From Planctomycetota bacterium (GTDB lineage: Bacteria > Planctomycetota > UBA1135 > GCA-002686595): 64,000 nucleotides of DNA. How positions within the stretch are numbered: position 1 is the first letter of the stretch; the number at the start of each line of letters is the position of its first letter. Positions 1 through 64,000 of this stretch are shown piece after piece. Position numbers and translations under genes: made by a program. Location: positions 1 through 64,000 of the forward strand of contig DUCM01000002.1 in the NCBI GenBank assembly GCA_012959785.1, in the 5' to 3' direction. The notes under the pieces are model-generated. The model had not been told where the DNA came from. It saw nothing but the letters and a program-made list of their open reading frames with translations, and searched no databases.

Positions 1-1
1 G

Positions 2-262
2 AGTAACGAGATCCGCATCCGCGGCGGCGTCGATCAGCCCGACGGACTGAGCCTCCACATCCAGTTCATGGATGTGGCCGGTGACTTGTTGCACGAAATG
101 CAGGAGCCCCTGATCCCCGACCTCGTGACTGGTGCCGCCGTGTTCAGCGCCCGCACCAGAGACGACATGAATGTGGCCGATGTCTACACCATCTCGCTCT
201 ATTGCCTCGAAGGCGGAGTTGAAGTCGCGCGTTCGACCTATCTGCGCTCGGATGTTGAGTAA
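2..262 (+). CDS. C-terminal part of an unknown protein (cut by window edge)
   Basis: An open frame enters from the left edge and runs 86 residues to a TAA stop. The visible part is acidic and rich in beta-prone stretches (GGVDQPDGLSLHIQF, VYTISLYCLEGG), suggesting the end of a beta-sandwich or immunoglobulin-like domain. I do not recognise a family. The 132 bases between this stop and the next gene show no convincing terminator. Confidence 0.5.
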   Translation, partial: SNEIRIRGGVDQPDGLSLHIQFMDVAGDLLHEMQEPLIPDLVTGAAVFSARTRDDMNVADVYTISLYCLEGGVEVARSTYLRSDVE

Positions 263-394
263 TTCCTGACCCGCTCGTCGGGCACCTGATGAGCGCGGGA
301 AGCCACCAGGCGCCCCAAAACCACCTCGCCAGCCTCGGCCTCGCGCCGCGGTTGGCGAGATCTTTGTCGGGGCAACTGGTACGGTGGCGGGGCC

Positions 395-1228
395 ATGCAA
401 GCCATCTGTTCCACAACGCAGCGCAGCGGCGCTCCGGCCCTGTTCATGCGCCACTGGCCCCTGGAGAAGGCCCGGGCAGGGGTGCTCTTGATCCACGGCT
501 TCGGTGAACACAGCGGGCGCTACAGCCATGTAGCAGAGGCCCTCGGCGAGCGCGGCGTCGAAACCTGGGCGACAGACCTGCGCGGTTTTGGCGAGTCCCA
601 CGGCCGGCGGGCTTGCATCGGAAACTTTGAGGACTACCTGGACGATGTGGCCTTTGCCATTGAGCCCGTGGCGCAGCAAAGGGAGCCGCTGTTCCTCTTG
701 GGCCATTCCATGGGTGGCCTGGTCTGCGCCCAGTTTGCCCTCAAGCGCCGAGCCCCCCTGACTGGGCTGATCCTTTCCAGCCCGGCTTTGGCCTTCGCCC
801 TCAAGGTGCCAGCCTGGAAATCAAGCGCGGCGGCACTCGCCTCGCGTTGGTTGCCCAATCTGAGAATGCCCTCGGGGGTGAATCCCAAGCTCCTCTCCCA
901 CGACCCACAAGTGGCCAAGGGCATCGCCAAGGACCCCCTGGCGGTTTGGATGGCCAGCGCGCGCTGGTACACCGAATGCCTCGCCGCCCAAGCAGAGGCC
1001 CAAGCGGCCGCGCCGAGTCTTGAGCTGCCCTTGCTGTCCCTGGCGGCCGGCGCCGATGCCATCTGCGACGAAGCCGCCGCCAAGCGTTTTCACCAAGCCG
1101 CGGGCTCGACGGACAAGAGTTGGATCTCGTACCCTGGCCTGTATCACGAAATCTTCAACGAAATCGGACGCGCCGCGGTCCTTCGAGATCTTGGCGAGTG
1201 GATCGAGGACCACAGCGAGCCGGTCTGA
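395..1228 (+). CDS. Alpha/beta hydrolase, monoacylglycerol lipase-like (serine aminopeptidase S33 fold)
   Basis: A 277-residue protein with a complete alpha/beta hydrolase core. HGFGEHSGRY (about residues 34-43) is the oxyanion-loop signature of lysophospholipase/monoacylglycerol lipase relatives. The nucleophile elbow is GHSMGG with Ser105. The acid is probably Asp221 and the base His251 (GLYHEI). No signal peptide, so probably cytosolic. It likely hydrolyses an acyl ester; the substrate cannot be read from sequence. It lies 3 bases before the first of two hotdog proteins, the start of a run of overlapping genes to 4528. That context suggests lipid or acyl-ester metabolism. Confidence 0.88.
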   Translation: MQAICSTTQRSGAPALFMRHWPLEKARAGVLLIHGFGEHSGRYSHVAEALGERGVETWATDLRGFGESHGRRACIGNFEDYLDDVAFAIEPVAQQREPLFLLGHSMGGLVCAQFALKRRAPLTGLILSSPALAFALKVPAWKSSAAALASRWLPNLRMPSGVNPKLLSHDPQVAKGIAKDPLAVWMASARWYTECLAAQAEAQAAAPSLELPLLSLAAGADAICDEAAAKRFHQAAGSTDKSWISYPGLYHEIFNEIGRAAVLRDLGEWIEDHSEPV

Positions 1229-1231
1229 GCC

Positions 1232-1756
1232 ATGGCCAAAAAACTGAGATTCAAACCCTGGCTGAGCTCGCGGACCCTCAGCCCACGCATGCTGAAGCGG
1301 GTCCTGAACTGCTTTCCGCCGTTGATCTTTCAACGCATCAAGATCCTCGAAATCGGGCCGGAGTTCCAGAGTTGTCGGGTGCGGATCGCCCGCAGCCTCC
1401 TGACCCGCAACCTGCATGGAACGACCTTCGGCGGCACGCTCTTCTCCGCAGCCGATTCGCCCCTGCCCGTGCTCCTGTGGCAAATCTTCGCCCACCGCGG
1501 CATTCAGGTGGAGAGCTGGTTGCAGTCGGGGCAGATCCGCTACGAAAAGCCAGCCGCCAGCGACTTGTTCCTCGAGTTCCGCCTGAGCGACGAAGAGATC
1601 GAGGCAGCGGCTACGGAGTTGCAAGAACGAGGCCGCTTTCGGCGCAGCCACGAATTGACCGCCACCGACGAGGCCGGCGTGGTCTATGCGCGGATTTGTG
1701 TGGAGGCCTATGTGCGACTCTCCAGAGAGGAGAATGGGGGGCTCTCGGCCTTCTGA
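1232..1756 (+). CDS. DUF4442 hotdog-fold protein (thioesterase-like), first of a pair
   Basis: A 174-residue protein of the DUF4442 type within the hotdog thioesterase superfamily. The diagnostic segment is NLHGTTFGGTLFSAAD (about residues 64-79), where thioesterases of this fold line the acyl-CoA pocket. The second half alternates strands as expected (SGQIRYEKPAASDLFLEF). The family is weakly characterised; acyl-CoA thioesterase activity is inferred from fold. It starts 3 bases after the hydrolase, and its TGA overlaps the next ATG by one base (TGATG), so the two hotdog proteins are translationally coupled and may pair. Confidence 0.8.
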   Translation: MAKKLRFKPWLSSRTLSPRMLKRVLNCFPPLIFQRIKILEIGPEFQSCRVRIARSLLTRNLHGTTFGGTLFSAADSPLPVLLWQIFAHRGIQVESWLQSGQIRYEKPAASDLFLEFRLSDEEIEAAATELQERGRFRRSHELTATDEAGVVYARICVEAYVRLSREENGGLSAF

Positions 1757-2241
1757 TGCGCGCTCCGAAGAATTCTCTCTTGAAGCGCTGGGAACGACTC
1801 GCCTCCATGCCCGGCGGGCGCTGGCTCTTCAGCTTTCTGCTCGGATGCATGGTGCCCTACAGCGGCTCGATCCGGCCGCGGGTGCTGGAACTCAAAGCCG
1901 GCCATGCGCGGGTCGCCATGGCCGATCGGCGCGCCGTGCGCAACCACCTGCGCTCCATCCACGCCATCGCCCTCATCAATTTGGCCGAAGTCACCAGCGG
2001 CCTGGCCATGCTGAGCGGGCTGGATCCCGCGGCTCGCGGAATCGTCACATCCATCTCGATGGAGTACCTCAAGAAGGCCCGCGGCAGGTTGCTGGGCAGC
2101 TCGCAATGCACGCCTCCGGTGGGCTGCGAGGAACGCGAGCTCGAGATTTCCGTGGTGCTCACCGATGCGAGTGGTGAGACTGTGGCCCGGGCGCTAGTTT
2201 CTTGGAAAATCGGCTCCGTGGCCGCAAGCCCCTCCCCATGA
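1756..2241 (+). CDS. DUF4442 hotdog-fold protein, second of a pair
   Basis: A 161-residue hotdog-like protein. The core NHLRSIHAIALINLAEVTSG (about residues 65-84) matches the DUF4442 pattern in which an NxH segment precedes the central helix. The start at 1756 is chosen because it overlaps the upstream stop by one base; the frame is open far upstream but the overlap marks the real start. Its stop overlaps the next ATG in an ATGA. It is divergent from its neighbour, so the pair is an old duplication or a heteromer. Enzyme activity is inferred only. Confidence 0.78.
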   Translation: MRAPKNSLLKRWERLASMPGGRWLFSFLLGCMVPYSGSIRPRVLELKAGHARVAMADRRAVRNHLRSIHAIALINLAEVTSGLAMLSGLDPAARGIVTSISMEYLKKARGRLLGSSQCTPPVGCEERELEISVVLTDASGETVARALVSWKIGSVAASPSP

Positions 2242-3260
2242 CCGCCAAGTCGCCACTCGAAACCGCCCTGACCCGCGACGCAGGCATTGCTGTGCCGCTT
2301 TTGTGCGGCGCCATGTACCCGTGCAGCAACCCCGGCCTGGTGGCGGCGGTGAGCGACGCTGGGGCCATGGGTATCGTGCAGCCGCTATCGCTCATGCATG
2401 TCCACGGCCATGACTTGCGCGAGGGGCTACGCCTGATCCGAGAGCTCACGCCCCATCCCGTGGGCTTCAACGCCATCGTGGAAAAGAGCGTCAAGATTTA
2501 CGAGAAGCGCATGCGTTCCTGGGTAGCCATCGCCCTTGAGGAGGGCCTGCGATTCTTCGTCACGGCCCTCGGCAATCCCGCCTGGGTTGTGGATTGCGTC
2601 CACGAAGCGGGCGGCAAGGTCTACCACGATGTGACCGAGCGGCGCTGGGCGGAGAAGGCCCTGGCATCGGGGGTGGACGGCCTGATCTGCGTCAACCAGC
2701 GCGCCGGTGGGCACGCAGGAGAGAAGAGCGGGGAGACCCTGTTCGAAGAATTGAGCGACTTGGGCGTGCCCCTGGTCTGTGCCGGCGGAATAGGCACGCC
2801 AGAGGACTTTGTGGCAGCCCTGGCCTCAGGCTACGCTGGAGTGCAGATGGGAACGCGCTTCATCGCCACCCCCGAATGCCTCGTTCACCCCAGTTACCGG
2901 CAGGCCATTGTGGATGCCGGCGAAGACGACATCGTGCTCACCGAGCGCCTCTCGGGAGTCCCTGTTTCCGTCATCCGTAACGAACGCATTGATGCCCTGG
3001 GCACGAGCGCGGGGTGCCTGGCCAAGCGACTCCTGCGCGGGCGCCGTACGCGCCACTGGATGCGCACCTTCTACGCCCTGCGTTCGCTGCGGAAACTCAA
3101 ACAATCGTCCCTAAAAGGGCTCGCCTACGGCGATGTCTTTCAAGCCGGGCGCAGTGTTGCTGGGATTGATAGCGTGCTGAGCGCTGATAGTATCGTGACC
3201 GTATTCGCCCGGGCTGCTGAAGCTGCTGGCGCGACAAGAAAGCACGGAGAGCGAGCATGA
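2238..3260 (+). CDS. Nitronate monooxygenase / 2-nitropropane dioxygenase family flavoprotein
   Basis: A 340-residue TIM-barrel flavoprotein of the NMO/2-nitropropane dioxygenase family, which includes FMN oxidoreductases and FabK-type enoyl-ACP reductases. FMN-phosphate motifs are visible: CVNQRAGGHAGEKSG in the middle, then PLVCAGGIGTPEDFVAAL and GYAGVQMGTRFIATPE. The ATG at 2238 forms a 4-base ATGA overlap with the preceding gene; an in-frame start 12 codons earlier is less likely. Family members oxidise alkyl nitronates or act on other small electrophiles; with thioesterase and hydrolase neighbours, an acyl-related substrate is also possible. Confidence 0.88.
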   Translation: MTAKSPLETALTRDAGIAVPLLCGAMYPCSNPGLVAAVSDAGAMGIVQPLSLMHVHGHDLREGLRLIRELTPHPVGFNAIVEKSVKIYEKRMRSWVAIALEEGLRFFVTALGNPAWVVDCVHEAGGKVYHDVTERRWAEKALASGVDGLICVNQRAGGHAGEKSGETLFEELSDLGVPLVCAGGIGTPEDFVAALASGYAGVQMGTRFIATPECLVHPSYRQAIVDAGEDDIVLTERLSGVPVSVIRNERIDALGTSAGCLAKRLLRGRRTRHWMRTFYALRSLRKLKQSSLKGLAYGDVFQAGRSVAGIDSVLSADSIVTVFARAAEAAGATRKHGERA

Positions 3261-4528
3261 GTCCTGAGAAATCAAACACCCCGACCTGGAAGAAACTGAC
3301 CCTGGCGCTGGCCTCAAGTTGCCTGGCAATAATCGCCGCCGAAGGCGGGACGCGACTCTGGCTTAGGTTGAACGGCGAAGCCTACTCGGCAGAGAAGAGC
3401 CGCGCACTGGTGCGCGAAATCGTGAGCTCCGCCACCGATGCACTCCCGCTCCCTGGAGATGTCGAGCGAAAAAAGACCTCCGCCACCAAAACACCTGACT
3501 ACGACCCCCATCCGTTCCTCGGGTTCCAAAACCACAACCGTCTGGGAAACCTGGAGCATCGCGCCGCAACCTTGGGGCCGGGCAGGCCGAATGAGTTTCG
3601 TATCCTGATCGTGGGTGGCTCAGTGGCCGCTATTTTTGGCAACACGGGCAGGAAGCAGTTCGCCAAGCGCCTGAGCGCATCGAAACTCCTCGGTGGCCGA
3701 AAAGTGGTGTTCATTCGAGAGGGGCGCGCCTCCTACAAGCAGCCTCAGCAGTTGATGTTGGTTTCCTACCTCTTCAGCCTGGGCCTGATCCCCGACATGG
3801 TGCTCAACCTCGACGGTTTCAACGAAGTGGCGATCTCGTGCTCGAACCCCGAGCGCGGTCTCTACATGCATTACCCGTCGCACACCCACTGGCTGTCGGT
3901 GACGGCCGATTCCGCGGCTCGGCCCGAGACCCTCGAGGTCTTCAGGCAGTTGCGACTGGCCCGCTCAAGCGCCGCAAGAAACGCTGACATCAGCTTGCAG
4001 CGTCATCTCTGGTGGAGCGCCCTCTACGGCACCTGGATCGAGCACTCCATGACAGGCAGGCGCAAGAAAATCCGCAAACTCCAAGCCCGCTACGGATCTC
4101 TCCTGGGCGAGCAACGCCTGCCCGCGCCGGAATTCGAGCTGGGCCCGCGGCCGGAGCGCGCCGCCCTGGCGGTGGCCATGTGGAAGCGATCCTCGCGTGC
4201 CCTCAACGCTCTCTGCAAGGGTCACGGGGTCTACTATGTGCACGCCCTGCAACCGACTCTATTCGACACAGGCTCAAAGCCCCTGCGCTCCATAGAAATT
4301 GAGAAGGCCGAGCTCACCCATATATCGTGGAAGGAGTGCGTTAGAACGGGCTACCCGCTCTTGCGCGAAGCGGGCCAACAATTGCTCATGGCGGGAGTCA
4401 AGTTTTGCGACACAAGCATGGTCTTTGCCACGGAAGAATCCCCGCTCTACTACGATGCCTGCCACTTCTCCGGTGAAGGCAACCGCATCTTGGCTGACGC
4501 TCTGGCGGACGCGATTCTGCAGGAATAG
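3257..4528 (+). CDS. SGNH/GDSL hydrolase-like protein with N-terminal membrane anchor
   Basis: A 423-residue protein with an N-terminal hydrophobic segment (LALASSCLAIIAAEG, about residues 15-29) that could be a signal anchor. An SGNH-type arrangement follows: ILIVGGSVA (block I, Ser in GGSVA), NLDGFNE (the Asn block), and YYDACHFSGEGNRILAD near the C terminus with the Asp-x-x-His catalytic pair. This resembles extracytoplasmic SGNH proteins near polysaccharide and protein-modification genes; the substrate is unknown. The ATG overlaps the upstream TGA (ATGA), making it the last gene of the run that begins at 395. An asparagine synthase follows after 142 bases. Confidence 0.7.
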   Translation: MSPEKSNTPTWKKLTLALASSCLAIIAAEGGTRLWLRLNGEAYSAEKSRALVREIVSSATDALPLPGDVERKKTSATKTPDYDPHPFLGFQNHNRLGNLEHRAATLGPGRPNEFRILIVGGSVAAIFGNTGRKQFAKRLSASKLLGGRKVVFIREGRASYKQPQQLMLVSYLFSLGLIPDMVLNLDGFNEVAISCSNPERGLYMHYPSHTHWLSVTADSAARPETLEVFRQLRLARSSAARNADISLQRHLWWSALYGTWIEHSMTGRRKKIRKLQARYGSLLGEQRLPAPEFELGPRPERAALAVAMWKRSSRALNALCKGHGVYYVHALQPTLFDTGSKPLRSIEIEKAELTHISWKECVRTGYPLLREAGQQLLMAGVKFCDTSMVFATEESPLYYDACHFSGEGNRILADALADAILQE

Positions 4529-4670
4529 ACGCAAGTAGAGCAACCAGCCGCCACGCACCAACAACCCCGGTGCCAGCGCGCAGGGCTGATCGGGCTAGCC
4601 CCATTTAGGTCGCAAGATTACTGCTAGTTCGAGTGCTCCCCGAGAGCGCGAAGTTCCGATACGCCCACAC

Positions 4671-6464
4671 ATGTGTGGACTACTGGGAATCGCGGCACTG
4701 CGGGGGCGGATACCTTCCGCATCCATGGTGGCGTTCGAAAACATGCGCGATTGCTTGGGCCACCGCGGCCCCGACGGCGCTGGCTTGTGGTACCACGAGA
4801 ACCTGGCACTGGCTCACCGCCGTCTGGCTGTGCGAGACACATCGAAGGCTGGGCTGCAACCCATGTTCACCCGCGACGGGCGCTTCTCGGTGATCTACAA
4901 CGGCGAGTTGTACAACGATGCCGAACTGCGCGCTGAACTCGCCAGGCTCGCCGCTGTGCCTGATGGATTCCAAACCACCTGCGACACCGAAACTGTGCTG
5001 CTGGCCTTCGCCGCTTGGGGACCGCGCGCCTTCGAGCGCCTGCGCGGCATGTTTGCCGTGGCAATTTACGACCACCGCGAGCACATCCTGCACATGGCTC
5101 GCGATCCCCTGGGAATCAAGCCGCTCTATTATCATCTGGGCGCCCATGAAGTAACCTTCGCCAGCGACACGCGGGCACTTCTGGCCCATCCGGGTATCGA
5201 GGCTCTCCCCAACCTGCCCATGGCCAGCGCCTACCTTACGACGCTGCAAAGTACCCTGGGGCGCCACACCTTGTTCCACGAGCTGTGGGCCCTGGAGCCA
5301 GGGCAGCGGGCGAGCTTTGACGCCACGAACGGCAAGTTCGCCCTCCAGCAGTTCTACCGCCCTCAACCCGTGGACGCTCTGCCAATCCAGCCCGAGGAAG
5401 CCGCCGAGAGGGTGCACGAAGTGCTCGCGGACTCGATCGACCAGCACCTCTGCGCCGATGTGCCGGTTGCGGCGCTATTGAGTGGCGGAATCGACAGCAC
5501 GATCATCTGCCGCCAGACCAGCGAGCACACAAGCGACTTGCACACTTGGTGTGCCGGCGCCGCAGGCGGGGAGGAGCGCCCTGGCGACTTCGAGTTCGCC
5601 CGTCAGGTAGCACAGGAGATCGGCTCACATCACGAGGAGGTTCGCATCGACAAGGGGCGTTTCCTGCACGACTGGCAGAAACTAGTGAGCCGGGGGGGGG
5701 TGCCCCTCAGCACGCCCAATGAAATCGCCATCCAAGCAGTAGCGAGAGATGTCCAGAGTATCGGCTACAAGGTTATCCTCAGCGGCGAGGGCGCCGACGA
5801 ACTCTTCGGCGGCTACGAACTCTCCCTGCAAGCCGCCAGCGATTTCTGCGCCACGCCCGCCGACAAGCGCAGCGCTGGACGCTTTCAACTAGACGCGGCT
5901 GCCTGGGTGGCGCCGCACCAAAAGCCCCATCTGCTGAGCGCAGACGCCTGGACCGGCGCGTGTAGTGACCAGTTTCTCTTCGACCACTTCGACGAAACCT
6001 TCGCCGAATGTCAACAGGAGGTCGGCCCCGCAGGTACGGACCTCGATGCGCACCTGCGCTTCGTGCGCAAGCACAATCTGAGCGGCCTCCTCACGCGCCT
6101 CGACCGCTCGACCATGGTGGCTTCCGTCGAGGGCCGCACGCCCTTCGCCGATGAGCGAGTGGCCGCCGTGGCCGACAGCCTGCCCATGGCGATCAAGTGG
6201 AACGGGCGCGGCAAGGCCGTCTTGCGCGATGCCTGGCAGGATCAGATTCCCCCGGCGATCATGGCCCGCAAAAAATCATCCTTCCCCCTGCCCTTCCAGT
6301 CCTGGATGGAGGGGCTCGGTTGGCGCCTGGAAACCTCACCCTTCGCCCGCAGCTTCTTCGCCGACGACCTGCGCCAGAAGGTCGCGGCAAATCCTGGCGA
6401 GCTATGGCAACTGGCCTGGCCCATGCTGAACCTGTCGCTCTGGGGCGACGCCTGGTGGTCTTGA
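4671..6464 (+). CDS. asnB: Asparagine synthase (glutamine-hydrolysing)
   Basis: A 597-residue class II glutamine amidotransferase fused to an asparagine synthetase domain. The N terminus is MCGLLGI, so Cys2 is the catalytic nucleophile after Met removal, which fixes the start. GHRGPDGAG and YNGELYND complete the glutaminase site. The synthase half carries the ATP pyrophosphate loop LLSGGIDST (about residue 268) and SGEGADELFGGYE. It would convert aspartate, glutamine and ATP to asparagine. Proteins of this type also amidate sugars or peptides in exopolysaccharide and exosortase clusters, and the SGNH and GT4 neighbours leave that open. Confidence 0.93.
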   Translation: MCGLLGIAALRGRIPSASMVAFENMRDCLGHRGPDGAGLWYHENLALAHRRLAVRDTSKAGLQPMFTRDGRFSVIYNGELYNDAELRAELARLAAVPDGFQTTCDTETVLLAFAAWGPRAFERLRGMFAVAIYDHREHILHMARDPLGIKPLYYHLGAHEVTFASDTRALLAHPGIEALPNLPMASAYLTTLQSTLGRHTLFHELWALEPGQRASFDATNGKFALQQFYRPQPVDALPIQPEEAAERVHEVLADSIDQHLCADVPVAALLSGGIDSTIICRQTSEHTSDLHTWCAGAAGGEERPGDFEFARQVAQEIGSHHEEVRIDKGRFLHDWQKLVSRGGVPLSTPNEIAIQAVARDVQSIGYKVILSGEGADELFGGYELSLQAASDFCATPADKRSAGRFQLDAAAWVAPHQKPHLLSADAWTGACSDQFLFDHFDETFAECQQEVGPAGTDLDAHLRFVRKHNLSGLLTRLDRSTMVASVEGRTPFADERVAAVADSLPMAIKWNGRGKAVLRDAWQDQIPPAIMARKKSSFPLPFQSWMEGLGWRLETSPFARSFFADDLRQKVAANPGELWQLAWPMLNLSLWGDAWWS

Positions 6465-6576
6465 GGGAAATGCGCCGGGAACACAGAGGAGAATCGTTAC
6501 TGCTTCCTTGCGGATTGGAGGTTCCAGGGTGTAAAGATAAGCCCTCAACCAACCCCTCTTTCCAGTGGAGACTTCC

Positions 6577-6843
6577 ATGTTTCAGCGCCTCTTGTTTTCG
6601 ATCCTTGCCCTCGTTCTCGCCAGCCTCAGCTTGACCTCCTGCGAGTGCTGCGAGACCAAGGCTTCCGCCACGGCCACCGTCGAGTGCTGCTGCACGGCCA
6701 AGGGCAATGAATGTGCCGGCGATTGCGGTTGCGCCTGCGAGACCTGCGTCGAACCCGCCGCCGCCGTGGAATGCTGCTGCACGGCCAAGGGCGAGGAATG
6801 CACCGGCAATTGCGGCTGCGCCTGCGAGACCTGCGAGAGCTAG
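6577..6843 (+). CDS. Small Cys-rich lipoprotein with a duplicated metal-binding-like repeat
   Basis: An 88-residue protein. Residues 1-21 form a lipoprotein signal ending in LTS before Cys22. The mature part is about 67 residues with 19 cysteines. It holds two near-identical modules of about 26 residues, each reading ECCCTAKGxECxGxCGCACETC. The start is the ATG at 6577, with GGAG 7 bases upstream; an in-frame GTG at 6565 is less likely. Cysteine density and clustering resemble metallothionein-like metal sequestration, but I recognise no named family. It would sit lipid-anchored outside the cytoplasmic membrane. Confidence 0.75.
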   Translation: MFQRLLFSILALVLASLSLTSCECCETKASATATVECCCTAKGNECAGDCGCACETCVEPAAAVECCCTAKGEECTGNCGCACETCES

Positions 6844-6866
6844 CCCCTCCCCCAAAATCGAGGGAT

Positions 6867-6875
6867 TGGTATAGG
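6867..6875 (+). promoter_or_regulatory. Possible extended -10 promoter element for the 6933 gene
   Basis: TGG followed by TATAGG forms an extended -10 type element about 57 bases before the ATG at 6933. No good -35 hexamer is seen, so support is weak. Confidence 0.25.
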
Positions 6876-6932
6876 CTTGTGGTAGCCAAATTTGTTCCCT
6901 CGAGACTGCATACCCAATAAAGAGGTCTGCCC

Positions 6933-7823
6933 ATGTTTATCCGATGCCTGTTTTTGCTGCCTTTCCTGAGCATCGCCGCTGCTGCTCAAAGTGCCGTAAG
7001 GATCGAGATCCGAGAGGTGGATCTCGTCAACCAGACCTTCGCCATTCACGCGGACATCGCCAGCGCTGTGGCCGGTTATCAGTTGGATGTTTCGGGAGTC
7101 ACAGTCACCGCAGTCCACGGGGGCCTTGCAGAAGCGGCTAACTTTCAAACCAGCTTTAGCTGCGTTAGCGGGCCCTGTCGCATCCTGAGCTTCGGCTTCG
7201 GCACGCAGATCGCAACAGGTTCGAACGGCACGCTTTGCGTAGTGGAATTTGACTGCCCCGCTGCCGATTGCTTTAGCGGCGTGACCATCTGCCTGACCCA
7301 GGAGGTCTTCGCTGATCCCACCGGCACGCAACTCATCTCGGAAGTCGGACCGTGCAGTGCGGGCATCGTGGGACTCTCCTATTGCTCCGGCAACGGCAGC
7401 GCCACGGCTTGCCCCTGTGCTAACCTCTCCCTTACAGGTGGCTGCGCCAATTCCTCCGGCGCAGGCGGAAGGCTCTCCGCCTTCGGCAGCCTCTCGGCAG
7501 CCAGCGACGACATCACCTTCAGCGCCAGTGGCTTGCTGCCCGGGCAGCCGGTGCTCTTGTTCTCTGCCAACAACGCCGTGGCAGGGGGCAGCGGCGTCTT
7601 GTTCGGCGATGGCTTGCGCTGTGCGGGTGGCTTCGTCCGCCGCCTGGGAGTCAGCCCGCCCGATGCCGCGGGCAACGCCAGTTGGGGCCCCGGCCTGCGC
7701 GTGGTGGGTGGCTGGAATGGCGGCGACATTCGGCGCTTCCAGGGCTGGTACCGGGATCCGGGCGGACCCTGTGGCTCGGGCTTCAACCTGACCCAGGGCC
7801 TCGAAGTCGTCTTCGCACCCTGA
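6933..7823 (+). CDS. Secreted protein with cohesin-like N-terminal domain and the Cys-rich FGDGLRCAGG C-terminal domain
   Basis: A 296-residue exported protein. Residues 1-19 are a signal peptide ending in AAAQS. Residues about 20-140 form a beta-rich domain with an odd resemblance to cohesin-type carbohydrate-associated folds (GYQLDVSGVTVT, LCVVEFDCP). Residues about 150-296 are the Cys-rich domain shared with three other proteins here: YCSGNGS.ACPC, CANSSG, FGDGLRCAGG, FQGWYRDPGG, FNLT, ending EVVFAP. AAGAGG seven bases before the ATG is the ribosome site. Function is unknown; the shared domain probably serves export, surface anchoring or assembly. Confidence 0.8.
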   Translation: MFIRCLFLLPFLSIAAAAQSAVRIEIREVDLVNQTFAIHADIASAVAGYQLDVSGVTVTAVHGGLAEAANFQTSFSCVSGPCRILSFGFGTQIATGSNGTLCVVEFDCPAADCFSGVTICLTQEVFADPTGTQLISEVGPCSAGIVGLSYCSGNGSATACPCANLSLTGGCANSSGAGGRLSAFGSLSAASDDITFSASGLLPGQPVLLFSANNAVAGGSGVLFGDGLRCAGGFVRRLGVSPPDAAGNASWGPGLRVVGGWNGGDIRRFQGWYRDPGGPCGSGFNLTQGLEVVFAP

Positions 7824-7848
7824 CAGCAAGCACATCCGGAAGGGTAGG

Positions 7849-9078
7849 ATGCTCACCGTGGATCGATCGGTGAAACTGCTCTTCGTCAGCCAGCAAGCGC
7901 CCTGGCCCCTGGACTCCGGGGGCAACTTGCGCACCTACCACCTCCTGCGGGCCCTGTCCCTGCAGTTCGAGGTGACCCTCGTGGCCACTGACCCCGGCGG
8001 AGATGCGGCCCAGCACCTGGCCGGAGTCGCTGCCCGGGTCGAGTTGGTGCCGGCCCTTCGCAAGGCCGGCAGCCTGCACCGCGCCAGTAGTTTTTTGCGC
8101 AGCCTGTCCACAGCTGAACCCCTGATACTGACCCACAACCAGAGCGGCCCCCTCGACGCAGCGGTGCGGGCACAACTCGCCAGCTGTGAATTCGCCTCCC
8201 TGCACCTCAACCACCTCGACACGGCGCGCTACGCCCGTACTGCCCGGGGCGTCCCGGTAGTGCTCGATACCCACAATGTGCTCGCGGAGTACGCGGCGCG
8301 GCGTAGCGAACACGAGGCTTCCGCTCCTGGGCGCTGGTTGTGGCGGCGAGAAGCGCGACTCCTCTGCAAGACCGAGCCCCGGGCCCTGTCCGCTTGCCAG
8401 CGGGTGCTGGCCTGTTCAGAGCGCGAACGGTCAGCCTTCCTCAAGGCGCACCGAACCCTAGAGGTGCGCGTGGTCCCCAATGGAGTGGACGCCGGTGCCA
8501 TCACGCCCCTCACAGACCCCGCGGCGAATCCGCCCGAAGTGGTCTTCGTGGGCGACATGGCTTACGGACCAAATGCGGACGCAGCCCTGTTTTTTGCCGA
8601 CGAAGTGTTCGATACGATCCGCGCGCAAGAGCCCGAGGCACTGTTCAGCGCCGTGGGCAAGAACCCCTCAAACGAATTGCTCTTGCGAGGCCGCACCGAA
8701 GCCATCAGCGTGACCGGATTCGTCGAGGATGTGATCTGCTGCCTCGCCCGTGCACGGGTCTTCGTCTGCCCCATCCGTTACGGATCGGGCACGCGGCTCA
8801 AGCTCCTCGAAGCCTTTGCCGCGGGGCTTCCGGTGGTCTCGACGCGCCTGGGCGCGGAAGGCATCGACTGCCGCGACGGCGAGCACCTCTTGTTGGCCGA
8901 TAGCGCCGGAGAATTGGCGGCTGCGGTCTTGCGCCTCTTGCGCGACGACAACCTCGCTCGCAGGTTGGCGAGCGCTGGGCGCGCCCTTGCAGAAGAGTGC
9001 TATGACTGGCCCGCCATCGGCCGCTCCCTGGTGGACATCCACCGCGAACTGCACAGCCAAACCAGAGCTTGCACATGA
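7849..9078 (+). CDS. Glycosyltransferase family 4 (GT-B), sugar transferase
   Basis: A 409-residue GT-B glycosyltransferase resembling sugar transferases of exopolysaccharide/exosortase loci. The N-terminal acceptor domain begins LLFVSQQAPWPLDSGG (about residues 10-25) with NLRTYHLLRAL. The donor domain carries VFVGDMAYGPNADA, then the GT4 signature KLLEAFAAGLPVVSTRLGAEGI (E-x7-E type), expected to bind the nucleotide sugar. The start could be this ATG or the GTG at 7858; a -10-like TAGGAT overlaps the ATG and would favour the GTG on a leaderless transcript. Donor and acceptor sugars are unknown. The stop overlaps the next ATG by 4 bases. Confidence 0.85.
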   Translation: MLTVDRSVKLLFVSQQAPWPLDSGGNLRTYHLLRALSLQFEVTLVATDPGGDAAQHLAGVAARVELVPALRKAGSLHRASSFLRSLSTAEPLILTHNQSGPLDAAVRAQLASCEFASLHLNHLDTARYARTARGVPVVLDTHNVLAEYAARRSEHEASAPGRWLWRREARLLCKTEPRALSACQRVLACSERERSAFLKAHRTLEVRVVPNGVDAGAITPLTDPAANPPEVVFVGDMAYGPNADAALFFADEVFDTIRAQEPEALFSAVGKNPSNELLLRGRTEAISVTGFVEDVICCLARARVFVCPIRYGSGTRLKLLEAFAAGLPVVSTRLGAEGIDCRDGEHLLLADSAGELAAAVLRLLRDDNLARRLASAGRALAEECYDWPAIGRSLVDIHRELHSQTRACT

Positions 9079-10511
9079 AAGCCCGCATCACTCTGGCTAC
9101 TCACGCGGCCCTTGGTTTCCTCTGCTGTACAGCGGGTTCTGCCCTTACCAGCAGCGCCGCACAGGCGGTGCTCCCTGACCCTTCAGCGCAGGAGCCGCCC
9201 TCACCGCGAGTGCTCTTTCTGACCCACTCGGCGGGCTATGTGCACGGGGTGGTCAAGCGTTCCAGCCAAAGCGAGCTCTCCCACGCCGAACGCAACCTCG
9301 TCGAGGCCGCGCAAGACCGTTTGCGCGTGGACTGCACCCAGGACCCCGGCGCGATCACAGCCAAGAACCTGGCCAACTACGCAGCGCTGGTGTTCTACAC
9401 CACCGGCGAACTACCAATCTCAGATGGCGACAAGCAAGCGCTCATGGATTGGATCACGCAGGGCGGCGCCTTCATCGGCGTTCACTGCGCCACCGACACC
9501 TTCTACGAGTACGCGCCCTACCAGGAAATGCTCGGCGGAGTCTTCGATGGCCACCCCTGGCATGAGGAAGTCGAGATGATCGTGGCCGACCCACATCACC
9601 CGGCGACCCGGCACTTGGGAGAGCGCTGGAGCCTGACCGACGAGATCTACCAGTTCCGTGGTTTCCGCCGTCATCCAACGCGCACCCTGCTGCACCTCTC
9701 CGGTGCCAAGGCTGACCTCGACCGCGGCAAGCGCAGCGATGGCGATTACGCCAATGCCTGGTGCCGGAATTGGGGGCAGGGCCGCGTCTTCTACACCGCC
9801 CTCGGCCACCGCCCCGAGGTGTGGCAGAACGAGCTCTTCCGCGAGCACCTGATCGGTGGCATCGAGTGGGCCATTCGTGGTCCCGACTACTCTCCCCCTG
9901 CGCCCGCAGGAGCCATTGCGCTCATGGCCGATGAAGACCTTGGCGCTTGGTGCCACGAGCAGAATGGCGACCCCGAGTGGACCATGGACCGGGGAATCGT
10001 CAGCGTCAAACCCGGCAGCGGCAACCTGTTCACCCGCAGGCGCTTCGGCGACGGGCTCTATCACATCGAATTTAGCCCTTCAGAGCACGGCCCGAGTGTC
10101 CGGGGTCAGGCGCGGGGAAACAGCGGCGTCTACCTGTTGGGCCAGTACGAGTTGCAGGTCCTCGACAGCTTTGGCCTACAGCCCGGATTGGGTGACTGCG
10201 GCGCCTGCTACGGAGTGGCTCTGCCGCTGGTGGCGCCCTACCGACCCGCGGGTCGCTGGTCGTCCTACGACATTGAATTTCGCGGGCCGCGCTTCGATGA
10301 CAAGGGCCAGAAGACGAGCTCGGCCCGCATCACAGCTTGGCTCAATGGCCGCTTGATCCATGACGACATCAAAGTTTCCAGCCCCACGGCCGGCTCCTGG
10401 CGCGCTGGCGAATTCCCCATGGCCCCGCTGATGCTGCAAGACCACGGCAATCCCGTGCGCTTTCGAGGCGCCTGGGTCCTGCCCAGGGTCACGGCGCCAG
10501 AGTCACGCTGA
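9075..10511 (+). CDS. Secreted ThuA-like domain plus DUF1080 (3-keto-disaccharide hydrolase type) protein
   Basis: A 478-residue exported protein with two domains common in planctomycetes. The N-terminal signal region ends near SSAAQA. Residues about 40-270 are a ThuA-like, glutamine-amidotransferase-like flavodoxin-type fold (HSAGYVHG, GVHCATDTFYEY, HPWHEEVEM). Residues about 275-470 are a DUF1080 concanavalin-like domain, a family now linked to 3-keto-glycoside hydrolysis (GDGLYHIEFSP, GNSGVYLLGQYELQVLDS). The likely role is periplasmic processing of sugars or glycosides. The start is the ATG overlapping the preceding stop (ATGA). The end overlaps the converging gene by 23 bases. Confidence 0.85.
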   Translation: MKARITLATHAALGFLCCTAGSALTSSAAQAVLPDPSAQEPPSPRVLFLTHSAGYVHGVVKRSSQSELSHAERNLVEAAQDRLRVDCTQDPGAITAKNLANYAALVFYTTGELPISDGDKQALMDWITQGGAFIGVHCATDTFYEYAPYQEMLGGVFDGHPWHEEVEMIVADPHHPATRHLGERWSLTDEIYQFRGFRRHPTRTLLHLSGAKADLDRGKRSDGDYANAWCRNWGQGRVFYTALGHRPEVWQNELFREHLIGGIEWAIRGPDYSPPAPAGAIALMADEDLGAWCHEQNGDPEWTMDRGIVSVKPGSGNLFTRRRFGDGLYHIEFSPSEHGPSVRGQARGNSGVYLLGQYELQVLDSFGLQPGLGDCGACYGVALPLVAPYRPAGRWSSYDIEFRGPRFDDKGQKTSSARITAWLNGRLIHDDIKVSSPTAGSWRAGEFPMAPLMLQDHGNPVRFRGAWVLPRVTAPESR

Positions 10512-12153
10512 GAGCATCGGTCAAGTTGAAGGGAGGGCCGCCGGGCAAGCTCGGATCGCGGTACCAGAACTGAAAGTGGCGCAGATCCCCGGGCCAGAGA
10601 CCTTCGAAGGGAGCCAACTGAAAGTCCACCGCGCGGGCCACGCTGCCGCTGCCGGTGACGTTGGGGGGATAGACTCGCTTCAGTCCGCCGGTGCTCACGC
10701 ACCGCAAGCCGGCGCCGAAGGGTGCGGCCGGATGCTCTACTGTCGCACCGAAGAAAAATATGCCAACCTGGTTGGGTGGTAGATTGCTCACAGTCAAGAG
10801 CAGCGTGTTGGAGGTGACGCTCAGGCTGCCGCCCCAGCCGATCGAAGCGCCGCCTGGATTGACACTGTTGGCTCCAGCGCTGCAGTAGTTCAGCGGCCCG
10901 GTCTCCTCGCCGTAGCGGCGAGCCTTGAAAACTCGTGGGTTCGCGGGATTGGGAATGGAATTCTGGTACTGCCAAACCAAGGCCCCGGCAGGATCGACTT
11001 CGAAGATCCACCCCTGATCGCCACTACAAATCAGGGTGTTGTCATTGGCCAGTCGCTCGCAACCCGAGATCGAATGCGAGTAGAAATCGGTGGCCACGGG
11101 CGCACTGTACTCCCACACGGTCGCCGATGGTCCAAAGGGAGCACCACTAAGAATCGCGTAGTCCCCGCTCGGATTGGAGGGCGGCGCGATCTCGTCGACG
11201 CTCGAAAACACTCCTGCTGGCCGATTCAGGCCATTGTTGAAGACGATCATGTTGCCGGCCCCCAGCCTGTCGGGAGCGATCCACTGTCCATCATGGGGCC
11301 CAAACAACTTCTGGTCGAGAACTGTGCCGCGGCCGTAACTCCTGGGGTTGCCCCAACGGTAGAGCAGGTCCCCGCCACGGCCGTGTTGACCGCCGGCGTG
11401 GCTGGCGGCTTCGCTGGTGGTGGTCGAGTGGTCGATGACCCAAATTTCGTTCAAGTGCCGCGAGGTCAACATGATCTGATCCAATTCAGCGTTGTAGGAA
11501 ACCGTGTTGACATGATTCCAGTCGTTGAAAGGCACCATGGGTGGGAAGTTCACATCGATCAGTTCTGGGTGATCGGCAACAATTCCGAAGTTCTGCTTGC
11601 TCGCGTCGAAGTCTTGCACGAGATGATCCCAGACATGCCACTCCCAAACCACCGTGGCACCGCCGGCCCCCTGGGGCTCGACCTCAATGATGTGGTCGGG
11701 CAGGAAGGGGCGGTTGGCGTCGGCATGGAGAAAAGCCGGATCGCGTCCGGCATTCAGGGCCTCCTGACGAGTCTTCCATGTCCAAGCTACGAGCAGCACG
11801 GTCCCGCCTGGCAACCACTCGATGTCGTGGTGCTGAAGAAACTGGCCAGGAGTGTTGTAAGTAAACTGCCATTGAACACTGCCGTCCCAAGCGACAAGTT
11901 CCACGCCTCCGCCGAAGCCGGAAGGCAACTGGCCTGAAGCGCTGCGCACGGTGCGCAACAGGTCGTACTGATCGGTGAGATAGACGGAGAGCCCGGGCAT
12001 CATAATCCCCGGCCAGGTGTGCACGATTGCCCCGCCGCTGTCGATCAGGAAGACATCATTCTGAGACATGGGAGCGAACAGAGTGACGCCCTGGGCCGGA
12101 CCGCTTTGGAGCGGAGTCGATGCGAGCAGCAGGGCTGTGAAGGCGTGGAACAT
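10489..12153 (-). CDS. Secreted arylsulfotransferase-like beta-propeller with variant C-terminal domain
   Basis: A 554-residue exported protein. The start at 12153 gives MFHAFTALLLAST, a clean signal peptide; the frame opens further upstream but without one. The middle resembles arylsulfate sulfotransferase (Arylsulfotran) propellers: HHDIEWLPGGTVLLVAW, DWNHVNTVSYN, LLYRWGNP, FGPHDGQWI, GNMIVFNNG, with conserved His residues that carry sulfate in that family. The last about 130 residues (YCSAG ... GAGLRC ... FQFWYRDP ... FNLTDALSVTLAP) are a Cys-poor variant of the domain in neighbouring proteins. Sulfotransferase activity is inferred from fold; a binding-only propeller is possible. Confidence 0.78.
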   Translation of the reverse strand: MFHAFTALLLASTPLQSGPAQGVTLFAPMSQNDVFLIDSGGAIVHTWPGIMMPGLSVYLTDQYDLLRTVRSASGQLPSGFGGGVELVAWDGSVQWQFTYNTPGQFLQHHDIEWLPGGTVLLVAWTWKTRQEALNAGRDPAFLHADANRPFLPDHIIEVEPQGAGGATVVWEWHVWDHLVQDFDASKQNFGIVADHPELIDVNFPPMVPFNDWNHVNTVSYNAELDQIMLTSRHLNEIWVIDHSTTTSEAASHAGGQHGRGGDLLYRWGNPRSYGRGTVLDQKLFGPHDGQWIAPDRLGAGNMIVFNNGLNRPAGVFSSVDEIAPPSNPSGDYAILSGAPFGPSATVWEYSAPVATDFYSHSISGCERLANDNTLICSGDQGWIFEVDPAGALVWQYQNSIPNPANPRVFKARRYGEETGPLNYCSAGANSVNPGGASIGWGGSLSVTSNTLLLTVSNLPPNQVGIFFFGATVEHPAAPFGAGLRCVSTGGLKRVYPPNVTGSGSVARAVDFQLAPFEGLWPGDLRHFQFWYRDPSLPGGPPFNLTDALSVTLAP

Positions 12154-12424
12154 GCCGAACGGTTGGGTGGGATGTGGAGTGGAGCACGCGCTGGCGAGAC
12201 GGCCATCCCAATACCCTGTCACAAGCACGACATTCAGGGACAATTCTCAGGCAGTGTTTTCCTGCAAGTTCCTTCGCAAGACAGCCTGGTGGCGCCTGCC
12301 TGGGACCTGCTGCACGAAGTTCCCAAAAACCCGTCCTTGCAGGTGTACGATCTAGGGGTTGTTGAGGGGTACCAAGCCTTCCAGGCTGGGACTCCGCAAC
12401 CCATCCCCCGAACCTGACTGCGCC

Positions 12425-13573
12425 ATGACTGGTCAAGCACATGGATCTCTCGCCCTGAGCGCCACACTCCTGTTGTGCTTGAGCGGCATGGTGAGCGCGC
12501 AGTGGAGCGAGGACTTCGAAGTCTACAGCGACGGTAGTGTCCTGGACGGCCAGGGCAGTTGGCACGGCTGGGACGGAGTGAACACTCCCCATGCACGGGT
12601 AGCGAGCCAGTTTGCATCCCTCGGGTCGCAGTCCTTGATCGTCATGGCAGGCGCGGATTCGGTGCATGAATTCGACGGCTACGACTCGGGGCACTGGACC
12701 TTTCGAAGCGATGTCTATGTGCCGTCTTCGTTCGTCGGTAAGGCCTACATGTTGGTGATGAACTTCTACGCCAACGGCGGACCTTACCAGTGGTCCGTTC
12801 AGATCGGATTCAATGGTGACAGTGGAAATCTCGAGTGCAACTGCGGCTCAGGCACTCCGATCATGAGACCGCTGCTGCGCGACCAATGGACCGAATTGCG
12901 CTGCGATATCGACATCACCAATGACCTGGTGGAAATCCGCTACGGTGGTTTCGTCTTGGGTAGTTACCCTTGGAGCGCTGGACCCTTCGGTGGCGGCAGC
13001 TTCGGGCTCTTGCAGATCGATGCGGTCGACCTGTTCTCTGACTTGGTCAACTTCCCTCACACGACAGAACTCTACTTCGACGCCATGGAGTTGACGCCCT
13101 TCCTGGGCTCGGTGGGAACAGCGTACTGTTTTGGAGATGGCAGCGGAGCCATTTGCCCTTGCAGCAACGCTGGTGCAGCCGATGCTGGCTGCGCGAATAG
13201 TTCGGGGTTCGGCGGGCGACTCGAGACCTTCGGCAGTCTGGAGGTTCCTGCCGACAATGTGATCTTCAACGGAAGTCAAATGACTCCCAACCAGCCCGGT
13301 CTCCTGTTTGCTGGCCTGAACGCCGTAGCCCTTGGAGTTGGCACAGCCTTCGGTGATGGATTGCGCTGTGCTGGCGGCAGCATCGTGCGCCTGGGCGTGC
13401 GCACCGCCAACGCCGCGGGCGAAGCCACCTGGGGACCGGGCATGGGAGCCATAGCAGGCTGGCAAGCGGGTGACACGCGACACTTTCAACTCTGGTACCG
13501 CGATCCTGGGGCGGGGCCCTGCGGCAGCGGGTTTAACCTGACCAACGGGATCGAAATCGGCTTCCAGCCCTAA
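12425..13573 (+). CDS. Secreted protein with concanavalin-like N-terminal region and Cys-rich FGDGLRCAGG C-terminal domain
   Basis: A 382-residue exported protein with signal peptide (LALSATLLLCLSGMVSAQ). Residues about 27-240 look like a laminin-G/concanavalin-type jelly roll (EDFEVYSDGSVLDGQG, WTFRSDVYVPSSF, TTELYFDAMELTPF), often a carbohydrate-binding fold. The last about 145 residues are the shared domain (YCFGDGSGAICPC, CANSSGFGG, FGDGLRCAGG, FQLWYRDPG, FNLTNG, IGFQP). The start at 12425 is the first ATG giving a signal peptide. It diverges from the arylsulfotransferase-like gene across 271 bases in which I see no clear promoter on either strand. Confidence 0.8.
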   Translation: MTGQAHGSLALSATLLLCLSGMVSAQWSEDFEVYSDGSVLDGQGSWHGWDGVNTPHARVASQFASLGSQSLIVMAGADSVHEFDGYDSGHWTFRSDVYVPSSFVGKAYMLVMNFYANGGPYQWSVQIGFNGDSGNLECNCGSGTPIMRPLLRDQWTELRCDIDITNDLVEIRYGGFVLGSYPWSAGPFGGGSFGLLQIDAVDLFSDLVNFPHTTELYFDAMELTPFLGSVGTAYCFGDGSGAICPCSNAGAADAGCANSSGFGGRLETFGSLEVPADNVIFNGSQMTPNQPGLLFAGLNAVALGVGTAFGDGLRCAGGSIVRLGVRTANAAGEATWGPGMGAIAGWQAGDTRHFQLWYRDPGAGPCGSGFNLTNGIEIGFQP

Positions 13574-13585
13574 CGCGGTTTGGTC

Positions 13586-15235
13586 ATGTTCACCGCCTCT
13601 ACCGCTCTCTTGCTCTGCCTGGCCCCCCCGCAGGGCGGGCTGCTTGGCGTGAATGAGGGAGCGCTATTGGCGCAAGATGCCGCTGCCTGGGACCTCGCTG
13701 GCGAAGCCCTGGCCCTGGACGGTGAGACCGCAGTGATCGGTGTGCGCTGGCAGGACAGTGGCGGTTCCGATGCCGGCGCGGTTTATGTTCACACGCACTC
13801 GGGAAGCTCGTGGACCCAGAACCAAAAGCTGATTGCAACCGATGGTGCTCCTGCCGACGAGTTTGGTTACTCAGTGGCCATTGACGCGGGCACGATTGCC
13901 GTGGGCGCCCCAACGGTGGACATCGCCAGTCAGAACGAGGGCGCGGTCTACATCTTTAGCGAGAGTGCTGGCTTGTGGAGCACTCAGGCCAAGCTGACGG
14001 CCAGCGACCTGTTCGACGAGGACCGCTTTGGCAGTTCGGTGGCCATCAGTGGCGATACTCTGTTGGTGGGCGCCATGGCCGACGACGATCTGGGCAATTA
14101 CTCAGGTTCGGTGTATGTCTTCACGCGCGTGGGTGGAGTGTGGACGGAACGCGCCAAATTGCTGGCGAGTGATGGTTCGGCCAACTCCTACTTCGGCCAG
14201 GCCTTGGCCCTGGATGCAGGCACCGCCGTCGTCGGTGCTCCTGGACCTGCCGGCGGCGCCTATGTCTTCGTGGGCAGCGCAGCAACCTGGGTGCAGCAGG
14301 CCAAGCTGACCGATTCAGCCCCCGGCGCCACCAACCGTTTCGGCGAGGCCCTGGACATCATGGGCGACAGGATTGCGGTCGGTGCGCCTCTAAATGACAT
14401 CAACGGCACGGATTCGGGCTTGGTTGCCGTATTCGACCGCACGGGATCAAGCTGGAGCCAGACGGCCAGCCTGGTTGCTGGTGAGATGTTCGGTGAGTTG
14501 GGTCGGGCCGTAGCCCTCGGAGCCGACCGACTCAGCGCAGGGGCACCCCGCGACCAACAACTCGGTAGTTCGCCCGTGGGAGCCCTTTATCTCTTTGATT
14601 TGAAGGCCGGTATCTGGTCCCAAGCGGGTTCGCTGGTTCTGCCGTCGCCCTCCGCCCTTGACGATTTCGGCGCTTCTACGGCCCTCTCCGGCGACCTGCT
14701 CATCGTCGGCGCACCTGGTGCTGATTCGGTGCGTACCAACGGCGGCCTGGCCAACGGCTACTTCCTGGTCCCTGGAATCACGAGTTTTTGCCATGGAGAC
14801 GGCAGCGGCAGCGCCTGCCCCTGCACCAACAACTCGAGCAGCGAGTCGGGCTGCGTTAACTCCACCGGCGTTGGGGCCCTGCTTCAGGTTCAGGGCTCGC
14901 CCAGCGCTTCGGCAGACCTCTTGGACTTCTCTGCTAGCGGCCTATTGCCCAACCAACCTGCACTATTGTTCGCGGGCCACAACCCGGTTGCGGGAGGAGC
15001 AGGCAGTTCCTTCGGAGACGGCCTGCGTTGCGCTGGCGGATCGGTGATCCGAGTTGGCGTGCGAGTCCCGAACGCAGCCGGCAACGCCAGCTGGAGTACG
15101 GGCGTTTTGGTGACGCTGGCTGTCGTCACCGGCGACACACGCCGCTTTCAAGTCTGGTACCGCGACCCGGTCGGCGGGCCCTGCGGCAGCGCCTTCAACC
15201 TGACCCAAGGGGTAGAGGTTTCCTTCACGCCCTGA
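13586..15235 (+). CDS. Secreted FG-GAP beta-propeller protein with Cys-rich FGDGLRCAGG C-terminal domain
   Basis: A 549-residue exported protein. After a short signal segment, residues about 40-395 hold about seven repeats of 50-60 residues of FG-GAP type, each reading roughly FG.S.A..G..L.VGAP followed by G.VYVF (EFGYSVAIDAGTIAVGAP, RFGSSVAISGDTLLVGA). This forms an integrin-alpha-like propeller, usually a calcium-stabilised binding surface. The last about 145 residues are the shared C-terminal domain (FCHGDGSGSACPC ... FQVWYRDPVGG ... EVSFTP). The ATG at 13586 is preferred over a TTG two codons earlier. Only two bases separate its stop from that of the converging metalloprotease gene. Confidence 0.82.
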   Translation: MFTASTALLLCLAPPQGGLLGVNEGALLAQDAAAWDLAGEALALDGETAVIGVRWQDSGGSDAGAVYVHTHSGSSWTQNQKLIATDGAPADEFGYSVAIDAGTIAVGAPTVDIASQNEGAVYIFSESAGLWSTQAKLTASDLFDEDRFGSSVAISGDTLLVGAMADDDLGNYSGSVYVFTRVGGVWTERAKLLASDGSANSYFGQALALDAGTAVVGAPGPAGGAYVFVGSAATWVQQAKLTDSAPGATNRFGEALDIMGDRIAVGAPLNDINGTDSGLVAVFDRTGSSWSQTASLVAGEMFGELGRAVALGADRLSAGAPRDQQLGSSPVGALYLFDLKAGIWSQAGSLVLPSPSALDDFGASTALSGDLLIVGAPGADSVRTNGGLANGYFLVPGITSFCHGDGSGSACPCTNNSSSESGCVNSTGVGALLQVQGSPSASADLLDFSASGLLPNQPALLFAGHNPVAGGAGSSFGDGLRCAGGSVIRVGVRVPNAAGNASWSTGVLVTLAVVTGDTRRFQVWYRDPVGGPCGSAFNLTQGVEVSFTP

Positions 15236-15237
15236 GC

Positions 15238-18200
15238 CTACTGGGAGAAGCTGATCTCCAGGCCCTGGCTCAAGTTGAATTGGCTCCCGCAGGGACTACC
15301 CGAGGGATCGCGGTACCACGCTTGAAAGCGACGCGTGGCGCCAGCCTGCCAGCCATTGGCTGCGACCAAACCCGTCGCCCAAGTCGCTGAACCTGTTGCG
15401 TCGGCCGCTTGCACTCCGAGCCGCGCCAGTCCCCCACCGGCACACCGCAACCCGTCGCCGAAGACAGTACCCACGCCACCGTTGACCGCGTTGAAGCCCG
15501 CGAAAAGCAGCGCCGGCTGCCCTGGCTTCAGGTCGTGGGCTTGGAAGAAGAGATCGTTGGCAGCAATGCTGGCCGTGCCCAACCCTGCAAGCAAGGCTCC
15601 AAGACCCGAAGAATTCGAGCAGCCGGTGCCGGAAAGCCCGGTGTTGCCGCAAGGGCAAGGCTCCCCAGAACCGTCGCCGAAACAATAGGAGCTTCCCACG
15701 AGATTCGGAGCCAAGGTCACAAAACGCAATTCGAAGTCGTCGAGGTTCCAGCCCCCGTGGGTACCCGTGGCGTTGCTCGCAAGAGCAAACTCCACCACCA
15801 CGCTCGCTTGGCCATCAGCCTCATTGGCAACATTCAGGGTCACGGACGTCCATTGGTTGTTCTCGGTCGCAACGCCGAGTTCATTGATCGAAACCTGAAC
15901 ACCATTGACGCGCACCTCGGCCACATCGTTCTCCTGCGCGTCCACATTCAACCAGCTCTTGAAGCGCACCTGGCAGTTGCTGGCCTGGCTGCAATCGATG
16001 GGAGGCGTGCGTAGCCAGTTGTGCTGGTTGTTCTGGTAGGCGCCATTCCAAGCTCCCTGGCCCAGATCATTGCCCCACACATTCAAGCCGCTGTAAGCCT
16101 GGGACGGATCGCCGGCGCGCCCCCCGGGCGTGCCGCGCTGATAGTCGTCATGGGAGTTGGAGGTGTCGCCAAAACTCCCGTGGGTCCAGCCGTTGTCGTC
16201 GCCGCTCTCAAAGTCGTCCGAATAGAGCACATGCGCCCCTCCCACCACAAAGCGGATTGGATTAGTAGCGCCGTCCTTGGGAAAGTCGACGATCTGCGAA
16301 TTGGTGTCGATGGCGGTCAGGTAGTACTCGACGAATGCGATCGAGATCTGACCGGGGAGTCCGATCTGATAGAGATCGCCCCCAACGGGTATCATGGCGG
16401 AAACGCTCCAACTGCCCCCATTGACCGCGTAGTTCAGGGTGACCGAGCTGATGGTCGCAGCTGTCTGGGGCTCCACTGTGGCCTCAATGGCATAGGGCCC
16501 GAGCACATCGAGGGTGTCGCCGAGGATGGTCACATCACTGAAGAGGATTGCAGGCAAATCGAAGCCCGGAAAACCCTGGTCTCGAAAACCCGGATCGATG
16601 TCGCCATAGTGAGGCGTGCCGTCATCGAGGTCGCCGTTGTCATCATCGAGCACGAGCCACTGCAGCTCGATCACCGAGCGAATCTGGCTTTGATCGTAGG
16701 CGTTTAGCCATGCGATGAAGAGGCCGTTGGCCACGAGATCTCCGATCAAGTTGCCGTTAGTGATATTCAGGCGCGAACGCACCTTCCACGCGGCCCCCAT
16801 CCAAGCCTCACCCTCGAGGTGCACTTGACCTCCGTGGCATCCCGGGCAGCAATCACCGCAGAACATGGTCGTGTTGAGCCCTGTGCGGATTTGGGTGCTA
16901 CTGCCAAAAAACCCCCCGCCTACGATCGGTGTATCGTACAGGTACATGGAGAAGACATCAGCGTTGCCCTCCCCCATGCCATCGGACCCGTTGTAGGTGT
17001 GGTAACGCTCGTTGAGCCAATGGCCCATCTCATGGGCCACCACGGTCGAGTAGCCGGTATTCACGCAAGTGGGTCCACCACTCGAACCCGAGGCGAAGAA
17101 GTTGACCGAGAACCCGTCGTAGTACGCGTTGCAGACACTGGCCAAGTTGACCCGTGCGTAGGCCTGAAAGTCCGCCGTCGAATCTGTGGGATCCACGGTG
17201 CGAATCCAATCGCGCAACAGACCCATGGCAACAAACACATTGGCTTGTGAGGTGACCGCCTCCGCGGGTGTGGGGTTCAGGGTGATGGCATTGCCGCTGC
17301 CCGAAAGCAGTCCGATGAAGAGCTCTTCGGGTCCTGCGTCGTTGTCCACATGGGCCCAAGGTCCCACAAACTCTACGGTCACTTGCAAGGGGCCCAGGGT
17401 TCCGGGAATGACAAAGTTGCCGGATCCATCGGTGATCACATTGCCGGCGGGACTCTTCACGCGCAGGTCCTTGATAGGCCAAGAAAGAGCAGGATTGGCC
17501 GCGGTGTCGGGAGTCGTACCGGGGGTAACAAAAGCCCTCACAGTTCCGCTCACATCGAAGTCATGCACCGTTTTCTCGATCAACAGGAGCTCGCCGCTGA
17601 GGCCATCGATCCAAAAACGCAAGCCCTCGGCGCGTTGACCTGGCGCCATCCAACGGGCGGAGGTCTCCCACACCAGGCGGGGCTCGCGCTCGTCGTTCTG
17701 CAAGGTCCAGCCCACAGCGAGGCGCGGTGCAAGGATCGTGTCGGGGGTGAGTCCCAACTCATCCTCGAAGGCGCGCTGTGCTTTGAGGCGTGCTGCGCGC
17801 GCGGTCACCTGAGGAGTGAGATCAAGTCCCGCGAGCCGTGTCAGGGCGCTGGTCTGGATCGAAAGCATCGCGCCATCGAGATCGAAGAGCACATTCACGC
17901 GGGCACCCAGCACCTCCAGGCCAGCGTGCTCCTGGGAAAAACTGACGCTCCACTTGTCCGTCGAACCGATCAGACCGAGGGGCAGAAACTTGATCGTGTT
18001 GAGAACCAGGCTCGATTCCTCGACGCCCACCAGCCCAACGCAGACAACCAAAGCGCGCCTGGCCAACCTTTCACGGTCCTGGTCGCTGTGGGCTATGCGG
18101 TCCGGCGCGAACCGGCCTCCGCCGAGAAAATTCGCCCAGCCTGTGTGAGGGTCGAGGTCGATCGCCCAGCCCGAACCGACGAGGCCCTTCCAGGCCTCAA

Positions 18201-18339
18201 AGCGTTGAAGAGTCCGATTGCTTTGGGCGGGAACTCTCAGGAGGGCTTCAGGAGCTCCTTGCGCAGCGCACTTGGCGGGGTCCGCCAGCAAGCAGAGCCC
18301 GACGAACAGGAGCGAGCAGCTGATAGTCCGGTGCATCAT
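15238..18339 (-). CDS. Secreted M36/fungalysin-like zinc metalloprotease with shared C-terminal domain
   Basis: A 1033-residue exported protein. A signal peptide (SCSLLFVGLCLLADPAKCAA) is followed by a propeptide-like region to about residue 310. The catalytic domain contains VVAHEMGHWLNER (HExxH zinc site) and, downstream, GMGEGNADV supplying the third ligand Glu, the spacing and wording of M36 fungalysins (GMGEGWSD). Next comes a fibronectin-like region (VEPQTAATISSVTLNYAV), then a MAM/jelly-roll-like domain (DDFESGDDNGWTHG), then the shared domain (YCFGDGSGEPCPC ... FQAWYRDPSG ... EISFSQ). The start is the ATG of an ATGA overlap with the upstream HD gene. It probably degrades extracellular protein. 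Confidence 0.85.
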   Translation of the reverse strand: MMHRTISCSLLFVGLCLLADPAKCAAQGAPEALLRVPAQSNRTLQRFEAWKGLVGSGWAIDLDPHTGWANFLGGGRFAPDRIAHSDQDRERLARRALVVCVGLVGVEESSLVLNTIKFLPLGLIGSTDKWSVSFSQEHAGLEVLGARVNVLFDLDGAMLSIQTSALTRLAGLDLTPQVTARAARLKAQRAFEDELGLTPDTILAPRLAVGWTLQNDEREPRLVWETSARWMAPGQRAEGLRFWIDGLSGELLLIEKTVHDFDVSGTVRAFVTPGTTPDTAANPALSWPIKDLRVKSPAGNVITDGSGNFVIPGTLGPLQVTVEFVGPWAHVDNDAGPEELFIGLLSGSGNAITLNPTPAEAVTSQANVFVAMGLLRDWIRTVDPTDSTADFQAYARVNLASVCNAYYDGFSVNFFASGSSGGPTCVNTGYSTVVAHEMGHWLNERYHTYNGSDGMGEGNADVFSMYLYDTPIVGGGFFGSSTQIRTGLNTTMFCGDCCPGCHGGQVHLEGEAWMGAAWKVRSRLNITNGNLIGDLVANGLFIAWLNAYDQSQIRSVIELQWLVLDDDNGDLDDGTPHYGDIDPGFRDQGFPGFDLPAILFSDVTILGDTLDVLGPYAIEATVEPQTAATISSVTLNYAVNGGSWSVSAMIPVGGDLYQIGLPGQISIAFVEYYLTAIDTNSQIVDFPKDGATNPIRFVVGGAHVLYSDDFESGDDNGWTHGSFGDTSNSHDDYQRGTPGGRAGDPSQAYSGLNVWGNDLGQGAWNGAYQNNQHNWLRTPPIDCSQASNCQVRFKSWLNVDAQENDVAEVRVNGVQVSINELGVATENNQWTSVTLNVANEADGQASVVVEFALASNATGTHGGWNLDDFELRFVTLAPNLVGSSYCFGDGSGEPCPCGNTGLSGTGCSNSSGLGALLAGLGTASIAANDLFFQAHDLKPGQPALLFAGFNAVNGGVGTVFGDGLRCAGGGLARLGVQAADATGSATWATGLVAANGWQAGATRRFQAWYRDPSGSPCGSQFNLSQGLEISFSQ

Positions 18340-19718
18340 GGCAGCTGGGCCGAATAGGCGTTGGTGGCTTCGGCAAACTCCTTTGCGGCAATCTCTCCCA
18401 CGCGCGCCAAGAGAGCCGGGTCGTCGCTGTCGGCGAATATGTAGAACTTCCACAGGTCACGGTACGAACGCTTGAGGTCCGCCAGGCGCGGGATGCGATC
18501 GGCGTAGTGAGACAGTTCGTGCACTTCCTTTTCGCCTGGCCAGCGTACATGGGTGCGGGCCTCTTTCAGTTGCATACGCTTGGCGGGGCAATAGATGATC
18601 AAATCAACATTGCGACCGGTGGCGAAGCGAACGAGATCCGAGATGCGCTCTTCAGCGGCGTGGCGGGATGCTGCTCCGCCCTCGGCGAAGTATCCATCCA
18701 CCAAACGCTGTTGCACGATCTCGTTCTTGTAGCGCGGAAATACGCAGGCGCGCTTGTACAAGCGGCGCGACCTAAAGCGTCGCACGAGGGTGTGCACGGA
18801 GTCTCGCACCTCGGGCGACGCGCTGCGCGTCGAGCGATCGAGCAAGTCGAGCACGGAAGCGTCAGTCTGGGTGTAGAAATCGCTCTCCTTGACCGCACCC
18901 ACGGAAAGCGCCAACTCGACAGCTCGGGCAATCATGGCTCCGGATGCGACCTTCGCGTGGTGGTAGTAGACGCGCTCGGAGAAGTAGTAGCGCGCTTCGA
19001 GCATGCGCACCATCTCGCTCAGGATGTCCTCTCGCAAGAGTTCGTGCTTGGCCAAGTCGATGTACAGGTTGCCCGAGGCGCGATCGATCTTGAAGTAACT
19101 GGTAACCCGTGGATCGACCTGCAATTGCAAGCCGGTGAAGTAGGCATCCCGGGCAAGGTAATCGATGATGTCAGAGCAGATCGTGCCCGAGATGATCTGT
19201 GACCAATAGGGCGGAATCGGGCGGGTGCTGCCGTGCTGGCCGTGGGTCAGGATCGCGAGCACATCATCGGTCACGCCCAACTGGTCGAGGCGCTGGCCAA
19301 TCTCGGTCTGAGCGCCAAACATCTCCCCGAAGCGATAGGCCGAGTCGTGGCGCTCGAAGATCCCATCTTGGTCTTCCAGGTTGTGCCCGAAGGGTATGTG
19401 GGTGATGTCATGCAGAAGGGCAGCGATGCGGATCACGCGAGCCTCTTCGTCGGTGATGCCAATCAGCCCGGCCGGATCGAGGCCGCAGGAGAGGTTGATG
19501 CGCTCGATCATCTGCGTCGTCACATGCAAGCTGCCGATCTGGTGATCGAAACGCGTGTGCATGGCGCCGGGATAGACGAGATAGGCAGTGCCGAGCTGCT
19601 TGATACCGCGCATGCGCTGCATCTCGCGGGTGTCGAGCAATGATATCTCCTCGTGGGTGAGATAGATGTCGCCGTGGACGGGATCGCGCAGGACGCTAAA
19701 TTTTTTCTGAGCGGTCAT
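18336..19718 (-). CDS. HD-domain phosphohydrolase, dNTPase/SAMHD1-like
   Basis: A 460-residue cytosolic HD-superfamily protein. RDPVHGDIYLT opens the fold as in YdhJ/SAMHD1 relatives. Metal ligands are HTRFDHQIGSLHV (His), ALLHDITHIPFGHNLED (His-Asp pair) and a later Asp in LARDAYFTG. Relatives hydrolyse dNTPs or other nucleotides to nucleosides and triphosphate or phosphate; the exact substrate is not readable. The ATG at 19718 is favoured because an upstream TTG gives only a short arginine-rich extension. The stop overlaps the start of the metalloprotease gene by 4 bases, an odd pairing of a cytosolic and a secreted protein. Confidence 0.87.
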   Translation of the reverse strand: MTAQKKFSVLRDPVHGDIYLTHEEISLLDTREMQRMRGIKQLGTAYLVYPGAMHTRFDHQIGSLHVTTQMIERINLSCGLDPAGLIGITDEEARVIRIAALLHDITHIPFGHNLEDQDGIFERHDSAYRFGEMFGAQTEIGQRLDQLGVTDDVLAILTHGQHGSTRPIPPYWSQIISGTICSDIIDYLARDAYFTGLQLQVDPRVTSYFKIDRASGNLYIDLAKHELLREDILSEMVRMLEARYYFSERVYYHHAKVASGAMIARAVELALSVGAVKESDFYTQTDASVLDLLDRSTRSASPEVRDSVHTLVRRFRSRRLYKRACVFPRYKNEIVQQRLVDGYFAEGGAASRHAAEERISDLVRFATGRNVDLIIYCPAKRMQLKEARTHVRWPGEKEVHELSHYADRIPRLADLKRSYRDLWKFYIFADSDDPALLARVGEIAAKEFAEATNAYSAQLP

Positions 19719-19831
19719 GGAGAGAGAGCGCAAGGGTCAGGGCCCTGGCCCCGCAGGGTGTTGGGTTGTGCGAGGCCCATTCTAACGCGCGAGGAAGACC
19801 CCAGGGCAGGCGGACTGATAGAATGGTTCCG

Positions 19832-20974
19832 ATGCTAGAGACCCTCGATATCCTGGCTCTCGAGCCGTGGTTCGGAGGCTCTCACCGCGCCTTCCTCGAG
19901 GCCTGGCAGGCGCGCTCACAACACAGTCTGGAATTCCGTGGCCTGCCCGACAAGCAGTGGAAGTGGCGCATGCGCGCCGGAGCCTGGGAGCTAGCCCGTG
20001 GACTCGATAGAGATCAGACGCCCGATCTTCTTTTCGCATCGGACTACCTCGATCTGCCCTCGTTCTTGGGTCACGCGCCGCCCCGCTTCGCCGAGTTGCC
20101 GCGTGTAGTCTATTTCCACGAGAACCAGCTGACCTATCCCCTGTCCCCCGGACGGCAAGAGCTGGAACGCGACTCCCATTACGGCTTCACAAACATCCAG
20201 AGCTGCCTCGTGGCCGATGGCCTGGTGTTCAACTCAGCCTTCCACCTGGAGGACTTCTCCCAGGCGGCCTTCGAGTTTCTGCGCCACCTGCCGCGGCCAA
20301 GCCCCAGGGCCGAACTCGAGCGAGCCCTCCAGCGTGCGCAGGTGATCGCTCCTGGAATCGAACTCGAAAATTTCGCCCTCGGCTCGGGTGCGCCGCCAGA
20401 AGCCCCCTTGCGGGTGCTCTATAACCATCGCTTTGAACACGACAAGGATCCCCTGTCGTTTCTGCGCGCCTTGATCGCCGTGCGCGAGGGCGGTGCGCGC
20501 TTCGAGTTGGTACTCCTGGGCGAGTCATTCAAGAGCCGGCCCGAAGGCTGCGCCGAGTGCCTTGAGACCCTTGAGCCCACGATCCTGCGGCGCGGCTTCG
20601 CGGCCTCGCGCAGCGAATACGTGCGCCTTCTCGAGAGCGCCGATGTTGTGGTCAGCACCGCCCGCCATGAGTTCTTTGGCATCAGCGTCCTGGAAGCCAT
20701 GGCCGCGGGTGCCACGCCACTCCTGCCCGACCGCCTGAGCTATCCCGAACTCGTGGGGCCCGAAGCCTCGCATGAGGCTCTCTACGCCGACGAGGCCGAT
20801 CTCTGCGCGCGGCTGAGGCGTCTCGCGGCCGCCCCAGAACTGGCCCGCCAACCCGCTCAGCGAGGTCGTTGGCGAATCCTGGCCTCCCGCTGGTCGGCCC
20901 GCGCGACGGCCTCTGAATTGGACCGCTTCTGTCTCGATATCAGCGAGCGCAAGAACAGTAGGATGGCCCCGTGA
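19832..20974 (+). CDS. DUF3524 GT-B glycosyltransferase, tRNA-queuosine mannosyltransferase (QTMAN/GTDC1)-like
   Basis: A 380-residue protein whose N terminus, ILALEPWFGGSHRAFLEAW, followed by KQWKWRMRAGAW, is the signature of DUF3524. That family includes animal GTDC1/QTMAN, which mannosylates queuosine in tRNA-Asp. The second half is a GT-B donor domain: LRVLYNHRFEHDKDP, FELVLLGESF and VVVSTARHEFFGISVLEAMAAG with the catalytic-type Glu. The start at 19832 is favoured because TAGAAT lies 7 bases upstream; an ATG at 19823 is the alternative. Its stop overlaps the next GTG by 4 bases. Queuosine glycosylation is inferred from the family; another acceptor is possible. Confidence 0.82.
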   Translation: MLETLDILALEPWFGGSHRAFLEAWQARSQHSLEFRGLPDKQWKWRMRAGAWELARGLDRDQTPDLLFASDYLDLPSFLGHAPPRFAELPRVVYFHENQLTYPLSPGRQELERDSHYGFTNIQSCLVADGLVFNSAFHLEDFSQAAFEFLRHLPRPSPRAELERALQRAQVIAPGIELENFALGSGAPPEAPLRVLYNHRFEHDKDPLSFLRALIAVREGGARFELVLLGESFKSRPEGCAECLETLEPTILRRGFAASRSEYVRLLESADVVVSTARHEFFGISVLEAMAAGATPLLPDRLSYPELVGPEASHEALYADEADLCARLRRLAAAPELARQPAQRGRWRILASRWSARATASELDRFCLDISERKNSRMAP

Positions 20975-21675
20975 ACATCGCCCATCGAATCCTCTTCAGG
21001 CACTCCGCCTGTTGCCTGCTCCTGGCCCTCTGTGCCTGTCGCGGAGATCGCGTTCACCGCGAAGTGGCCCATGATCCCTTCCTGGGGCCGCCCTCGCCCA
21101 CAGCCATCGTTCCCGGCACTCGCGTCATGCTCGGGGAACTCGTGCCCGACTTCGTGCTCGCCGACATCGAAGGCCAGCCCGTACGCCTCGCGGACCTGCG
21201 CGGCAACCGCCTGGTGATCGAGTGGTTCAATCCAAGTTGCCCCTTCAGCAAGTACGCCCACGAGCACGGTCCTCTGCGCTCCCTGGCCCGCGATCTCGCC
21301 CGCAGCGGAGTGCTCTGGATCGCGATCAATTCGGGCGGCGACGAGAAGCTCGGCGGCGGCGCGATCCTTTCGCGAGCCGCAGCAAAGGAATGGCACCTGG
21401 AACACCCCCTGCTCCTCGACCCCAGCGGAGAAGTCGGGCGCATGTTCGACGCCACCACGACGCCAGAGGTCTTCCTGCTCGATGAAGCTGGTCGCCTAGT
21501 CTTCCTGGGCGGCTTGGACAACGCGCCCTTCGGCAAGGTGCGCGGCGGCGGCGAGCCGGTCAACTACCTGCTCGCCGCGCTCGACGACCTGGCTGCTGGG
21601 CGCTCGGTAGCCACACCCTCACGCCAGTCGTACGGGTGCCGCGTCAAGTATGCACAACCGATTCTGCAGCATTGA
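20971..21675 (+). CDS. Thioredoxin-fold (AhpC/TSA-like redoxin) lipoprotein
   Basis: A 234-residue lipoprotein. The signal ends LCA before Cys23. The mature domain is a redoxin: LGELVPDFVLADIEGQPV, then LVIEWFNPSCPFSKY with one peroxidatic-type Cys90, and cis-Pro region TTPEVFLLDEAG. The CPFSK form, lacking a second CxxC cysteine, matches the periplasmic redoxin group with a CPF motif rather than classical TlpA. It probably reduces peroxides or disulfides in the periplasm. The start is GTG, overlapping the preceding stop (GTGA), with AGTAGGA just upstream. Confidence 0.82.
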   Translation: MNIAHRILFRHSACCLLLALCACRGDRVHREVAHDPFLGPPSPTAIVPGTRVMLGELVPDFVLADIEGQPVRLADLRGNRLVIEWFNPSCPFSKYAHEHGPLRSLARDLARSGVLWIAINSGGDEKLGGGAILSRAAAKEWHLEHPLLLDPSGEVGRMFDATTTPEVFLLDEAGRLVFLGGLDNAPFGKVRGGGEPVNYLLAALDDLAAGRSVATPSRQSYGCRVKYAQPILQH

Positions 21676-21780
21676 GGATTCAAGAACACCCGCGATCCTT
21701 GAAATCGGTATCCTGTTCGGTCGCCGTGACGCCTACTCCCCGTGAGGCCTTCTCCCAGCAATAGATACCCCCAACAAACC

Positions 21781-22557
21781 ATGAAAACCGCACTCCTCGG
21801 CAGCTTCGCCGCTCTATCCCTCGCTCTCGTACTGCAAGCCGCACCCTCCCTGATCCAGAAGGGTGGCCCGCAAAAGGGCGCCCCGAGCAAGGGTGCTGCC
21901 GTCCCTGCCGAGCCCAGCGGCGTCACCGATGCCGCGTCCGTGATCGCAGCACAACTGCCCTCCTACCCGGGCAACTTCTGCCTGGTTCACGGCGGCCTCT
22001 TTACCGCAGAGCGGCCCGTCCAGAACCTGGTTCTCAACGGCCAGCTCTATCGCGTGTGCAGCGATAAGTGCGCGTCGAAGATCCAAATCGAAGCCGCGCC
22101 GCACTACCTGCGCCTGCGCAAGCTTTGTATCGCAGCCCAGAAGCCCCTTTGGCCCCTGCAGGCCTGCCCGGTGAGCGGCGATCCCTACGGCGGCGAGATG
22201 GGCCGGGCGGTGGATTTTGTCGTGGGGACGCGCTATGTGAAGCTCTGCTGCAAAGGCTGTACGCGCAACATCAGGCGCGATCCCGTGCAGTTCTTCGCGG
22301 CCCTTGACGACATGCTACTGCCCGCATTGCGCAAGACCTATCCCTCCAAGGTATGCCCCATCAGCTCTGAGGAGTTGGGCGGCATGGGCGACCCGGTGGA
22401 GTTCATGTACGGCCACCGACTTGTGCGTCTGTGCTGCAAGATGTGCAAGAAAGGCTTCGACGAGAATCCTCTCGAGCACATGCGGACCCTCTACCCCCGC
22501 AAGAAAGGCACCAAGCCGGCGGCAAAGAAGCCAGAAGAGAAGGCCCCCAAGAAATAA
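21781..22557 (+). CDS. Exported protein with three Cys-rich YHS/TRASH-like modules
   Basis: A 258-residue protein with a signal peptide (LLGSFAALSLALVLQAAPS). Three similar modules follow: CLVHGG...RVCSDKC (Cys67, 93, 97), CPVSGDPYGGEMG...KLCCKGC (Cys129, 156, 157, 160) and CPISSEELGGMG...RLCCKMC (Cys192, 218, 219, 222). This pattern, CP[VI]S..LG.MG then CC.xC, resembles YHS or TRASH-like metal-binding zinc-ribbon elements common in planctomycetes. The C terminus is a Lys/Pro/Ala tail. Likely a periplasmic metal-binding protein; the metal is unknown. It starts a new transcription unit followed 21 bases later by the sulfatase-like gene. Confidence 0.78.
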   Translation: MKTALLGSFAALSLALVLQAAPSLIQKGGPQKGAPSKGAAVPAEPSGVTDAASVIAAQLPSYPGNFCLVHGGLFTAERPVQNLVLNGQLYRVCSDKCASKIQIEAAPHYLRLRKLCIAAQKPLWPLQACPVSGDPYGGEMGRAVDFVVGTRYVKLCCKGCTRNIRRDPVQFFAALDDMLLPALRKTYPSKVCPISSEELGGMGDPVEFMYGHRLVRLCCKMCKKGFDENPLEHMRTLYPRKKGTKPAAKKPEEKAPKK

Positions 22558-22578
22558 CCCACTGGCCAACTGAGGCGC

Positions 22579-24369
22579 ATGCGACTTCTGATCCTCTCTG
22601 GATGTCTCGCATTCATCGCGGCCTGCATCCCCGTTCCGGCGGCGGTTCCCGGACCGCGGTCCGTCTTACTGGTGACCATCGACACCACCCGCGCTGACCA
22701 CATCGGTTGCTACGGCTACGAATGGGCGAAGACGCCGGTGATCGACTCGCTCAGCGCAGAGGGAGTGCGCTTCGCCTGGACCTTCAGCGTGGCGCCGGTC
22801 ACTTTTCCCGCCCATGTCAGCCTGTTGACGGGGACCATCCCCCCCTACCACGGCGTGCGCGACAACGGCACCCACCGGGCCGTGCCCGAGCTCCTGTCCC
22901 TGGCGGAAGTCTTGGCCGCGAAGGGTTTTCAGACAGCAGCCTTCACCGCGGCCTTCGTGCTCGACGCACAATTTGGTCTCGATCAAGGCTTTGATGTCTA
23001 CGAAGGCACGCGCCACAAGACCATCAGCGCCGCCGGTATGGTGGAAGAGCGCAGCGCCCTGGAGGTCAATCGTTCGGCCCGGCGCTGGCTTGATGGGCTG
23101 GCTGCCGAGCAGCCGTTTTTTCTGTGGGTGCACTATTTCGAGCCCCACCAGCCCTATCCGGCGGCTGACGCTCTGCCCATGCGTTTCCGCCAGAGGCCCT
23201 ACGACGGCGAAATCCACGCCGCCGACACGGCCCTCGGCCAGCTCCTCGCGCACCTCGGAAACATTGGCCGCCGAGAGGAAACCCTGGTTGTCGTGACTTC
23301 CGATCACGGCGAGAGCCTGGGCGAGCACGGCGAAGCCTCCCATTCCTACTTCGCCTACCAGGGCACCTTGCATGTGCCCTTGATCATGGCCCACGGCAGT
23401 CTGCCCAGGGGTTACACGGTGGAACAGAAAACCAGCCTGATCGATGTCTTCCCCACCGTGCTCGAGCTGTTGCATTTGCCAGCCCCCGTAGGGCCTCCTC
23501 CGGGTCGCTCGCTCGCGGTCCTCTTCGATGGTCGCGGAGCTCCGGATGTGCCCACCTACTTCGAGAGCTTGAGCCCCTTCTTGAATTACGGCTGGGCGCC
23601 GATCCAGGGAGTGGCTCTGGGAGATCACAAGCTGATCGCAGTTCCCCGCGCCGAGCTCTACGACTGGCGCCACGACGCGGCAGAGTCAGACAACCTGTTC
23701 GCAAGTGAACCGGCGCTCGCGGCCCGGCTTCACCACGAACTGGAGCAACTACTCTCCGCCAATCAAGCGCCCAAGCGAGAGCACTCCTCCGAGCGCAGCT
23801 TGACCTCAGCCGACCGCGCCGCCCTGGCTCGCCTGGGCTACATCGGTACGGCCTCCGCGAGAGCAGCGGAGGCTACCCTCGAAGACCCCAAGGACGGGAT
23901 CGCACGCGTTCACCAGGAGGAGCGCATCCGAGAACTGATTCTCGCAGGGAACCTTGACGAAGGTGCGCGGCAACTGAAGGCGCTGCTGGATGCCGATCCC
24001 GAGAACGCCATCTTCAACGCGCACTACGGCTACCTCCTTCTCTTGCGCCAAGAGCCCGCCGCGGGCATCCCCTACCTCAAGAAGAGCCTCGACCTCGGAT
24101 TTCGCACGGCAGACAACTACAGCAACCTGGGACTCTGCTACCTCTTCTCGGGCGACGCGCCGCGAGCCAGGCAGCCTTTTCTGAACGCACTTATGGTCGA
24201 TGGCAAGCACCTCGCCTCGCACTACTGGTTGGCCAAAGCGCAAGCTGCCCTGGGCCAACGCCAGTCGGCTCTGGCGCACCTCGATGAGTTCCTGGCGTTG
24301 TGGCACGGCGACAGTGACCCCATGGTGACCGAAGCGCGGGCGCTACAAAAGCAACTCAAGCAGCGCTGA
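22579..24369 (+). CDS. Sulfatase/alkaline-phosphatase-fold hydrolase with C-terminal TPR repeats
   Basis: A 596-residue probable lipoprotein or exported protein (signal FIAAC with Cys16). Residues about 28-400 are a sulfatase-superfamily domain: LLVTIDTTRADHIGCYG, VTSDHGESLGEHGE and HVPLIMAHG. The active-site segment reads APVTFPAHVSLLTG, with Thr where classical sulfatases carry the Cys or Ser of CxPxR that becomes formylglycine. It is therefore probably not a formylglycine sulfatase but a threonine-nucleophile phosphodiesterase- or phosphatase-like member. Residues about 440-596 form TPR-type helical repeats (DADPENAIFNAHYGYLLLL, NYSNLGLCYLFSGD). Confidence 0.85.
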   Translation: MRLLILSGCLAFIAACIPVPAAVPGPRSVLLVTIDTTRADHIGCYGYEWAKTPVIDSLSAEGVRFAWTFSVAPVTFPAHVSLLTGTIPPYHGVRDNGTHRAVPELLSLAEVLAAKGFQTAAFTAAFVLDAQFGLDQGFDVYEGTRHKTISAAGMVEERSALEVNRSARRWLDGLAAEQPFFLWVHYFEPHQPYPAADALPMRFRQRPYDGEIHAADTALGQLLAHLGNIGRREETLVVVTSDHGESLGEHGEASHSYFAYQGTLHVPLIMAHGSLPRGYTVEQKTSLIDVFPTVLELLHLPAPVGPPPGRSLAVLFDGRGAPDVPTYFESLSPFLNYGWAPIQGVALGDHKLIAVPRAELYDWRHDAAESDNLFASEPALAARLHHELEQLLSANQAPKREHSSERSLTSADRAALARLGYIGTASARAAEATLEDPKDGIARVHQEERIRELILAGNLDEGARQLKALLDADPENAIFNAHYGYLLLLRQEPAAGIPYLKKSLDLGFRTADNYSNLGLCYLFSGDAPRARQPFLNALMVDGKHLASHYWLAKAQAALGQRQSALAHLDEFLALWHGDSDPMVTEARALQKQLKQR

Positions 24370-24457
24370 AATCAGTCACGACGACCAGGGCGTCATAGGC
24401 GGGACATAGCGAGCAGATCTTCAGGGGCGAGCGCGGCAATTCGTGGATCTACAACAA

Positions 24458-24486
24458 GACCAACATGCGCAAGACGCATGTTGGTC
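24458..24486. terminator. Perfect 12-bp hairpin between converging genes
   Basis: GACCAACATGCG, a 5-base loop CAAGA, then CGCATGTTGGTC form a perfect 12-base-pair stem. It lies between the plus-strand sulfatase-like gene (stop 24369) and the minus-strand leuB (stop 24573). There is no T-run on either side, so it may be a rho-independent-like bidirectional terminator of poor type or an RNA-stabilising structure. Confidence 0.55.
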
Positions 24487-24572
24487 AGGGCAAAAACCCA
24501 GCAGACGCCAGTGACAATGGCGTAGTGCCGGTAGCGCCTGAATTAGATGCGTTGGCACGACCCCAGCGACTC

Positions 24573-25640
24573 TCAGGCCCGGGCTTTGGCACGCAGAGCG
24601 TTCAGGACCATCTCGCCCACCGCATCGGTGGGGTGAGTGCCGGTTCCGACGCCCTTCAGCTCGCCGCTCTTGAACAGTTCGCGGATGGCGTTCTCGATGG
24701 CCTGGGCCGCCGTCTTCTCGCCCACGAAGTCACACAGCATGGAAGTCGCCATGATGGCCGCCACAGGCGAAGCCACATTCTTGCCGGCGTGCTTTGGCGC
24801 GGATCCGTGGATCGGCTCGAACAAGCTGACACGACCGGGATGGATGTTGCCCGATGCGGCGATGCCCATACCGCCTTGGACCATGGCTCCGAGGTCGGTG
24901 ATGATGTCGCCGAAGAGGTTGGGCGTGACCGCCACATCGAACCACTCGGGGTTCTTGACCATCCACATGCAGGCGGCGTCAATGTAGGCGTGCTCGGTCT
25001 TGATGTCCGGGTACTCCACGGCGACCTCGGCGAAGGTGCGTGTCCAAATGTCCTGGGCCCTGATGGCGTTGGCCTTGTCGATCAGGGTCACCGTCTTGGT
25101 CTTGTTGCGCTCGCGGGCAAGCTCGAAGGCGTAGCGGATCACGCGCTCTGTGCCGGCGCGAGTGTAGACCATGGTCTGGGTGGCGACCTCGAGGGGATCG
25201 CCCTTGTGAGCGAAGCCGTGCATGCCGGTGTAGGCATCCTCGGTGTTCTCGCGCACGATGATCATGTCCACATCGGCCGGCCCCTTGCCCTTAAGCGGGC
25301 ACAGCTTCTCGTCGTAGAGCTGGATCGGGCGCAAGTTGGCGTACAGGTCGAGCTCAAAACGCATCTTGGCGATGATGCCGTACTCGATCAGACCCACGGG
25401 CAGGCGCGGATCGCCAATGGCGCCGAGAAAGATGGCGTCGTGGCCCTTGACCTCCTCGAAGGCGGGCTCGGGGAAGATCTCCTTGGTGGCGAGGTAGTGC
25501 TCGCTACCGTAGGGGTAAACCGTGCGCTTGACGGAGAATCCGTACATCTCTGCCACGAGGTCGAGGACCCCCATGGCCTCGTGTGTCACTTCCGGTCCGA
25601 TGCCGTCGCCTGCGATCTCTGCGATGTTGTATTGCTTCAT
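24573..25640 (-). CDS. leuB: 3-isopropylmalate dehydrogenase (isocitrate/isopropylmalate dehydrogenase family)
   Basis: A 355-residue decarboxylating dehydrogenase. IAGDGIGPEVT is the N-terminal family signature; LGAIGDPRLPVGLIEYGII and FELDLYANLRPIQLY follow, resembling actinobacterial-type LeuB. The substrate-loop region is VRENTEDAYTGMHG and the metal and NAD regions are NLFGDIITDLGAMVQGG and GSAPKHAGKNVA. It would oxidise and decarboxylate 3-isopropylmalate in leucine synthesis. The start at 25640 gives MKQYNIAEIAGDG. The aconitase-family gene 44 bases upstream makes LeuB more likely than isocitrate or homoisocitrate dehydrogenase, which cannot be excluded. Confidence 0.87.
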   Translation of the reverse strand: MKQYNIAEIAGDGIGPEVTHEAMGVLDLVAEMYGFSVKRTVYPYGSEHYLATKEIFPEPAFEEVKGHDAIFLGAIGDPRLPVGLIEYGIIAKMRFELDLYANLRPIQLYDEKLCPLKGKGPADVDMIIVRENTEDAYTGMHGFAHKGDPLEVATQTMVYTRAGTERVIRYAFELARERNKTKTVTLIDKANAIRAQDIWTRTFAEVAVEYPDIKTEHAYIDAACMWMVKNPEWFDVAVTPNLFGDIITDLGAMVQGGMGIAASGNIHPGRVSLFEPIHGSAPKHAGKNVASPVAAIMATSMLCDFVGEKTAAQAIENAIRELFKSGELKGVGTGTHPTDAVGEMVLNALRAKARA

Positions 25641-25684
25641 CTGGTCTGGTCTTGCTTGTGGCTTTTCTTGAGGGTATCGCTCGC

Positions 25685-27685
25685 TCAAGCGTGCTGAGGA
25701 ATACTCACGGGAAACATTCCCGGTTGGTAGCTAGTGATGCGTCCAGCGATGGCGCTGGCTGCGACGGTGAGCGGCGAGGCCAGGTAGAGTTGGCCGGGGC
25801 CGCTGCGACCCTGAAAGTTACGGTTGATGGCGCTTACGGTGACTTGGGATGACTCTTCGCTGACACCGGGACCACAGCCGATGCAGGCGCCACAGCCGGG
25901 TAGGATGACGCGCACGCCAAGCTCCCCGAACAGGTCGAGATAGCCCTCTGAGCGGGCGTACTCCTGAACACTCTCGCTGCCGAATTGAATGAACAGCGTC
26001 ACACCCGGCGCAATGCCCTGGCCTGCGTCGCGGGCTTCGCTCAAGACCTTGGCGTAGAAGTCGATGTCCTCGTGCTTGCCCGCGGTGCAGGAACCGCCAT
26101 AGGCGATGTCGATGACAACACTCTCGAGTTCGGTTATGGGCTTGCCGTAGGTGGGGTCGCCGGGAGTAGCCGCCATGGGCTGAATCGTCGTCAGGTCTAT
26201 GGTGTGCACGCCACCGGCGTACTCGGCGCCCTCGTCGGCCTGCACGATTCGTGCGCGCAGGGCGTCGGCATCGGCATCCGGGCGCTGGGCCATGATCCAC
26301 TCGATGGTCTTCTCGTCGCCTTCACAGATACCTGACCTGGCCGAGCATTCGGTGGCCATGTTGGTCAAGGTGGCACGCTCGTCCACGGAAATTGAGGCCA
26401 GCGCGGGTCCGCCGAACTCCATCACACGGTCGAGGGTGTCCTCGCTTACGGCAAAGGTCGAGAGGATGTACAGGATCAAATCCTTGGCGGCGACACCGGG
26501 GCCCAACTCGCCGTGCAATTCAAAGCGAATGGACTCGGGCACCTTGACCGCTGTGAAGCCGGCGAAGATCAGCCCTGCGTACTCGGTGGCGCCCACGCCC
26601 CAGGCGAGGGCATTGTGTCCGCCGCCCATACAGGTGTGCGAATCGGTAGCCTGAATGAAATCACCGGGGTCAATGAATTGCTCGCGGGCAACCTGGTGAC
26701 AGATGCCCGGGGACTCGCCGTCATGGGCCGAGTAGTCCCGCACGCCAGTGTGAGCCTGGAACTCGTTCTGCATATCACGCAGAACCTGAATTTCGTCCGA
26801 GAGGGGCTGCAAGCGAGGGACATCGTCGGCGAAGAGCAGGTGGTCCTCGAAGACAGCAAACTTGATGGGGTTCTGGACCTGGTAGTCGCGGCCGTGCTGC
26901 TCCTCGAGGAAGTGATGCACCTGAGCTGTGGTGAACTCGTGGCTGTAGCCCCCATCGACATTGACAAGGCAAGGATCACCGGGCTTGAGATAGCCCTCGG
27001 CGCCACTCTTGAGGTGTCGGGCCAGGATCTTCTCGGCCATGGTCATGGGGCGGCGCTCGGTGGCCGGGTCAGCCACTGTGATGGCTCCGCTCTCGAACTT
27101 CTCGGCGAAGTGGAACAGCCCGCCAGCCTCGAGGATGGCGCCTGAGACCGCATCGTACTTGGCGGTGAACTCCTCAAGGGGCAACTCCTCGCCAGCCATC
27201 AAACGCTCGAGTTGGGCGTGGTCGCCCATCAGTTGGCCTAGGTTGAGATTGTTTGCGAGGTGGATCGGCGCAAACGAGGATGCGATCACGAGGTGAATCC
27301 CGGACCACTTCTCGCATTGGGGTGCGGTCTCACGGGAAGAACCGGTGCCCTTGCGGTGGCCGGAGACGATCACCTCGAAGTTGCCATCCATCAAGGCTCG
27401 CGTGCCGAAGACGCGCTGGCCTTCGGAGTCGAGCAGCCCGGCGTAGGCGTCGAGGGCGATGTCGGCGGGCTTGTGGCGAAAGCACACCCAGGCTGGCGTC
27501 ATGGTGTCAGTGTTGATGTCGTCGAGCAACTCCTCGGGAGTGACCTCACTTGCGGCGAGGTCCAACTCGCCGCGCAACTGCTCGCCGATGCGACCGAGAT
27601 CGCGAGTCAAGAACAGCACGCGCTTGTCCTGGGAGAGGCGCACGACGCGCCGACCGTCGCTGGTGGTGTGGATCAGGGGATTCAT
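25685..27685 (-). CDS. Single-chain 3-isopropylmalate dehydratase-like aconitase, swivel domain first (LeuD-LeuC type fusion)
   Basis: A 666-residue aconitase-superfamily protein. The swivel domain, normally LeuD or the C-terminal end of AcnA, comes first: FGTRALMDGNFEVIV and SGHRKGTGSSRETAP (about residues 95-130). The LeuC-like catalytic part follows. Iron-sulfur ligands are the Cys in DSHTCMGGGHNA and the pair in GCGACIGCGPG. Usual bacterial LeuC (about 470) plus LeuD (about 200) match this length. The order resembles AcnB without its HEAT domain. Isopropylmalate isomerisation is inferred from leuB downstream; aconitase or another hydroxyacid is possible. Start 27685 gives MNPLIHTTSDG. Confidence 0.82.
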   Translation of the reverse strand: MNPLIHTTSDGRRVVRLSQDKRVLFLTRDLGRIGEQLRGELDLAASEVTPEELLDDINTDTMTPAWVCFRHKPADIALDAYAGLLDSEGQRVFGTRALMDGNFEVIVSGHRKGTGSSRETAPQCEKWSGIHLVIASSFAPIHLANNLNLGQLMGDHAQLERLMAGEELPLEEFTAKYDAVSGAILEAGGLFHFAEKFESGAITVADPATERRPMTMAEKILARHLKSGAEGYLKPGDPCLVNVDGGYSHEFTTAQVHHFLEEQHGRDYQVQNPIKFAVFEDHLLFADDVPRLQPLSDEIQVLRDMQNEFQAHTGVRDYSAHDGESPGICHQVAREQFIDPGDFIQATDSHTCMGGGHNALAWGVGATEYAGLIFAGFTAVKVPESIRFELHGELGPGVAAKDLILYILSTFAVSEDTLDRVMEFGGPALASISVDERATLTNMATECSARSGICEGDEKTIEWIMAQRPDADADALRARIVQADEGAEYAGGVHTIDLTTIQPMAATPGDPTYGKPITELESVVIDIAYGGSCTAGKHEDIDFYAKVLSEARDAGQGIAPGVTLFIQFGSESVQEYARSEGYLDLFGELGVRVILPGCGACIGCGPGVSEESSQVTVSAINRNFQGRSGPGQLYLASPLTVAASAIAGRITSYQPGMFPVSIPQHA

Positions 27686-27771
27686 TCGTCTGGGTCGCTG
27701 GAGACTCTGGGCTGGGTCGTGTCTGCACCCCCGGGCGATCCCGGTTGCCATCAAGCGCTCGGTGCTCTCGC

Positions 27772-28980
27772 TCAGGCCTCGGGATTCTTGATCAGCATGG
27801 CGATCCCTTGGCCGCCTCCGATGCAAGCCGAAGCCACGCCGTAACGTTTCCCCGTGCGTCGCAATTGAACCATGAGGGTCAGCACCAACCGCGTTCCGGT
27901 AGCGCCCAAGGGATGGCCCAGAGAGATCGCCCCGCCATTCACATTGCAGCGGTCGCGATCTAGTTCGAGGTCTTTTTCCACGCCCAGATATTGGGCGGCG
28001 AAGGCCTCGTTGATCTCAAAAAAGTCCACATCGGCCTTGGCTACCTTGGCGCGCTCGAGACACTGCCGGATGGCGGGCACCGGGCCGATGCCCATTTCGG
28101 TGGGATCCACTCCGCAGTAGGCCCAGCTCTCTATCGTGGCCCAGATGTTGAGCTTGTCGGCCTTGGCCCGCTCTTCGGTGGTGAGCATGACCGCCGCAGC
28201 GCCGTCCACGATGCCGCTGGCGTTGCCCGCAGTGACCGTGCCGTCCTTGCCGAAGGCCGCGCGCAACTTGCCTAAGCCTTCGACCGTGGTCTCGGGGCGA
28301 ATATGGTCGTCGGTGTCGATGATCTTGTCACCGCGGCGCGAAGAGATCACGAAGGGCGCGATCTCCTCGGCAAATCGCCCCTCGCTCACCGCCGCTGCAC
28401 CGAGTTGGTGGCTGCGGAAGGCGTAGGCGTCCTGTTCCTCACGGCTAATTTCACGGGCGCGGGCCACCTTCTCGGCGGTCTGGGCCATAAACATGTCAGC
28501 GAGGGGGTCTTTCAACGAGGCGAAGAGCATGTCCTGCAATTCGGGCTGCACACCAAACCGGAAGCCCTCGCGGCCGCCGTAGAGCGAGTGCGGCGCCTGG
28601 CTCATGTTTTCCATGCCTCCGGCGAGCACGGTATGGGCTTCGCCGAGCTGCATCATCTGCGCGCCACTCACCAGGGCTTGAATGCCAGAGCCGCACAGGC
28701 GGTTGACGGTCAATGCACCGGCGCTCTCGGGCGCGCCGGCCTTCAGGCCCACATGTCGCGCGCCGTAAATGGCATCGGTGGATGTTTGCATGGCATTGCC
28801 CACAACCACATGACCGATGGAGTCTGGATCAACGCCGGAGCGCTCGATGGCCGCCTTGCCTGCGTGGGCTGCGAGGTCGATGGCCGAAATGGCTTTCAAC
28901 TGGCCGAATCCGGGCGTACCCGAGTACTCACACATGGGGGTCCGGGCCCCGCCAACGATTGCGATTTTTGTTGCGCTCAT
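27772..28980 (-). CDS. Thiolase family acetyl-CoA C-acyltransferase
   Basis: A 402-residue thiolase. Cys96 in NRLCGSGIQ is the nucleophile, NEAFAAQYL the central motif, GHPLGATG the catalytic His region and CIGGGQG the second Cys. It cleaves 3-ketoacyl-CoA or condenses acetyl-CoA. A run of nine A residues (minus strand) ends at the ATG, so start-site slippage is possible. It follows the crotonase gene by 76 bases that contain an 11-base direct repeat, and is followed after 86 bases by the dehydratase fusion. Direction of use (oxidation or synthesis) cannot be told. Confidence 0.92.
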   Translation of the reverse strand: MSATKIAIVGGARTPMCEYSGTPGFGQLKAISAIDLAAHAGKAAIERSGVDPDSIGHVVVGNAMQTSTDAIYGARHVGLKAGAPESAGALTVNRLCGSGIQALVSGAQMMQLGEAHTVLAGGMENMSQAPHSLYGGREGFRFGVQPELQDMLFASLKDPLADMFMAQTAEKVARAREISREEQDAYAFRSHQLGAAAVSEGRFAEEIAPFVISSRRGDKIIDTDDHIRPETTVEGLGKLRAAFGKDGTVTAGNASGIVDGAAAVMLTTEERAKADKLNIWATIESWAYCGVDPTEMGIGPVPAIRQCLERAKVAKADVDFFEINEAFAAQYLGVEKDLELDRDRCNVNGGAISLGHPLGATGTRLVLTLMVQLRRTGKRYGVASACIGGGQGIAMLIKNPEA

Positions 28981-29022
28981 TTTTTTTTCTGTCGATCGTT
29001 CTTTCCAGGGGACCGTTTCTTT

Positions 29023-29051
29023 CAGGAAACCACTTTTGTACAGGAAACCAC
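29023..29051. repeat. 11-bp direct repeat upstream of a thiolase gene
   Basis: CAGGAAACCAC occurs at 29023-29033 and again at 29041-29051, an 18-base period, inside the 76-base gap between the crotonase stop and the thiolase start. Possible operator half-sites; no regulator is identified. Confidence 0.5.
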
Positions 29052-29056
29052 GGCTA

Positions 29057-29839
29057 CTACTTGCCCGTGAATTGGGGGGCGCGCTTTTCGAGGAAGGCCG
29101 TCATGCCTTCGCGCATGTCGTCGGTGGTCGAGGCCAAGCCGAACATATCGGACTCGATGATCTCGCCTTCTTGCTGGGTCATATTGAGGCCGCGATTGAT
29201 GGCCTCCATGCCCAAGCGCAAGGCTACGGGCCCTCGCGAGAGCATGGTCTCGGCGAGCTTCATGGTGCCCTCTTCGAGTTCATCGTCCTCGAAGATGCGG
29301 TTGAGGATGCCCACACGGTGAGCTTCGGCAGCGCCATACATGTCGCCGGTCAAAACCCACTCGCGGGCCACACCGGGCCCGGCGATGCGGCCCAGGCGCT
29401 GAGTGCCGCCGTAGCCGGGAATGATACCCAGGCTCACTTCGGGCAGCCCCAGGCGCGCCTTGACACTAGCGGTGCGCAAGGTGCAAGCGAGGGCCAACTC
29501 AAGACCGCCACCGAGAGCGAAGCCCGCGATCATGGCGATCGAGGGCTTGCCCATCTTTTCCAAACGAGCAAAGACCTGCTGACCAAAGAAGGCCACATCC
29601 TTGGCCTGCATGGCCTCCATTTTGGCCAACTCCTTGATGTCGGCACCGGCCACGAAAGCCCTGTCGCCAGCCCCGGTAACGATCAACACGCGCACGCGGT
29701 CATCGTCGCGCAGAGCATCAAAGGCATGGGCCAGCTCCTCTAGCGTTTGCCGGTTGAGGGCGTTCATCAACTTGGGGCGATTGACGGTCACGCGCGCGAT
29801 GGCACCGCTGACCTCGGAAATGATGTTCTCGTAGCTCAT
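29057..29839 (-). CDS. Enoyl-CoA hydratase / crotonase
   Basis: A 260-residue crotonase. The oxyanion hole is formed by AFVAGADIKEL and AGFALGGGLELALAC; the two catalytic glutamates are Glu114 (GGLELA) and Glu134 (LPEVSLGIIPGYGGTQRL). Both are present, as in true 2-enoyl-CoA hydratases. It hydrates crotonyl-CoA or longer enoyl-CoA. It lies in the same minus-strand run as the two thiolases and hydroxyacyl-CoA dehydrogenase, giving three of the four steps of a beta-oxidation spiral; 14 bases separate it from the cyclophilin upstream. Confidence 0.93.
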   Translation of the reverse strand: MSYENIISEVSGAIARVTVNRPKLMNALNRQTLEELAHAFDALRDDDRVRVLIVTGAGDRAFVAGADIKELAKMEAMQAKDVAFFGQQVFARLEKMGKPSIAMIAGFALGGGLELALACTLRTASVKARLGLPEVSLGIIPGYGGTQRLGRIAGPGVAREWVLTGDMYGAAEAHRVGILNRIFEDDELEEGTMKLAETMLSRGPVALRLGMEAINRGLNMTQQEGEIIESDMFGLASTTDDMREGMTAFLEKRAPQFTGK

Positions 29840-29853
29840 ATCGCGTGCAGCCT

Positions 29854-30339
29854 CTAGCCGCGGGCAACCGTGATCTTGGTGATCTTGACGGGTTCGACCG
29901 GGCTCGAGCCTTCGCCGCCAGACTTGCAGACTCCAGCGGCGATGGTGTCGAGGGCATCATCTCCGGTCAGCATGCGACCAAAAGCCGTGTACTGGTTGTC
30001 GAGGAAAGCCGCTTTGCCGTGGCAGACAAAGAACTGGCTGCCAGCCGAGTTGGGATCGGAGGAGCGAGCCATGGAGAGCACGCCGCGCACATGGGGAGTA
30101 TCGTTGAACTCGGCGTCGATGTTGTAGCCCGGACCACCCATGCCGGTGCCGTCGGGGCAACCGCCTTGGATCATGAAGTTCGGGATCACGCGGTGAAACA
30201 TCGTGCCGTCATAAAAGCCCTTCTCGGCCAAGTCGATGAAGTTCTTCACATGGCCCGGAGCCTTGTCGTGCAGAAACTCGATGGAGATATCACCGGCTTC
30301 GGTGTGGATCGTGGCGGTGGCGTTCTCGTAGTCAGACAT
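29854..30339 (-). CDS. ppiB: Cytosolic peptidyl-prolyl cis-trans isomerase (cyclophilin)
   Basis: A 161-residue cyclophilin with the core TMFHRVIPNFMIQGG, RGVLSMARSSDPNSAGSQFF and a C-terminal strand region. The Arg-Phe-Met-Gln active-site residues are visible. There is no signal peptide, so it acts in the cytosol on proline isomerisation during folding. The start at 30339 is the ATG giving MSDYENATATIHT. It is preceded by a second, exported cyclophilin 55 bases upstream; the two share the HRVIPNFMIQGG core and probably arose by duplication. Confidence 0.93.
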   Translation of the reverse strand: MSDYENATATIHTEAGDISIEFLHDKAPGHVKNFIDLAEKGFYDGTMFHRVIPNFMIQGGCPDGTGMGGPGYNIDAEFNDTPHVRGVLSMARSSDPNSAGSQFFVCHGKAAFLDNQYTAFGRMLTGDDALDTIAAGVCKSGGEGSSPVEPVKITKITVARG

Positions 30340-30394
30340 AGAAAATGGTCTCGGTTCGGGATGTGAGCCATGCGGCTCGGTCATGGAGTGGGAG

Positions 30395-31285
30395 TCAGTC
30401 GGCGAGGATTACCGTCGCCTTCTTGATGACTTGTTTCTCGTTGGGCTTGTCGTTGCGCCCGCGAGGCGTGCTGACGATGGCGTCCACCACATCGAGACCT
30501 GTGTGGACCCGCCCGAAGACACTGTAGCTGCCGTCGAGGTGGGGCGATGTGCCGTGCATCACGAAGAACTGGCATGAAGCCGAGTCAGGGCTCGTTGAGC
30601 GGGCCATGGAGAGCACGCCGCGCACATGCTTGTACTTGTCTTCCCTGGTGAACTCAGCCTTCAATTTGCGCGGCCCGTCGCCGCTACCGGTGCCCGTGGG
30701 GTCGCCGCCCTGAATCATGAAGTTCGGGATCACGCGGTGAAAGGTCAGGCCATCGTAGAAGCCCGTGTAGCACAGGTCGAGGTAGTTGCGCACATGGCCG
30801 GGAGCGGTCTCCGGCCAGAACTCAGCGATCATGTCGCCGCGGTTGGTGGAGAGCACGACCTGGTACTTGCCCAGGTCCTCTACGGCCATCTCCATGAAGT
30901 TGAGCCCCTCGGGTGCGGCTTTGACGGTTTGCACTTCGAGGGCTTGCGTCGCGGAGTAGGTCTCGTCGTAGGCCAACTTGAAGTCTCCACCCCGGTAGCC
31001 CTTCGAGGCCATAATGGCAGGGCCGAGGTCAAAGGTAAGGGTCAGATTGGCGCCGGGGCCCAGGGGGATGGTCGCGTTTCCAGAGCGTTTCGAAACGGGC
31101 TTGCCGTCAAGGGTAAAGGCCGCCGGTGTGAGCGCCCAGGCGGGCAGGCTCGCACCGTCTTCGGGGGCCGTGAAGGCAACGCTCACTTCGAAGGCCGAAC
31201 CTTCGAAGAAGCGTGTGGGAGCCTCCCAGGAAACGGTCGGGGTGCCTGCGAGGGCGGTCATTGAAAGCAAAAGGGTGGTCAACAT
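30395..31285 (-). CDS. Exported cyclophilin with N-terminal immunoglobulin-like domain
   Basis: A 296-residue protein. Residues 1-16 form a signal peptide (TTLLLSMTALAG). Residues about 20-130 are a beta-sandwich of unknown type (SWEAPTRFFEGSAFEVSVAF). Residues about 150-296 are a cyclophilin (LTFHRVIPNFMIQGGDPTG, GVLSMARSTSPDSASCQFF, GSYSVFGRV). It would isomerise prolines in the periplasm. The ATG at 31285 is chosen for the signal peptide. A 20-base gap follows the dehydrogenase gene upstream. Why a folding enzyme sits in a fatty-acid operon is unclear. Confidence 0.88.
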   Translation of the reverse strand: MLTTLLLSMTALAGTPTVSWEAPTRFFEGSAFEVSVAFTAPEDGASLPAWALTPAAFTLDGKPVSKRSGNATIPLGPGANLTLTFDLGPAIMASKGYRGGDFKLAYDETYSATQALEVQTVKAAPEGLNFMEMAVEDLGKYQVVLSTNRGDMIAEFWPETAPGHVRNYLDLCYTGFYDGLTFHRVIPNFMIQGGDPTGTGSGDGPRKLKAEFTREDKYKHVRGVLSMARSTSPDSASCQFFVMHGTSPHLDGSYSVFGRVHTGLDVVDAIVSTPRGRNDKPNEKQVIKKATVILAD

Positions 31286-31305
31286 GAATGGTCTTGGTAC
31301 TTGGG

Positions 31306-32199
31306 TTAGCTCTTTTTGTCTCCGTCCCACTTGTAGAACCCTTCGCCAGTCTTGCGACCGAGCTTGCCCTCTGCAACCAATTGCTCGAGTAGGGCGGGAA
31401 CTTCAAAAGCGGGTTCTGTCGGGTAGCGGTCCTTCCATCCCCGGAGAATGGCCAGGGTGGTGTCGAGACCGACATAGTCAGTTAGGGTCAGCGGGCCCAT
31501 GGGGTGTCCGCAGCCGAGTTGCATGGCGGTGTCGATGTCTTCCTTGCTGGCGTCGCCGCGCTCGAGCATGTTGAGCGCCTGCACCATGTAAGGCACCAAG
31601 AGTCTGTTCACCACAAAGCCGGGGGTGTCCTTACAGGATACCGGGCTCTTGCCGCAAGCCTCGCCAAAGGCCCGCGCGCTGGCAAAAACATCCTCGTCGG
31701 TGTCGGCGGTTCGCACCACCTCGACCAAACGCATGAGCTGCACGGGGTTAAAGAAGTGCAAGCCCACAAAGCGCTGCTTGCGCCCCGAGGCCTCGGCCAT
31801 TTCCGCGATCGGAAAGGACGAGGTATTCGAAGCGAAAATCGTCTTGTCCTCGCAAATTCCGCCCAACTCGGCGAAGAGTGCCTTTTTCACATCGAGGTCT
31901 TCGACGATGGCCTCGATAACCAGGTCGCAGTCGGCGAGGTCGTTCTTGTCGAGGGATCCGGTGATGGAAGCGAGGGTTTTCGCAACCATGGCCTCACCCT
32001 CTTCCGCGCTCTTCTTGCCCTTCTCCACCAGCTTGCTGGCGAGTTTCTTAACGCTCTTGTCGATGCGCGCCAGGCCCTTGTCAAGGAAGGCCTGTTCGGT
32101 TTCGACCGCGATGACTTCACAGCCGCCCTGGGCAGCGATTTGTACGATGCCGTGACCCATCAGGCCGCAGCCGATCACGCCGACTTTTTTGATTTGCAT
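31306..32199 (-). CDS. 3-hydroxyacyl-CoA (3-hydroxybutyryl-CoA) dehydrogenase
   Basis: A 297-residue single-domain NAD enzyme of the HBD/PaaH type. VGVIGCGLMGHGI is the NAD Rossmann loop. The catalytic His is in GLHFFNPVQLMRLVEV, with Glu and Asn in the following region. GHPMGPLTLTDYVGLD is typical of the C-terminal dimer domain. It oxidises 3-hydroxybutyryl-CoA to acetoacetyl-CoA or the reverse. The start at 32199 gives MQIKKVGVIG. It sits between thiolase and cyclophilin genes of the minus-strand run. Confidence 0.92.
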   Translation of the reverse strand: MQIKKVGVIGCGLMGHGIVQIAAQGGCEVIAVETEQAFLDKGLARIDKSVKKLASKLVEKGKKSAEEGEAMVAKTLASITGSLDKNDLADCDLVIEAIVEDLDVKKALFAELGGICEDKTIFASNTSSFPIAEMAEASGRKQRFVGLHFFNPVQLMRLVEVVRTADTDEDVFASARAFGEACGKSPVSCKDTPGFVVNRLLVPYMVQALNMLERGDASKEDIDTAMQLGCGHPMGPLTLTDYVGLDTTLAILRGWKDRYPTEPAFEVPALLEQLVAEGKLGRKTGEGFYKWDGDKKS

Positions 32200-32211
32200 G
32201 GGTTGTTTGTG

Positions 32212-32246
32212 TTGCCTGAGGCATTGCCCAGGGGCATTGCCTGAGG
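32212..32246. repeat. Short interspersed direct repeats (TTGCCTGAGG)
   Basis: TTGCCTGAGG appears at 32212-32221 and 32237-32246, with GGCATTGCC nested at 32220-32228 and 32233-32241. The cluster is in the 135-base gap between the thiolase stop and the hydroxyacyl-CoA dehydrogenase start. It may be an operator or simple slippage. Confidence 0.4.
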
Positions 32247-32334
32247 TGGTTGTTGAGGGGTATTGCCTTGAAGAACAGGTTCGAGGCCCGCGCCGCATCC
32301 GGCGGGATCCTCCAGGAATTTACTATTGAACGGG

Positions 32335-33537
32335 CTAGCGGGTGAACTCCGCGGCCAGGCCCATACCGCCCGAGATGCACAGGCTGGCGAGGCCGGTCTT
32401 GGCCCCGCGTTCAGCCATGGCATGCAACAGGGTGACCACGATTCGCGCGCCTGTAGCCCCAATGGGATGACCGAGGGCGATGGCGCCGCCGTTCACATTG
32501 AGTTTCGCAGAGGAAAAATCGAGCTCGCGCTGGCAAGCGATGACCTGGGCTGCAAAGGCTTCGTTGACCTCGATCAAATCGTAGTCCTGCACGCCGCGAC
32601 CGGTGAGGTCGCTGAGGGCCCTGCAAGCGGGCACGGGGCCCAGCCCCATGAGGGTTGGATCGACGCCGCTCTGGGCCATGGGGCCCACTCGCGCCAGGAC
32701 ATCGAGACCCAATTTCTCGGCCTTGGCGGCGCTCAGCACCAACATCGCCGCGGCGCCGTCGGTGATGCCCGAACTGTTGCCGGGAGTGACCGTGCCATTT
32801 TCCGGCGCGAAGACTGCCGGCAACTTGCCCAGCTTTTCGACGGTTGTGCCGGGGCGAATGTGCTCATCACTTTCGACCACCGTCACGGCGCCCTTACGCC
32901 CGGGGACCTCAACCGGCGCTATCTCGGCGGCGAAGCGGCCAGCCTCGACTGCGGCGGCGGCCTTGGCTTGGCTGAGAAAAGCGAACTGGTCCTGCTCGTC
33001 GCGGCTGATCTCATACTGGCTGGCCAGCTTCTCGGCGGTGGCGCCCATGACCATCTCGGCCAGGGGGCAGTCAAAGCCGTCTTTGTACATGGAGTCGACC
33101 ACCTTGGCATGTCCGAGGCGGTACCCCTGGCGCATCTTGGGCAGGAAGAAGGGCAAGCCGCTCATGCTCTCCATGCCACCGGCGAGCACCACCTCGGCGC
33201 GGCCGAGGCGAATGGCATCGGCGGCGAGTTGGATGGTCTTGAGCCCCGACCCGCAGGCCATGTTGATCGTGGTGGCGCAGGTGGTCTCGGGCACTCCGCT
33301 CCTAAAAGCCACCTGGCGCGCCGCGTTGGGTCCTCCGCCCGCCTGGCGTCCGTTGCCGAGAAAGACCTCGTCCACTTCGCGCGGGTCGAGGCCTGTGCGC
33401 TTGAACAAGCTCGTCACCACGCTCACGCCCAGGTCGACGGCGCTGAGTTTGGCGAAGCCCCCGAGGTACTTGCCGATGGGGGTTCGCAGCGCTTGGCAGA
33501 TGACGACATCCTGAGCGCTTTGGGACGGGGATTGCAT
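32335..33537 (-). CDS. Thiolase family acetyl-CoA acetyltransferase
   Basis: A 400-residue thiolase with nucleophile Cys95 (NMACGSGLK), NEAFAAQVI, GHPIGATG and CISGGMG. It resembles biosynthetic/degradative acetoacetyl-CoA thiolases. It is the first gene of the long minus-strand run ending with leuB, behind a good promoter at 33631-33659. It is a different paralogue from the thiolase at 27772; the two probably differ in chain length. Confidence 0.92.
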   Translation of the reverse strand: MQSPSQSAQDVVICQALRTPIGKYLGGFAKLSAVDLGVSVVTSLFKRTGLDPREVDEVFLGNGRQAGGGPNAARQVAFRSGVPETTCATTINMACGSGLKTIQLAADAIRLGRAEVVLAGGMESMSGLPFFLPKMRQGYRLGHAKVVDSMYKDGFDCPLAEMVMGATAEKLASQYEISRDEQDQFAFLSQAKAAAAVEAGRFAAEIAPVEVPGRKGAVTVVESDEHIRPGTTVEKLGKLPAVFAPENGTVTPGNSSGITDGAAAMLVLSAAKAEKLGLDVLARVGPMAQSGVDPTLMGLGPVPACRALSDLTGRGVQDYDLIEVNEAFAAQVIACQRELDFSSAKLNVNGGAIALGHPIGATGARIVVTLLHAMAERGAKTGLASLCISGGMGLAAEFTR

Positions 33538-33630
33538 GGAATCGGGACGGGTTCCGGACGAAATACAGGGGGCAGGTCGAAGTGCTGCAAGCGGGCGCGA
33601 GAAGTCAGCACCCGGACTTTCGAGGCAACT

Positions 33631-33659
33631 AGAATACGGCCCCAGACTCCCAAGTTCAA
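33631..33659 (-). promoter_or_regulatory. Sigma-70-type promoter for the 33537 thiolase run
   Basis: On the minus strand, TTGAAC (33654-33659), a 17-base spacer and TATTCT (33631-33636) match a housekeeping promoter. Transcription would start near 33624, about 86 bases before the thiolase start. Confidence 0.55.
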
Positions 33660-33781
33660 GGCTTGCGGAGGCCCAGGGGGCCTAACATCAACCTAACAGA
33701 AGCGAGGCCCGCCGAAGGACCTTGGAGAGGGTAAGATGTGGCCCTGCGGCAAGCTCCGGCGACGAGGAGCTTCCGATTTCT

Positions 33782-34726
33782 ATGCAACCACCGGCCAATC
33801 AGGACTCCAAGACGCCCACGGGCATGATTCAGCCCGCCCAGCCCCCTGCTGGACGCCCGTTGCGCAGGCGCTTGGGCGCTTGCAGCGGCCACGCCGCCAG
33901 CCCGCGGCTCGAAGCCGCGGCGGCTCTGATCGGAGACGAATCGCAGGCGGTGCGCCGCGCCCTGAGCGACGAGTTCGGCCAAGCCGGCAGCGACGGAGAG
34001 CGACTCCTGCGGCGCGCCTCACGGTCGAACGATGCTCGCATCCGTAGTCATGCCCGAGCCCTGCTCGACGGCCGTGTTTGGAATGCTGGCCGACTGCGCT
34101 TCTTGCGCTACGCGATGCGTTCGAAGATCAACCTGGAAGCCGGGCTCTGGAGGCTGAGTTCGCTGGAACGACCAGGATTTGATGCACGCCCCTATCGCAA
34201 GGCTCTGGACGCCATGGCGCGGGAAATCGTCAAGCGCTCCGCGCACCTCGCGGACCCTCTCGAGCGGGGCAAGGTACTGGTGGATTACCTCGGTCTGGAA
34301 CTCGGCTACAGCGGCGACATGGAGTCCTACTCGAGCCCGGACAATGTCTACCTACACCGCGTGATCGAGCGCAAGTTGGGCCTGCCCCTCTCGCTCTCTG
34401 CCCTGTACTCCTTCGTGGCCCGCCGCGCCGGACTTCGAACGGGGATCGTGCCCCTGCCAGGCCATGTGATGCTGCGGCTCTACGGCCTGCGCGAAAACCT
34501 GATCATCGACCCCTTCCATGGCGGCGAGACACGCACCCAGGAGAGCCTGCGGGCCTATCTCGCCGAGCACGGTTTGCGCTTCAAGCCCCTCTGGTTTCGT
34601 TCGGCCCCCGATGGCGACCTGTTGCGCCGCCAGGTAGCCAACCTGAAGAACGCTCTCTACTGCACGGGCCAAAGCACCCGGGCCAGGCGCCTGGACACGG
34701 TCCTCGACATGGCCGGCGGGCGCTAA
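33782..34726 (+). CDS. SirB1 family transglutaminase-like protein
   Basis: A 314-residue cytosolic protein of the SirB1/transglutaminase-like (Transglut_core2) family. The diagnostic core is NVYLHRVIERKLGLPLSLSALY, then VARRAGL and GIVPLPGHVMLRL, with LIIDPFHGGE. The family Cys is absent here (LSLSALY holds Ser), so it may be an inactive or structural member. Members are often paired with cell-cycle or metabolism regulators; function is unknown. The ATG at 33782 is the best start. The 5' region (to about residue 60) is Pro/Arg-rich and poorly conserved-looking. Confidence 0.78.
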   Translation: MQPPANQDSKTPTGMIQPAQPPAGRPLRRRLGACSGHAASPRLEAAAALIGDESQAVRRALSDEFGQAGSDGERLLRRASRSNDARIRSHARALLDGRVWNAGRLRFLRYAMRSKINLEAGLWRLSSLERPGFDARPYRKALDAMAREIVKRSAHLADPLERGKVLVDYLGLELGYSGDMESYSSPDNVYLHRVIERKLGLPLSLSALYSFVARRAGLRTGIVPLPGHVMLRLYGLRENLIIDPFHGGETRTQESLRAYLAEHGLRFKPLWFRSAPDGDLLRRQVANLKNALYCTGQSTRARRLDTVLDMAGGR

Positions 34727-34731
34727 GATCC

Positions 34732-34760
34732 TCGTCAGATTCCTCCGCTGACGCTATTCT
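34732..34760 (+). promoter_or_regulatory. Promoter for the 34767 gene; transcript probably leaderless
   Basis: TCGTCA (34732-34737), 17-base spacer and TATTCT (34755-34760). The GTG start at 34767 lies 6 bases past the -10, where transcription would begin, so the mRNA is probably leaderless. Confidence 0.5.
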
Positions 34761-34766
34761 TTGGGG

Positions 34767-35393
34767 GTGAACGCACCTGACCATTGGCCTCCCGGCGCCG
34801 CCCATAACGGCCCCCGCCGAGCACCGCTATTTCCCCTGCCCAAGATCTTTCTCTACCCAGGGGTGGTGCTACCGCTGCACATTTTTGAGCCGCGCTATCG
34901 AGAGCTGGTGGAGGACCTGCTCGACCGCCCCGGCTGGATGGTCATCTCCCCCATCAAAGCCGGTTTTGAAGACCAGGCTGATGGCGAGCCGCCGGTCTAT
35001 CCCGTGGCCGGCGTGGGCGAAATAGTCAAGCATGCCAAGCTTCCCGACGGCCGTTTCCTGATCACTCTGGTGGGCCTGGCGCGGGTGCGCATCAAGGAGG
35101 TCACCTCGGAAGCGGCCTACCGAGAAGTGGAGTTCGAGCCCCTGGAGGAAATCCTGCCCAGCGCCAATGAAGGCCGTCGCCTGGCAACCGAATTGCGCCA
35201 GGCCATCCTCGAGCGCAGCCCCGAGTTTCTCAACCTACCCTCCAACCTGCCCCTCACTTCGCTCTCCGATCTATTGCTCCAGAACCTCGACCTGCCCGTG
35301 GACAGCATGAGCCGCGCCTTCTCCGAGCCCGCCGTGGCCTGGCGCGCCGAGTTTGCCCTGAACGAGCACCGCGCGCGTTCCCCGGGGCACTAG
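34767..35393 (+). CDS. Lon N-terminal domain-like protein (ATP-dependent protease La substrate-binding domain)
   Basis: A 208-residue protein with the Lon substrate-binding (LON) domain: LFPLPKIFLYPGVVLPLHIFEPRYREL near residues 20-50, then IVKHAKLPDGRFLITLVGLARVRI. No AAA+ or protease domain follows, so it is a stand-alone LON-domain protein, as common in bacteria; role unknown, probably protein binding. The start is the GTG at 34767, placed where a leaderless transcript would begin. It ends 1 base before the converging exonuclease gene. Confidence 0.85.
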   Translation: MNAPDHWPPGAAHNGPRRAPLFPLPKIFLYPGVVLPLHIFEPRYRELVEDLLDRPGWMVISPIKAGFEDQADGEPPVYPVAGVGEIVKHAKLPDGRFLITLVGLARVRIKEVTSEAAYREVEFEPLEEILPSANEGRRLATELRQAILERSPEFLNLPSNLPLTSLSDLLLQNLDLPVDSMSRAFSEPAVAWRAEFALNEHRARSPGH

Positions 35394-35394
35394 T

Positions 35395-36180
35395 CTATTC
35401 CGCGATCGTGGCGATGACCGGCGCGTGGTCGCTGGGCTTCTCGCCGCCGCGCGCTTCGATGTCCACGACCACGCTGCTGCAAGCCGCGAGGGCTTCGTCG
35501 GACATCAAGAAGTGATCGATGCGCAAGCCCGCGCCACGGGCAAAGCCACGGCTGCGAAAATCCCACCAGGTGTACTTGCCCGCCTCGGAGTCGAACTTGC
35601 GAAAGGCATCGCTGAGGCCCAGGCCCATGATCTCTGCCAGGGCATCGCGTTCGGGTTCCGAGCACAGGACCTTGCCGCGCCAGGCCTCGGGGTCGTGGAT
35701 ATCGCGGTCGTCAAAAGTGATGTTGAAGTCCCCTGTGATCACCAGTTTTTGAGCCAGGCGCCCGGCCTGGGATGGGTAGCTCTCGTCGATGAACTCCTTG
35801 AGTCGCGCCAGCCAATCGAGCTTGAACTCATACTTGGGACTGCCCACCTCCTGGCCGTTGACCACATAGAGGTTGAGGACCATCACGGACCCCACGCTAA
35901 CGCCGATGACCCGTGCCTCGGAGCCCTCGGCCTCGCCGGGAAAACCCCGCAGCACATCACACATGGGGCTGCGAGAGAGCACCGCGACCCCGTTGTAGGT
36001 CTTCTGACCGTGGATCTCGACGCTGTAGCCCAGCTCCTCGATGGCCTCGCGGGGGAATTGCGCCTGCACGCACTTGATCTCCTGCAGGCAGACCACATCG
36101 GGCTTTCGGCGCTCGAGCCATTCGAGCACCCGCGGCAGCCGGGCTCGGATGGAATTCACATTCCAGGTGGCGATCTGCAT
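35395..36180 (-). CDS. xth: Exodeoxyribonuclease III
   Basis: A 261-residue member of the exonuclease III/AP endonuclease family. IATWNVNSIRARL opens the fold; LQEIKC carries the metal-binding Glu; YNGVAVLSR, ITGDFNITFDDRD and the C-terminal KPSDHAPVIATI give the catalytic Asp and His. It removes nucleotides 3'-5' from duplex DNA and incises abasic sites in base-excision repair. The start at 36180 yields MQIATWNVNSI. Its promoter region is shared with the divergent helicase gene over 84 bases. Confidence 0.93.
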   Translation of the reverse strand: MQIATWNVNSIRARLPRVLEWLERRKPDVVCLQEIKCVQAQFPREAIEELGYSVEIHGQKTYNGVAVLSRSPMCDVLRGFPGEAEGSEARVIGVSVGSVMVLNLYVVNGQEVGSPKYEFKLDWLARLKEFIDESYPSQAGRLAQKLVITGDFNITFDDRDIHDPEAWRGKVLCSEPERDALAEIMGLGLSDAFRKFDSEAGKYTWWDFRSRGFARGAGLRIDHFLMSDEALAACSSVVVDIEARGGEKPSDHAPVIATIAE

Positions 36181-36264
36181 GGATCTGAACAAAGGAAGGA
36201 AAGGGGATGGGTCGCTGGCGCGTCTCGCAGGATAGACTGGTCCGCCCTGAAATCTGGAGAACAC

Positions 36265-38139
36265 TTGGCACAATACCAACAAAGACGAGGCGGCGGACGC
36301 CCCCGCCGCGGAGCGCCGACCCGGCGCCCCAAGCCCAACCTACCCCCCATCGAGCCCTTGCACCCGACGGAGAACCCGCCGGAGATCGAGTGCTTTCGCG
36401 AACTGCCCCTCGACGAGCTCGTGCAGGCCACCATCGCTCGGATGGGTATCGTCAAGCCTACGCCCATCCAGGCCCTGGCCATCGAGCCTGTGCTGAAGGG
36501 CCGCGACATCATCGCCAAGGCGGAAACCGGCACCGGCAAGACCCTGGCCTTCGGCGCGCCCATGATGTCGATGATCGACGCCCAGCGCGCCAGCGTGCTG
36601 GGCCTGGTCTTGACCCCGACCCGCGAACTCGCCGAACAAGTCGCCAAAGTGCTCGAGCAACTCGGTGAACCGCGTGGCCTCAAGGTCGCCCTGATCGTGG
36701 GCGGCGAACCGGCCGGGCCCCAGGTCGCAGCCTTGCAAGCCGGCGCGCAAGTCGTAGTGGGCACACCGGGTCGCGTGATCGACCTTTACGAGCAGAAGTT
36801 TTTGTCGTTCCCCTGGACCGAGTTCGTGGTTCTCGACGAGGCGGACGAAATGCTCGAGATCGGCTTCATCGACGATGTGAAGAAGATTCTGCGCTTCACG
36901 CCGGACGAGCGGCAGACGCTGCTGTTTTCGGCGACCTTCCCCGACGCCCTGTTGCGCCTGGCGCGTGATTACACCAACAACCCCAAGGAGGTGGCCACGG
37001 CCAGCGGCGTCAAGACTGTGGACACAATCAAGCAGTCCTACTTTCAGGTGGACGATACGGATCGCCCCCTGGCACTCATTCGCATGATCGAGCAGGCCGG
37101 CGATGACGACTGTTTCCTGGTCTTCTGCGAACGCCGCACGGAAGTCGAGCGCTTGCTACGACGCCTGGAGCGCCTGCCCTATTCGATCAAGGCCCTGCAC
37201 GGCGGCTACGACCAATCCTCGCGCTTCCGGGTCATGTCGGCCTTCCGCGAAGGCGATGTCAAAGCCCTGATAGCCACCGATGTGGCCTCGCGCGGCCTTG
37301 ATGTGAACCATGTGACCCATGTGGTGAACTACAGCGTTCCGCGCTCGGTCACCGATTACACCCACCGCATCGGCCGCACTGGCCGTGCCGGACGCGAAGG
37401 CAACGCCATCACCCTGGTTAGCCCCGAACAGGCGCGACGCTGGAAGGGCGTCCTGAGCGATGCTACCTGGACAATCGAGCGTTGCGAGGCGCCCGAGCGC
37501 GGACCGCGACAAGCAGAGCGCCGTCCGCGGGATCGTGGACGCGTCGAGAGTGGCCGCCGTGAAGAACGCGGCGCTGGACGCGACGAGCGCGGTAGCCGTG
37601 GGCGCCACGAGGAGCGTGCAGGCAGTCGAAGAGAAGAACGACGACCGCTGCGCCGCGAAGAGAGCCAGAGAACGGAACGCCCGGCGAGTAGCGCCGGCGG
37701 TGACGACCCCGTCTCCCTGCCGACCAACCGGGAACACCGCCAACGCTCGGCTGATGATCCGCCCCGCCGAGCGCGTTCGCGAGGTGAATTGAGCCCCGAA
37801 CGCCGCGAAGAGGAGCACATTCTGCACCACGAGAATGATGCTCGGCCCCGACGCGATCGCACGACCAGTGAAGAGCGCGGCCGCCGCGAAGGGCGCCCGC
37901 GAAACGAGCAGCGCTCTTCGGGCGAAGAACGCCCCCAACGGGCCCAGAGCACGCGCGAAGCGCGTGCCCAGGAGCGCGATCAAGTTCGGAGCCACCCTGA
38001 GCCGCGCGAGAGCGAGGAGCGCCGCGAGCCCCAGCCCAAACCGCAGCCCACACGCTCGCAAGAAGCTTCCTCCGAGCCCAAGAACGCCCCCGAGTCGGGT
38101 TCCTCCGGTTCAGGCGGAGGATTCGGAGTTGGCCTCTGA
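36265..38139 (+). CDS. DEAD-box RNA helicase with long Arg/Glu-rich disordered tail
   Basis: A 624-residue helicase if started at the TTG at 36265, which has GGAG 5 bases upstream. In order: Q motif (CFRELPLDELVQ, KPTPIQ), AETGTGKT (about residue 88), PTRELAEQ, LDEADEML (DEAD), SATFP, then the helicase-C part ending HRIGRTGRAG (about 370). From about residue 410 the protein becomes a 210-residue tail rich in RREE, RGR and ERG clusters. Such tails bind RNA and promote condensation. No ATG lies in a suitable position, so the TTG is likely but uncertain. It unwinds RNA, for example during ribosome assembly or cold adaptation. Confidence 0.85.
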   Translation: MAQYQQRRGGGRPRRGAPTRRPKPNLPPIEPLHPTENPPEIECFRELPLDELVQATIARMGIVKPTPIQALAIEPVLKGRDIIAKAETGTGKTLAFGAPMMSMIDAQRASVLGLVLTPTRELAEQVAKVLEQLGEPRGLKVALIVGGEPAGPQVAALQAGAQVVVGTPGRVIDLYEQKFLSFPWTEFVVLDEADEMLEIGFIDDVKKILRFTPDERQTLLFSATFPDALLRLARDYTNNPKEVATASGVKTVDTIKQSYFQVDDTDRPLALIRMIEQAGDDDCFLVFCERRTEVERLLRRLERLPYSIKALHGGYDQSSRFRVMSAFREGDVKALIATDVASRGLDVNHVTHVVNYSVPRSVTDYTHRIGRTGRAGREGNAITLVSPEQARRWKGVLSDATWTIERCEAPERGPRQAERRPRDRGRVESGRREERGAGRDERGSRGRHEERAGSRREERRPLRREESQRTERPASSAGGDDPVSLPTNREHRQRSADDPPRRARSRGELSPERREEEHILHHENDARPRRDRTTSEERGRREGRPRNEQRSSGEERPQRAQSTREARAQERDQVRSHPEPRESEERREPQPKPQPTRSQEASSEPKNAPESGSSGSGGGFGVGL

Positions 38140-38154
38140 GGGAAGAAATCGCCC

Positions 38155-38529
38155 ATGAGCCCGTCGCCCAGCCAGAGCTTCACAGTGACATTCCTGCCCG
38201 CAGGCCGCGCGGTCCAGGTTGACCCCGCTGAGCTGCCCTTTGGGCGCGATGGTAAACCGGGCTCGATTCTCGACATTGCCCTTGGGCATGCTGTGGATAT
38301 AGACCACGCCTGCGGCGGCGTCTGCGCCTGCTCCACCTGTCATGTGATCGTGCGCGAGGGTCTCGAGGCCTGCTCCGTCGCCGACGAGAGTGAAGAGGAC
38401 ATGCTCGACAATGCGCCGGGCCTGACGCCCGAATCACGCCTGGCCTGCCAGACGGTGCCCGACGGAAGCCGCGACATCGTGGTTGAGATCCCTAACTGGA
38501 ATCGCAACTACGCCAAGGAATCGAACTGA
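38155..38529 (+). CDS. [2Fe-2S] ferredoxin, adrenodoxin/Fdx type
   Basis: A 124-residue ferredoxin. Cluster ligands are Cys53, Cys59, Cys62 and Cys98 (C-x5-C-x2-C, then CQT), the Isc/adrenodoxin spacing. SILDIALGHAVDIDHACGG is the usual loop. It would carry electrons, perhaps to iron-sulfur assembly or to IspH encoded 4 bases downstream, which needs a reductant. That partnership is inferred from order. It starts 15 bases after the helicase. Confidence 0.9.
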   Translation: MSPSPSQSFTVTFLPAGRAVQVDPAELPFGRDGKPGSILDIALGHAVDIDHACGGVCACSTCHVIVREGLEACSVADESEEDMLDNAPGLTPESRLACQTVPDGSRDIVVEIPNWNRNYAKESN

Positions 38530-38533
38530 CGCC

Positions 38534-39463
38534 ATGCAGGCACGCCTCGCCAACCCGCGTGGATTCTGTGCCGGTGTGGACCGGGCCATCGAGATCGTGG
38601 AACGCGCCCTCGCCATGTACGGCGCACCGGTCTATGTTCTACACGAAATCGTGCACAATCGGCGAGTGCTCGACACTCTGCGCTCCCAGGGCGTGCACTT
38701 CGTCGATGACCTCGACGACATTCCTAGCGGCGCGGTCACGATTTTCAGCGCCCACGGGGTCTCCGACGAAATCGAACGAGTGGGCCGCGAGCGGGCCCTG
38801 CGAGTGATCGACGCCACTTGTCCTTTGGTCACCAAGGTCCACGATCAGGCCCGGGTCTACGCCCAGGGCGACCGCGAACTGATCTTGATCGGCCACGCCG
38901 GCCACCCCGAAGTCGAGGGCACCCTCGGTCGTTTCCCAGGACGAGTGCATGTGCTCTCCACACCGGAGGAGGTTGCTGCCCTGGAGGTCCTCTCGCCCGA
39001 GCGATTGGCCTATGTAACCCAGACGACCCTCTCCATTGATGACACCCGCGAGGTCATCGCGGCCCTCACGGCGCGCTTCCCCGCCATCGCCGGACCCGAC
39101 CTAAAGGACATTTGCTACGCCACGCAGAACCGGCAGAACGCGGTCAAGCGACTCTCAAGTGATGTGCAGCTCCTGATCGTGGTGGGCTCGGCCAACTCAT
39201 CCAACTCCAACCGCCTGCGCGAACTTGGTCAACGCGCCGAAGTGAATGCCTACCTCGTCGATGAAGCCGACCAGATCGATCCTGCCTGGCTGGCTGGCTC
39301 TCCTGAAGTCGGTGTGACCGCCGGTGCTTCGGCCCCCGAGGCTCTGGTTCAGGAGATCCTCGCACGCCTTCGGGAGCTCGGCGTCGAGAGCGTCATCGAA
39401 ACCGCTGGCGAAGAGGAAACTGTGGTCTTCAAGATGCCCGCAGAGATCGACGGCGTGAGCTGA
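38534..39463 (+). CDS. ispH: 4-hydroxy-3-methylbut-2-enyl diphosphate reductase
   Basis: A 309-residue IspH (LytB). Three cysteines hold its [4Fe-4S] cluster: Cys12 in NPRGFCAGV, the Cys in DATCPLVTKVH (about 96) and the Cys in DICYATQNRQ (about 194). GHAGHPEVEGT and SANSSNSNRL are the other family motifs. It makes IPP and DMAPP, the last step of the MEP isoprenoid pathway. The start at 38534 gives MQARLANPRGFC. The ferredoxin 4 bases upstream may be its electron donor. Confidence 0.95.
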   Translation: MQARLANPRGFCAGVDRAIEIVERALAMYGAPVYVLHEIVHNRRVLDTLRSQGVHFVDDLDDIPSGAVTIFSAHGVSDEIERVGRERALRVIDATCPLVTKVHDQARVYAQGDRELILIGHAGHPEVEGTLGRFPGRVHVLSTPEEVAALEVLSPERLAYVTQTTLSIDDTREVIAALTARFPAIAGPDLKDICYATQNRQNAVKRLSSDVQLLIVVGSANSSNSNRLRELGQRAEVNAYLVDEADQIDPAWLAGSPEVGVTAGASAPEALVQEILARLRELGVESVIETAGEEETVVFKMPAEIDGVS

Positions 39464-39773
39464 GCTCGAGGCTGCACGAGGGACAGGCGCTGATTTGCGG
39501 CCCTGCTTGCCGGGTCAGGACGCTGGTCGCGTGAATGTGCTGGCGCCACCACGTGACTGCGACTCAACGGCGGAAAAGACCCAGGCCCCCACGGCGGCCC
39601 TGATAAGCGCCCTGCGGTGCTTCCCAAGGCTCTCTCGGTGGGAAACGAGGGCGTTGGCTCAAGAGCCCTTCGAGATAATTGAATCTCAGTTCTCAGGTAG
39701 GCGTTTTTATGGTTCATAGCCTCGTTTCTGGGGTGGCTGGCGCGCGATAGGGACGACTAGAGTCTCCTCGCCC
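39464..39773. other. 310-base intergenic region before the efflux operon
   Basis: Between ispH and the outer-membrane efflux gene. I see no conserved coding sequence; an open frame of 74 codons has no convincing start or codon pattern. TAGAGT at 39758-39763 could be a -10 element just before the ATG at 39774. No metal-responsive operator is recognised. Confidence 0.4.
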
Positions 39774-41150
39774 ATGACTGCCCTGCCCCTTCCTCAGCCG
39801 CGAACCCCGGTTACGGCTCTCGTTGTCGCTGCCCTCGGTGTGGCTTCGTGCGCGACCTACCAGGCCGCGCCCATCGACGCCGAGGCGCTTCTCGAGGAAC
39901 TCGCGGCGGTGCGTTGGCACGGAGTCGAACTCGAGGCCAAGACAGGGCTTGGCCCCGATGACCTGGCAGGCTTTGCCCTCACTCACAACGCCGACCTGCG
40001 GATCGCCCGGGCGGAACTCGAAGTGACCCGGGCAGAGCTCATCGAAGCCGGCTTGTTGCCCGAGCCCACCCTCAGTTGGGATGCCATGGATGTTCTCTCG
40101 GCCGCCATCGTTGGTGAGTCGACGACCAGCCGCGATTTCTGGTCGGGCTTGGGCATCTCGTTCCAGCTGCCGAGGCCGGGCGAGTTGGCGGCCCGCAAGG
40201 GAATCGCGCTTTGGCACATCGAAGAGGCGCGCGGGCAGCTTGCCATGGCCGAGTGGGCCCTCGCGCGCGGCGTCTATCTGGCCTTCGAGAATCTCGCCGT
40301 GGCGCGCCGACTCGGCGAACAGAACAGAGAGCTCCTGACCCTCGCCGAGAGCACGGCCGATTATTTTCAACGAGCCCGCGAGGCGGGCGTCGCCACCGCC
40401 ATCGAAGCAGCCCTGGCCCGCGGAGAGGCCTTGAAGTTGAAGCGCGTGGGCCTAGCCCTCGTGGCCCGAGAAAGGCGCGCCCTGTACGACTTGAACGCGC
40501 TGCTCGGGTTGCTTCCGGGCACACCACTCAACCTGAAAAATGCCACACGCATCAAAGCTGCACTCGTACAGCTCGCGCCTCTTTGCGAATTGACCAGTGC
40601 CCTGGCCAAGATGCGGCCCGACCTCGCCCGCAGGCTCGCCGCCTACGAGGGCGCCGAAGCAGACCTGCGCCTGGCGATCGCACAGCAGTTCCCGACCATC
40701 GGTATCGGTAGCGGTATTTCCATCCAGCCGGGCCTCTTCAGCCGCTTCAACCGAGCCGCCATCGCCAGCGCGCGGACGCGCCGGGCGCGTCTCCGGGAAG
40801 AGTACCGCGCAGCCCTCTTCGAGGCTCGCCATAGCCTGCACGCTGCCTTCGCCAGCTGGAGCGAGGCCCGCACCAATCTCGAATTCATCGAAAATGAACT
40901 GATCCCCAACGCAGAAGAGAGCCTATCCCTGGCCGAGATGGCATTCGGCGAAGGAGTGGCCACGGTGGTTCAGATCCTCAATGTGCAACGCGCTCTGGTC
41001 CGTGTGCGCACCAACCACATCGAAGCCCAGGCCCAATACAGCCGCGCGGGCTGGACCCTGCTGGCCGCCAGCGGCGCCATTTTGCCGCGCTCCGGCGCTG
41101 ACTTCTCCGTTAGCCCTGCTCCCGCAACGACAAGCGATCCCGTCCGATGA
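39774..41150 (+). CDS. czcC: Outer-membrane efflux lipoprotein, CzcC/TolC family
   Basis: A 458-residue TolC-like outer-membrane factor. The signal peptide ends VAS before Cys26, so it is a lipoprotein. The body is two repeats of long heptad helices (DLRIARAELEVTRAELIEAGLLPEPTLSW and ARTRRARLREEYRAALFEARHSL). It would form the outer-membrane exit duct of a metal RND pump. The stop overlaps the adaptor start by 4 bases. CusC-type would be equally acceptable; the family is clear, the metal is not. Confidence 0.85.
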   Translation: MTALPLPQPRTPVTALVVAALGVASCATYQAAPIDAEALLEELAAVRWHGVELEAKTGLGPDDLAGFALTHNADLRIARAELEVTRAELIEAGLLPEPTLSWDAMDVLSAAIVGESTTSRDFWSGLGISFQLPRPGELAARKGIALWHIEEARGQLAMAEWALARGVYLAFENLAVARRLGEQNRELLTLAESTADYFQRAREAGVATAIEAALARGEALKLKRVGLALVARERRALYDLNALLGLLPGTPLNLKNATRIKAALVQLAPLCELTSALAKMRPDLARRLAAYEGAEADLRLAIAQQFPTIGIGSGISIQPGLFSRFNRAAIASARTRRARLREEYRAALFEARHSLHAAFASWSEARTNLEFIENELIPNAEESLSLAEMAFGEGVATVVQILNVQRALVRVRTNHIEAQAQYSRAGWTLLAASGAILPRSGADFSVSPAPATTSDPVR

Positions 41151-42565
41151 TGCACCCTCACTCCACCGCCCAGTCGCGTCTGCATTCGCTCTCTCTGGTC
41201 CTCTGCCTGGCCCTCTCCGCCGCGTACCTCGGCGCTTGCTCCCAGTCAGAGCACGAGGACCATGAGGATCACGAGGCCGAGCATGACGAGCATGAGGCGG
41301 ATCAAGACAGCCACGGAGTCGTAGAACTGACGGCCAGCCAACTCTCAGCCGCAGGGGTCGAAGTGCTCGAAGTCGGCCCTGGTGAGATCCTTGAACAACT
41401 AACCCTCTCGGCGGTGGTCGCGGCCAATATGGATGCCGTGCAACATGTCAACCCGCGGGTGCCCGGAATCATCATCAGCATCGAAAAGCATCTGGGCGAA
41501 CAGGTGGAGAAGGGCGACCTGCTCTGCACCCTGGCCAGTGTCGATCTCGGCGCCGCCGCCGCGGAGTGCTTGCGCGCCAAGGCTCTGGTCAGTTCCGCCG
41601 AGAAGAGCCTCGAGCAATCTCGCGCCCTCTTTGAACTGCGCATCGACACTAGCACGCGCGTGATGGATGGCGCCGTCGCCTCCAATCAAGCCATCTTCGA
41701 CCTCGAACAGGAACTGCAAGCCAAGGGCGTCTCCACCGTGCGGCCCCTGATCGAGGCCGAGCGCACCCTCAAGAATTCAATTCTCGAGCGCGAACGAGTC
41801 CTCACCGACCTGGCCGCCAAGCGCGACGAGAAGCTCTTGGAGAGCATGGTCGACCTACGCGAGAAGCGCATCCTCGCCACCGCATCCGAGAACCGCCTGC
41901 TGGCCCTGGGCGTCGAACCCGCAGGACTCAACCAGAGCTCTGACCTTGTGCGCGGCATCTACCGCATCCATGCCGCCCAGCAGGGAATCGTTTCCGCGCG
42001 CCACATCACTCCCGGAGAATTCGTCAACGGGATGAGCGAGCTGTACACCATTCAGGACCTCTCCAGTGTCTGGATTGTGGCCTCGGCCTACGAGACCGAT
42101 CTACGCCACATTCGCGTGGGGCAGCGGGCCTTCGTGCATCTGAATGCCTTCCCCGACCTGCAACTGTGGGGCGAAGTGTCCATGGTCGAGTACGAGATCG
42201 ACCGCGCCACCCGCGCTGTGGGAGTGCGCATCGAACTGGACAACCAACAGCTCGACAGTTGGCCGGAACAATTCCCCTTGCGTCCGGGGATGTTTGGCCG
42301 CGTCGAAGTCGTCACCAGCCGCCGCCAAGCCGAGGTGTGCGTACCCGAATCCGCCATCGTCCACGGCGATGATGGCGACGCCGTCTTTGTCGAGACCGCA
42401 AAGGGAGTCTTCGAGCGCCGCGCCGTAAAGGTGCGCGGCGGAATCCATGCTGTTGTCGAGGTGCTCGTGGGCCTCAAGGCGGGAGACCGCATCGCCGCAT
42501 CGCGGACATTCATGCTCAAGTCCATCGAACGGCAGGCAGAGCTGGGTGGAGGCCACTCCCACTAG
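41147..42565 (+). CDS. czcB: RND efflux membrane-fusion adaptor, CzcB/CusB type, His-rich N terminus
   Basis: A 472-residue adaptor. Its lipoprotein signal ends GAC at Cys31, followed by a His/Glu/Asp-rich stretch, DHEAEHDEHEADQ, likely to bind Zn, Co or Ni in the periplasm. The rest is a typical HlyD/CusB fold: lipoyl-like IEKHLGEQVEKGDLLCTL, coiled coil, and beta-barrel (VNGMSELYTIQDLSSVWIVA). It ends in GGGHSH, again metal-binding. Start from ATGA overlap with the preceding gene; 21 bases to the pump gene. Confidence 0.9.
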   Translation: MMHPHSTAQSRLHSLSLVLCLALSAAYLGACSQSEHEDHEDHEAEHDEHEADQDSHGVVELTASQLSAAGVEVLEVGPGEILEQLTLSAVVAANMDAVQHVNPRVPGIIISIEKHLGEQVEKGDLLCTLASVDLGAAAAECLRAKALVSSAEKSLEQSRALFELRIDTSTRVMDGAVASNQAIFDLEQELQAKGVSTVRPLIEAERTLKNSILERERVLTDLAAKRDEKLLESMVDLREKRILATASENRLLALGVEPAGLNQSSDLVRGIYRIHAAQQGIVSARHITPGEFVNGMSELYTIQDLSSVWIVASAYETDLRHIRVGQRAFVHLNAFPDLQLWGEVSMVEYEIDRATRAVGVRIELDNQQLDSWPEQFPLRPGMFGRVEVVTSRRQAEVCVPESAIVHGDDGDAVFVETAKGVFERRAVKVRGGIHAVVEVLVGLKAGDRIAASRTFMLKSIERQAELGGGHSH

Positions 42566-42586
42566 GTTGGAATCTCAAAAACTAGC

Positions 42587-45688
<3,102 letters not shown>

Positions 45689-45717
45689 GCGCCCTGGGTG
45701 GGTGCTGGCTCGATCGC

Positions 45718-45731
45718 GGGCCAAGGGGCCC
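45718..45731 (+). terminator. Small GC hairpin after the efflux operon
   Basis: GGGCC, loop AAGG, GGCCC, 5-base-pair stem 30 bases past the czcA stop. No T-run follows. Weak terminator candidate. Confidence 0.25.
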
Positions 45732-45846
45732 TCGGCGTCAGGGTAATCTCCTGCGAAGAAAATGCCCGAGAAACTGCGCCCCACCTCGGACACAATAGGG
45801 CCCCAGTGGCGTAGCCTCTGGTTTCAAAGAGCCGCTGCCTTGCCCC

Positions 45847-46665
45847 ATGCGCTACCACGCCTCCCCCTCGCTCCGACCCGTTGCCCCGGCGCACCCCAGC
45901 CAGCGCCCGCCTCTCGATGAGACGCGCGGGGACTATGCGATTCGCTTCGCCCACGATCAGTCGGATCTCGATGCGTGCTACCGCTTGCGCTACACCGTTT
46001 TCAATCTCGAACTCGGAGAGGGCCTCGCAGGCTCGGAGCGAACACAACTCGACGTCGACAAATTCGACGCCCAGTGCCACCACTTGATGGTGATTCACGA
46101 ATCGAGCGGAACGGTGATCGGAACCTACCGCATACAGACTGCCGCCATGGCGGACGCAGGTCTTGGATTCTATTCCGCGCAAGAATTCGACCTCGCCAGT
46201 ATGCCCGACGAGATGACAGCTGGCAGCATCGAGCTGGGGCGCGCCTGCATCTCGAGAGAACACCGCAACCGAGTCGTGCTGTTCCTGCTCTGGCGAGGGT
46301 TGATGGCTCACCTGCTCTGGAACAAGAAACGCTATCTTTTCGGATGCAGTTCGCTCACGAGCCAGACGGCCAGCGATGGGCTGTGGGCTTTTGAACACCT
46401 CGAGCGCAAGGGCCTAGTGCAACGCGATTGGTTCTGCGCGACGCGGCCTGGCTTCGAGTGCACAGCGACTGACTTTTCCACCAACGCAGAGGACTTCCCC
46501 ATACCCTCGCTCTTCGCGACCTACCTGCGCCACGGCGCGCATGTTTGCGGCGGACCAGCCCTCGACCGGGAGTTCGGGACGATCGACTTCTTGACCCTGA
46601 TCGACAAGCAGGAGTTCGATTCCCGTCTGGCGGCCCTCTTCGCCTTGGGGCTCCCCGAACGGTGA
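45847..46665 (+). CDS. GNAT-family N-acyltransferase, OlsB-like
   Basis: A 272-residue protein of the Acetyltransf_5 (OlsB) family, which makes 3-hydroxyacyl-ornithine from acyl-ACP and ornithine. Signature segments: DACYRLRYTVFNLELGEG, GTVIGTYRIQT, SIELGRACISREHRN, and FGCSSLTSQTASDG. This group also includes autoinducer-synthase-like members. The adjacent PlsC-like gene (stop/start share one base) supports lyso-ornithine lipid synthesis. The ornithine acceptor is inferred; a different amino acid is possible. Confidence 0.78.
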   Translation: MRYHASPSLRPVAPAHPSQRPPLDETRGDYAIRFAHDQSDLDACYRLRYTVFNLELGEGLAGSERTQLDVDKFDAQCHHLMVIHESSGTVIGTYRIQTAAMADAGLGFYSAQEFDLASMPDEMTAGSIELGRACISREHRNRVVLFLLWRGLMAHLLWNKKRYLFGCSSLTSQTASDGLWAFEHLERKGLVQRDWFCATRPGFECTATDFSTNAEDFPIPSLFATYLRHGAHVCGGPALDREFGTIDFLTLIDKQEFDSRLAALFALGLPER

Positions 46666-47444
46666 TGGGAATGCTGCGCGCTTTGGCGCGACTCTGCGCG
46701 CTGGCGGCGCTCACGGGCTGGGCGGTGGCCACCATCCTCTGCTCGCGCCTCTTTGCGAGGCTGGCACCAAAGAGGATGGACCAACTGGAGCGGCGCACCA
46801 CGCGCTGCTGGGCACGGGGAATTTCCAGGGCATTTGGAATGACCGTCAGCACTGATGGCTCGCCCCCCCGAGGTCGCTACATTCTGATCTCAAATCACCT
46901 GTCGTACATGGATGTGCTGGCTCTCATGAGCGTGGTGGATGCGCGCTTCTTGTCGCGGGCTGATGTGGTCGATTGGCCCCTGGTGGGACCTGTGGTGCGC
47001 TTTGCTGGAACACTTTTCGTGGATCGCACGAGGCGCGGCGACCTGCCTCGGGTGCTGTCCGAGATCGACGCTGTGCTGGCCGGTGGCCGGGGCGTTGTGT
47101 TCTTCCCCGAGGGCACCTCCAGCCCGGGCTTTCGGGTGCTGCCCTTCAAGCCCTCACTCTTCGAGGCCGCGGCGCGTGGCGGGTTTGAGGTAGCCTGCGC
47201 ATCCCTGCACTACCGCACCCCCCCCAACGCAACGCCTGCCGAGTGGAGCGTTTGCTGGTGGGGAGACATGGATTTCGCGCCGCACATCTTTGCCTTGCTC
47301 AAAATTCCGCGCTACGAAGTCCGAGTGCGATTCAGCGATCAGCGTTTCTCCCACTCCGACCGCAAACAACTCGCCACGGCAGCGCGCGAGGAAGTGCTGC
47401 GCCTGTTCGAGCCCGTGTGCAACGCTGACCCCACGCTTCCGTGA
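46665..47444 (+). CDS. 1-acyl-glycerol-phosphate acyltransferase family protein, OlsA/PlsC-like
   Basis: A 259-residue PlsC-family acyltransferase with N-terminal hydrophobic segment. The catalytic pair is His78 and Asp83 in NHLSYMD, and FFPEGTSSPG is the third block. It acylates lysophosphatidic acid or, as OlsA next to OlsB, the hydroxyl of the N-acyl-ornithine. The ATG at 46665 overlaps the OlsB-like TGA by one base. The GTG of the fusion gene overlaps its stop by 4 bases, so three genes form a unit. Confidence 0.82.
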   Translation: MGMLRALARLCALAALTGWAVATILCSRLFARLAPKRMDQLERRTTRCWARGISRAFGMTVSTDGSPPRGRYILISNHLSYMDVLALMSVVDARFLSRADVVDWPLVGPVVRFAGTLFVDRTRRGDLPRVLSEIDAVLAGGRGVVFFPEGTSSPGFRVLPFKPSLFEAAARGGFEVACASLHYRTPPNATPAEWSVCWWGDMDFAPHIFALLKIPRYEVRVRFSDQRFSHSDRKQLATAAREEVLRLFEPVCNADPTLP

Positions 47445-50050
47445 GCGAGAACGCTAAAGCTAAGGCCCGGCGACCCTGGCTGCGGGGCATCCTGGTCCTG
47501 TGGGTTGCGCTGTTGGCCGCGTCGCACATCTCCTGGTCCCGTGAAGACCCCACTGCGCGCCTCGCTGCCGGCGACTCTTCAGTGCGGCTCCTGGCGGTGG
47601 ATGGCGATACCCGTGGTCCTGAACAGGTGCTTGCATGCTACACCATCATGGGTGCAGCGCCCGAGGCCGCGCGGGCCACGCTGGTCCTGATACACGGCAG
47701 TCCCGGTTCGATGCAGGACTTCGACGCCCTCGCAGCCCTCCTGCCGCAGGACCTGCGCGTTCTGGTGCCCGACCTGCCGGGTTTTGGATGCTCCGGGCGA
47801 TCCCTACCCGACTACAGCGCGCGGGCCCACGGGGTCTACCTGTTGCAACTCCTGGACGAACTCGAAATCGAGAAGGCACACCTAGTGGCGTTTTCCATGG
47901 GCGGCGCCGTGGCCATGGAGCTCGCCAGTCTTGCGCCCGAACGGGTGGCCAGCGTGGCGCTGGTGGCAGCCTTGGGAGTGGAGGAGTTGGAACTCTTTGG
48001 CGACCACGAGCTGAACCACTTGGTACACATTTTTCAACTGCGCTTGATCCAACTGGCGCGCTGGGGACTGCCACACTTCGGCGGGGCCGATGAGTGGATC
48101 CTGGGTTTATCCTACGGGCGCAACTTCACAGATACTGACCAGCGGCGCATCAGACCGATCCTCGAAACACTCGCCGCCCCGACACTTATCGTTCATGGCC
48201 AACGGGATTTTCTGGTGCCCCTGGCCGCCGCCCGCGAGACCTGGCGCATCGTTCCCCAAGCCGAACTGGTCGAACTCGACGCCAGTCACTTCGTCCTCTG
48301 GAACCACACCGAACAAGTCGCGGATCTTTTGGGGGACTTCGTCGCCAAGGCCGAAGCCGGCGCCATGCCTCTGCGCAGCGAGGCCAGCGGGGAACGGCTA
48401 GCTGCCGCCGCCCGGCCCTTCGACCCCGCCAGCATCCCACCGGCTTCGGGGCTGACGCTGTTGCTCTTGGTACTCCTCTTGGTCGTGGGAACCTGGGTCT
48501 CCGAAGACTTGACCGTCATCGCCGCCGGCTTGATGGTGGCCCAGGGGCGCCTCGCTATCGGCCCGGCGCTGTGTGGATGCACGGCGGGAATTCTGATCGG
48601 CGATGTTGGGCTGTTCCTTGCTGGCCGTGTCTTTGGCCGTGCCCTAGTAGCCCGCGCGCCCCTGCGGTGGTTTCTCACCGTGGAGGCCCTCGACCGCGCC
48701 TCGGCCTGGTTTCAACGCCTGGGGCCGCGGGCCGTGTTCCTCTCACGACTGATGCCGGGATTGCGCCTGCCGACCTACTTCGCCGCAGGTGTGCTGCGCA
48801 CCAGCTTGCTCAAGTTCCTGTTCTATTTCACCCTGGCGGTTCTGTTCTGGACGCCGCTGCTCTTGGGCTTTGCAGTGCTCTTTGGCGACCAGGCCCGGGA
48901 ACTCATTGAAGCATGGGGCTTGCCTGCCCTGGTGCTCTTGGTACTCGTCCTGTTGCTCTTCGAGCGCGTCGGTCTGCGGCTGTTCACATTTCGTGGACGC
49001 CGCTCACTGGTGGGCACCTGGAGGCGCTGGACCCAGTGGGAGTTCTGGCCGCCCTTCGCCTTCTACCCGCCGATCGTGGCCTACATCCTCATGCTCGGCC
49101 TCTTCTACCGCAGCCTGCGGGTCCTTACAGCAGTCAATCCGGGCATTCCCTCGGGCGGCTTGATCGGCGAGCACAAGTCCAAAATTTTGGCCGGCATCGA
49201 CAACTCAAACGGTTTCGTGGCCGAGTTCCGGCTCTTGCGTGCACATGCTGATGAGCATCAACGCGTGGTCGAAGCCATGAGCGCCGCCGAAGCCCTGGGC
49301 GGTTTTCCCATCGTCTTCAAGCCCGAAGTGGGACAACGCGGCTCTGGCGTGGTCGTGGTGAAGACGAGCGATGAGCTAACCGAGTTGGTAAGCGCCATGG
49401 CAGTTGACCACATCCTGCAAGAATTCGTCGCAGGCCCGGAGTACGGCATCTTCTACATCCGCCAGTCCGGTGCGAGCCGCGGCAGCTTATTTTCGATCAC
49501 CGAGAAAATCATTCCGCAGCTCGTGGGCGACGGCGAACACACCCTGGAGGAGTTGATCCTCCTGGGGAAGCGCTCGGTGGTAATGGCGCCCCAGTACATG
49601 CGCCGACATCTCGCGCAGCTCGACGAAGTCCCCAAACACGGCGAGCGCATCCAACTGGTGGACATCGGCACCCACTGCCGCGGGGCTATCTTCAAGAACG
49701 GCCAACGGCTCGCCACGCCGGCCCTCGCAGCTCGCATAGATAAACTCTCACGCAGCTTCAATGGTTTCTACTTCGGCCGCTTTGATGTGCGCGCCGAGTC
49801 CGAAGAGGCCCTGCTCGCCGGCCGCGACTTCAAGGTTCTCGAGCTCAATGGACTGACCTCCGAGGCAGCTCACATCTACGACCCCGAGACGTCCATCTTC
49901 GAAGCCTGGCGCGTACTTGGACGGCAGTGGCGTCTGGCTTTCGAGATCGGCGCTGCCAATCACGCCGCGGGCGCCGAGCTCTCGAGCTGGTCCAGCATCC
50001 TGCGCGAGGTGTTTGGTTATTCAGCCAAACAGCGCAGCCACAATATCTGA
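47441..50050 (+). CDS. Three-domain fusion: alpha/beta hydrolase - DedA membrane domain - ATP-grasp ligase
   Basis: An 869-residue protein with N-terminal membrane segment. Domain 1 (about 65-305) is an alpha/beta hydrolase: LIHGSPGSMQDF, nucleophile elbow AFSMGGAVA (Ser near 151), Asp in VHGQRDFLVP, His in DASHFVLWNH. Domain 2 (about 345-515) is a DedA/SNARE-associated membrane domain (IAAGLMVAQGRL, FLSRLMPGLRLPTYFAAG). Domain 3 (about 590-830) is an ATP-grasp ligase (VFKPEVGQRGSGVVVV, ILQEFVAGPEYGI, GRFDVRA, LELNGL). I know no characterised protein with this order. Its coupling to OlsB/OlsA-like genes suggests lipid remodelling. GTG start, GTGA overlap. Confidence 0.82.
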   Translation: MSENAKAKARRPWLRGILVLWVALLAASHISWSREDPTARLAAGDSSVRLLAVDGDTRGPEQVLACYTIMGAAPEAARATLVLIHGSPGSMQDFDALAALLPQDLRVLVPDLPGFGCSGRSLPDYSARAHGVYLLQLLDELEIEKAHLVAFSMGGAVAMELASLAPERVASVALVAALGVEELELFGDHELNHLVHIFQLRLIQLARWGLPHFGGADEWILGLSYGRNFTDTDQRRIRPILETLAAPTLIVHGQRDFLVPLAAARETWRIVPQAELVELDASHFVLWNHTEQVADLLGDFVAKAEAGAMPLRSEASGERLAAAARPFDPASIPPASGLTLLLLVLLLVVGTWVSEDLTVIAAGLMVAQGRLAIGPALCGCTAGILIGDVGLFLAGRVFGRALVARAPLRWFLTVEALDRASAWFQRLGPRAVFLSRLMPGLRLPTYFAAGVLRTSLLKFLFYFTLAVLFWTPLLLGFAVLFGDQARELIEAWGLPALVLLVLVLLLFERVGLRLFTFRGRRSLVGTWRRWTQWEFWPPFAFYPPIVAYILMLGLFYRSLRVLTAVNPGIPSGGLIGEHKSKILAGIDNSNGFVAEFRLLRAHADEHQRVVEAMSAAEALGGFPIVFKPEVGQRGSGVVVVKTSDELTELVSAMAVDHILQEFVAGPEYGIFYIRQSGASRGSLFSITEKIIPQLVGDGEHTLEELILLGKRSVVMAPQYMRRHLAQLDEVPKHGERIQLVDIGTHCRGAIFKNGQRLATPALAARIDKLSRSFNGFYFGRFDVRAESEEALLAGRDFKVLELNGLTSEAAHIYDPETSIFEAWRVLGRQWRLAFEIGAANHAAGAELSSWSSILREVFGYSAKQRSHNI

Positions 50051-50086
50051 GCGCTTCTTGCCTCGCTCAGAGCCCGAAGCGGGCTC
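50048..50086. terminator. Two adjacent hairpins between converging genes
   Basis: TGAGCG pairs with CGCTCA (loop 10, 50048-50069), then GAGCCCG, loop AAG, CGGGCTC (50070-50086) form a 7-base-pair stem. They lie at the stops of the fusion gene (50050) and the PqqB-like gene (50067, inside its last codons) and could terminate both. Confidence 0.4.
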
Positions 50087-51017
50087 CCTGGCGGGCGAGT
50101 TTGAAGCCCAGCGCCCAAACACGGACAGCGGCCGGGCTGGCCGGATCAACGAGCGGGTTGGAATGATTCAGGTGAGTGAAGAACACGCGCTCGCGTAATT
50201 GTGCGGGCAAATCTTCGAAGCGCTGCATGGACTCGCATACCGAAGGGTGCGGGATGCTGCTCATGTCGCGACCTGAGAGTTCGTCACCCGAGTAAAAAGT
50301 GCCATCCACGAGGGCCACGGTGGACCGGGCCAATTCGGCTTCAATGGAGTGTTCCCACAACTCCCACTTGTCGATATCGGGCAAGTACAGGAGCGAAGCC
50401 GAGGGCCCTTCTATACGAAAGGCACAGGTGTCGCTGTACTCGTCGCGGTGAGGAACGGCGAGAGCGGTGACCGAAAGATCTGGGGCCAGTGCAATCTCGG
50501 TGCCAAATTCGAATTCCTGCAAGATGATCCGCTGTTCGCTGACGAGCTGATCCCAGGGTCCGTTGCCGCGCAAGAACTCGGCGAAGCGCGGCGAGAGGTG
50601 CACCGGAGTCGGCTCGCTGCCATAGGCTTCGCGACCGAGGTGCAAGAGCCCTGTGTAGTGACCCATGTGGGCGTGGGTCAGGAATATGCCCTCGAAGAGC
50701 GCCGGCCGGCCAGGGCTGGCCGCCCTCGAAACTCCCAAGTTCCGGGCGAGTTGAATCTGCCGAGGTAAGTCGGGCGTGGCGTCGAACAGCCAGCACGAGT
50801 TCGTGCGCGGGTCCACCAGCAGGATCGAGGTCACGAAACGGGCCCGTGACGAGTCGCTGCGAGCCGCACGACAATGGCTGCAATCACAAGCGATCTGCGG
50901 CAGGCCGCCGTCCTGAGCGGTGCCCAGAACGAGCACGAAGGGTCCCGTCGCTGGTGCTAGCCCAGAGCTTTGACAGCTCGCGGCAAAGGCCAACAAGAGA
51001 ACGAAGAGGACTCTCAT
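50067..51017 (-). CDS. PqqB-like metallo-beta-lactamase-fold lipoprotein
   Basis: A 316-residue metallo-beta-lactamase-fold protein. VLGTAQDGGLPQIACDCSHC is very close to PqqB, the PQQ-synthesis accessory protein, and THAHMGHYTGLL carries the metal-binding His cluster (HxHxGH here, with Gly for the usual Asp). Unlike PqqB it has a lipoprotein signal, with AASC at Cys15. No other pqq gene is nearby. It may be an extracytoplasmic hydrolase rather than a PQQ enzyme. Start 51017 gives the signal peptide. Confidence 0.78.
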   Translation of the reverse strand: MRVLFVLLLAFAASCQSSGLAPATGPFVLVLGTAQDGGLPQIACDCSHCRAARSDSSRARFVTSILLVDPRTNSCWLFDATPDLPRQIQLARNLGVSRAASPGRPALFEGIFLTHAHMGHYTGLLHLGREAYGSEPTPVHLSPRFAEFLRGNGPWDQLVSEQRIILQEFEFGTEIALAPDLSVTALAVPHRDEYSDTCAFRIEGPSASLLYLPDIDKWELWEHSIEAELARSTVALVDGTFYSGDELSGRDMSSIPHPSVCESMQRFEDLPAQLRERVFFTHLNHSNPLVDPASPAAVRVWALGFKLARQGARFGL

Positions 51018-51072
51018 GGCCGCCAGCCTACCCGCCCGAGGAGCCTGCACCAATCAACGGCTGCCGCGGTGC

Positions 51073-51078
51073 TATCAT
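51073..51078 (+). promoter_or_regulatory. -10 element just before xylA
   Basis: TATCAT lies 6 bases before the ATG at 51085, suggesting a leaderless transcript. No good -35 is seen. Confidence 0.35.
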
Positions 51079-51084
51079 GGCGCC

Positions 51085-52260
51085 ATGGATGCCTACACCC
51101 CCACCCGCGGCGATCGCTTCACCTTTGGCCTCTGGACCGTGGGAAATCGAGGCAGCGACCCCTTCGGCGGGCCCGTGCGCGACCACATCGACCCCTGTGA
51201 GATCGTGCGCAACTTGGCTGAGTGCGGCGCCTTTGGAGTGAATCTGCATGACAATGACCTCGTGCCCCTGGGCAAGAGCCAAAAAGAGCGCGACACCATC
51301 GTCTCCAACTTCAAACGCGCCCTCAGCGAGAACGACATGGTGGTCCCCATGGCCACCACCAACCTCTTTAGCCATCCGGTCTTCAAGGACGGCGCCTTCA
51401 CCTCCAACGATCCGCGGGTGCGAGCCTTTGCCCTGCAAAAAACCATGGACGGCATCGACCTCGGCGTCGAGTTGGGCGCCAAGCTGTATGTCTTCTGGGG
51501 TGGCCGCGAGGGCACCGAGGCCGATGCTTGCCGGGATGTGCGCACGGCCATCGAGCGCATGCGCGAGGCCATGAATTTCCTAACTGGATATGTCAAAGCC
51601 AACGGCTACGACCTGCGCTTCGCCCTCGAAGCCAAACCCAATGAGCCGCGCAGCGAGAACTACTTCCCCACCACCGGCCACATGTTGCACTTCATCAGCA
51701 CTCTGGCGGATGAAGAGATGGTTGGCGTTAATCCCGAAGTCGCCCACGAGGTCATGAGCGGCCTGTCGTTCCCACACGCCGTTGGCCAGGCCATGGAAGC
51801 GGGCAAGCTGTTTCACATCGACCTCAATTCGCAGAAAATTGGCCGCTACGACCAGGACCTGCGCTTTGGTTCCGAGGATCCGCGCCAGGCTTTTCTCTTG
51901 GTGCGCCTACTCGAAGGCACCGGCGGTGGCGAGCCCTACCGGGGTCCCTTGCACTTCGATGCCCACGCCTACCGCTCCGAAGACGAACAAGGAGTCTGGG
52001 AATTTGCTCGGGGCAACATGCGCACTTACAAAATCCTAAAAGCTAAGGCCCGGGCCTTCGATAGCGATCCCGAAGTGTGCGAACTCCTCAGGTGCCACGA
52101 GGACCCTGAACTCGAAGCCCTCTGGCAAGCAGGCTACGACTCAAAGCGCGCCCAAAGCCTGCGCCAGATCGATCTCAAGCCGGATGAGGTGGCGCGCATC
52201 GGGTTGCGCTACGAACGCCTCGACCAACTGATGATGGAGCACATCTTCGGCGTGCGTTGA
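51085..52260 (+). CDS. xylA: Xylose isomerase, class I (actinobacterial-type length)
   Basis: A 391-residue xylose isomerase. Catalytic His55 and Asp58 lie in NLHDNDLV, VFWGGREG and FALEAKPNEPR follow, and LFHIDLNSQKIGRYDQDLRFG gives the metal-binding Asp/His residues. It interconverts xylose and xylulose (and glucose/fructose) with Mg or Co. Its 391 residues fit class I. No xylulokinase or transporter is nearby. The ATG at 51085 is chosen over longer open frame because the family starts near FTFGLWTVGN. Confidence 0.95.
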   Translation: MDAYTPTRGDRFTFGLWTVGNRGSDPFGGPVRDHIDPCEIVRNLAECGAFGVNLHDNDLVPLGKSQKERDTIVSNFKRALSENDMVVPMATTNLFSHPVFKDGAFTSNDPRVRAFALQKTMDGIDLGVELGAKLYVFWGGREGTEADACRDVRTAIERMREAMNFLTGYVKANGYDLRFALEAKPNEPRSENYFPTTGHMLHFISTLADEEMVGVNPEVAHEVMSGLSFPHAVGQAMEAGKLFHIDLNSQKIGRYDQDLRFGSEDPRQAFLLVRLLEGTGGGEPYRGPLHFDAHAYRSEDEQGVWEFARGNMRTYKILKAKARAFDSDPEVCELLRCHEDPELEALWQAGYDSKRAQSLRQIDLKPDEVARIGLRYERLDQLMMEHIFGVR

Positions 52261-52276
52261 GCGCGCGCGGCGAGTT

Positions 52277-53047
52277 CTACTTCCGTGGGCCGAGGTCGCG
52301 GGCGGCGCGTACAAGCCCTGCGGCGTAGTCCACACCGTCGGGCGTACGCGAGCCGTGCCAGGAAAGGTATTCGCCGTCGACCACGGCCACCCGCCTGGCA
52401 TCGAGACCCAGGGCCGCGGCCACTTCGACGACATGGGTGGCGTTGAAGAGGAAGGGCTCGGTAGAGAGCAGGACAGTGTCGGGCCTGGCTGCTGCCAGTG
52501 CGGAGAGTTCGATCACAGGGTAGCGCTGGGGCTCGCCAGAGAAGACATTGACGCCCCCGGCGTCGCAGAGCAGGGCGCTGGCGAAGGTGTCGGCGTTGAC
52601 GCTCATCCAAGGCCCCCGCCAAATGAGGTAGGCAAACCGCACCGCGCTCGCAGCACGGGCTGCCTCGCGGACCTTGGCGACCCGCGCTTCGATGTCGCCA
52701 GCGATCTGGTCTGCGCAGGCCTGGCGCTCGATGGCAGCGCCGATGCCGCGCACCATCGCGGCGGTCTCAAGGGCATTCTTTGGGAAGGTCCCATAGCAAG
52801 CCAGCCCGGCTTCGACCAGGGCCTGGTGGTCCTCGCGACGATTCTCCTCCTCGTTGAAGAGCACCAAATCTGGTGCCAGCTCGATGATGCGCTCCAGATC
52901 TGGATCCTTGGTGCCACCCACATCCTCGGTTGTTTTTAGCGCGTCTACAGGATGCACGCAGTAGCGCGTGCAGCCAACGAGTTCCTCGCCGCTTCCTAGA
53001 CTAAAAACGAGCTCGGTCAGGCTCGGGCAGAGCGAAACGAGGCGCAT
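52277..53047 (-). CDS. Signal-less helical-backbone (BtuF/cobalamin-binding-like) protein
   Basis: A 256-residue protein of the periplasmic-binding family PF01497 (BtuF, iron-siderophore binders). LVSLCPSLTELVFSLG opens the fold and LERIIELAPDLVLFNEE follows. It has no signal peptide or lipobox, so it seems cytosolic. It is the last gene of a B12-mutase operon, so a cobalamin or cofactor role is plausible. Start at ATG 53047 or GTG 53050; both overlap the preceding stop. Confidence 0.75.
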   Translation of the reverse strand: MRLVSLCPSLTELVFSLGSGEELVGCTRYCVHPVDALKTTEDVGGTKDPDLERIIELAPDLVLFNEEENRREDHQALVEAGLACYGTFPKNALETAAMVRGIGAAIERQACADQIAGDIEARVAKVREAARAASAVRFAYLIWRGPWMSVNADTFASALLCDAGGVNVFSGEPQRYPVIELSALAAARPDTVLLSTEPFLFNATHVVEVAAALGLDARRVAVVDGEYLSWHGSRTPDGVDYAAGLVRAARDLGPRK

Positions 53048-53958
53048 CACCAAGCGGCGCCGTCGATGGGCTGCAATTCAAAGCGTCGCCCAGGTTTGGA
53101 AAGGCGACCGAAGGCATGGTCGACATCGTGGTAGAAGAGCCCGATCCAGCCCTCGTCGGCGGCACGCTGCATCCACTCTGAACGCACCTCGAAGGAACGC
53201 ACCACATCGATGTCGTAGGCCATGATGTAGGCTGGCTGAATGTGGTGGGTTGTCGGCACTACATCGGCCCAAAAGATGGCGGTCTCCCCTGGGCCATCCT
53301 CGTTGATGGTGATGACGCTGACGCCGTCAGAGTGGCCGCCGAGTTCGTGCACGCGCACACCGCTCACGATCTCCCTGGATCCCGTCCAGGTTTGTTGTAG
53401 TCCGGCCTCCTCGATGGGCGTCACATCCTCGGCGCGGTACGAGCCTCGGCGCGCGTGACCGGGTTCCTTGGCCATGAGCACTTCCACGGCAGGCGCAAAG
53501 TGCTGGGCGTTTGCAAAGCGCGGCACGAGCTCGCCAGCGCGCTCGATGACCTGGGCGCCGATATGATCCCAGTGGCAATGAGATGCGATGACATGGGTGA
53601 CCTCTTCCGGGGCGACAGCGCAGGCGCGCAAGGTCTCGTCCAGGTTCGTCGTGGGGATGAGATGGTAGATCTGGCGCAGCTTATCGCTCCAGCGGTCCCC
53701 GGCACCCAACTCGATCACCAACTTCAAGTCGCCGCGCTCCACGAGGAAAGGTCGCATGGCCAGGAGGATCGTGTTGTCTTCCAGCGGCGGAGTCAGTTGG
53801 CGCCAGATGTTTTGGGGCACGACTCCCCACATGGCACCGCCGTCGAGGCGAAGAAACCCATCGCAGAGGGCTGTAATCTTCCACTCGCCGGCCTGCACCG
53901 AGCGGCGCTCCCAAGTCGGCGGATCGAGGCTGGCCGGTCGGGTCGTGGCCGCGGTCAT
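53047..53958 (-). CDS. Metallo-beta-lactamase-fold hydrolase
   Basis: A 303-residue MBL-fold hydrolase. ASHCHWDHIGAQ is the HxHxDH motif and VHELGGHSDGVSVI supplies the next His, with a later Asp in FWADVVPTTHH. It resembles lactonase-like members. No signal peptide, so cytosolic. In the acyl-CoA operon it may hydrolyse a thioester or lactone; the substrate cannot be told. The ATG at 53958 overlaps the upstream TGA by 4 bases. Confidence 0.82.
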   Translation of the reverse strand: MTAATTRPASLDPPTWERRSVQAGEWKITALCDGFLRLDGGAMWGVVPQNIWRQLTPPLEDNTILLAMRPFLVERGDLKLVIELGAGDRWSDKLRQIYHLIPTTNLDETLRACAVAPEEVTHVIASHCHWDHIGAQVIERAGELVPRFANAQHFAPAVEVLMAKEPGHARRGSYRAEDVTPIEEAGLQQTWTGSREIVSGVRVHELGGHSDGVSVITINEDGPGETAIFWADVVPTTHHIQPAYIMAYDIDVVRSFEVRSEWMQRAADEGWIGLFYHDVDHAFGRLSKPGRRFELQPIDGAAW

Positions 53959-55130
53959 CGCGGGCCGCTCTTGATCACATCGCGTGAGATGATGATGCGC
54001 TGGATTTCGGAAGTGCCCTCGCCGATGACGCACAACTTGGCGTCGCGCCACATGCGCTCGACAGGGTACTCACGACTGTAGCCATAGCCGCCGTAGATCT
54101 GAATCGCGTCATAGGTCACGCGCATGGAGACCTCGGAGGCATGGAGCTTGGCCATGGCGGCGGCGGTGCCGTAGTTCTGGCCCGCGTCCTTGAGGCGCGC
54201 TGCGTGGTAGACGAGGTGCCGGGCAGCCGCGATCTCGGTGGCCATGTCGGCGAGCTTGAAGGCCACGGCTTGCTGGCCGGAGAGAGGCTTGCCGAAGGCT
54301 TCGCGCTCGTTGGCGTATTTTGCGGCGCATTCGTATGCGCCCTGGGCGATACCAAGAGCCAAGGCGGCGATGGAAATGCGTCCACCCTCAAGGGTCTGCA
54401 TGAAAGTCCTGAAGCCTTCGCCTTCGGGACCCAGCATGTGATCGAAGGGAATGCGCGTGTCCTCGAAAACCAGGCTGGCCCAGTCCGAACCGCGCATGCC
54501 AAGTTTCTTTTCACCCTTTTCGAGGCTAAAGCCCTCGGCATCGCGGGGCACGGCGAAGGCGCAGATGCCTTTGGAACCCAGGGATTTGTCGATGGTGGCC
54601 GTGACGATGAACACTCCGGCGTAGTTGGCGTTGGTGATGAAGCACTTGCGGCCATTGAGGATGTAGTGGTCCCCATCGCGCACGGCGCTGGTCTGGGTGC
54701 CGCCTGAATCGGAACCGGCATTGGGTTCGGTCAGGCCGTAGGCGCCCATGTATTCGCCGGCGATCAGCTTGGGCACATACTCGCCGCGCAGCTTCTCGCA
54801 GCCCCACTTGTAGATCGGGTAGGTCCCCAAGCTGACATGCGCGGCCAGGGTGATGCCCGTCGAGCCGCACACTCGGCTGAGTTCCTCAACCGCGATGATG
54901 TAAGCCAGGGTGCCGCCATCGGATCCGCCCACCTCTTCGGAGAAGGGGATTCCGGGCAGGCCAAGTTCCACGATCTTGTCCCAGGTCTCGGTGGCAAAGC
55001 GGTGGTTCTCGTCGATCTCTTGCGCCAGGGGGGCGACCTCGTTTTCGGCAAACTCGCGCACCATGTCGCGAATCATGCGCTGGTCCTCGGACAGGTCAAA
55101 GGAGTCCTTGATGTCGGGAAGCTCGTACAT
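53955..55130 (-). CDS. Acyl-CoA dehydrogenase
   Basis: A 391-residue FAD acyl-CoA dehydrogenase. YGLTEPNAGSDSGGTQTSA and KCFITNANYAGVFIV surround the FAD and substrate site; IQIYGGYGYSREYPVERMWRD and GEGTSEIQRIII are C-terminal family marks. It oxidises a short or branched acyl-CoA and passes electrons to ETF. It is separated from the small HTH gene by 51 bases. A second acyl-CoA dehydrogenase lies upstream in the same operon. Confidence 0.92.
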   Translation of the reverse strand: MYELPDIKDSFDLSEDQRMIRDMVREFAENEVAPLAQEIDENHRFATETWDKIVELGLPGIPFSEEVGGSDGGTLAYIIAVEELSRVCGSTGITLAAHVSLGTYPIYKWGCEKLRGEYVPKLIAGEYMGAYGLTEPNAGSDSGGTQTSAVRDGDHYILNGRKCFITNANYAGVFIVTATIDKSLGSKGICAFAVPRDAEGFSLEKGEKKLGMRGSDWASLVFEDTRIPFDHMLGPEGEGFRTFMQTLEGGRISIAALALGIAQGAYECAAKYANEREAFGKPLSGQQAVAFKLADMATEIAAARHLVYHAARLKDAGQNYGTAAAMAKLHASEVSMRVTYDAIQIYGGYGYSREYPVERMWRDAKLCVIGEGTSEIQRIIISRDVIKSGPR

Positions 55131-55181
55131 GCGTACTTCTAGGGAGGGCTTGTTGGGTGGTTAGGAAGAGGGCGCAGGGGC

Positions 55182-55448
55182 TCAGTCAGTTTCGATTTTC
55201 CAGCCGGCGGTCCGACGCGTGCGCGAGGTGTCACGGAGGGCACTGCCGACTTCATGGTAGAAGTCCCGGCTGCTGCCACCACCGACCCACTGGATCAGGG
55301 CCAGTCGTGAGAATTTCCACTCGCGGCCGATCTTGCGTGCGGGCATGTCCTCGGAATGCAGCACCTTGTTGAAAGTCTTGACGCTGACACCGAGCAGCGC
55401 GGCTGCCTCTTCGATGTTCAGGATGTCACGGTCGTTGCCACCACTCAT
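55182..55448 (-). CDS. Small MerR/excisionase-type helix-turn-helix protein
   Basis: An 88-residue protein with an excisionase/MerR-like winged helix: [37 protein letters not shown], read as a helix-turn-helix then a wing, followed by LALIQWVGG. Its ATG overlaps the stop of the mutase small subunit (ATGA), so it is translationally coupled to the mutase. It may regulate the operon or act as a dosage-linked adaptor; no operator is identified. Confidence 0.8.
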
Positions 55449-55876
55449 TGGTCATCTCCTTCCTCTTCGAAGCGCTGTTTCATCTCTGTTGCAATCCACT
55501 CCGCGATCTCATCGGTGTTGGTGCCCGGCCCGAAAAGCCGCGCGAAGCCATCGTTTCTGAGGGTCTCGGCGTCCTCGGCGGGGATGATGCCCCCGCCGAC
55601 CATTAGAATTTCACCCATGCCGCGGCTGACGAGTTCTTCGCGCACCCTGGGGAAAAGGGTCATGTGGGCTCCGGAAAGGATCGAGAGGCCGACAACATCG
55701 ACATCCTCCTGGGCCGCGGCCTCGGCAATTTCCGCCGGAGTCTGGTGCAGCCCGGTGTAGATCACCTCCATGCCGTGGTCGCGAAGAACGCTGGCCACGG
55801 TCTTGGCACCGCGATCATGCCCATCGAGACCGGGCTTGCCGATCAGTACGCGAATCTTTCGTTCAGTCATCTGCAT
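55445..55876 (-). CDS. B12-binding small subunit of an acyl-CoA mutase
   Basis: A 143-residue cobalamin-binding domain. [16 protein letters not shown] is the DxHxxG loop whose His replaces dimethylbenzimidazole as the lower cobalt ligand; [12 protein letters not shown] and [11 protein letters not shown] complete the B12 site. It pairs with the 554-residue large subunit 20 bases upstream to form a two-chain mutase, as in methylmalonyl-CoA mutase of archaea or isobutyryl-CoA mutase (IcmB). ATG at 55876; an ATG two codons later is possible. Confidence 0.92.
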
Positions 55877-55896
55877 GGGTCATGGAATAGGACAAT

Positions 55897-57561
55897 TTAG
55901 AGGATCTTGGGCTCCTGGAACTTGCCGAACTCAGCGCGCAAGACCCTGGCGATTTCGCCCAGAGTGCATTCGGCGTGGGCGGCGGTCACAAATCGTTCGA
56001 TGAGGTTGCTGCCATCCTGGGCGGCAGTGCGAATGGCATCGAGGGCATCGCTGGCAGCCTTGGGGTCGCGCTCGGCGCGCAGGTCGATCAGGCGCTGGCA
56101 CTGCTCTGACTCGACCTTGGCATCGATGCGGTGCAAGTCGATCGTCGGTCCGGCTTCATCTTCGCGGTAGCAGTTGATGCCAACTACTTTTTTCTCGCCG
56201 CGCTCGAGCTGGCGTTGGTAGCGCAGGGCCGACCGGTGGATCTCGCTCTGAAAAAATCCCGATTCGATCGAAGCCACGACGCCACCGCGCTCCTCGATCT
56301 CCTTGAAGTATTCTTCGGCCTCGGCTTCGAGGCGATCGGTCAGGGACTCGATGTAGTACGAACCGCCGAGGGGATCGGCCACATGGCAGACCTCGGTCTC
56401 TTCGGCGATGATCTGCTGGGTGCGCAGGGCGATCTTGACAGCCTTCTCGGTGGGCAGCGAGAGGGTTTCGTCCATGGAGTTCGTGTGTAGCGACTGAGTG
56501 CCGCCGAGGACCGCGGCCAGGGCCTCGAAAGCCGTGCGCACGATGTTGTTCTCGGGCTGTTGGGCAGTCAGCGAGACGCCGGCAGTCTGGGTGTGGAAAC
56601 GCACCATCCAGGACCTCGGGTCCTTGGCGCCAAATTCACAGCGGAGCTTCTTGGCCCAAATGCGACGGGCTGCGCGGAACTTGGCGATCTCCTCAAAGAA
56701 ATCGAGGTGGCTGTCAAAGAAGAACGACAGGCGCGGCGCGAACTCGTCCACATCCAAACCTGCGGCCACACCGCGACGGATGTATTCCATGCCGTTGGCC
56801 AGGGTGAAGGCCAGTTCCTGGCCTGCGGTCGAGCCAGCCTCTCGGATGTGGTAGCCGCTGATCGAGATCGTGTTCCAGCGCGGCACATGCTTGACGCAAT
56901 AGGCAATCATGTCCGAGATCATGCGCAGCGCCGGTTCGGGCGCCACGAGCCAGGCGTGCTGGGCCTGGTACTCCTTGAGGATGTCGTTCTGAATCGTGCC
57001 GCGCAGGATTTTGGGGTCCACGCCCTGGCGCTCGGCAGCAGCGATATAGAAGGCCAGCATGATCGGCGCCGGACCGTTGATGGTCATGGAGGTGGACACC
57101 TCCCCCATGGGAATGCCATCGAAGAGGGCCTGCATGTCGCGCAGGCTCGAGATGGCCACACCGACTTGACCGACTTCTCCCAGGCTGATCTCGTCGTCCG
57201 AGTCGTAGCCCATGAGCGTCGGGAAGTCGAAGGCCGTAGAGAGACCGGTTTGACCGTGCTCGAGCAGGAACTTGAAGCGTTCGTTGGTCTGGGCGGCGCT
57301 GCCAAAGCCGGCGAACTGGCGCATGGTCCACAAGCGACCGCGGTACATGGAAGGATGCACACCGCGGGTGAAGGGGTACTGGCCGGGATAGCCAAGTTTT
57401 TCGTCGTAGTCGCCAGGGGCGTCCTCTGGTCCGTAGAGCGGTTGCACTTCGGCACTCGAGAGCGAAGTGAACTGCGACTCGCGCAAGCGCGAGTCGGCCA
57501 TGGCTTCGTTCCAGATCTTCTGGGGATCGGCTTTGGTCACCTGTTGGCTTCTTCTAGTCAT
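55897..57561 (-). CDS. B12-dependent acyl-CoA mutase large subunit, isobutyryl-CoA mutase type
   Basis: A 554-residue substrate-binding TIM-barrel subunit. Two residues decide specificity. Methylmalonyl-CoA mutase has Tyr89 and Arg207 (P. shermanii numbering), which bind the carboxylate; isobutyryl-CoA mutase has Phe and Gln. Here RQFAGFG gives Phe83 and [10 protein letters not shown] gives Gln201, the same 118-residue spacing. It is therefore predicted to interconvert isobutyryl-CoA and n-butyryl-CoA, or a similar unbranched pair. [19 protein letters not shown] is the common core. The ATG at 57561 overlaps the meaB stop by 4 bases. Confidence 0.88.
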
Positions 57562-58499
57562 AGAATTTGGTCCCTCATCTCGTCGGCCACATCGTAGGGG
57601 GGGCGACCGCTTGCGAGGGCGGTCTTGATGAACTCGACCCGGCACCCGTCGCTCCAAAGCGCCTGCACGAGCAACTCGCCCACCGTGCGCTGCACCTGGG
57701 CCACGCGCATCTTGCGACGGCGCGCTGCGAGCCCCGCGCTACCCAGAAAGGTGCGCTGCTGCTCCACGGCTGCCAGAACATCTTCCAGGCCCAGGCCTCG
57801 GCCCGCGCTGGACCGTACCACAGGCGTGGTCCAACCATCGCGGCTCTCGCGGCGTAGGGCGACGGCGTCCTCGAGGTCCGATACCAGGCGGTCGGCGCCA
57901 GGGGCATCGTTCTTGTTGACCACGAGCACATCGGCCACTTCCAAGAGCCCAGCTTTCATTGCCTGGACGCTGTCGCCAGCGCCGGGGCATAGCACAACAA
58001 TCACCGTGTCGGCAGCGGAAACGATGTCGTACTCGGCCTGGCCCACGCCCACCGTCTCGAGAATCAGTTCATCGAATCCAAAGGCATCCATCACATCGCA
58101 AGCGTCCACCGCTGCACGCGCCAGGCCGCCATGGCTGTCGCGACTGGCCATGGAGCGCACGAACACGCCCGGGTCCTTGGTGTGGGACTCCATGCGGATG
58201 CGGTCGCCGAGCAAGGCGCCGCCGGTGAAGGGGCTGGAGGGGTCCACGGCCAGGACGCCGACCTCGGAACCACGTTCGCGCAAGCAACTCACGAGGCCAT
58301 TGCAGAGGGTGCTCTTGCCCACTCCGGGAGGGCCGGTGACACCCAGGCGGCGCGCCCGACCGACATGACCATAGATTTCGCGCAAGGCGCCGGGGAAACG
58401 CGGGTGTGCGTTTTCCGCCCAAGTGATCAAGCGCGCAAGGGCGCGGCGATCACGGGCTAACAGGCGCTCAGGCGTAGTCTTCAGGGTTGCCACGGTCAT
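57558..58499 (-). CDS. meaB: Mutase-protecting G protein, MeaB/ArgK family
   Basis: A 313-residue P-loop GTPase. GPPGVGKST (residues 56-64) is the Walker A loop, [20 protein letters not shown] the switch region, and VNKND the base motif. Such chaperones gate cofactor loading into B12-dependent mutases and keep the radical enzyme active. The ATGA overlap places its stop on the start of the mutase large subunit, so this is the partner GTPase (the separate-chain form of IcmF's MeaI domain). Confidence 0.92.
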
Positions 58500-58509
58500 G
58501 GAGTCCGGG

Positions 58510-59652
58510 TCACGCGAGTAGCGAGCGGGCGATCACGATGCGTTGAATGTCGGTGGCGCCTTCGTAGATCTCGGTGATGCGCGCATCGCGGAATAGGCGC
58601 TCGACCTCGAAGTCATCGGTATAACCCGCACCGCCGTGGATTTGCAGACATTCGTCGGCGCAGAAGTTGGCGGTCTTCGAGGCCATCAACTTGGACTGGG
58701 CGGCTTCGAGGGAACAGCGCTCGCCTGCGTCGCGCTTGAGCGCCGCGCGGTGCACCAACATGCGCGACGCATCCAGCTGGGTGGACATGTCGGCCAGCTT
58801 CCATTGGATGGCCTGGAAGCGTCCGATGGGTCGGCCAAACTGCTCGCGATCCTTGGCGTACCGGATCGAGGCCTCAAGGCAGGCGCGCCCGATGCCAAGC
58901 CCTTGGGAGGCGATGCCGATACGGCCGCCGTCGAGGGTATCCATGGCCACGGTAAAGCCCTTGTTTTCCTCGCCGAGCAGCGCTTCCTTGGGTAGGCGTA
59001 AATTCTCGAACAGGATTTCTGTGGTGGACGAACCGCGGATACCGGTTTTCTTCTCGGCCTTGCCGACGGTCAAGCCCTCGGCTTCGCAAGGCACCAGGAA
59101 GGCCGACATGCCCTTGGCGCCGGGCTCGAGGGGGTTGGTGCGGGCGTAGACGATGAAGAGCCCAGCGAAGGCGCCGTTGGTCACGAAGATCTTGGTGCCG
59201 TCAAGAATCCAGTCGTCGCCATCGCGGCGCGCGCTGGTCTTGACGGCGCCGGCGTCCGAGCCCGCGTTGGGTTCGGTCAAGCAGTAGGCGCCGATGCGTT
59301 CGCCGCTGGCGAGTTGCGGCAGCCAATCGTTCTGCTGCTCGACGGTGCCGAAGCGCCGGATAGGGCTGCCGAGTAGGCTGTTGTGCACCGAGACCGTGAC
59401 GCCCGTGGAAGCGCAGCCCGCGTTGAGCTCCTCGAGCACCAGCGCCAACTCGAAGTTGCCCATGCCGGCGCCGCCATGCTCCTCGGGAATCGTCAGCCCC
59501 CACAAGCCGAGCTCAGCCAGCCCGACGAAAACCTCGGGGTCGATGCAACCCTGCTCGTCGTGCTTGCGCGCTCGCGGCAGGAGCTGTTCGCGGGAGAAGT
59601 CGCGAGCCATGTCGCGCACCATCTGCTGTTCTTCAGTCAGTGAGAAATCCAT
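58510..59652 (-). CDS. Acyl-CoA dehydrogenase
   Basis: A 380-residue acyl-CoA dehydrogenase. MDFSLTEEQQMVRDMARDF opens it, YCLTEPNAGSDAGAVKTSA and IFVTNGAFAGLFIV mark the FAD site and IYEGATDIQRIVIA ends the fold. The N-terminal start at 59652 is the ATG, as homologues begin MDF.LTEEQ. It differs from the second dehydrogenase in the operon and may handle a longer chain or a branched chain. Located 10 bases before meaB. Confidence 0.92.
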   Translation of the reverse strand: MDFSLTEEQQMVRDMARDFSREQLLPRARKHDEQGCIDPEVFVGLAELGLWGLTIPEEHGGAGMGNFELALVLEELNAGCASTGVTVSVHNSLLGSPIRRFGTVEQQNDWLPQLASGERIGAYCLTEPNAGSDAGAVKTSARRDGDDWILDGTKIFVTNGAFAGLFIVYARTNPLEPGAKGMSAFLVPCEAEGLTVGKAEKKTGIRGSSTTEILFENLRLPKEALLGEENKGFTVAMDTLDGGRIGIASQGLGIGRACLEASIRYAKDREQFGRPIGRFQAIQWKLADMSTQLDASRMLVHRAALKRDAGERCSLEAAQSKLMASKTANFCADECLQIHGGAGYTDDFEVERLFRDARITEIYEGATDIQRIVIARSLLA

Positions 59653-59710
59653 CAATCGTTCCTGGCAGGCTGTCTGGCGATTTGTTGGCTTGTGGAGAGG
59701 ACCCTTGGGC

Positions 59711-60568
59711 TCACGAGTATTCGTAGAAGCCCTGGCCGCTCTTGCGACCGAGTTGTCCGGCGGCAACCATGCGCCGCAAGAGGGGGCAGGGACGGTACTT
59801 GCTGTCGCCGAGGCCCTTGTGCAAGACCTCACATATGTCGAGGCAGACATCGAGGCCTATCAGATCCGCCAGGGCCAGAGGGCCCATGGGGTGCGCCATG
59901 CCGAGCTTCATCACCGTGTCGATGCCTTCGCGGGTGGCGACGCCTTCCATCAAGCAGAAGATCGCCTCGTTGATCATGGGCATCAACACGCGGTTGGAGA
60001 CGAAGCCCGGGTAATCGTTTGCCTCCACCGGCACCTTGCCGATAGCTTCGCTGCAAGCCATGATGCGGGCAGTGGTCTGGTCCGATGTCTGATGGCCGCG
60101 GATCACTTCGACCAGTTTCATGATCGGCACCGGATTCATGAAGTGCATGCCGATGACCTGTTCGGGGCGGGCCGTGTGGGAGGCGATGGATGTGATCGAG
60201 ATCGATGAGGTGTTGGTCGCCAGGATCGCGGCTGGGACGCACATTTCGTCGAGGGCAGCAAAGATCTCAGCCTTGACATCGCTGCGCTCCACCACCGCCT
60301 CCACCACCAACTCCTCGCTGCCGATTGCGCTCATATCCGTGGCGGACTGGATACGCCCGCGAATCGCGCTGGCGTCATCGGCGCTGATGCGTTCCTTGTT
60401 GACCATGCGGCCGAGGCTCTTGTCGATGGCAGCGAGTCCGCGCTTGAGGGCTGCGGGTGCCGTGTCGATCATGAGCACACTGCTGCCGCTCGCGGCGAAG
60501 GTCTGCACGATGCCGTTGCCCATGGTGCCCGCGCCGACCACGGCGACCTGTTGGATGAGTTCGCTCAT
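59711..60568 (-). CDS. 3-hydroxyacyl-CoA (3-hydroxybutyryl-CoA) dehydrogenase
   Basis: A 285-residue NAD enzyme of the HBD/PaaH type. VAVVGAGTMGNGI is the Rossmann loop, GMHFMNPVPIMKLVEV carries the catalytic His region and HPMGPLALADLIGLD the dimer domain. It oxidises 3-hydroxybutyryl-CoA. Start 60568 gives MSELIQQVAVVG. It is the second such enzyme in the window and is separated from the thiolase by 4 bases. Confidence 0.92.
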   Translation of the reverse strand: MSELIQQVAVVGAGTMGNGIVQTFAASGSSVLMIDTAPAALKRGLAAIDKSLGRMVNKERISADDASAIRGRIQSATDMSAIGSEELVVEAVVERSDVKAEIFAALDEMCVPAAILATNTSSISITSIASHTARPEQVIGMHFMNPVPIMKLVEVIRGHQTSDQTTARIMACSEAIGKVPVEANDYPGFVSNRVLMPMINEAIFCLMEGVATREGIDTVMKLGMAHPMGPLALADLIGLDVCLDICEVLHKGLGDSKYRPCPLLRRMVAAGQLGRKSGQGFYEYS

Positions 60569-60572
60569 GGAA

Positions 60573-61751
60573 TTAACGCTCGACTGACAGGGAAACTGCG
60601 TTGCCGCCACCCAGGCAAAGCGAAGCCATGCCGGTCTTGGCGTCGCGGTGTTGCATGGCGTACAGCAAGGTGGTCAGGATGCGCGCGCCAGAAGCTCCGA
60701 TGGGGTGGCCGATGGCCACCGAACCGCCGTTGACATTGACCTTCTCTGGGTCGAGGTCGAGCTTGCGGGTGAGCGCGATAGCCGCCGCGCTGAAGGCCTC
60801 GTTGACTTCGTGCAAGTCAAAGTCGCCGAGGGACATGCCGGCCTTCTTGGCGCAAGCGGGCATGGACTTCTCGGGCGCCATCATGACCCACTCGGGGGCA
60901 CAGCCCCCGGTGGCGTAGGCTGTGATGCGGGCCATGGGCGTGAGGCCCAGGGCGGAGGCACGCTCGGCGCTCATGACCACCAAAGCCGCGGCGCCGTCGT
61001 TGATTGAGGAAGCGTTGGCGGCGGTCACGCTGCCGTCAGGTTTGAAGGCCGGTCGCATACCGGAAATACTCTTCGCAGTCATGCCACTGCGCACATTCTC
61101 GTCGCACTCGAAGGCCAACGCCTCTTGCTTGCGGCGCGGCACCATGACTGAGAAGCGCTCGTCGTCAAAGCGGCCGGCGATATTGGCGGCCTCCGCTTTT
61201 TGGTGGCTGCTCGCGGCATACTCGTCTTGAGCGGCGCGGGTGATATCAAACTCCTCGGCCACCTTCTCCGCCGTCAGGCCCATGTGGAAGTCGTTGTAGA
61301 TGTCCCACAAGCCATCGCCCACCATGGAATCGATCAGCTCACCATGGCCGAGGCGCACACCATCGCGAGCTTGGGGCATCAAATAGGGAGCGCGGGTCAT
61401 GTTCTCCATGCCGCCGGCGACAATGATCTCGGCGTCGCCGGCCTTGATCGCCTGAGCGGCGAGCATGACCGCCTTGAGTCCCGAGCCGCAGACCTTGTTG
61501 ATGGTCAGGCTGCCCACGCTGTCGGGCACGCCGGCGGCGCGGGCGGCCTGGCGGGCTGGGTTCTGACCGAGGCCGGCGCTGAGTACATTGCCCAGGATCA
61601 CCTCGTCGACCGACTCTGCCTCGACTCCGGCGCGGCGCAGGGCTTCCTTGACGGCCAGCCCGCCAAGCTCCGGCGCGCGAAAACCGGCCAGAGAACCCTG
61701 GAACTTGGCGACGGGAGTGCGGCAAGCGCTGACGATGACGACATCTCTCAC
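60573..61751 (-). CDS. Thiolase family acetyl-CoA acetyltransferase, first gene of the B12-mutase operon
   Basis: A 392-residue thiolase with Cys88 in [26 protein letters not shown] and CLGGGNA. It heads a ten-gene minus-strand operon (thiolase, hydroxyacyl-CoA dehydrogenase, acyl-CoA dehydrogenase, MeaB, mutase large, mutase small, HTH, acyl-CoA dehydrogenase, MBL hydrolase, binding protein). It would split or build acetoacetyl-CoA. A promoter lies at 61852-61880. Confidence 0.93.
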
Positions 61752-61851
61752 GGGCTGACCTCCGGACCTCGCGGGCCGGGCTGAGGGGGGAGTGGAAAGG
61801 GAACCTGAGGGGCTCGACGGCTGGGGCTCGGCGGGCAGTTCAGGGGCGACT

Positions 61852-61880
61852 ACTATAAGAACGGTACCGGCCTCGGTCGA
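61852..61880 (-). promoter_or_regulatory. Sigma-70-type promoter for the acyl-CoA mutase operon
   Basis: On the minus strand, TCGACC (61875-61880), 17-base spacer, TATAGT (61852-61857). Transcription would start near 61845, about 94 bases before the thiolase ATG. Confidence 0.5.
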
Positions 61881-61977
61881 GCCCCGACCCGGCGAGCCTG
61901 CCTCTCAGGGTGGCCAACGGGGGGTCTACCGCCTGAGAGCTTGGGTAGGTCTTCCCTCTGGCCCCTGTCGGAGCGGG

Positions 61978-61986
61978 TGCTATTCT
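61978..61986 (+). promoter_or_regulatory. Extended -10 promoter for the selenoprotein gene
   Basis: TGC followed by TATTCT (61981-61986) forms an extended -10 element. Transcription near 61993 would leave about 39 bases before the ATG at 62032. TATTCT is also the -10 word of the promoters at 33631 and 34755. Confidence 0.35.
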
Positions 61987-62031
61987 GTAGCCGCTTGCAT
62001 GCCCTGGCCCGCTTCTTCAAGCCCCACCCCC

Positions 62032-62715
62032 ATGCCCTCCAAGACCCTCCTGATCGCCTTTTTCCTCGCCTGCGCATGCGCCGGGCCCGGAGCCGGCCCT
62101 GCATCCGATGCGGCCGCGGTCACGCTGCGGGTGGCAGGCTTCGTCGAGGCCGCGGGCATCACCTGACTGGGCTGACCCAATCGGGTTCAGGAGGCCCTGG
62201 AAGGGTCGCCAGGCATCCTCTCGGTGGAGTTCGACATCTCCGCCGAGCGTTTTCACATCCGCCACGACCCTCGCCGCATCTCCACCGCTGGGGTCCTCGC
62301 CATCGTGCGCAGGTTGGGCTATGAGCCCAACGAGCTGACCGATCCCACCCCCGTTCGGGCCGTCCTCGAGGGCATCGACCCCGCCCTGCTGCCAGCGGAC
62401 TTGCGCACCCTCTTCGCTCGGGCCAAGGAGCGCGGCTGCGGCCTTCTGCTCGATTTCGTCGCCCCCGGCTGAGGCGCCTGCCAAGAGATGGATAGCGTGA
62501 CCTATCCAGACCCCCTGGTGCGAGCCGAACTCGAGCACTGGATCGAGCAGCAACTCGATGTGACGCTCGTCACCGCAGTGGCCGAGCTTTTTGAAATCAA
62601 GGCGGTGCCCATGGCGCTCCTGGTGAATGCCGAGGGCCGGATTCTGGCACGCATTCCAAACTTTGTCGCTCCGGCTGCCTTTGCGGCCCGCTTGCGAGAC
62701 GCGAGAGAGCGTTAG
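62032..62715 (+). CDS. Selenoprotein with three Sec residues: UxxU HMA domain plus UGAC thioredoxin-like domain
   Basis: One frame of 228 codons (227 residues, TAG stop) interrupted only by TGA at 62164, 62173 and 62470 (residues 45, 48, 147). Residues 1-21 are a signal peptide (TLLIAFFLACACAG), perhaps lipidated. Residues about 32-100 are a heavy-metal-associated domain: GIT-U-LG-U-PNRVQEALEG sits where HMA domains have GMTCxxC. Residues about 140-227 are thioredoxin-like as in DsbD-type domains: LLLDFVAPG-U-GACQEM, then cis-Pro193 in KAVPMALL. All three TGA fall on redox or metal-ligand cysteine positions. An in-frame ATG at 61999 is an alternative start. Metal reduction or transfer in the periplasm is inferred. 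Confidence 0.88.
62191..62220 (+). promoter_or_regulatory. SECIS-like stem-loop for the first two Sec codons
   Basis: GAGG pairs with CCTC (62191-62194/62217-62220) and CCTGG with CCAGG (62196-62200/62209-62213) around loop AAGGGTCG. The loop GGG starts about 27 and 36 bases after the two TGA codons, in the usual bacterial SECIS range. A second hairpin, 62172-62190 (CTGACCC/GGGTTCAG), lies between. Confidence 0.6.
62489..62508 (+). promoter_or_regulatory. SECIS-like stem-loop for the third Sec codon
   Basis: TGGATAG, loop CGTGAC, CTATCCA: a perfect 7-base-pair stem starting 16 bases after TGA 62470-62472. The second loop base is G, as bacterial SECIS elements require. Confidence 0.68.
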
Positions 62716-63373
62716 AATAGGGCTCCCAAGAAGCGACGCCTTCGAGAACCCGACCAGCAACGCCATCACGCCCAACGATCCCAACCCCGGCTCCGAACCC
62801 GGCCTGGATGTTGAGTTGCTGGCGCGGGCGCGCAGCGGCGACAAGGAGGCCTTGCAGGTGCTCTGCAATCACATCGAACCGCGCCTGCGGCGGGCGGCGC
62901 AAAAGCGACTCGGGCACCTGCACGAAAAAGTCAGCGTCTCCGATGTCCTGCAGTCGACCTTCATCGACATCGTGCGCGGCGCGGAGAGCTTGCCTCAGGA
63001 GTCGAGCGAGAACCTCGAACGCTGGAGCCTGCGCGTACTCGACAATAACATACGCGACCTGGCGCGTTACTTCACCGCCGAGCGCCGCGACCGCTCCAAG
63101 GAGCAAGGCCTCGATGCGGAGGCAGCGAGCCGCGTGCCGGCGCGGCGGCCCTCCCCCGCCACGGAGCTGATCCAGACCGAAGATGTGACCCGCCTGGCCC
63201 TGGCCATGGCGGAACTCACCAAGGACTACCAGCGCATCCTGCAACTCTTCATGCGCCCCGATTTCAGCCACGAACTCGCGGCGCGCACCCTCGGACGCTC
63301 CCTGGGCGCTTCACGAGTCCTGCTCGCTCGAGCACGAGCCGCGCTGCTCGCCAAGCTGGAAGAGCAAGGCTAA
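62627..63373 (+). CDS. ECF-type RNA polymerase sigma factor (start uncertain)
   Basis: A sigma-70 ECF protein. The recognisable part begins near 62804: DVELLARARSGDKEALQVL, with the sigma-2 region (SVSDVLQSTFIDIVRG) and sigma-4 helix (DYQRILQLF ... LAARTLGRSLGASRVLL). The only canonical in-frame ATG is at 62627, inside the selenoprotein; starting there adds about 59 residues of unlikely sequence. A start after the TAGAAT at 62713-62718 would need a rare codon. The stop shares one base with the kinase ATG (TAATG), so sigma and kinase are coupled. This pair is typical of planctomycete one-step signalling. Confidence 0.75.
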   Translation: MPRAGFWHAFQTLSLRLPLRPACETRESVRIGLPRSDAFENPTSNAITPNDPNPGSEPGLDVELLARARSGDKEALQVLCNHIEPRLRRAAQKRLGHLHEKVSVSDVLQSTFIDIVRGAESLPQESSENLERWSLRVLDNNIRDLARYFTAERRDRSKEQGLDAEAASRVPARRPSPATELIQTEDVTRLALAMAELTKDYQRILQLFMRPDFSHELAARTLGRSLGASRVLLARARAALLAKLEEQG

Positions 63374-64000
63374 TGAGCCGCGAAGCCGAGCACCCCAGCG
63401 CCGTCGAACGCGTGCTTTGCGAGTGGTTTCTCTTGAGCGAAGAAGGCCAGGAGCCAAACCTCCAGGAACTCTGCGGTGGCGATTTGGAACTGGCCCAAAA
63501 GGCCCAGAAACTGCTCGGTGGCGAGCCCGAGTTCTTGCGCCAGCGGGGAGAGAGCGCGGGTGTCGGAGAGCCCGACCACGATGATGAGTGGTCGGGCATG
63601 CGGCTCGATGACTTTCGCATCGTGCGCCGTATTGCCAGCGGCGGCATGGGCACGGTTTTCCTTGCCGAACAGGAACGCTTGGGCCGCAAGGTCGCGCTCA
63701 AGGTAGTCGACAAGAGTTGGGTAGCCACGCCCCAGGCCTACCAGCGTCTGCGCCGCGAAGCGGCCATCGCCGCCAGCCTCAACCACCCCAACATCGTCCC
63801 GGTCTACGCCGTGGGCGAAGAGGGCGACAAGTGCTTCATCGCCATGCGGCACCTCACGGGACCGCCGCTCAGCGAAATCGATCTGCCCATCGATCCACAA
63901 CGGGCGGCGCGCATCTGCCTGGCTCTGGCCGAAGCCCTCGACGCGGCGCACTCGGCCGGTGTCGTACACCGCGATGTAAAGCCGGCCAATATCCTGCTCG
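63373..64000 (+). CDS. Serine/threonine protein kinase, N-terminal part (cut by window edge)
   Basis: An open frame of 209 codons runs off the right edge. Residues about 77 on form a Hanks-type kinase: IVRRIASGGMGTVFLAE (glycine loop), VALKVVDK (catalytic Lys), REAAIAASLNHPNIVPVYAV, and GVVHRDVKPANILL (catalytic loop HRD). The first 75 residues hold acidic helices. It is coupled to the ECF sigma factor, the common planctomycete arrangement; membrane segments or sensor domains, if any, lie outside the window. Confidence 0.9.
   Translation, partial: MSREAEHPSAVERVLCEWFLLSEEGQEPNLQELCGGDLELAQKAQKLLGGEPEFLRQRGESAGVGEPDHDDEWSGMRLDDFRIVRRIASGGMGTVFLAEQERLGRKVALKVVDKSWVATPQAYQRLRREAAIAASLNHPNIVPVYAVGEEGDKCFIAMRHLTGPPLSEIDLPIDPQRAARICLALAEALDAAHSAGVVHRDVKPANILL

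Follow-up and report, generated by a model that had tools for sequence, protein, structure and literature searches.

A Planctomycete Gene with Three In-Frame TGA Codons, Predicted to Encode an HMA–Thioredoxin Selenoprotein, and Its Multi-TGA Relatives

In a stretch of 64,000 nucleotides from a planctomycete genome (assembly GCA_012959785.1, contig DUCM01000002.1; hereafter, "the window"), a reading frame containing three in-frame TGA codons is confirmed, which is read here, with very high confidence, as the gene of a selenoprotein. The predicted protein combines a leader, an HMA domain with a UxxU motif, and a thioredoxin-like domain with a UxxC motif (U, selenocysteine—Sec; Table 1). Comparison with relatives and inspection of the genome's own gene content demonstrate, at the level of sequence, that the frame is selected through all three TGA codons, that relatives either retain these codons or have Cys in their stead, that the Sec machinery is present, and that the predicted downstream hairpins are conserved; by this comparison, selenium incorporation is near certain. 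The best explanation of the protein's role, favoured with moderate confidence, is that of a surface protein with three Sec residues, in which the UxxU motif of the HMA domain would hold a soft metal such as mercury(II) and the UxxC motif of the thioredoxin-like domain would reduce this site or strip the metal from it.

Table 1. Coordinates and supporting evidence of the features described (window positions, unless a locus is named).
Feature	Position	Strand	Basis and remarks
Predicted three-Sec selenoprotein gene	62032..62715	+	227 codons + TAG; leader, HMA (UxxU), linker, thioredoxin-like (UxxC)
Hydrophobic N-terminal leader	62032..62109	+	Cys after FLA; read by eye
HMA domain, residues 40–98	62149..62325	+	PF00403 31.5 bits (cut-off 24.8); CopA/ATP7B alignment; AF2 secondary structure; Foldseek ATP7B/CopA
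TGA, predicted Sec45, first metal ligand of UxxU	62164..62166	+	U in 37/37 aligned rows; aligns with first Cys of GMTCxxC
TGA, predicted Sec48, second metal ligand of UxxU	62173..62175	+	36 U, 1 Cys in 37 rows
Predicted bSECIS hairpin, HMA pair	62191..62209	+	Loop UGGAA, 22 nt after TGA48, 31 nt after TGA45; one mismatch in the window copy
Thioredoxin-like domain, DsbD-gamma type, residues 121–224	62392..62703	+	NF001419; Thioredoxin_7; PDB DsbD-gamma E 5.2e-6; Foldseek 1vrs_D E 1.6e-8
TGA, predicted Sec147, first residue of thioredoxin UxxC	62470..62472	+	18 U, 19 Cys in 37 rows; at least two changes on the tree
Table-11 ORF remaining after the last TGA	62488..62715	+	75 aa; database copy P0036, 72 aa
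Predicted bSECIS hairpin after TGA147	62489..62508	+	Stem UGGAUAG/CUAUCCA, loop CGUGAC, 23 nt after TGA
Six- and five-TGA relatives	L058:5526-7280 and L053:6526-8001	+	UU pair (SGAETUUPTTRF) behind PDZ-like part

Reading Frame and Coding Evidence

The frame opens with ATG at 62032 and closes with TAG at 62713; it contains zero internal TAA or TAG codons and is traversed by TGA at 62164, 62173, and 62470, corresponding to residues 45, 48, and 147. A preliminary description made from the letters alone had stated that the frame is open except for these three codons and that protein similarity continues on either side of them. Both statements hold, the latter on the basis of an HMA match above cut-off, thioredoxin-like matches, and TGA-bearing relatives. 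When the gene was compared with six relatives carrying three TGA codons, in three segments each and including the segments after each TGA, divergence was largest at third codon positions in 16 of 18 comparisons; a single relative, G292, is the source of both deviations (one tie, one exception). Since this third-position excess is found in all three segments, the reading is selected as protein in all of them.

The expectation that gene callers would report three short ORFs was borne out in part: the table-11 ORFs do end at 62166, 62472, and 62715, but the database search revealed just the C-terminal stub of 72 amino acids (P0036). An antisense ORF (62017–62868) was rejected as a candidate, given that the domain matches and the codon-position signal belong to the plus frame (the antisense ORF was given no test of its own).

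Domain Organization

Residues U45 and U48 align with the two Cys residues of the GMTCxxC metal ligands in CopA and ATP7B, and the best PDB matches of the HMA part are copper ATPases. For the C-terminal half, the scores of thioredoxin-like Pfam families lie just below their cut-offs (PF13899, Thioredoxin_7, 23.9/27 bits; PF13098, 23.5/27 bits; PF00085, 20.8/23.5 bits), with the fold being matched, and the DsbD model NF001419 gives 35.8 bits against a cut-off of 330 in a match limited to residues 121–224. An AlphaFold2 model based on a 14-row alignment, in which Sec was modelled as Cys (pLDDT 85.5, pTM 0.63), shows one part resembling HMA and another resembling thioredoxin; pLDDT falls below 50 in residues 39–46, and the model does not settle how the two domains are arranged. 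Foldseek returned DsbD-gamma (E 1.6e-8), with ATP7B and CopA domains lower in the list. Clearer lipobox-like motifs than that of the window copy were noted by eye in three relatives—LWAC (G061), LVAC (G064), and LAAC (G123).

Relatives and Exchange of Sec with Cys

Near-full-length relatives sharing 27–46% identity occur across genera and families. Among 154 whole genomes of the window's order, 47 were matched at E ≤ 1e-5, in many cases through a single generic domain, and the two-domain protein with in-frame TGA is present in 13, the own genome included; in 11 of these it lies in one stretch, and in G083 and G084 the near-full-length match is split over two adjoining stretches. Three other genomes of the order possess the identical three TGA codons (G061, E 2.4e-51; G064, 1.4e-49; G123, 2.0e-41). 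At the phylum level, at least 31 of 392 genomes, own included, match at E ≤ 1e-10, which is a lower bound because at most seven candidates were scored per genome. Alignment across both domains was possible for 29 of the 30 other phylum genomes, which, together with eight rows from the order, constitute the 37-row alignment used throughout. It omits the partial match in G449 (no TGA), one-domain matches, second matches of G385, G383 (two), and G173, and six HMA–thioredoxin rows already contained in another alignment, A2 (G056, G057a, G057b, G051, G083, and G084); these six rows show the thioredoxin Cys in 6/6 and U at the compared HMA in 5/6, with loss in G057b.

All 37 rows share U at residue 45, and the single Cys at residue 48 is found in G296. 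Residue 150 is Cys in 36 rows and Ser in one. The 18 Sec rows at residue 147 fall in two places on the tree (14 and 4), and 1% of 200 bootstrap trees need a single change. The preliminary proposal that all TGA codons fall on Cys positions is, thus, supported by relatives for residues 48 and 147. None of the 37 aligned rows has Cys at residue 45; because U is found there in every aligned row, its Cys equivalence rests on the HMA superfamily alignment with CopA and ATP7B. Cys-containing homologues across the TGA sites, the search for which had been recommended, accordingly exist for residues 48 and 147, and both residues 45 and 48 correspond to GMTCxxC ligands.

A homologue search with the full three-Sec protein returned none at E ≤ 1e-3, and two scans of genome contigs found none either; a profile search yielded 15 proteins, the majority being thioredoxin parts of the Cys type.

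A pseudogene or a sequencing error, with three TGA codons disrupting a Cys gene, would likewise show three interruptions of its frame, and the window copy is devoid of an operon partner. This reading is rejected as practically negligible in probability: TGA stands at matching codons in other genera and families, no internal TAA or TAG has accumulated, and selection acts on the codon positions, so that conservation already refutes it.

Two variations were observed among the relatives. In a clade of three (G331, G436, and G306; loci L117, L118, and L119), a fourth TGA directly follows the IPDT motif of the thioredoxin half, a place at which Arg is found in the sister row G278. Thioredoxin-like proteins that stand alone, with one TGA (WUGAC/WUGPC) and no HMA domain, are present in G058, G059, and G060 (L066, L067, and L068), with an ORF that looks enolase-like by eye adjoining the gene in G058 and lying ~2 kb off in G060.

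Selenocysteine Machinery and Use of TGA

The window's genome (3.67 Mb, 24 contigs, 90% complete) contains all four components whose presence had been suggested as a check, namely selA (476.7 bits; cut-off 268), selB (321.7 bits; cut-off 242), selD (316.6 bits; cut-off 125), and a tRNA-Sec (72.7 bits; cut-off 47), the latter called by ARAGORN as tRNA-SeC with anticodon tca (TCA). Of the two circumstances named beforehand as speaking against Sec, a lack of this machinery and a lack of Cys homologues, neither applies. The selD gene (L063 9792-10739; G000:C21:344791-345738) carries an in-frame TGA (CAGU) and is itself a predicted selenoprotein gene; a folding energy of −26.5 kcal/mol was obtained for the 66 nt from this TGA onwards, and selA lies ~1.6 kb upstream.

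A genome-wide reassignment of TGA to Trp or Cys would equally account for the read-through that is required here. TGA had been described as a normal stop in most genes of the window, and indeed 27 of 42 long ORFs end at TGA; these ORFs were picked by codon composition and called with TGA as a stop, and the count therefore lends support to normal use but does not prove it. In addition, the residue aligned in relatives is Cys, not Trp, and a dedicated tRNA-Sec is present along with selA, selB, and selD. Given the Sec machinery and the Cys exchange, reassignment is rejected as extremely improbable.

In the window's order, Sec use looks near universal, with selA matches in 145 of 154 genomes at E ≤ 0.001 (over cut-off in 139); for this reason, co-occurrence of selA with the gene is uninformative. 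Among the nine genomes without a selA match is G057, which is 64% complete and contains a six-TGA frame; G060, from the same genus, has a full selA match.

Predicted Read-Through Hairpins

According to the published bSECIS model, the hairpin loop lies 16–37 nt after the UGA codon, a G occupies one of the first two loop positions, and the minimum free energy is −7.5 kcal/mol or lower (as given in the available part of PMC13188914). Because the loop of the predicted HMA hairpin is located 22 and 31 nt downstream of the two HMA codons, a single hairpin lies in the published range for both. The best perfect stems of the window reach −6.8 (HMA) and −7.1 kcal/mol (TGA147) as opposed to −7.5 of the model, with position and loop fitting, and 8% of random window positions attain such energies. 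Taken alone, the window hairpins are unremarkable. Folding of the single sequence gave no significant hairpin in the window (z −0.01, −0.54, −1.79), which made comparison necessary.

In 13 rows, 85.7% of the cells of the seven-pair HMA stem around UGGA are paired, with three pairs changed on both sides. Among 500 shuffles, the observed value was reached by 0 for this percentage, by 2 for the covariation score, and by 6 for cells changed on both sides; two of the five covariation measures are not unusual (pairs changed on both sides, 49/500; further pair types, 302/500). At least five of the seven pairs are kept in 31 of 37 rows, a conservation to which amino-acid constraint contributes as well. 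Of the six rows with fewer pairs, four offer a different hairpin at a suitable distance, and a good one is lacking in G107 and G114.

The six-pair stem after TGA147 shows 91.7% paired cells in eight Sec rows and two compensatory pairs, a result matched by 20 of 500 shuffles. In ten Cys rows, the hairpin is absent, 33.3% of the cells in the same columns being paired. When 46 rows were scanned for the best hairpin conforming to the model, the median was −6.2 kcal/mol in 21 Sec rows versus 0 in 25 Cys rows (Mann–Whitney p 1.6e-4, uncorrected for kinship). In this strict scan, four of the 21 Sec rows lack a hairpin (G385, G268, G253, and G175), and three Cys rows reach −5.8 or better.

Larger Relatives and Database Stubs

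The number of Sec residues varies with architecture: two to four are predicted in single HMA–thioredoxin proteins, four in tandem-HMA proteins, five in PDZ-UU-HMA-thioredoxin proteins, and six in HMA-HMA-thioredoxin-PDZ-UU proteins. G064 encodes a PDZ-like part with a UU motif followed by HMA(UxxU) and Trx(U), with five TGA codons in 492, and G057a encodes HMA(UxxxU)-HMA(UxxU)-Trx(CxxC)-PDZ-UU, with six TGA codons in 585. Four TGA codons each are found in G056 and in G051, where the frame is cut by the contig end. These counts refer to codons within a single open frame; translation in one piece is probable, and is supported by the UU part being common to both domain orders. In G057b (L051:3690-4703, minus strand), the second HMA domain has lost both Sec residues (TPASEP) as well as the hairpin, and represents a natural control.

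In the database, 70 clustered proteins match the C-terminal profile at E ≤ 1e-6, in a search that admits short proteins only. All of them start with Met—63 at the MD of MDxxTYP, three at MTYP, three slightly earlier, and one further in—and in 69 the first residue lies no more than about ten positions downstream of the last TGA, the TGA upstream of each being presumed. These findings are compatible with widespread planctomycete poly-Sec metal traps, in which a UxxU HMA domain and a (seleno)thioredoxin with two to six Sec residues would form a mercury-capture arm that is annotated as stubs; we give this broader picture an even chance.

Gene Neighbourhood and Nature of the Metal

The window gene stands alone between a thiolase-like gene (60573–61751, minus strand) and a sigma-factor-like plus kinase-like pair on the plus strand (names assigned by eye), and no MerT, CopZ-N, CsoR, or MerA was found in the 15 kb around it (locus L062). 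In its own genome, neither MerT (in a search equally silent in 14 control genomes) nor a convincing true MerA was found; the best MerA-like gene is a dihydrolipoyl dehydrogenase and was rejected. Consequently, mercury has to be argued from the relatives.

The HMA–thioredoxin loci number 44, comprising the 37 alignment rows, the six A2 rows, and the second G385 copy. Of these, 34 were covered for neighbours (353,553 bp; 3–16 kb per locus; tblastn E ≤ 1e-6), ten with short loci only having been left out (G154, G275, G196, G373, G317, G204, G173, G314, G341, and G303). A MerT, CopZ-N, CsoR, or MerA neighbour is present in 15 of the 34 loci; as four of them (G061, G057a, G107, and G087) supplied the queries, the independent count is 11 of 30. 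By tblastn, MerT-type neighbours occur in nine loci (G061, G114, G056, G057a, G174, G436, G306, G383, and G171), CopZ-N in eleven, CsoR in seven, and MerA in one (G087), where it scores 504 bits against a cut-off of 454. Pfam and NCBIfam models confirm MerT-HMA in G061, G056, and G057, and zf_CopZ in G061 and G107. Metal-sensing repressors of the CsoR/RcnR type (PF02583) are located beside the gene in G087 and G107. The MerT-HMA gene and the three-TGA gene of G061 are co-oriented, the latter beginning 20 bases downstream of the former. In G107, a CopZ-N/MerT-like/HMA reading frame passes in frame into the gene, its MerT match of 32.3 bits falling slightly short of 32.9. The remaining 19 loci, some on short contigs, are without a mer-type neighbour. 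The same queries gave zero matches elsewhere in the own genome (156,863 bp covered), a control that is weak because this genome yielded no MerT.

With MerT, CopZ-N, CsoR, or MerA beside the gene in relatives, mercury is the likeliest cargo, and we consider the mercury reading somewhat probable on this comparative evidence. The same selenoprotein might instead carry copper(I) or silver(I), as a CopZ-like chaperone at the surface that contains a selenothioredoxin of its own and feeds copper efflux. Several observations fit such a role: the copper ATPases as best PDB matches of the HMA part, an 831-aa frame with two tandem HMA domains over cut-off on contig C10 of the own genome and a small HMA ORF nearby, the CsoR/RcnR type of the repressors in G087 and G107, and the want of both MerT and a true MerA in the own genome. 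A heavy-metal RND efflux cluster in the window (39774–45688), which consists of a CusA/CzcA permease (TIGR00914, 1170.9 bits; cut-off 701), an adaptor with a His-rich stretch (RND_mfp, 138 bits; cut-off 94.9), and a weakly matched outer-membrane subunit, would suit copper equally well. Metals are, however, not distinguishable by HMA similarity, and the recurring neighbours are of the MerT type, once with a MerA over cut-off; a copper or silver cargo is, hence, judged rather unlikely.

Proposed Function

In the preferred mercury-binding scheme, each TGA would be read as Sec via SelB and a bSECIS hairpin, with one hairpin serving both HMA codons and one the thioredoxin codon. Guided by its leader, the protein would cross the membrane as a lipoprotein and probably remain attached to the cell surface. 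There, the HMA domain may hold a soft metal ion, either Hg(II) or one of like chemistry, between its two selenols, and the thioredoxin-like domain may reduce those selenols or strip the metal for hand-over. Its partner in the present genome would be an exporter of the RND or P type; in those relatives that possess a MerT/CopZ-type importer, this importer would take that role. That selenols may serve as ligands of mercury, and a thioredoxin as reductase or stripping agent, is general chemistry.

Should the protein mainly be a redox enzyme, the thioredoxin-like domain would do the work, the HMA domain would be a docking module, and the metal would be incidental. The DsbD-gamma-like character of the domain, seen in sequence and fold, and the one-TGA thioredoxin relatives of G058–G060, which dispense with HMA, are in keeping with this, but it is the UxxU motif of the HMA domain that is near invariant (37/37 and 36/37 rows), Sec147 being exchangeable with Cys, and mer-type genes adjoin the gene in relatives. 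A mainly redox role is, thus, improbable.

Selenium has an affinity for mercury, and, if the proposed metal-binding role is true, bacteria would exploit this affinity in a dedicated binding site. The family appears to be largely missing from annotation. Its relatives with Sec147 or Cys147, with and without the hairpin, are natural pairs for testing what Sec adds to a thioredoxin. With one hairpin lying within reach of two UGA codons that are nine bases from each other, the gene also offers a direct test of a question in SelB decoding.

Comparison with Known Systems

One related system is MerP (TIGR02052), an exported, periplasmic mercury-binding HMA protein with a CxxC motif and no thioredoxin domain. 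It resembles the three-Sec protein, for which export is predicted, in being an HMA protein of this kind, and relatives of the latter have MerT-type neighbours; it differs in having CxxC instead of UxxU plus thioredoxin, and the three-Sec protein scores 16.8 bits with its model (cut-off 92.55). The MerT/CopZ fusion-like heavy metal transport selenoprotein (NF045683) also unites selenium and mercury-type transport in one system, but is a MerT-type transporter without a thioredoxin domain; neighbours of the HMA–thioredoxin genes reach 49–108 bits against its cut-off of 375.

A 2026 review lists 119 prokaryotic selenoprotein families and subfamilies, including a UxxU metal-binding protein with two Sec residues and UxxC thioredoxin types; in the available part of this source, a small multi-Sec subset contains two to three Sec residues (PMC13188914), compared with up to six in the proteins described here, if our reading is true. 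The UxxU (seleno)protein (NF041115, an equivalog model of 74 positions) is listed there with reference 60, a paper on Olavius algarvensis symbionts. It likewise has an HMA-type domain in which both metal ligands are Sec, two in all, but is a single domain of 74 residues, to which the three-Sec protein adds a selenothioredoxin domain and a leader, scoring 33.4 bits against a cut-off of 95. The DsbD C-terminal (gamma) domain and the thiol:disulfide interchange selenoprotein (PF13098 UxxC) share the fold and the CxxC/UxxC active site; as given in the available catalogue text, the latter has one Sec and no HMA domain, and the three-Sec protein is without the DsbD membrane part. The Trx7/PDZ (seleno)protein (NF041199) and TsoB (NF045694) have PDZ or DsbD-C parts in common with the three-Sec protein or its five- and six-TGA relatives, but the scores are 28–72 bits against cut-offs of 300 and 805, the TsoB cut-off is not reached by the three-Sec protein, and their motif is CxxU or UxxxxU rather than UxxU-UxxC or UU.

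An HMA–thioredoxin protein with three Sec residues is absent from the 119-family catalogue in the available part of PMC13188914, and a literature search for an HMA–thioredoxin selenoprotein revealed nothing matching, with the Olavius paper and two papers by Haft, outside its scope, possibly containing something close. The initial suggestion that this combination is undescribed as a family is, within that part of the catalogue, upheld, though each half has selenoprotein relatives (NF041115 and thioredoxin_2 UxxC); the protein, thus, represents a new architecture assembled from known selenoprotein domains.
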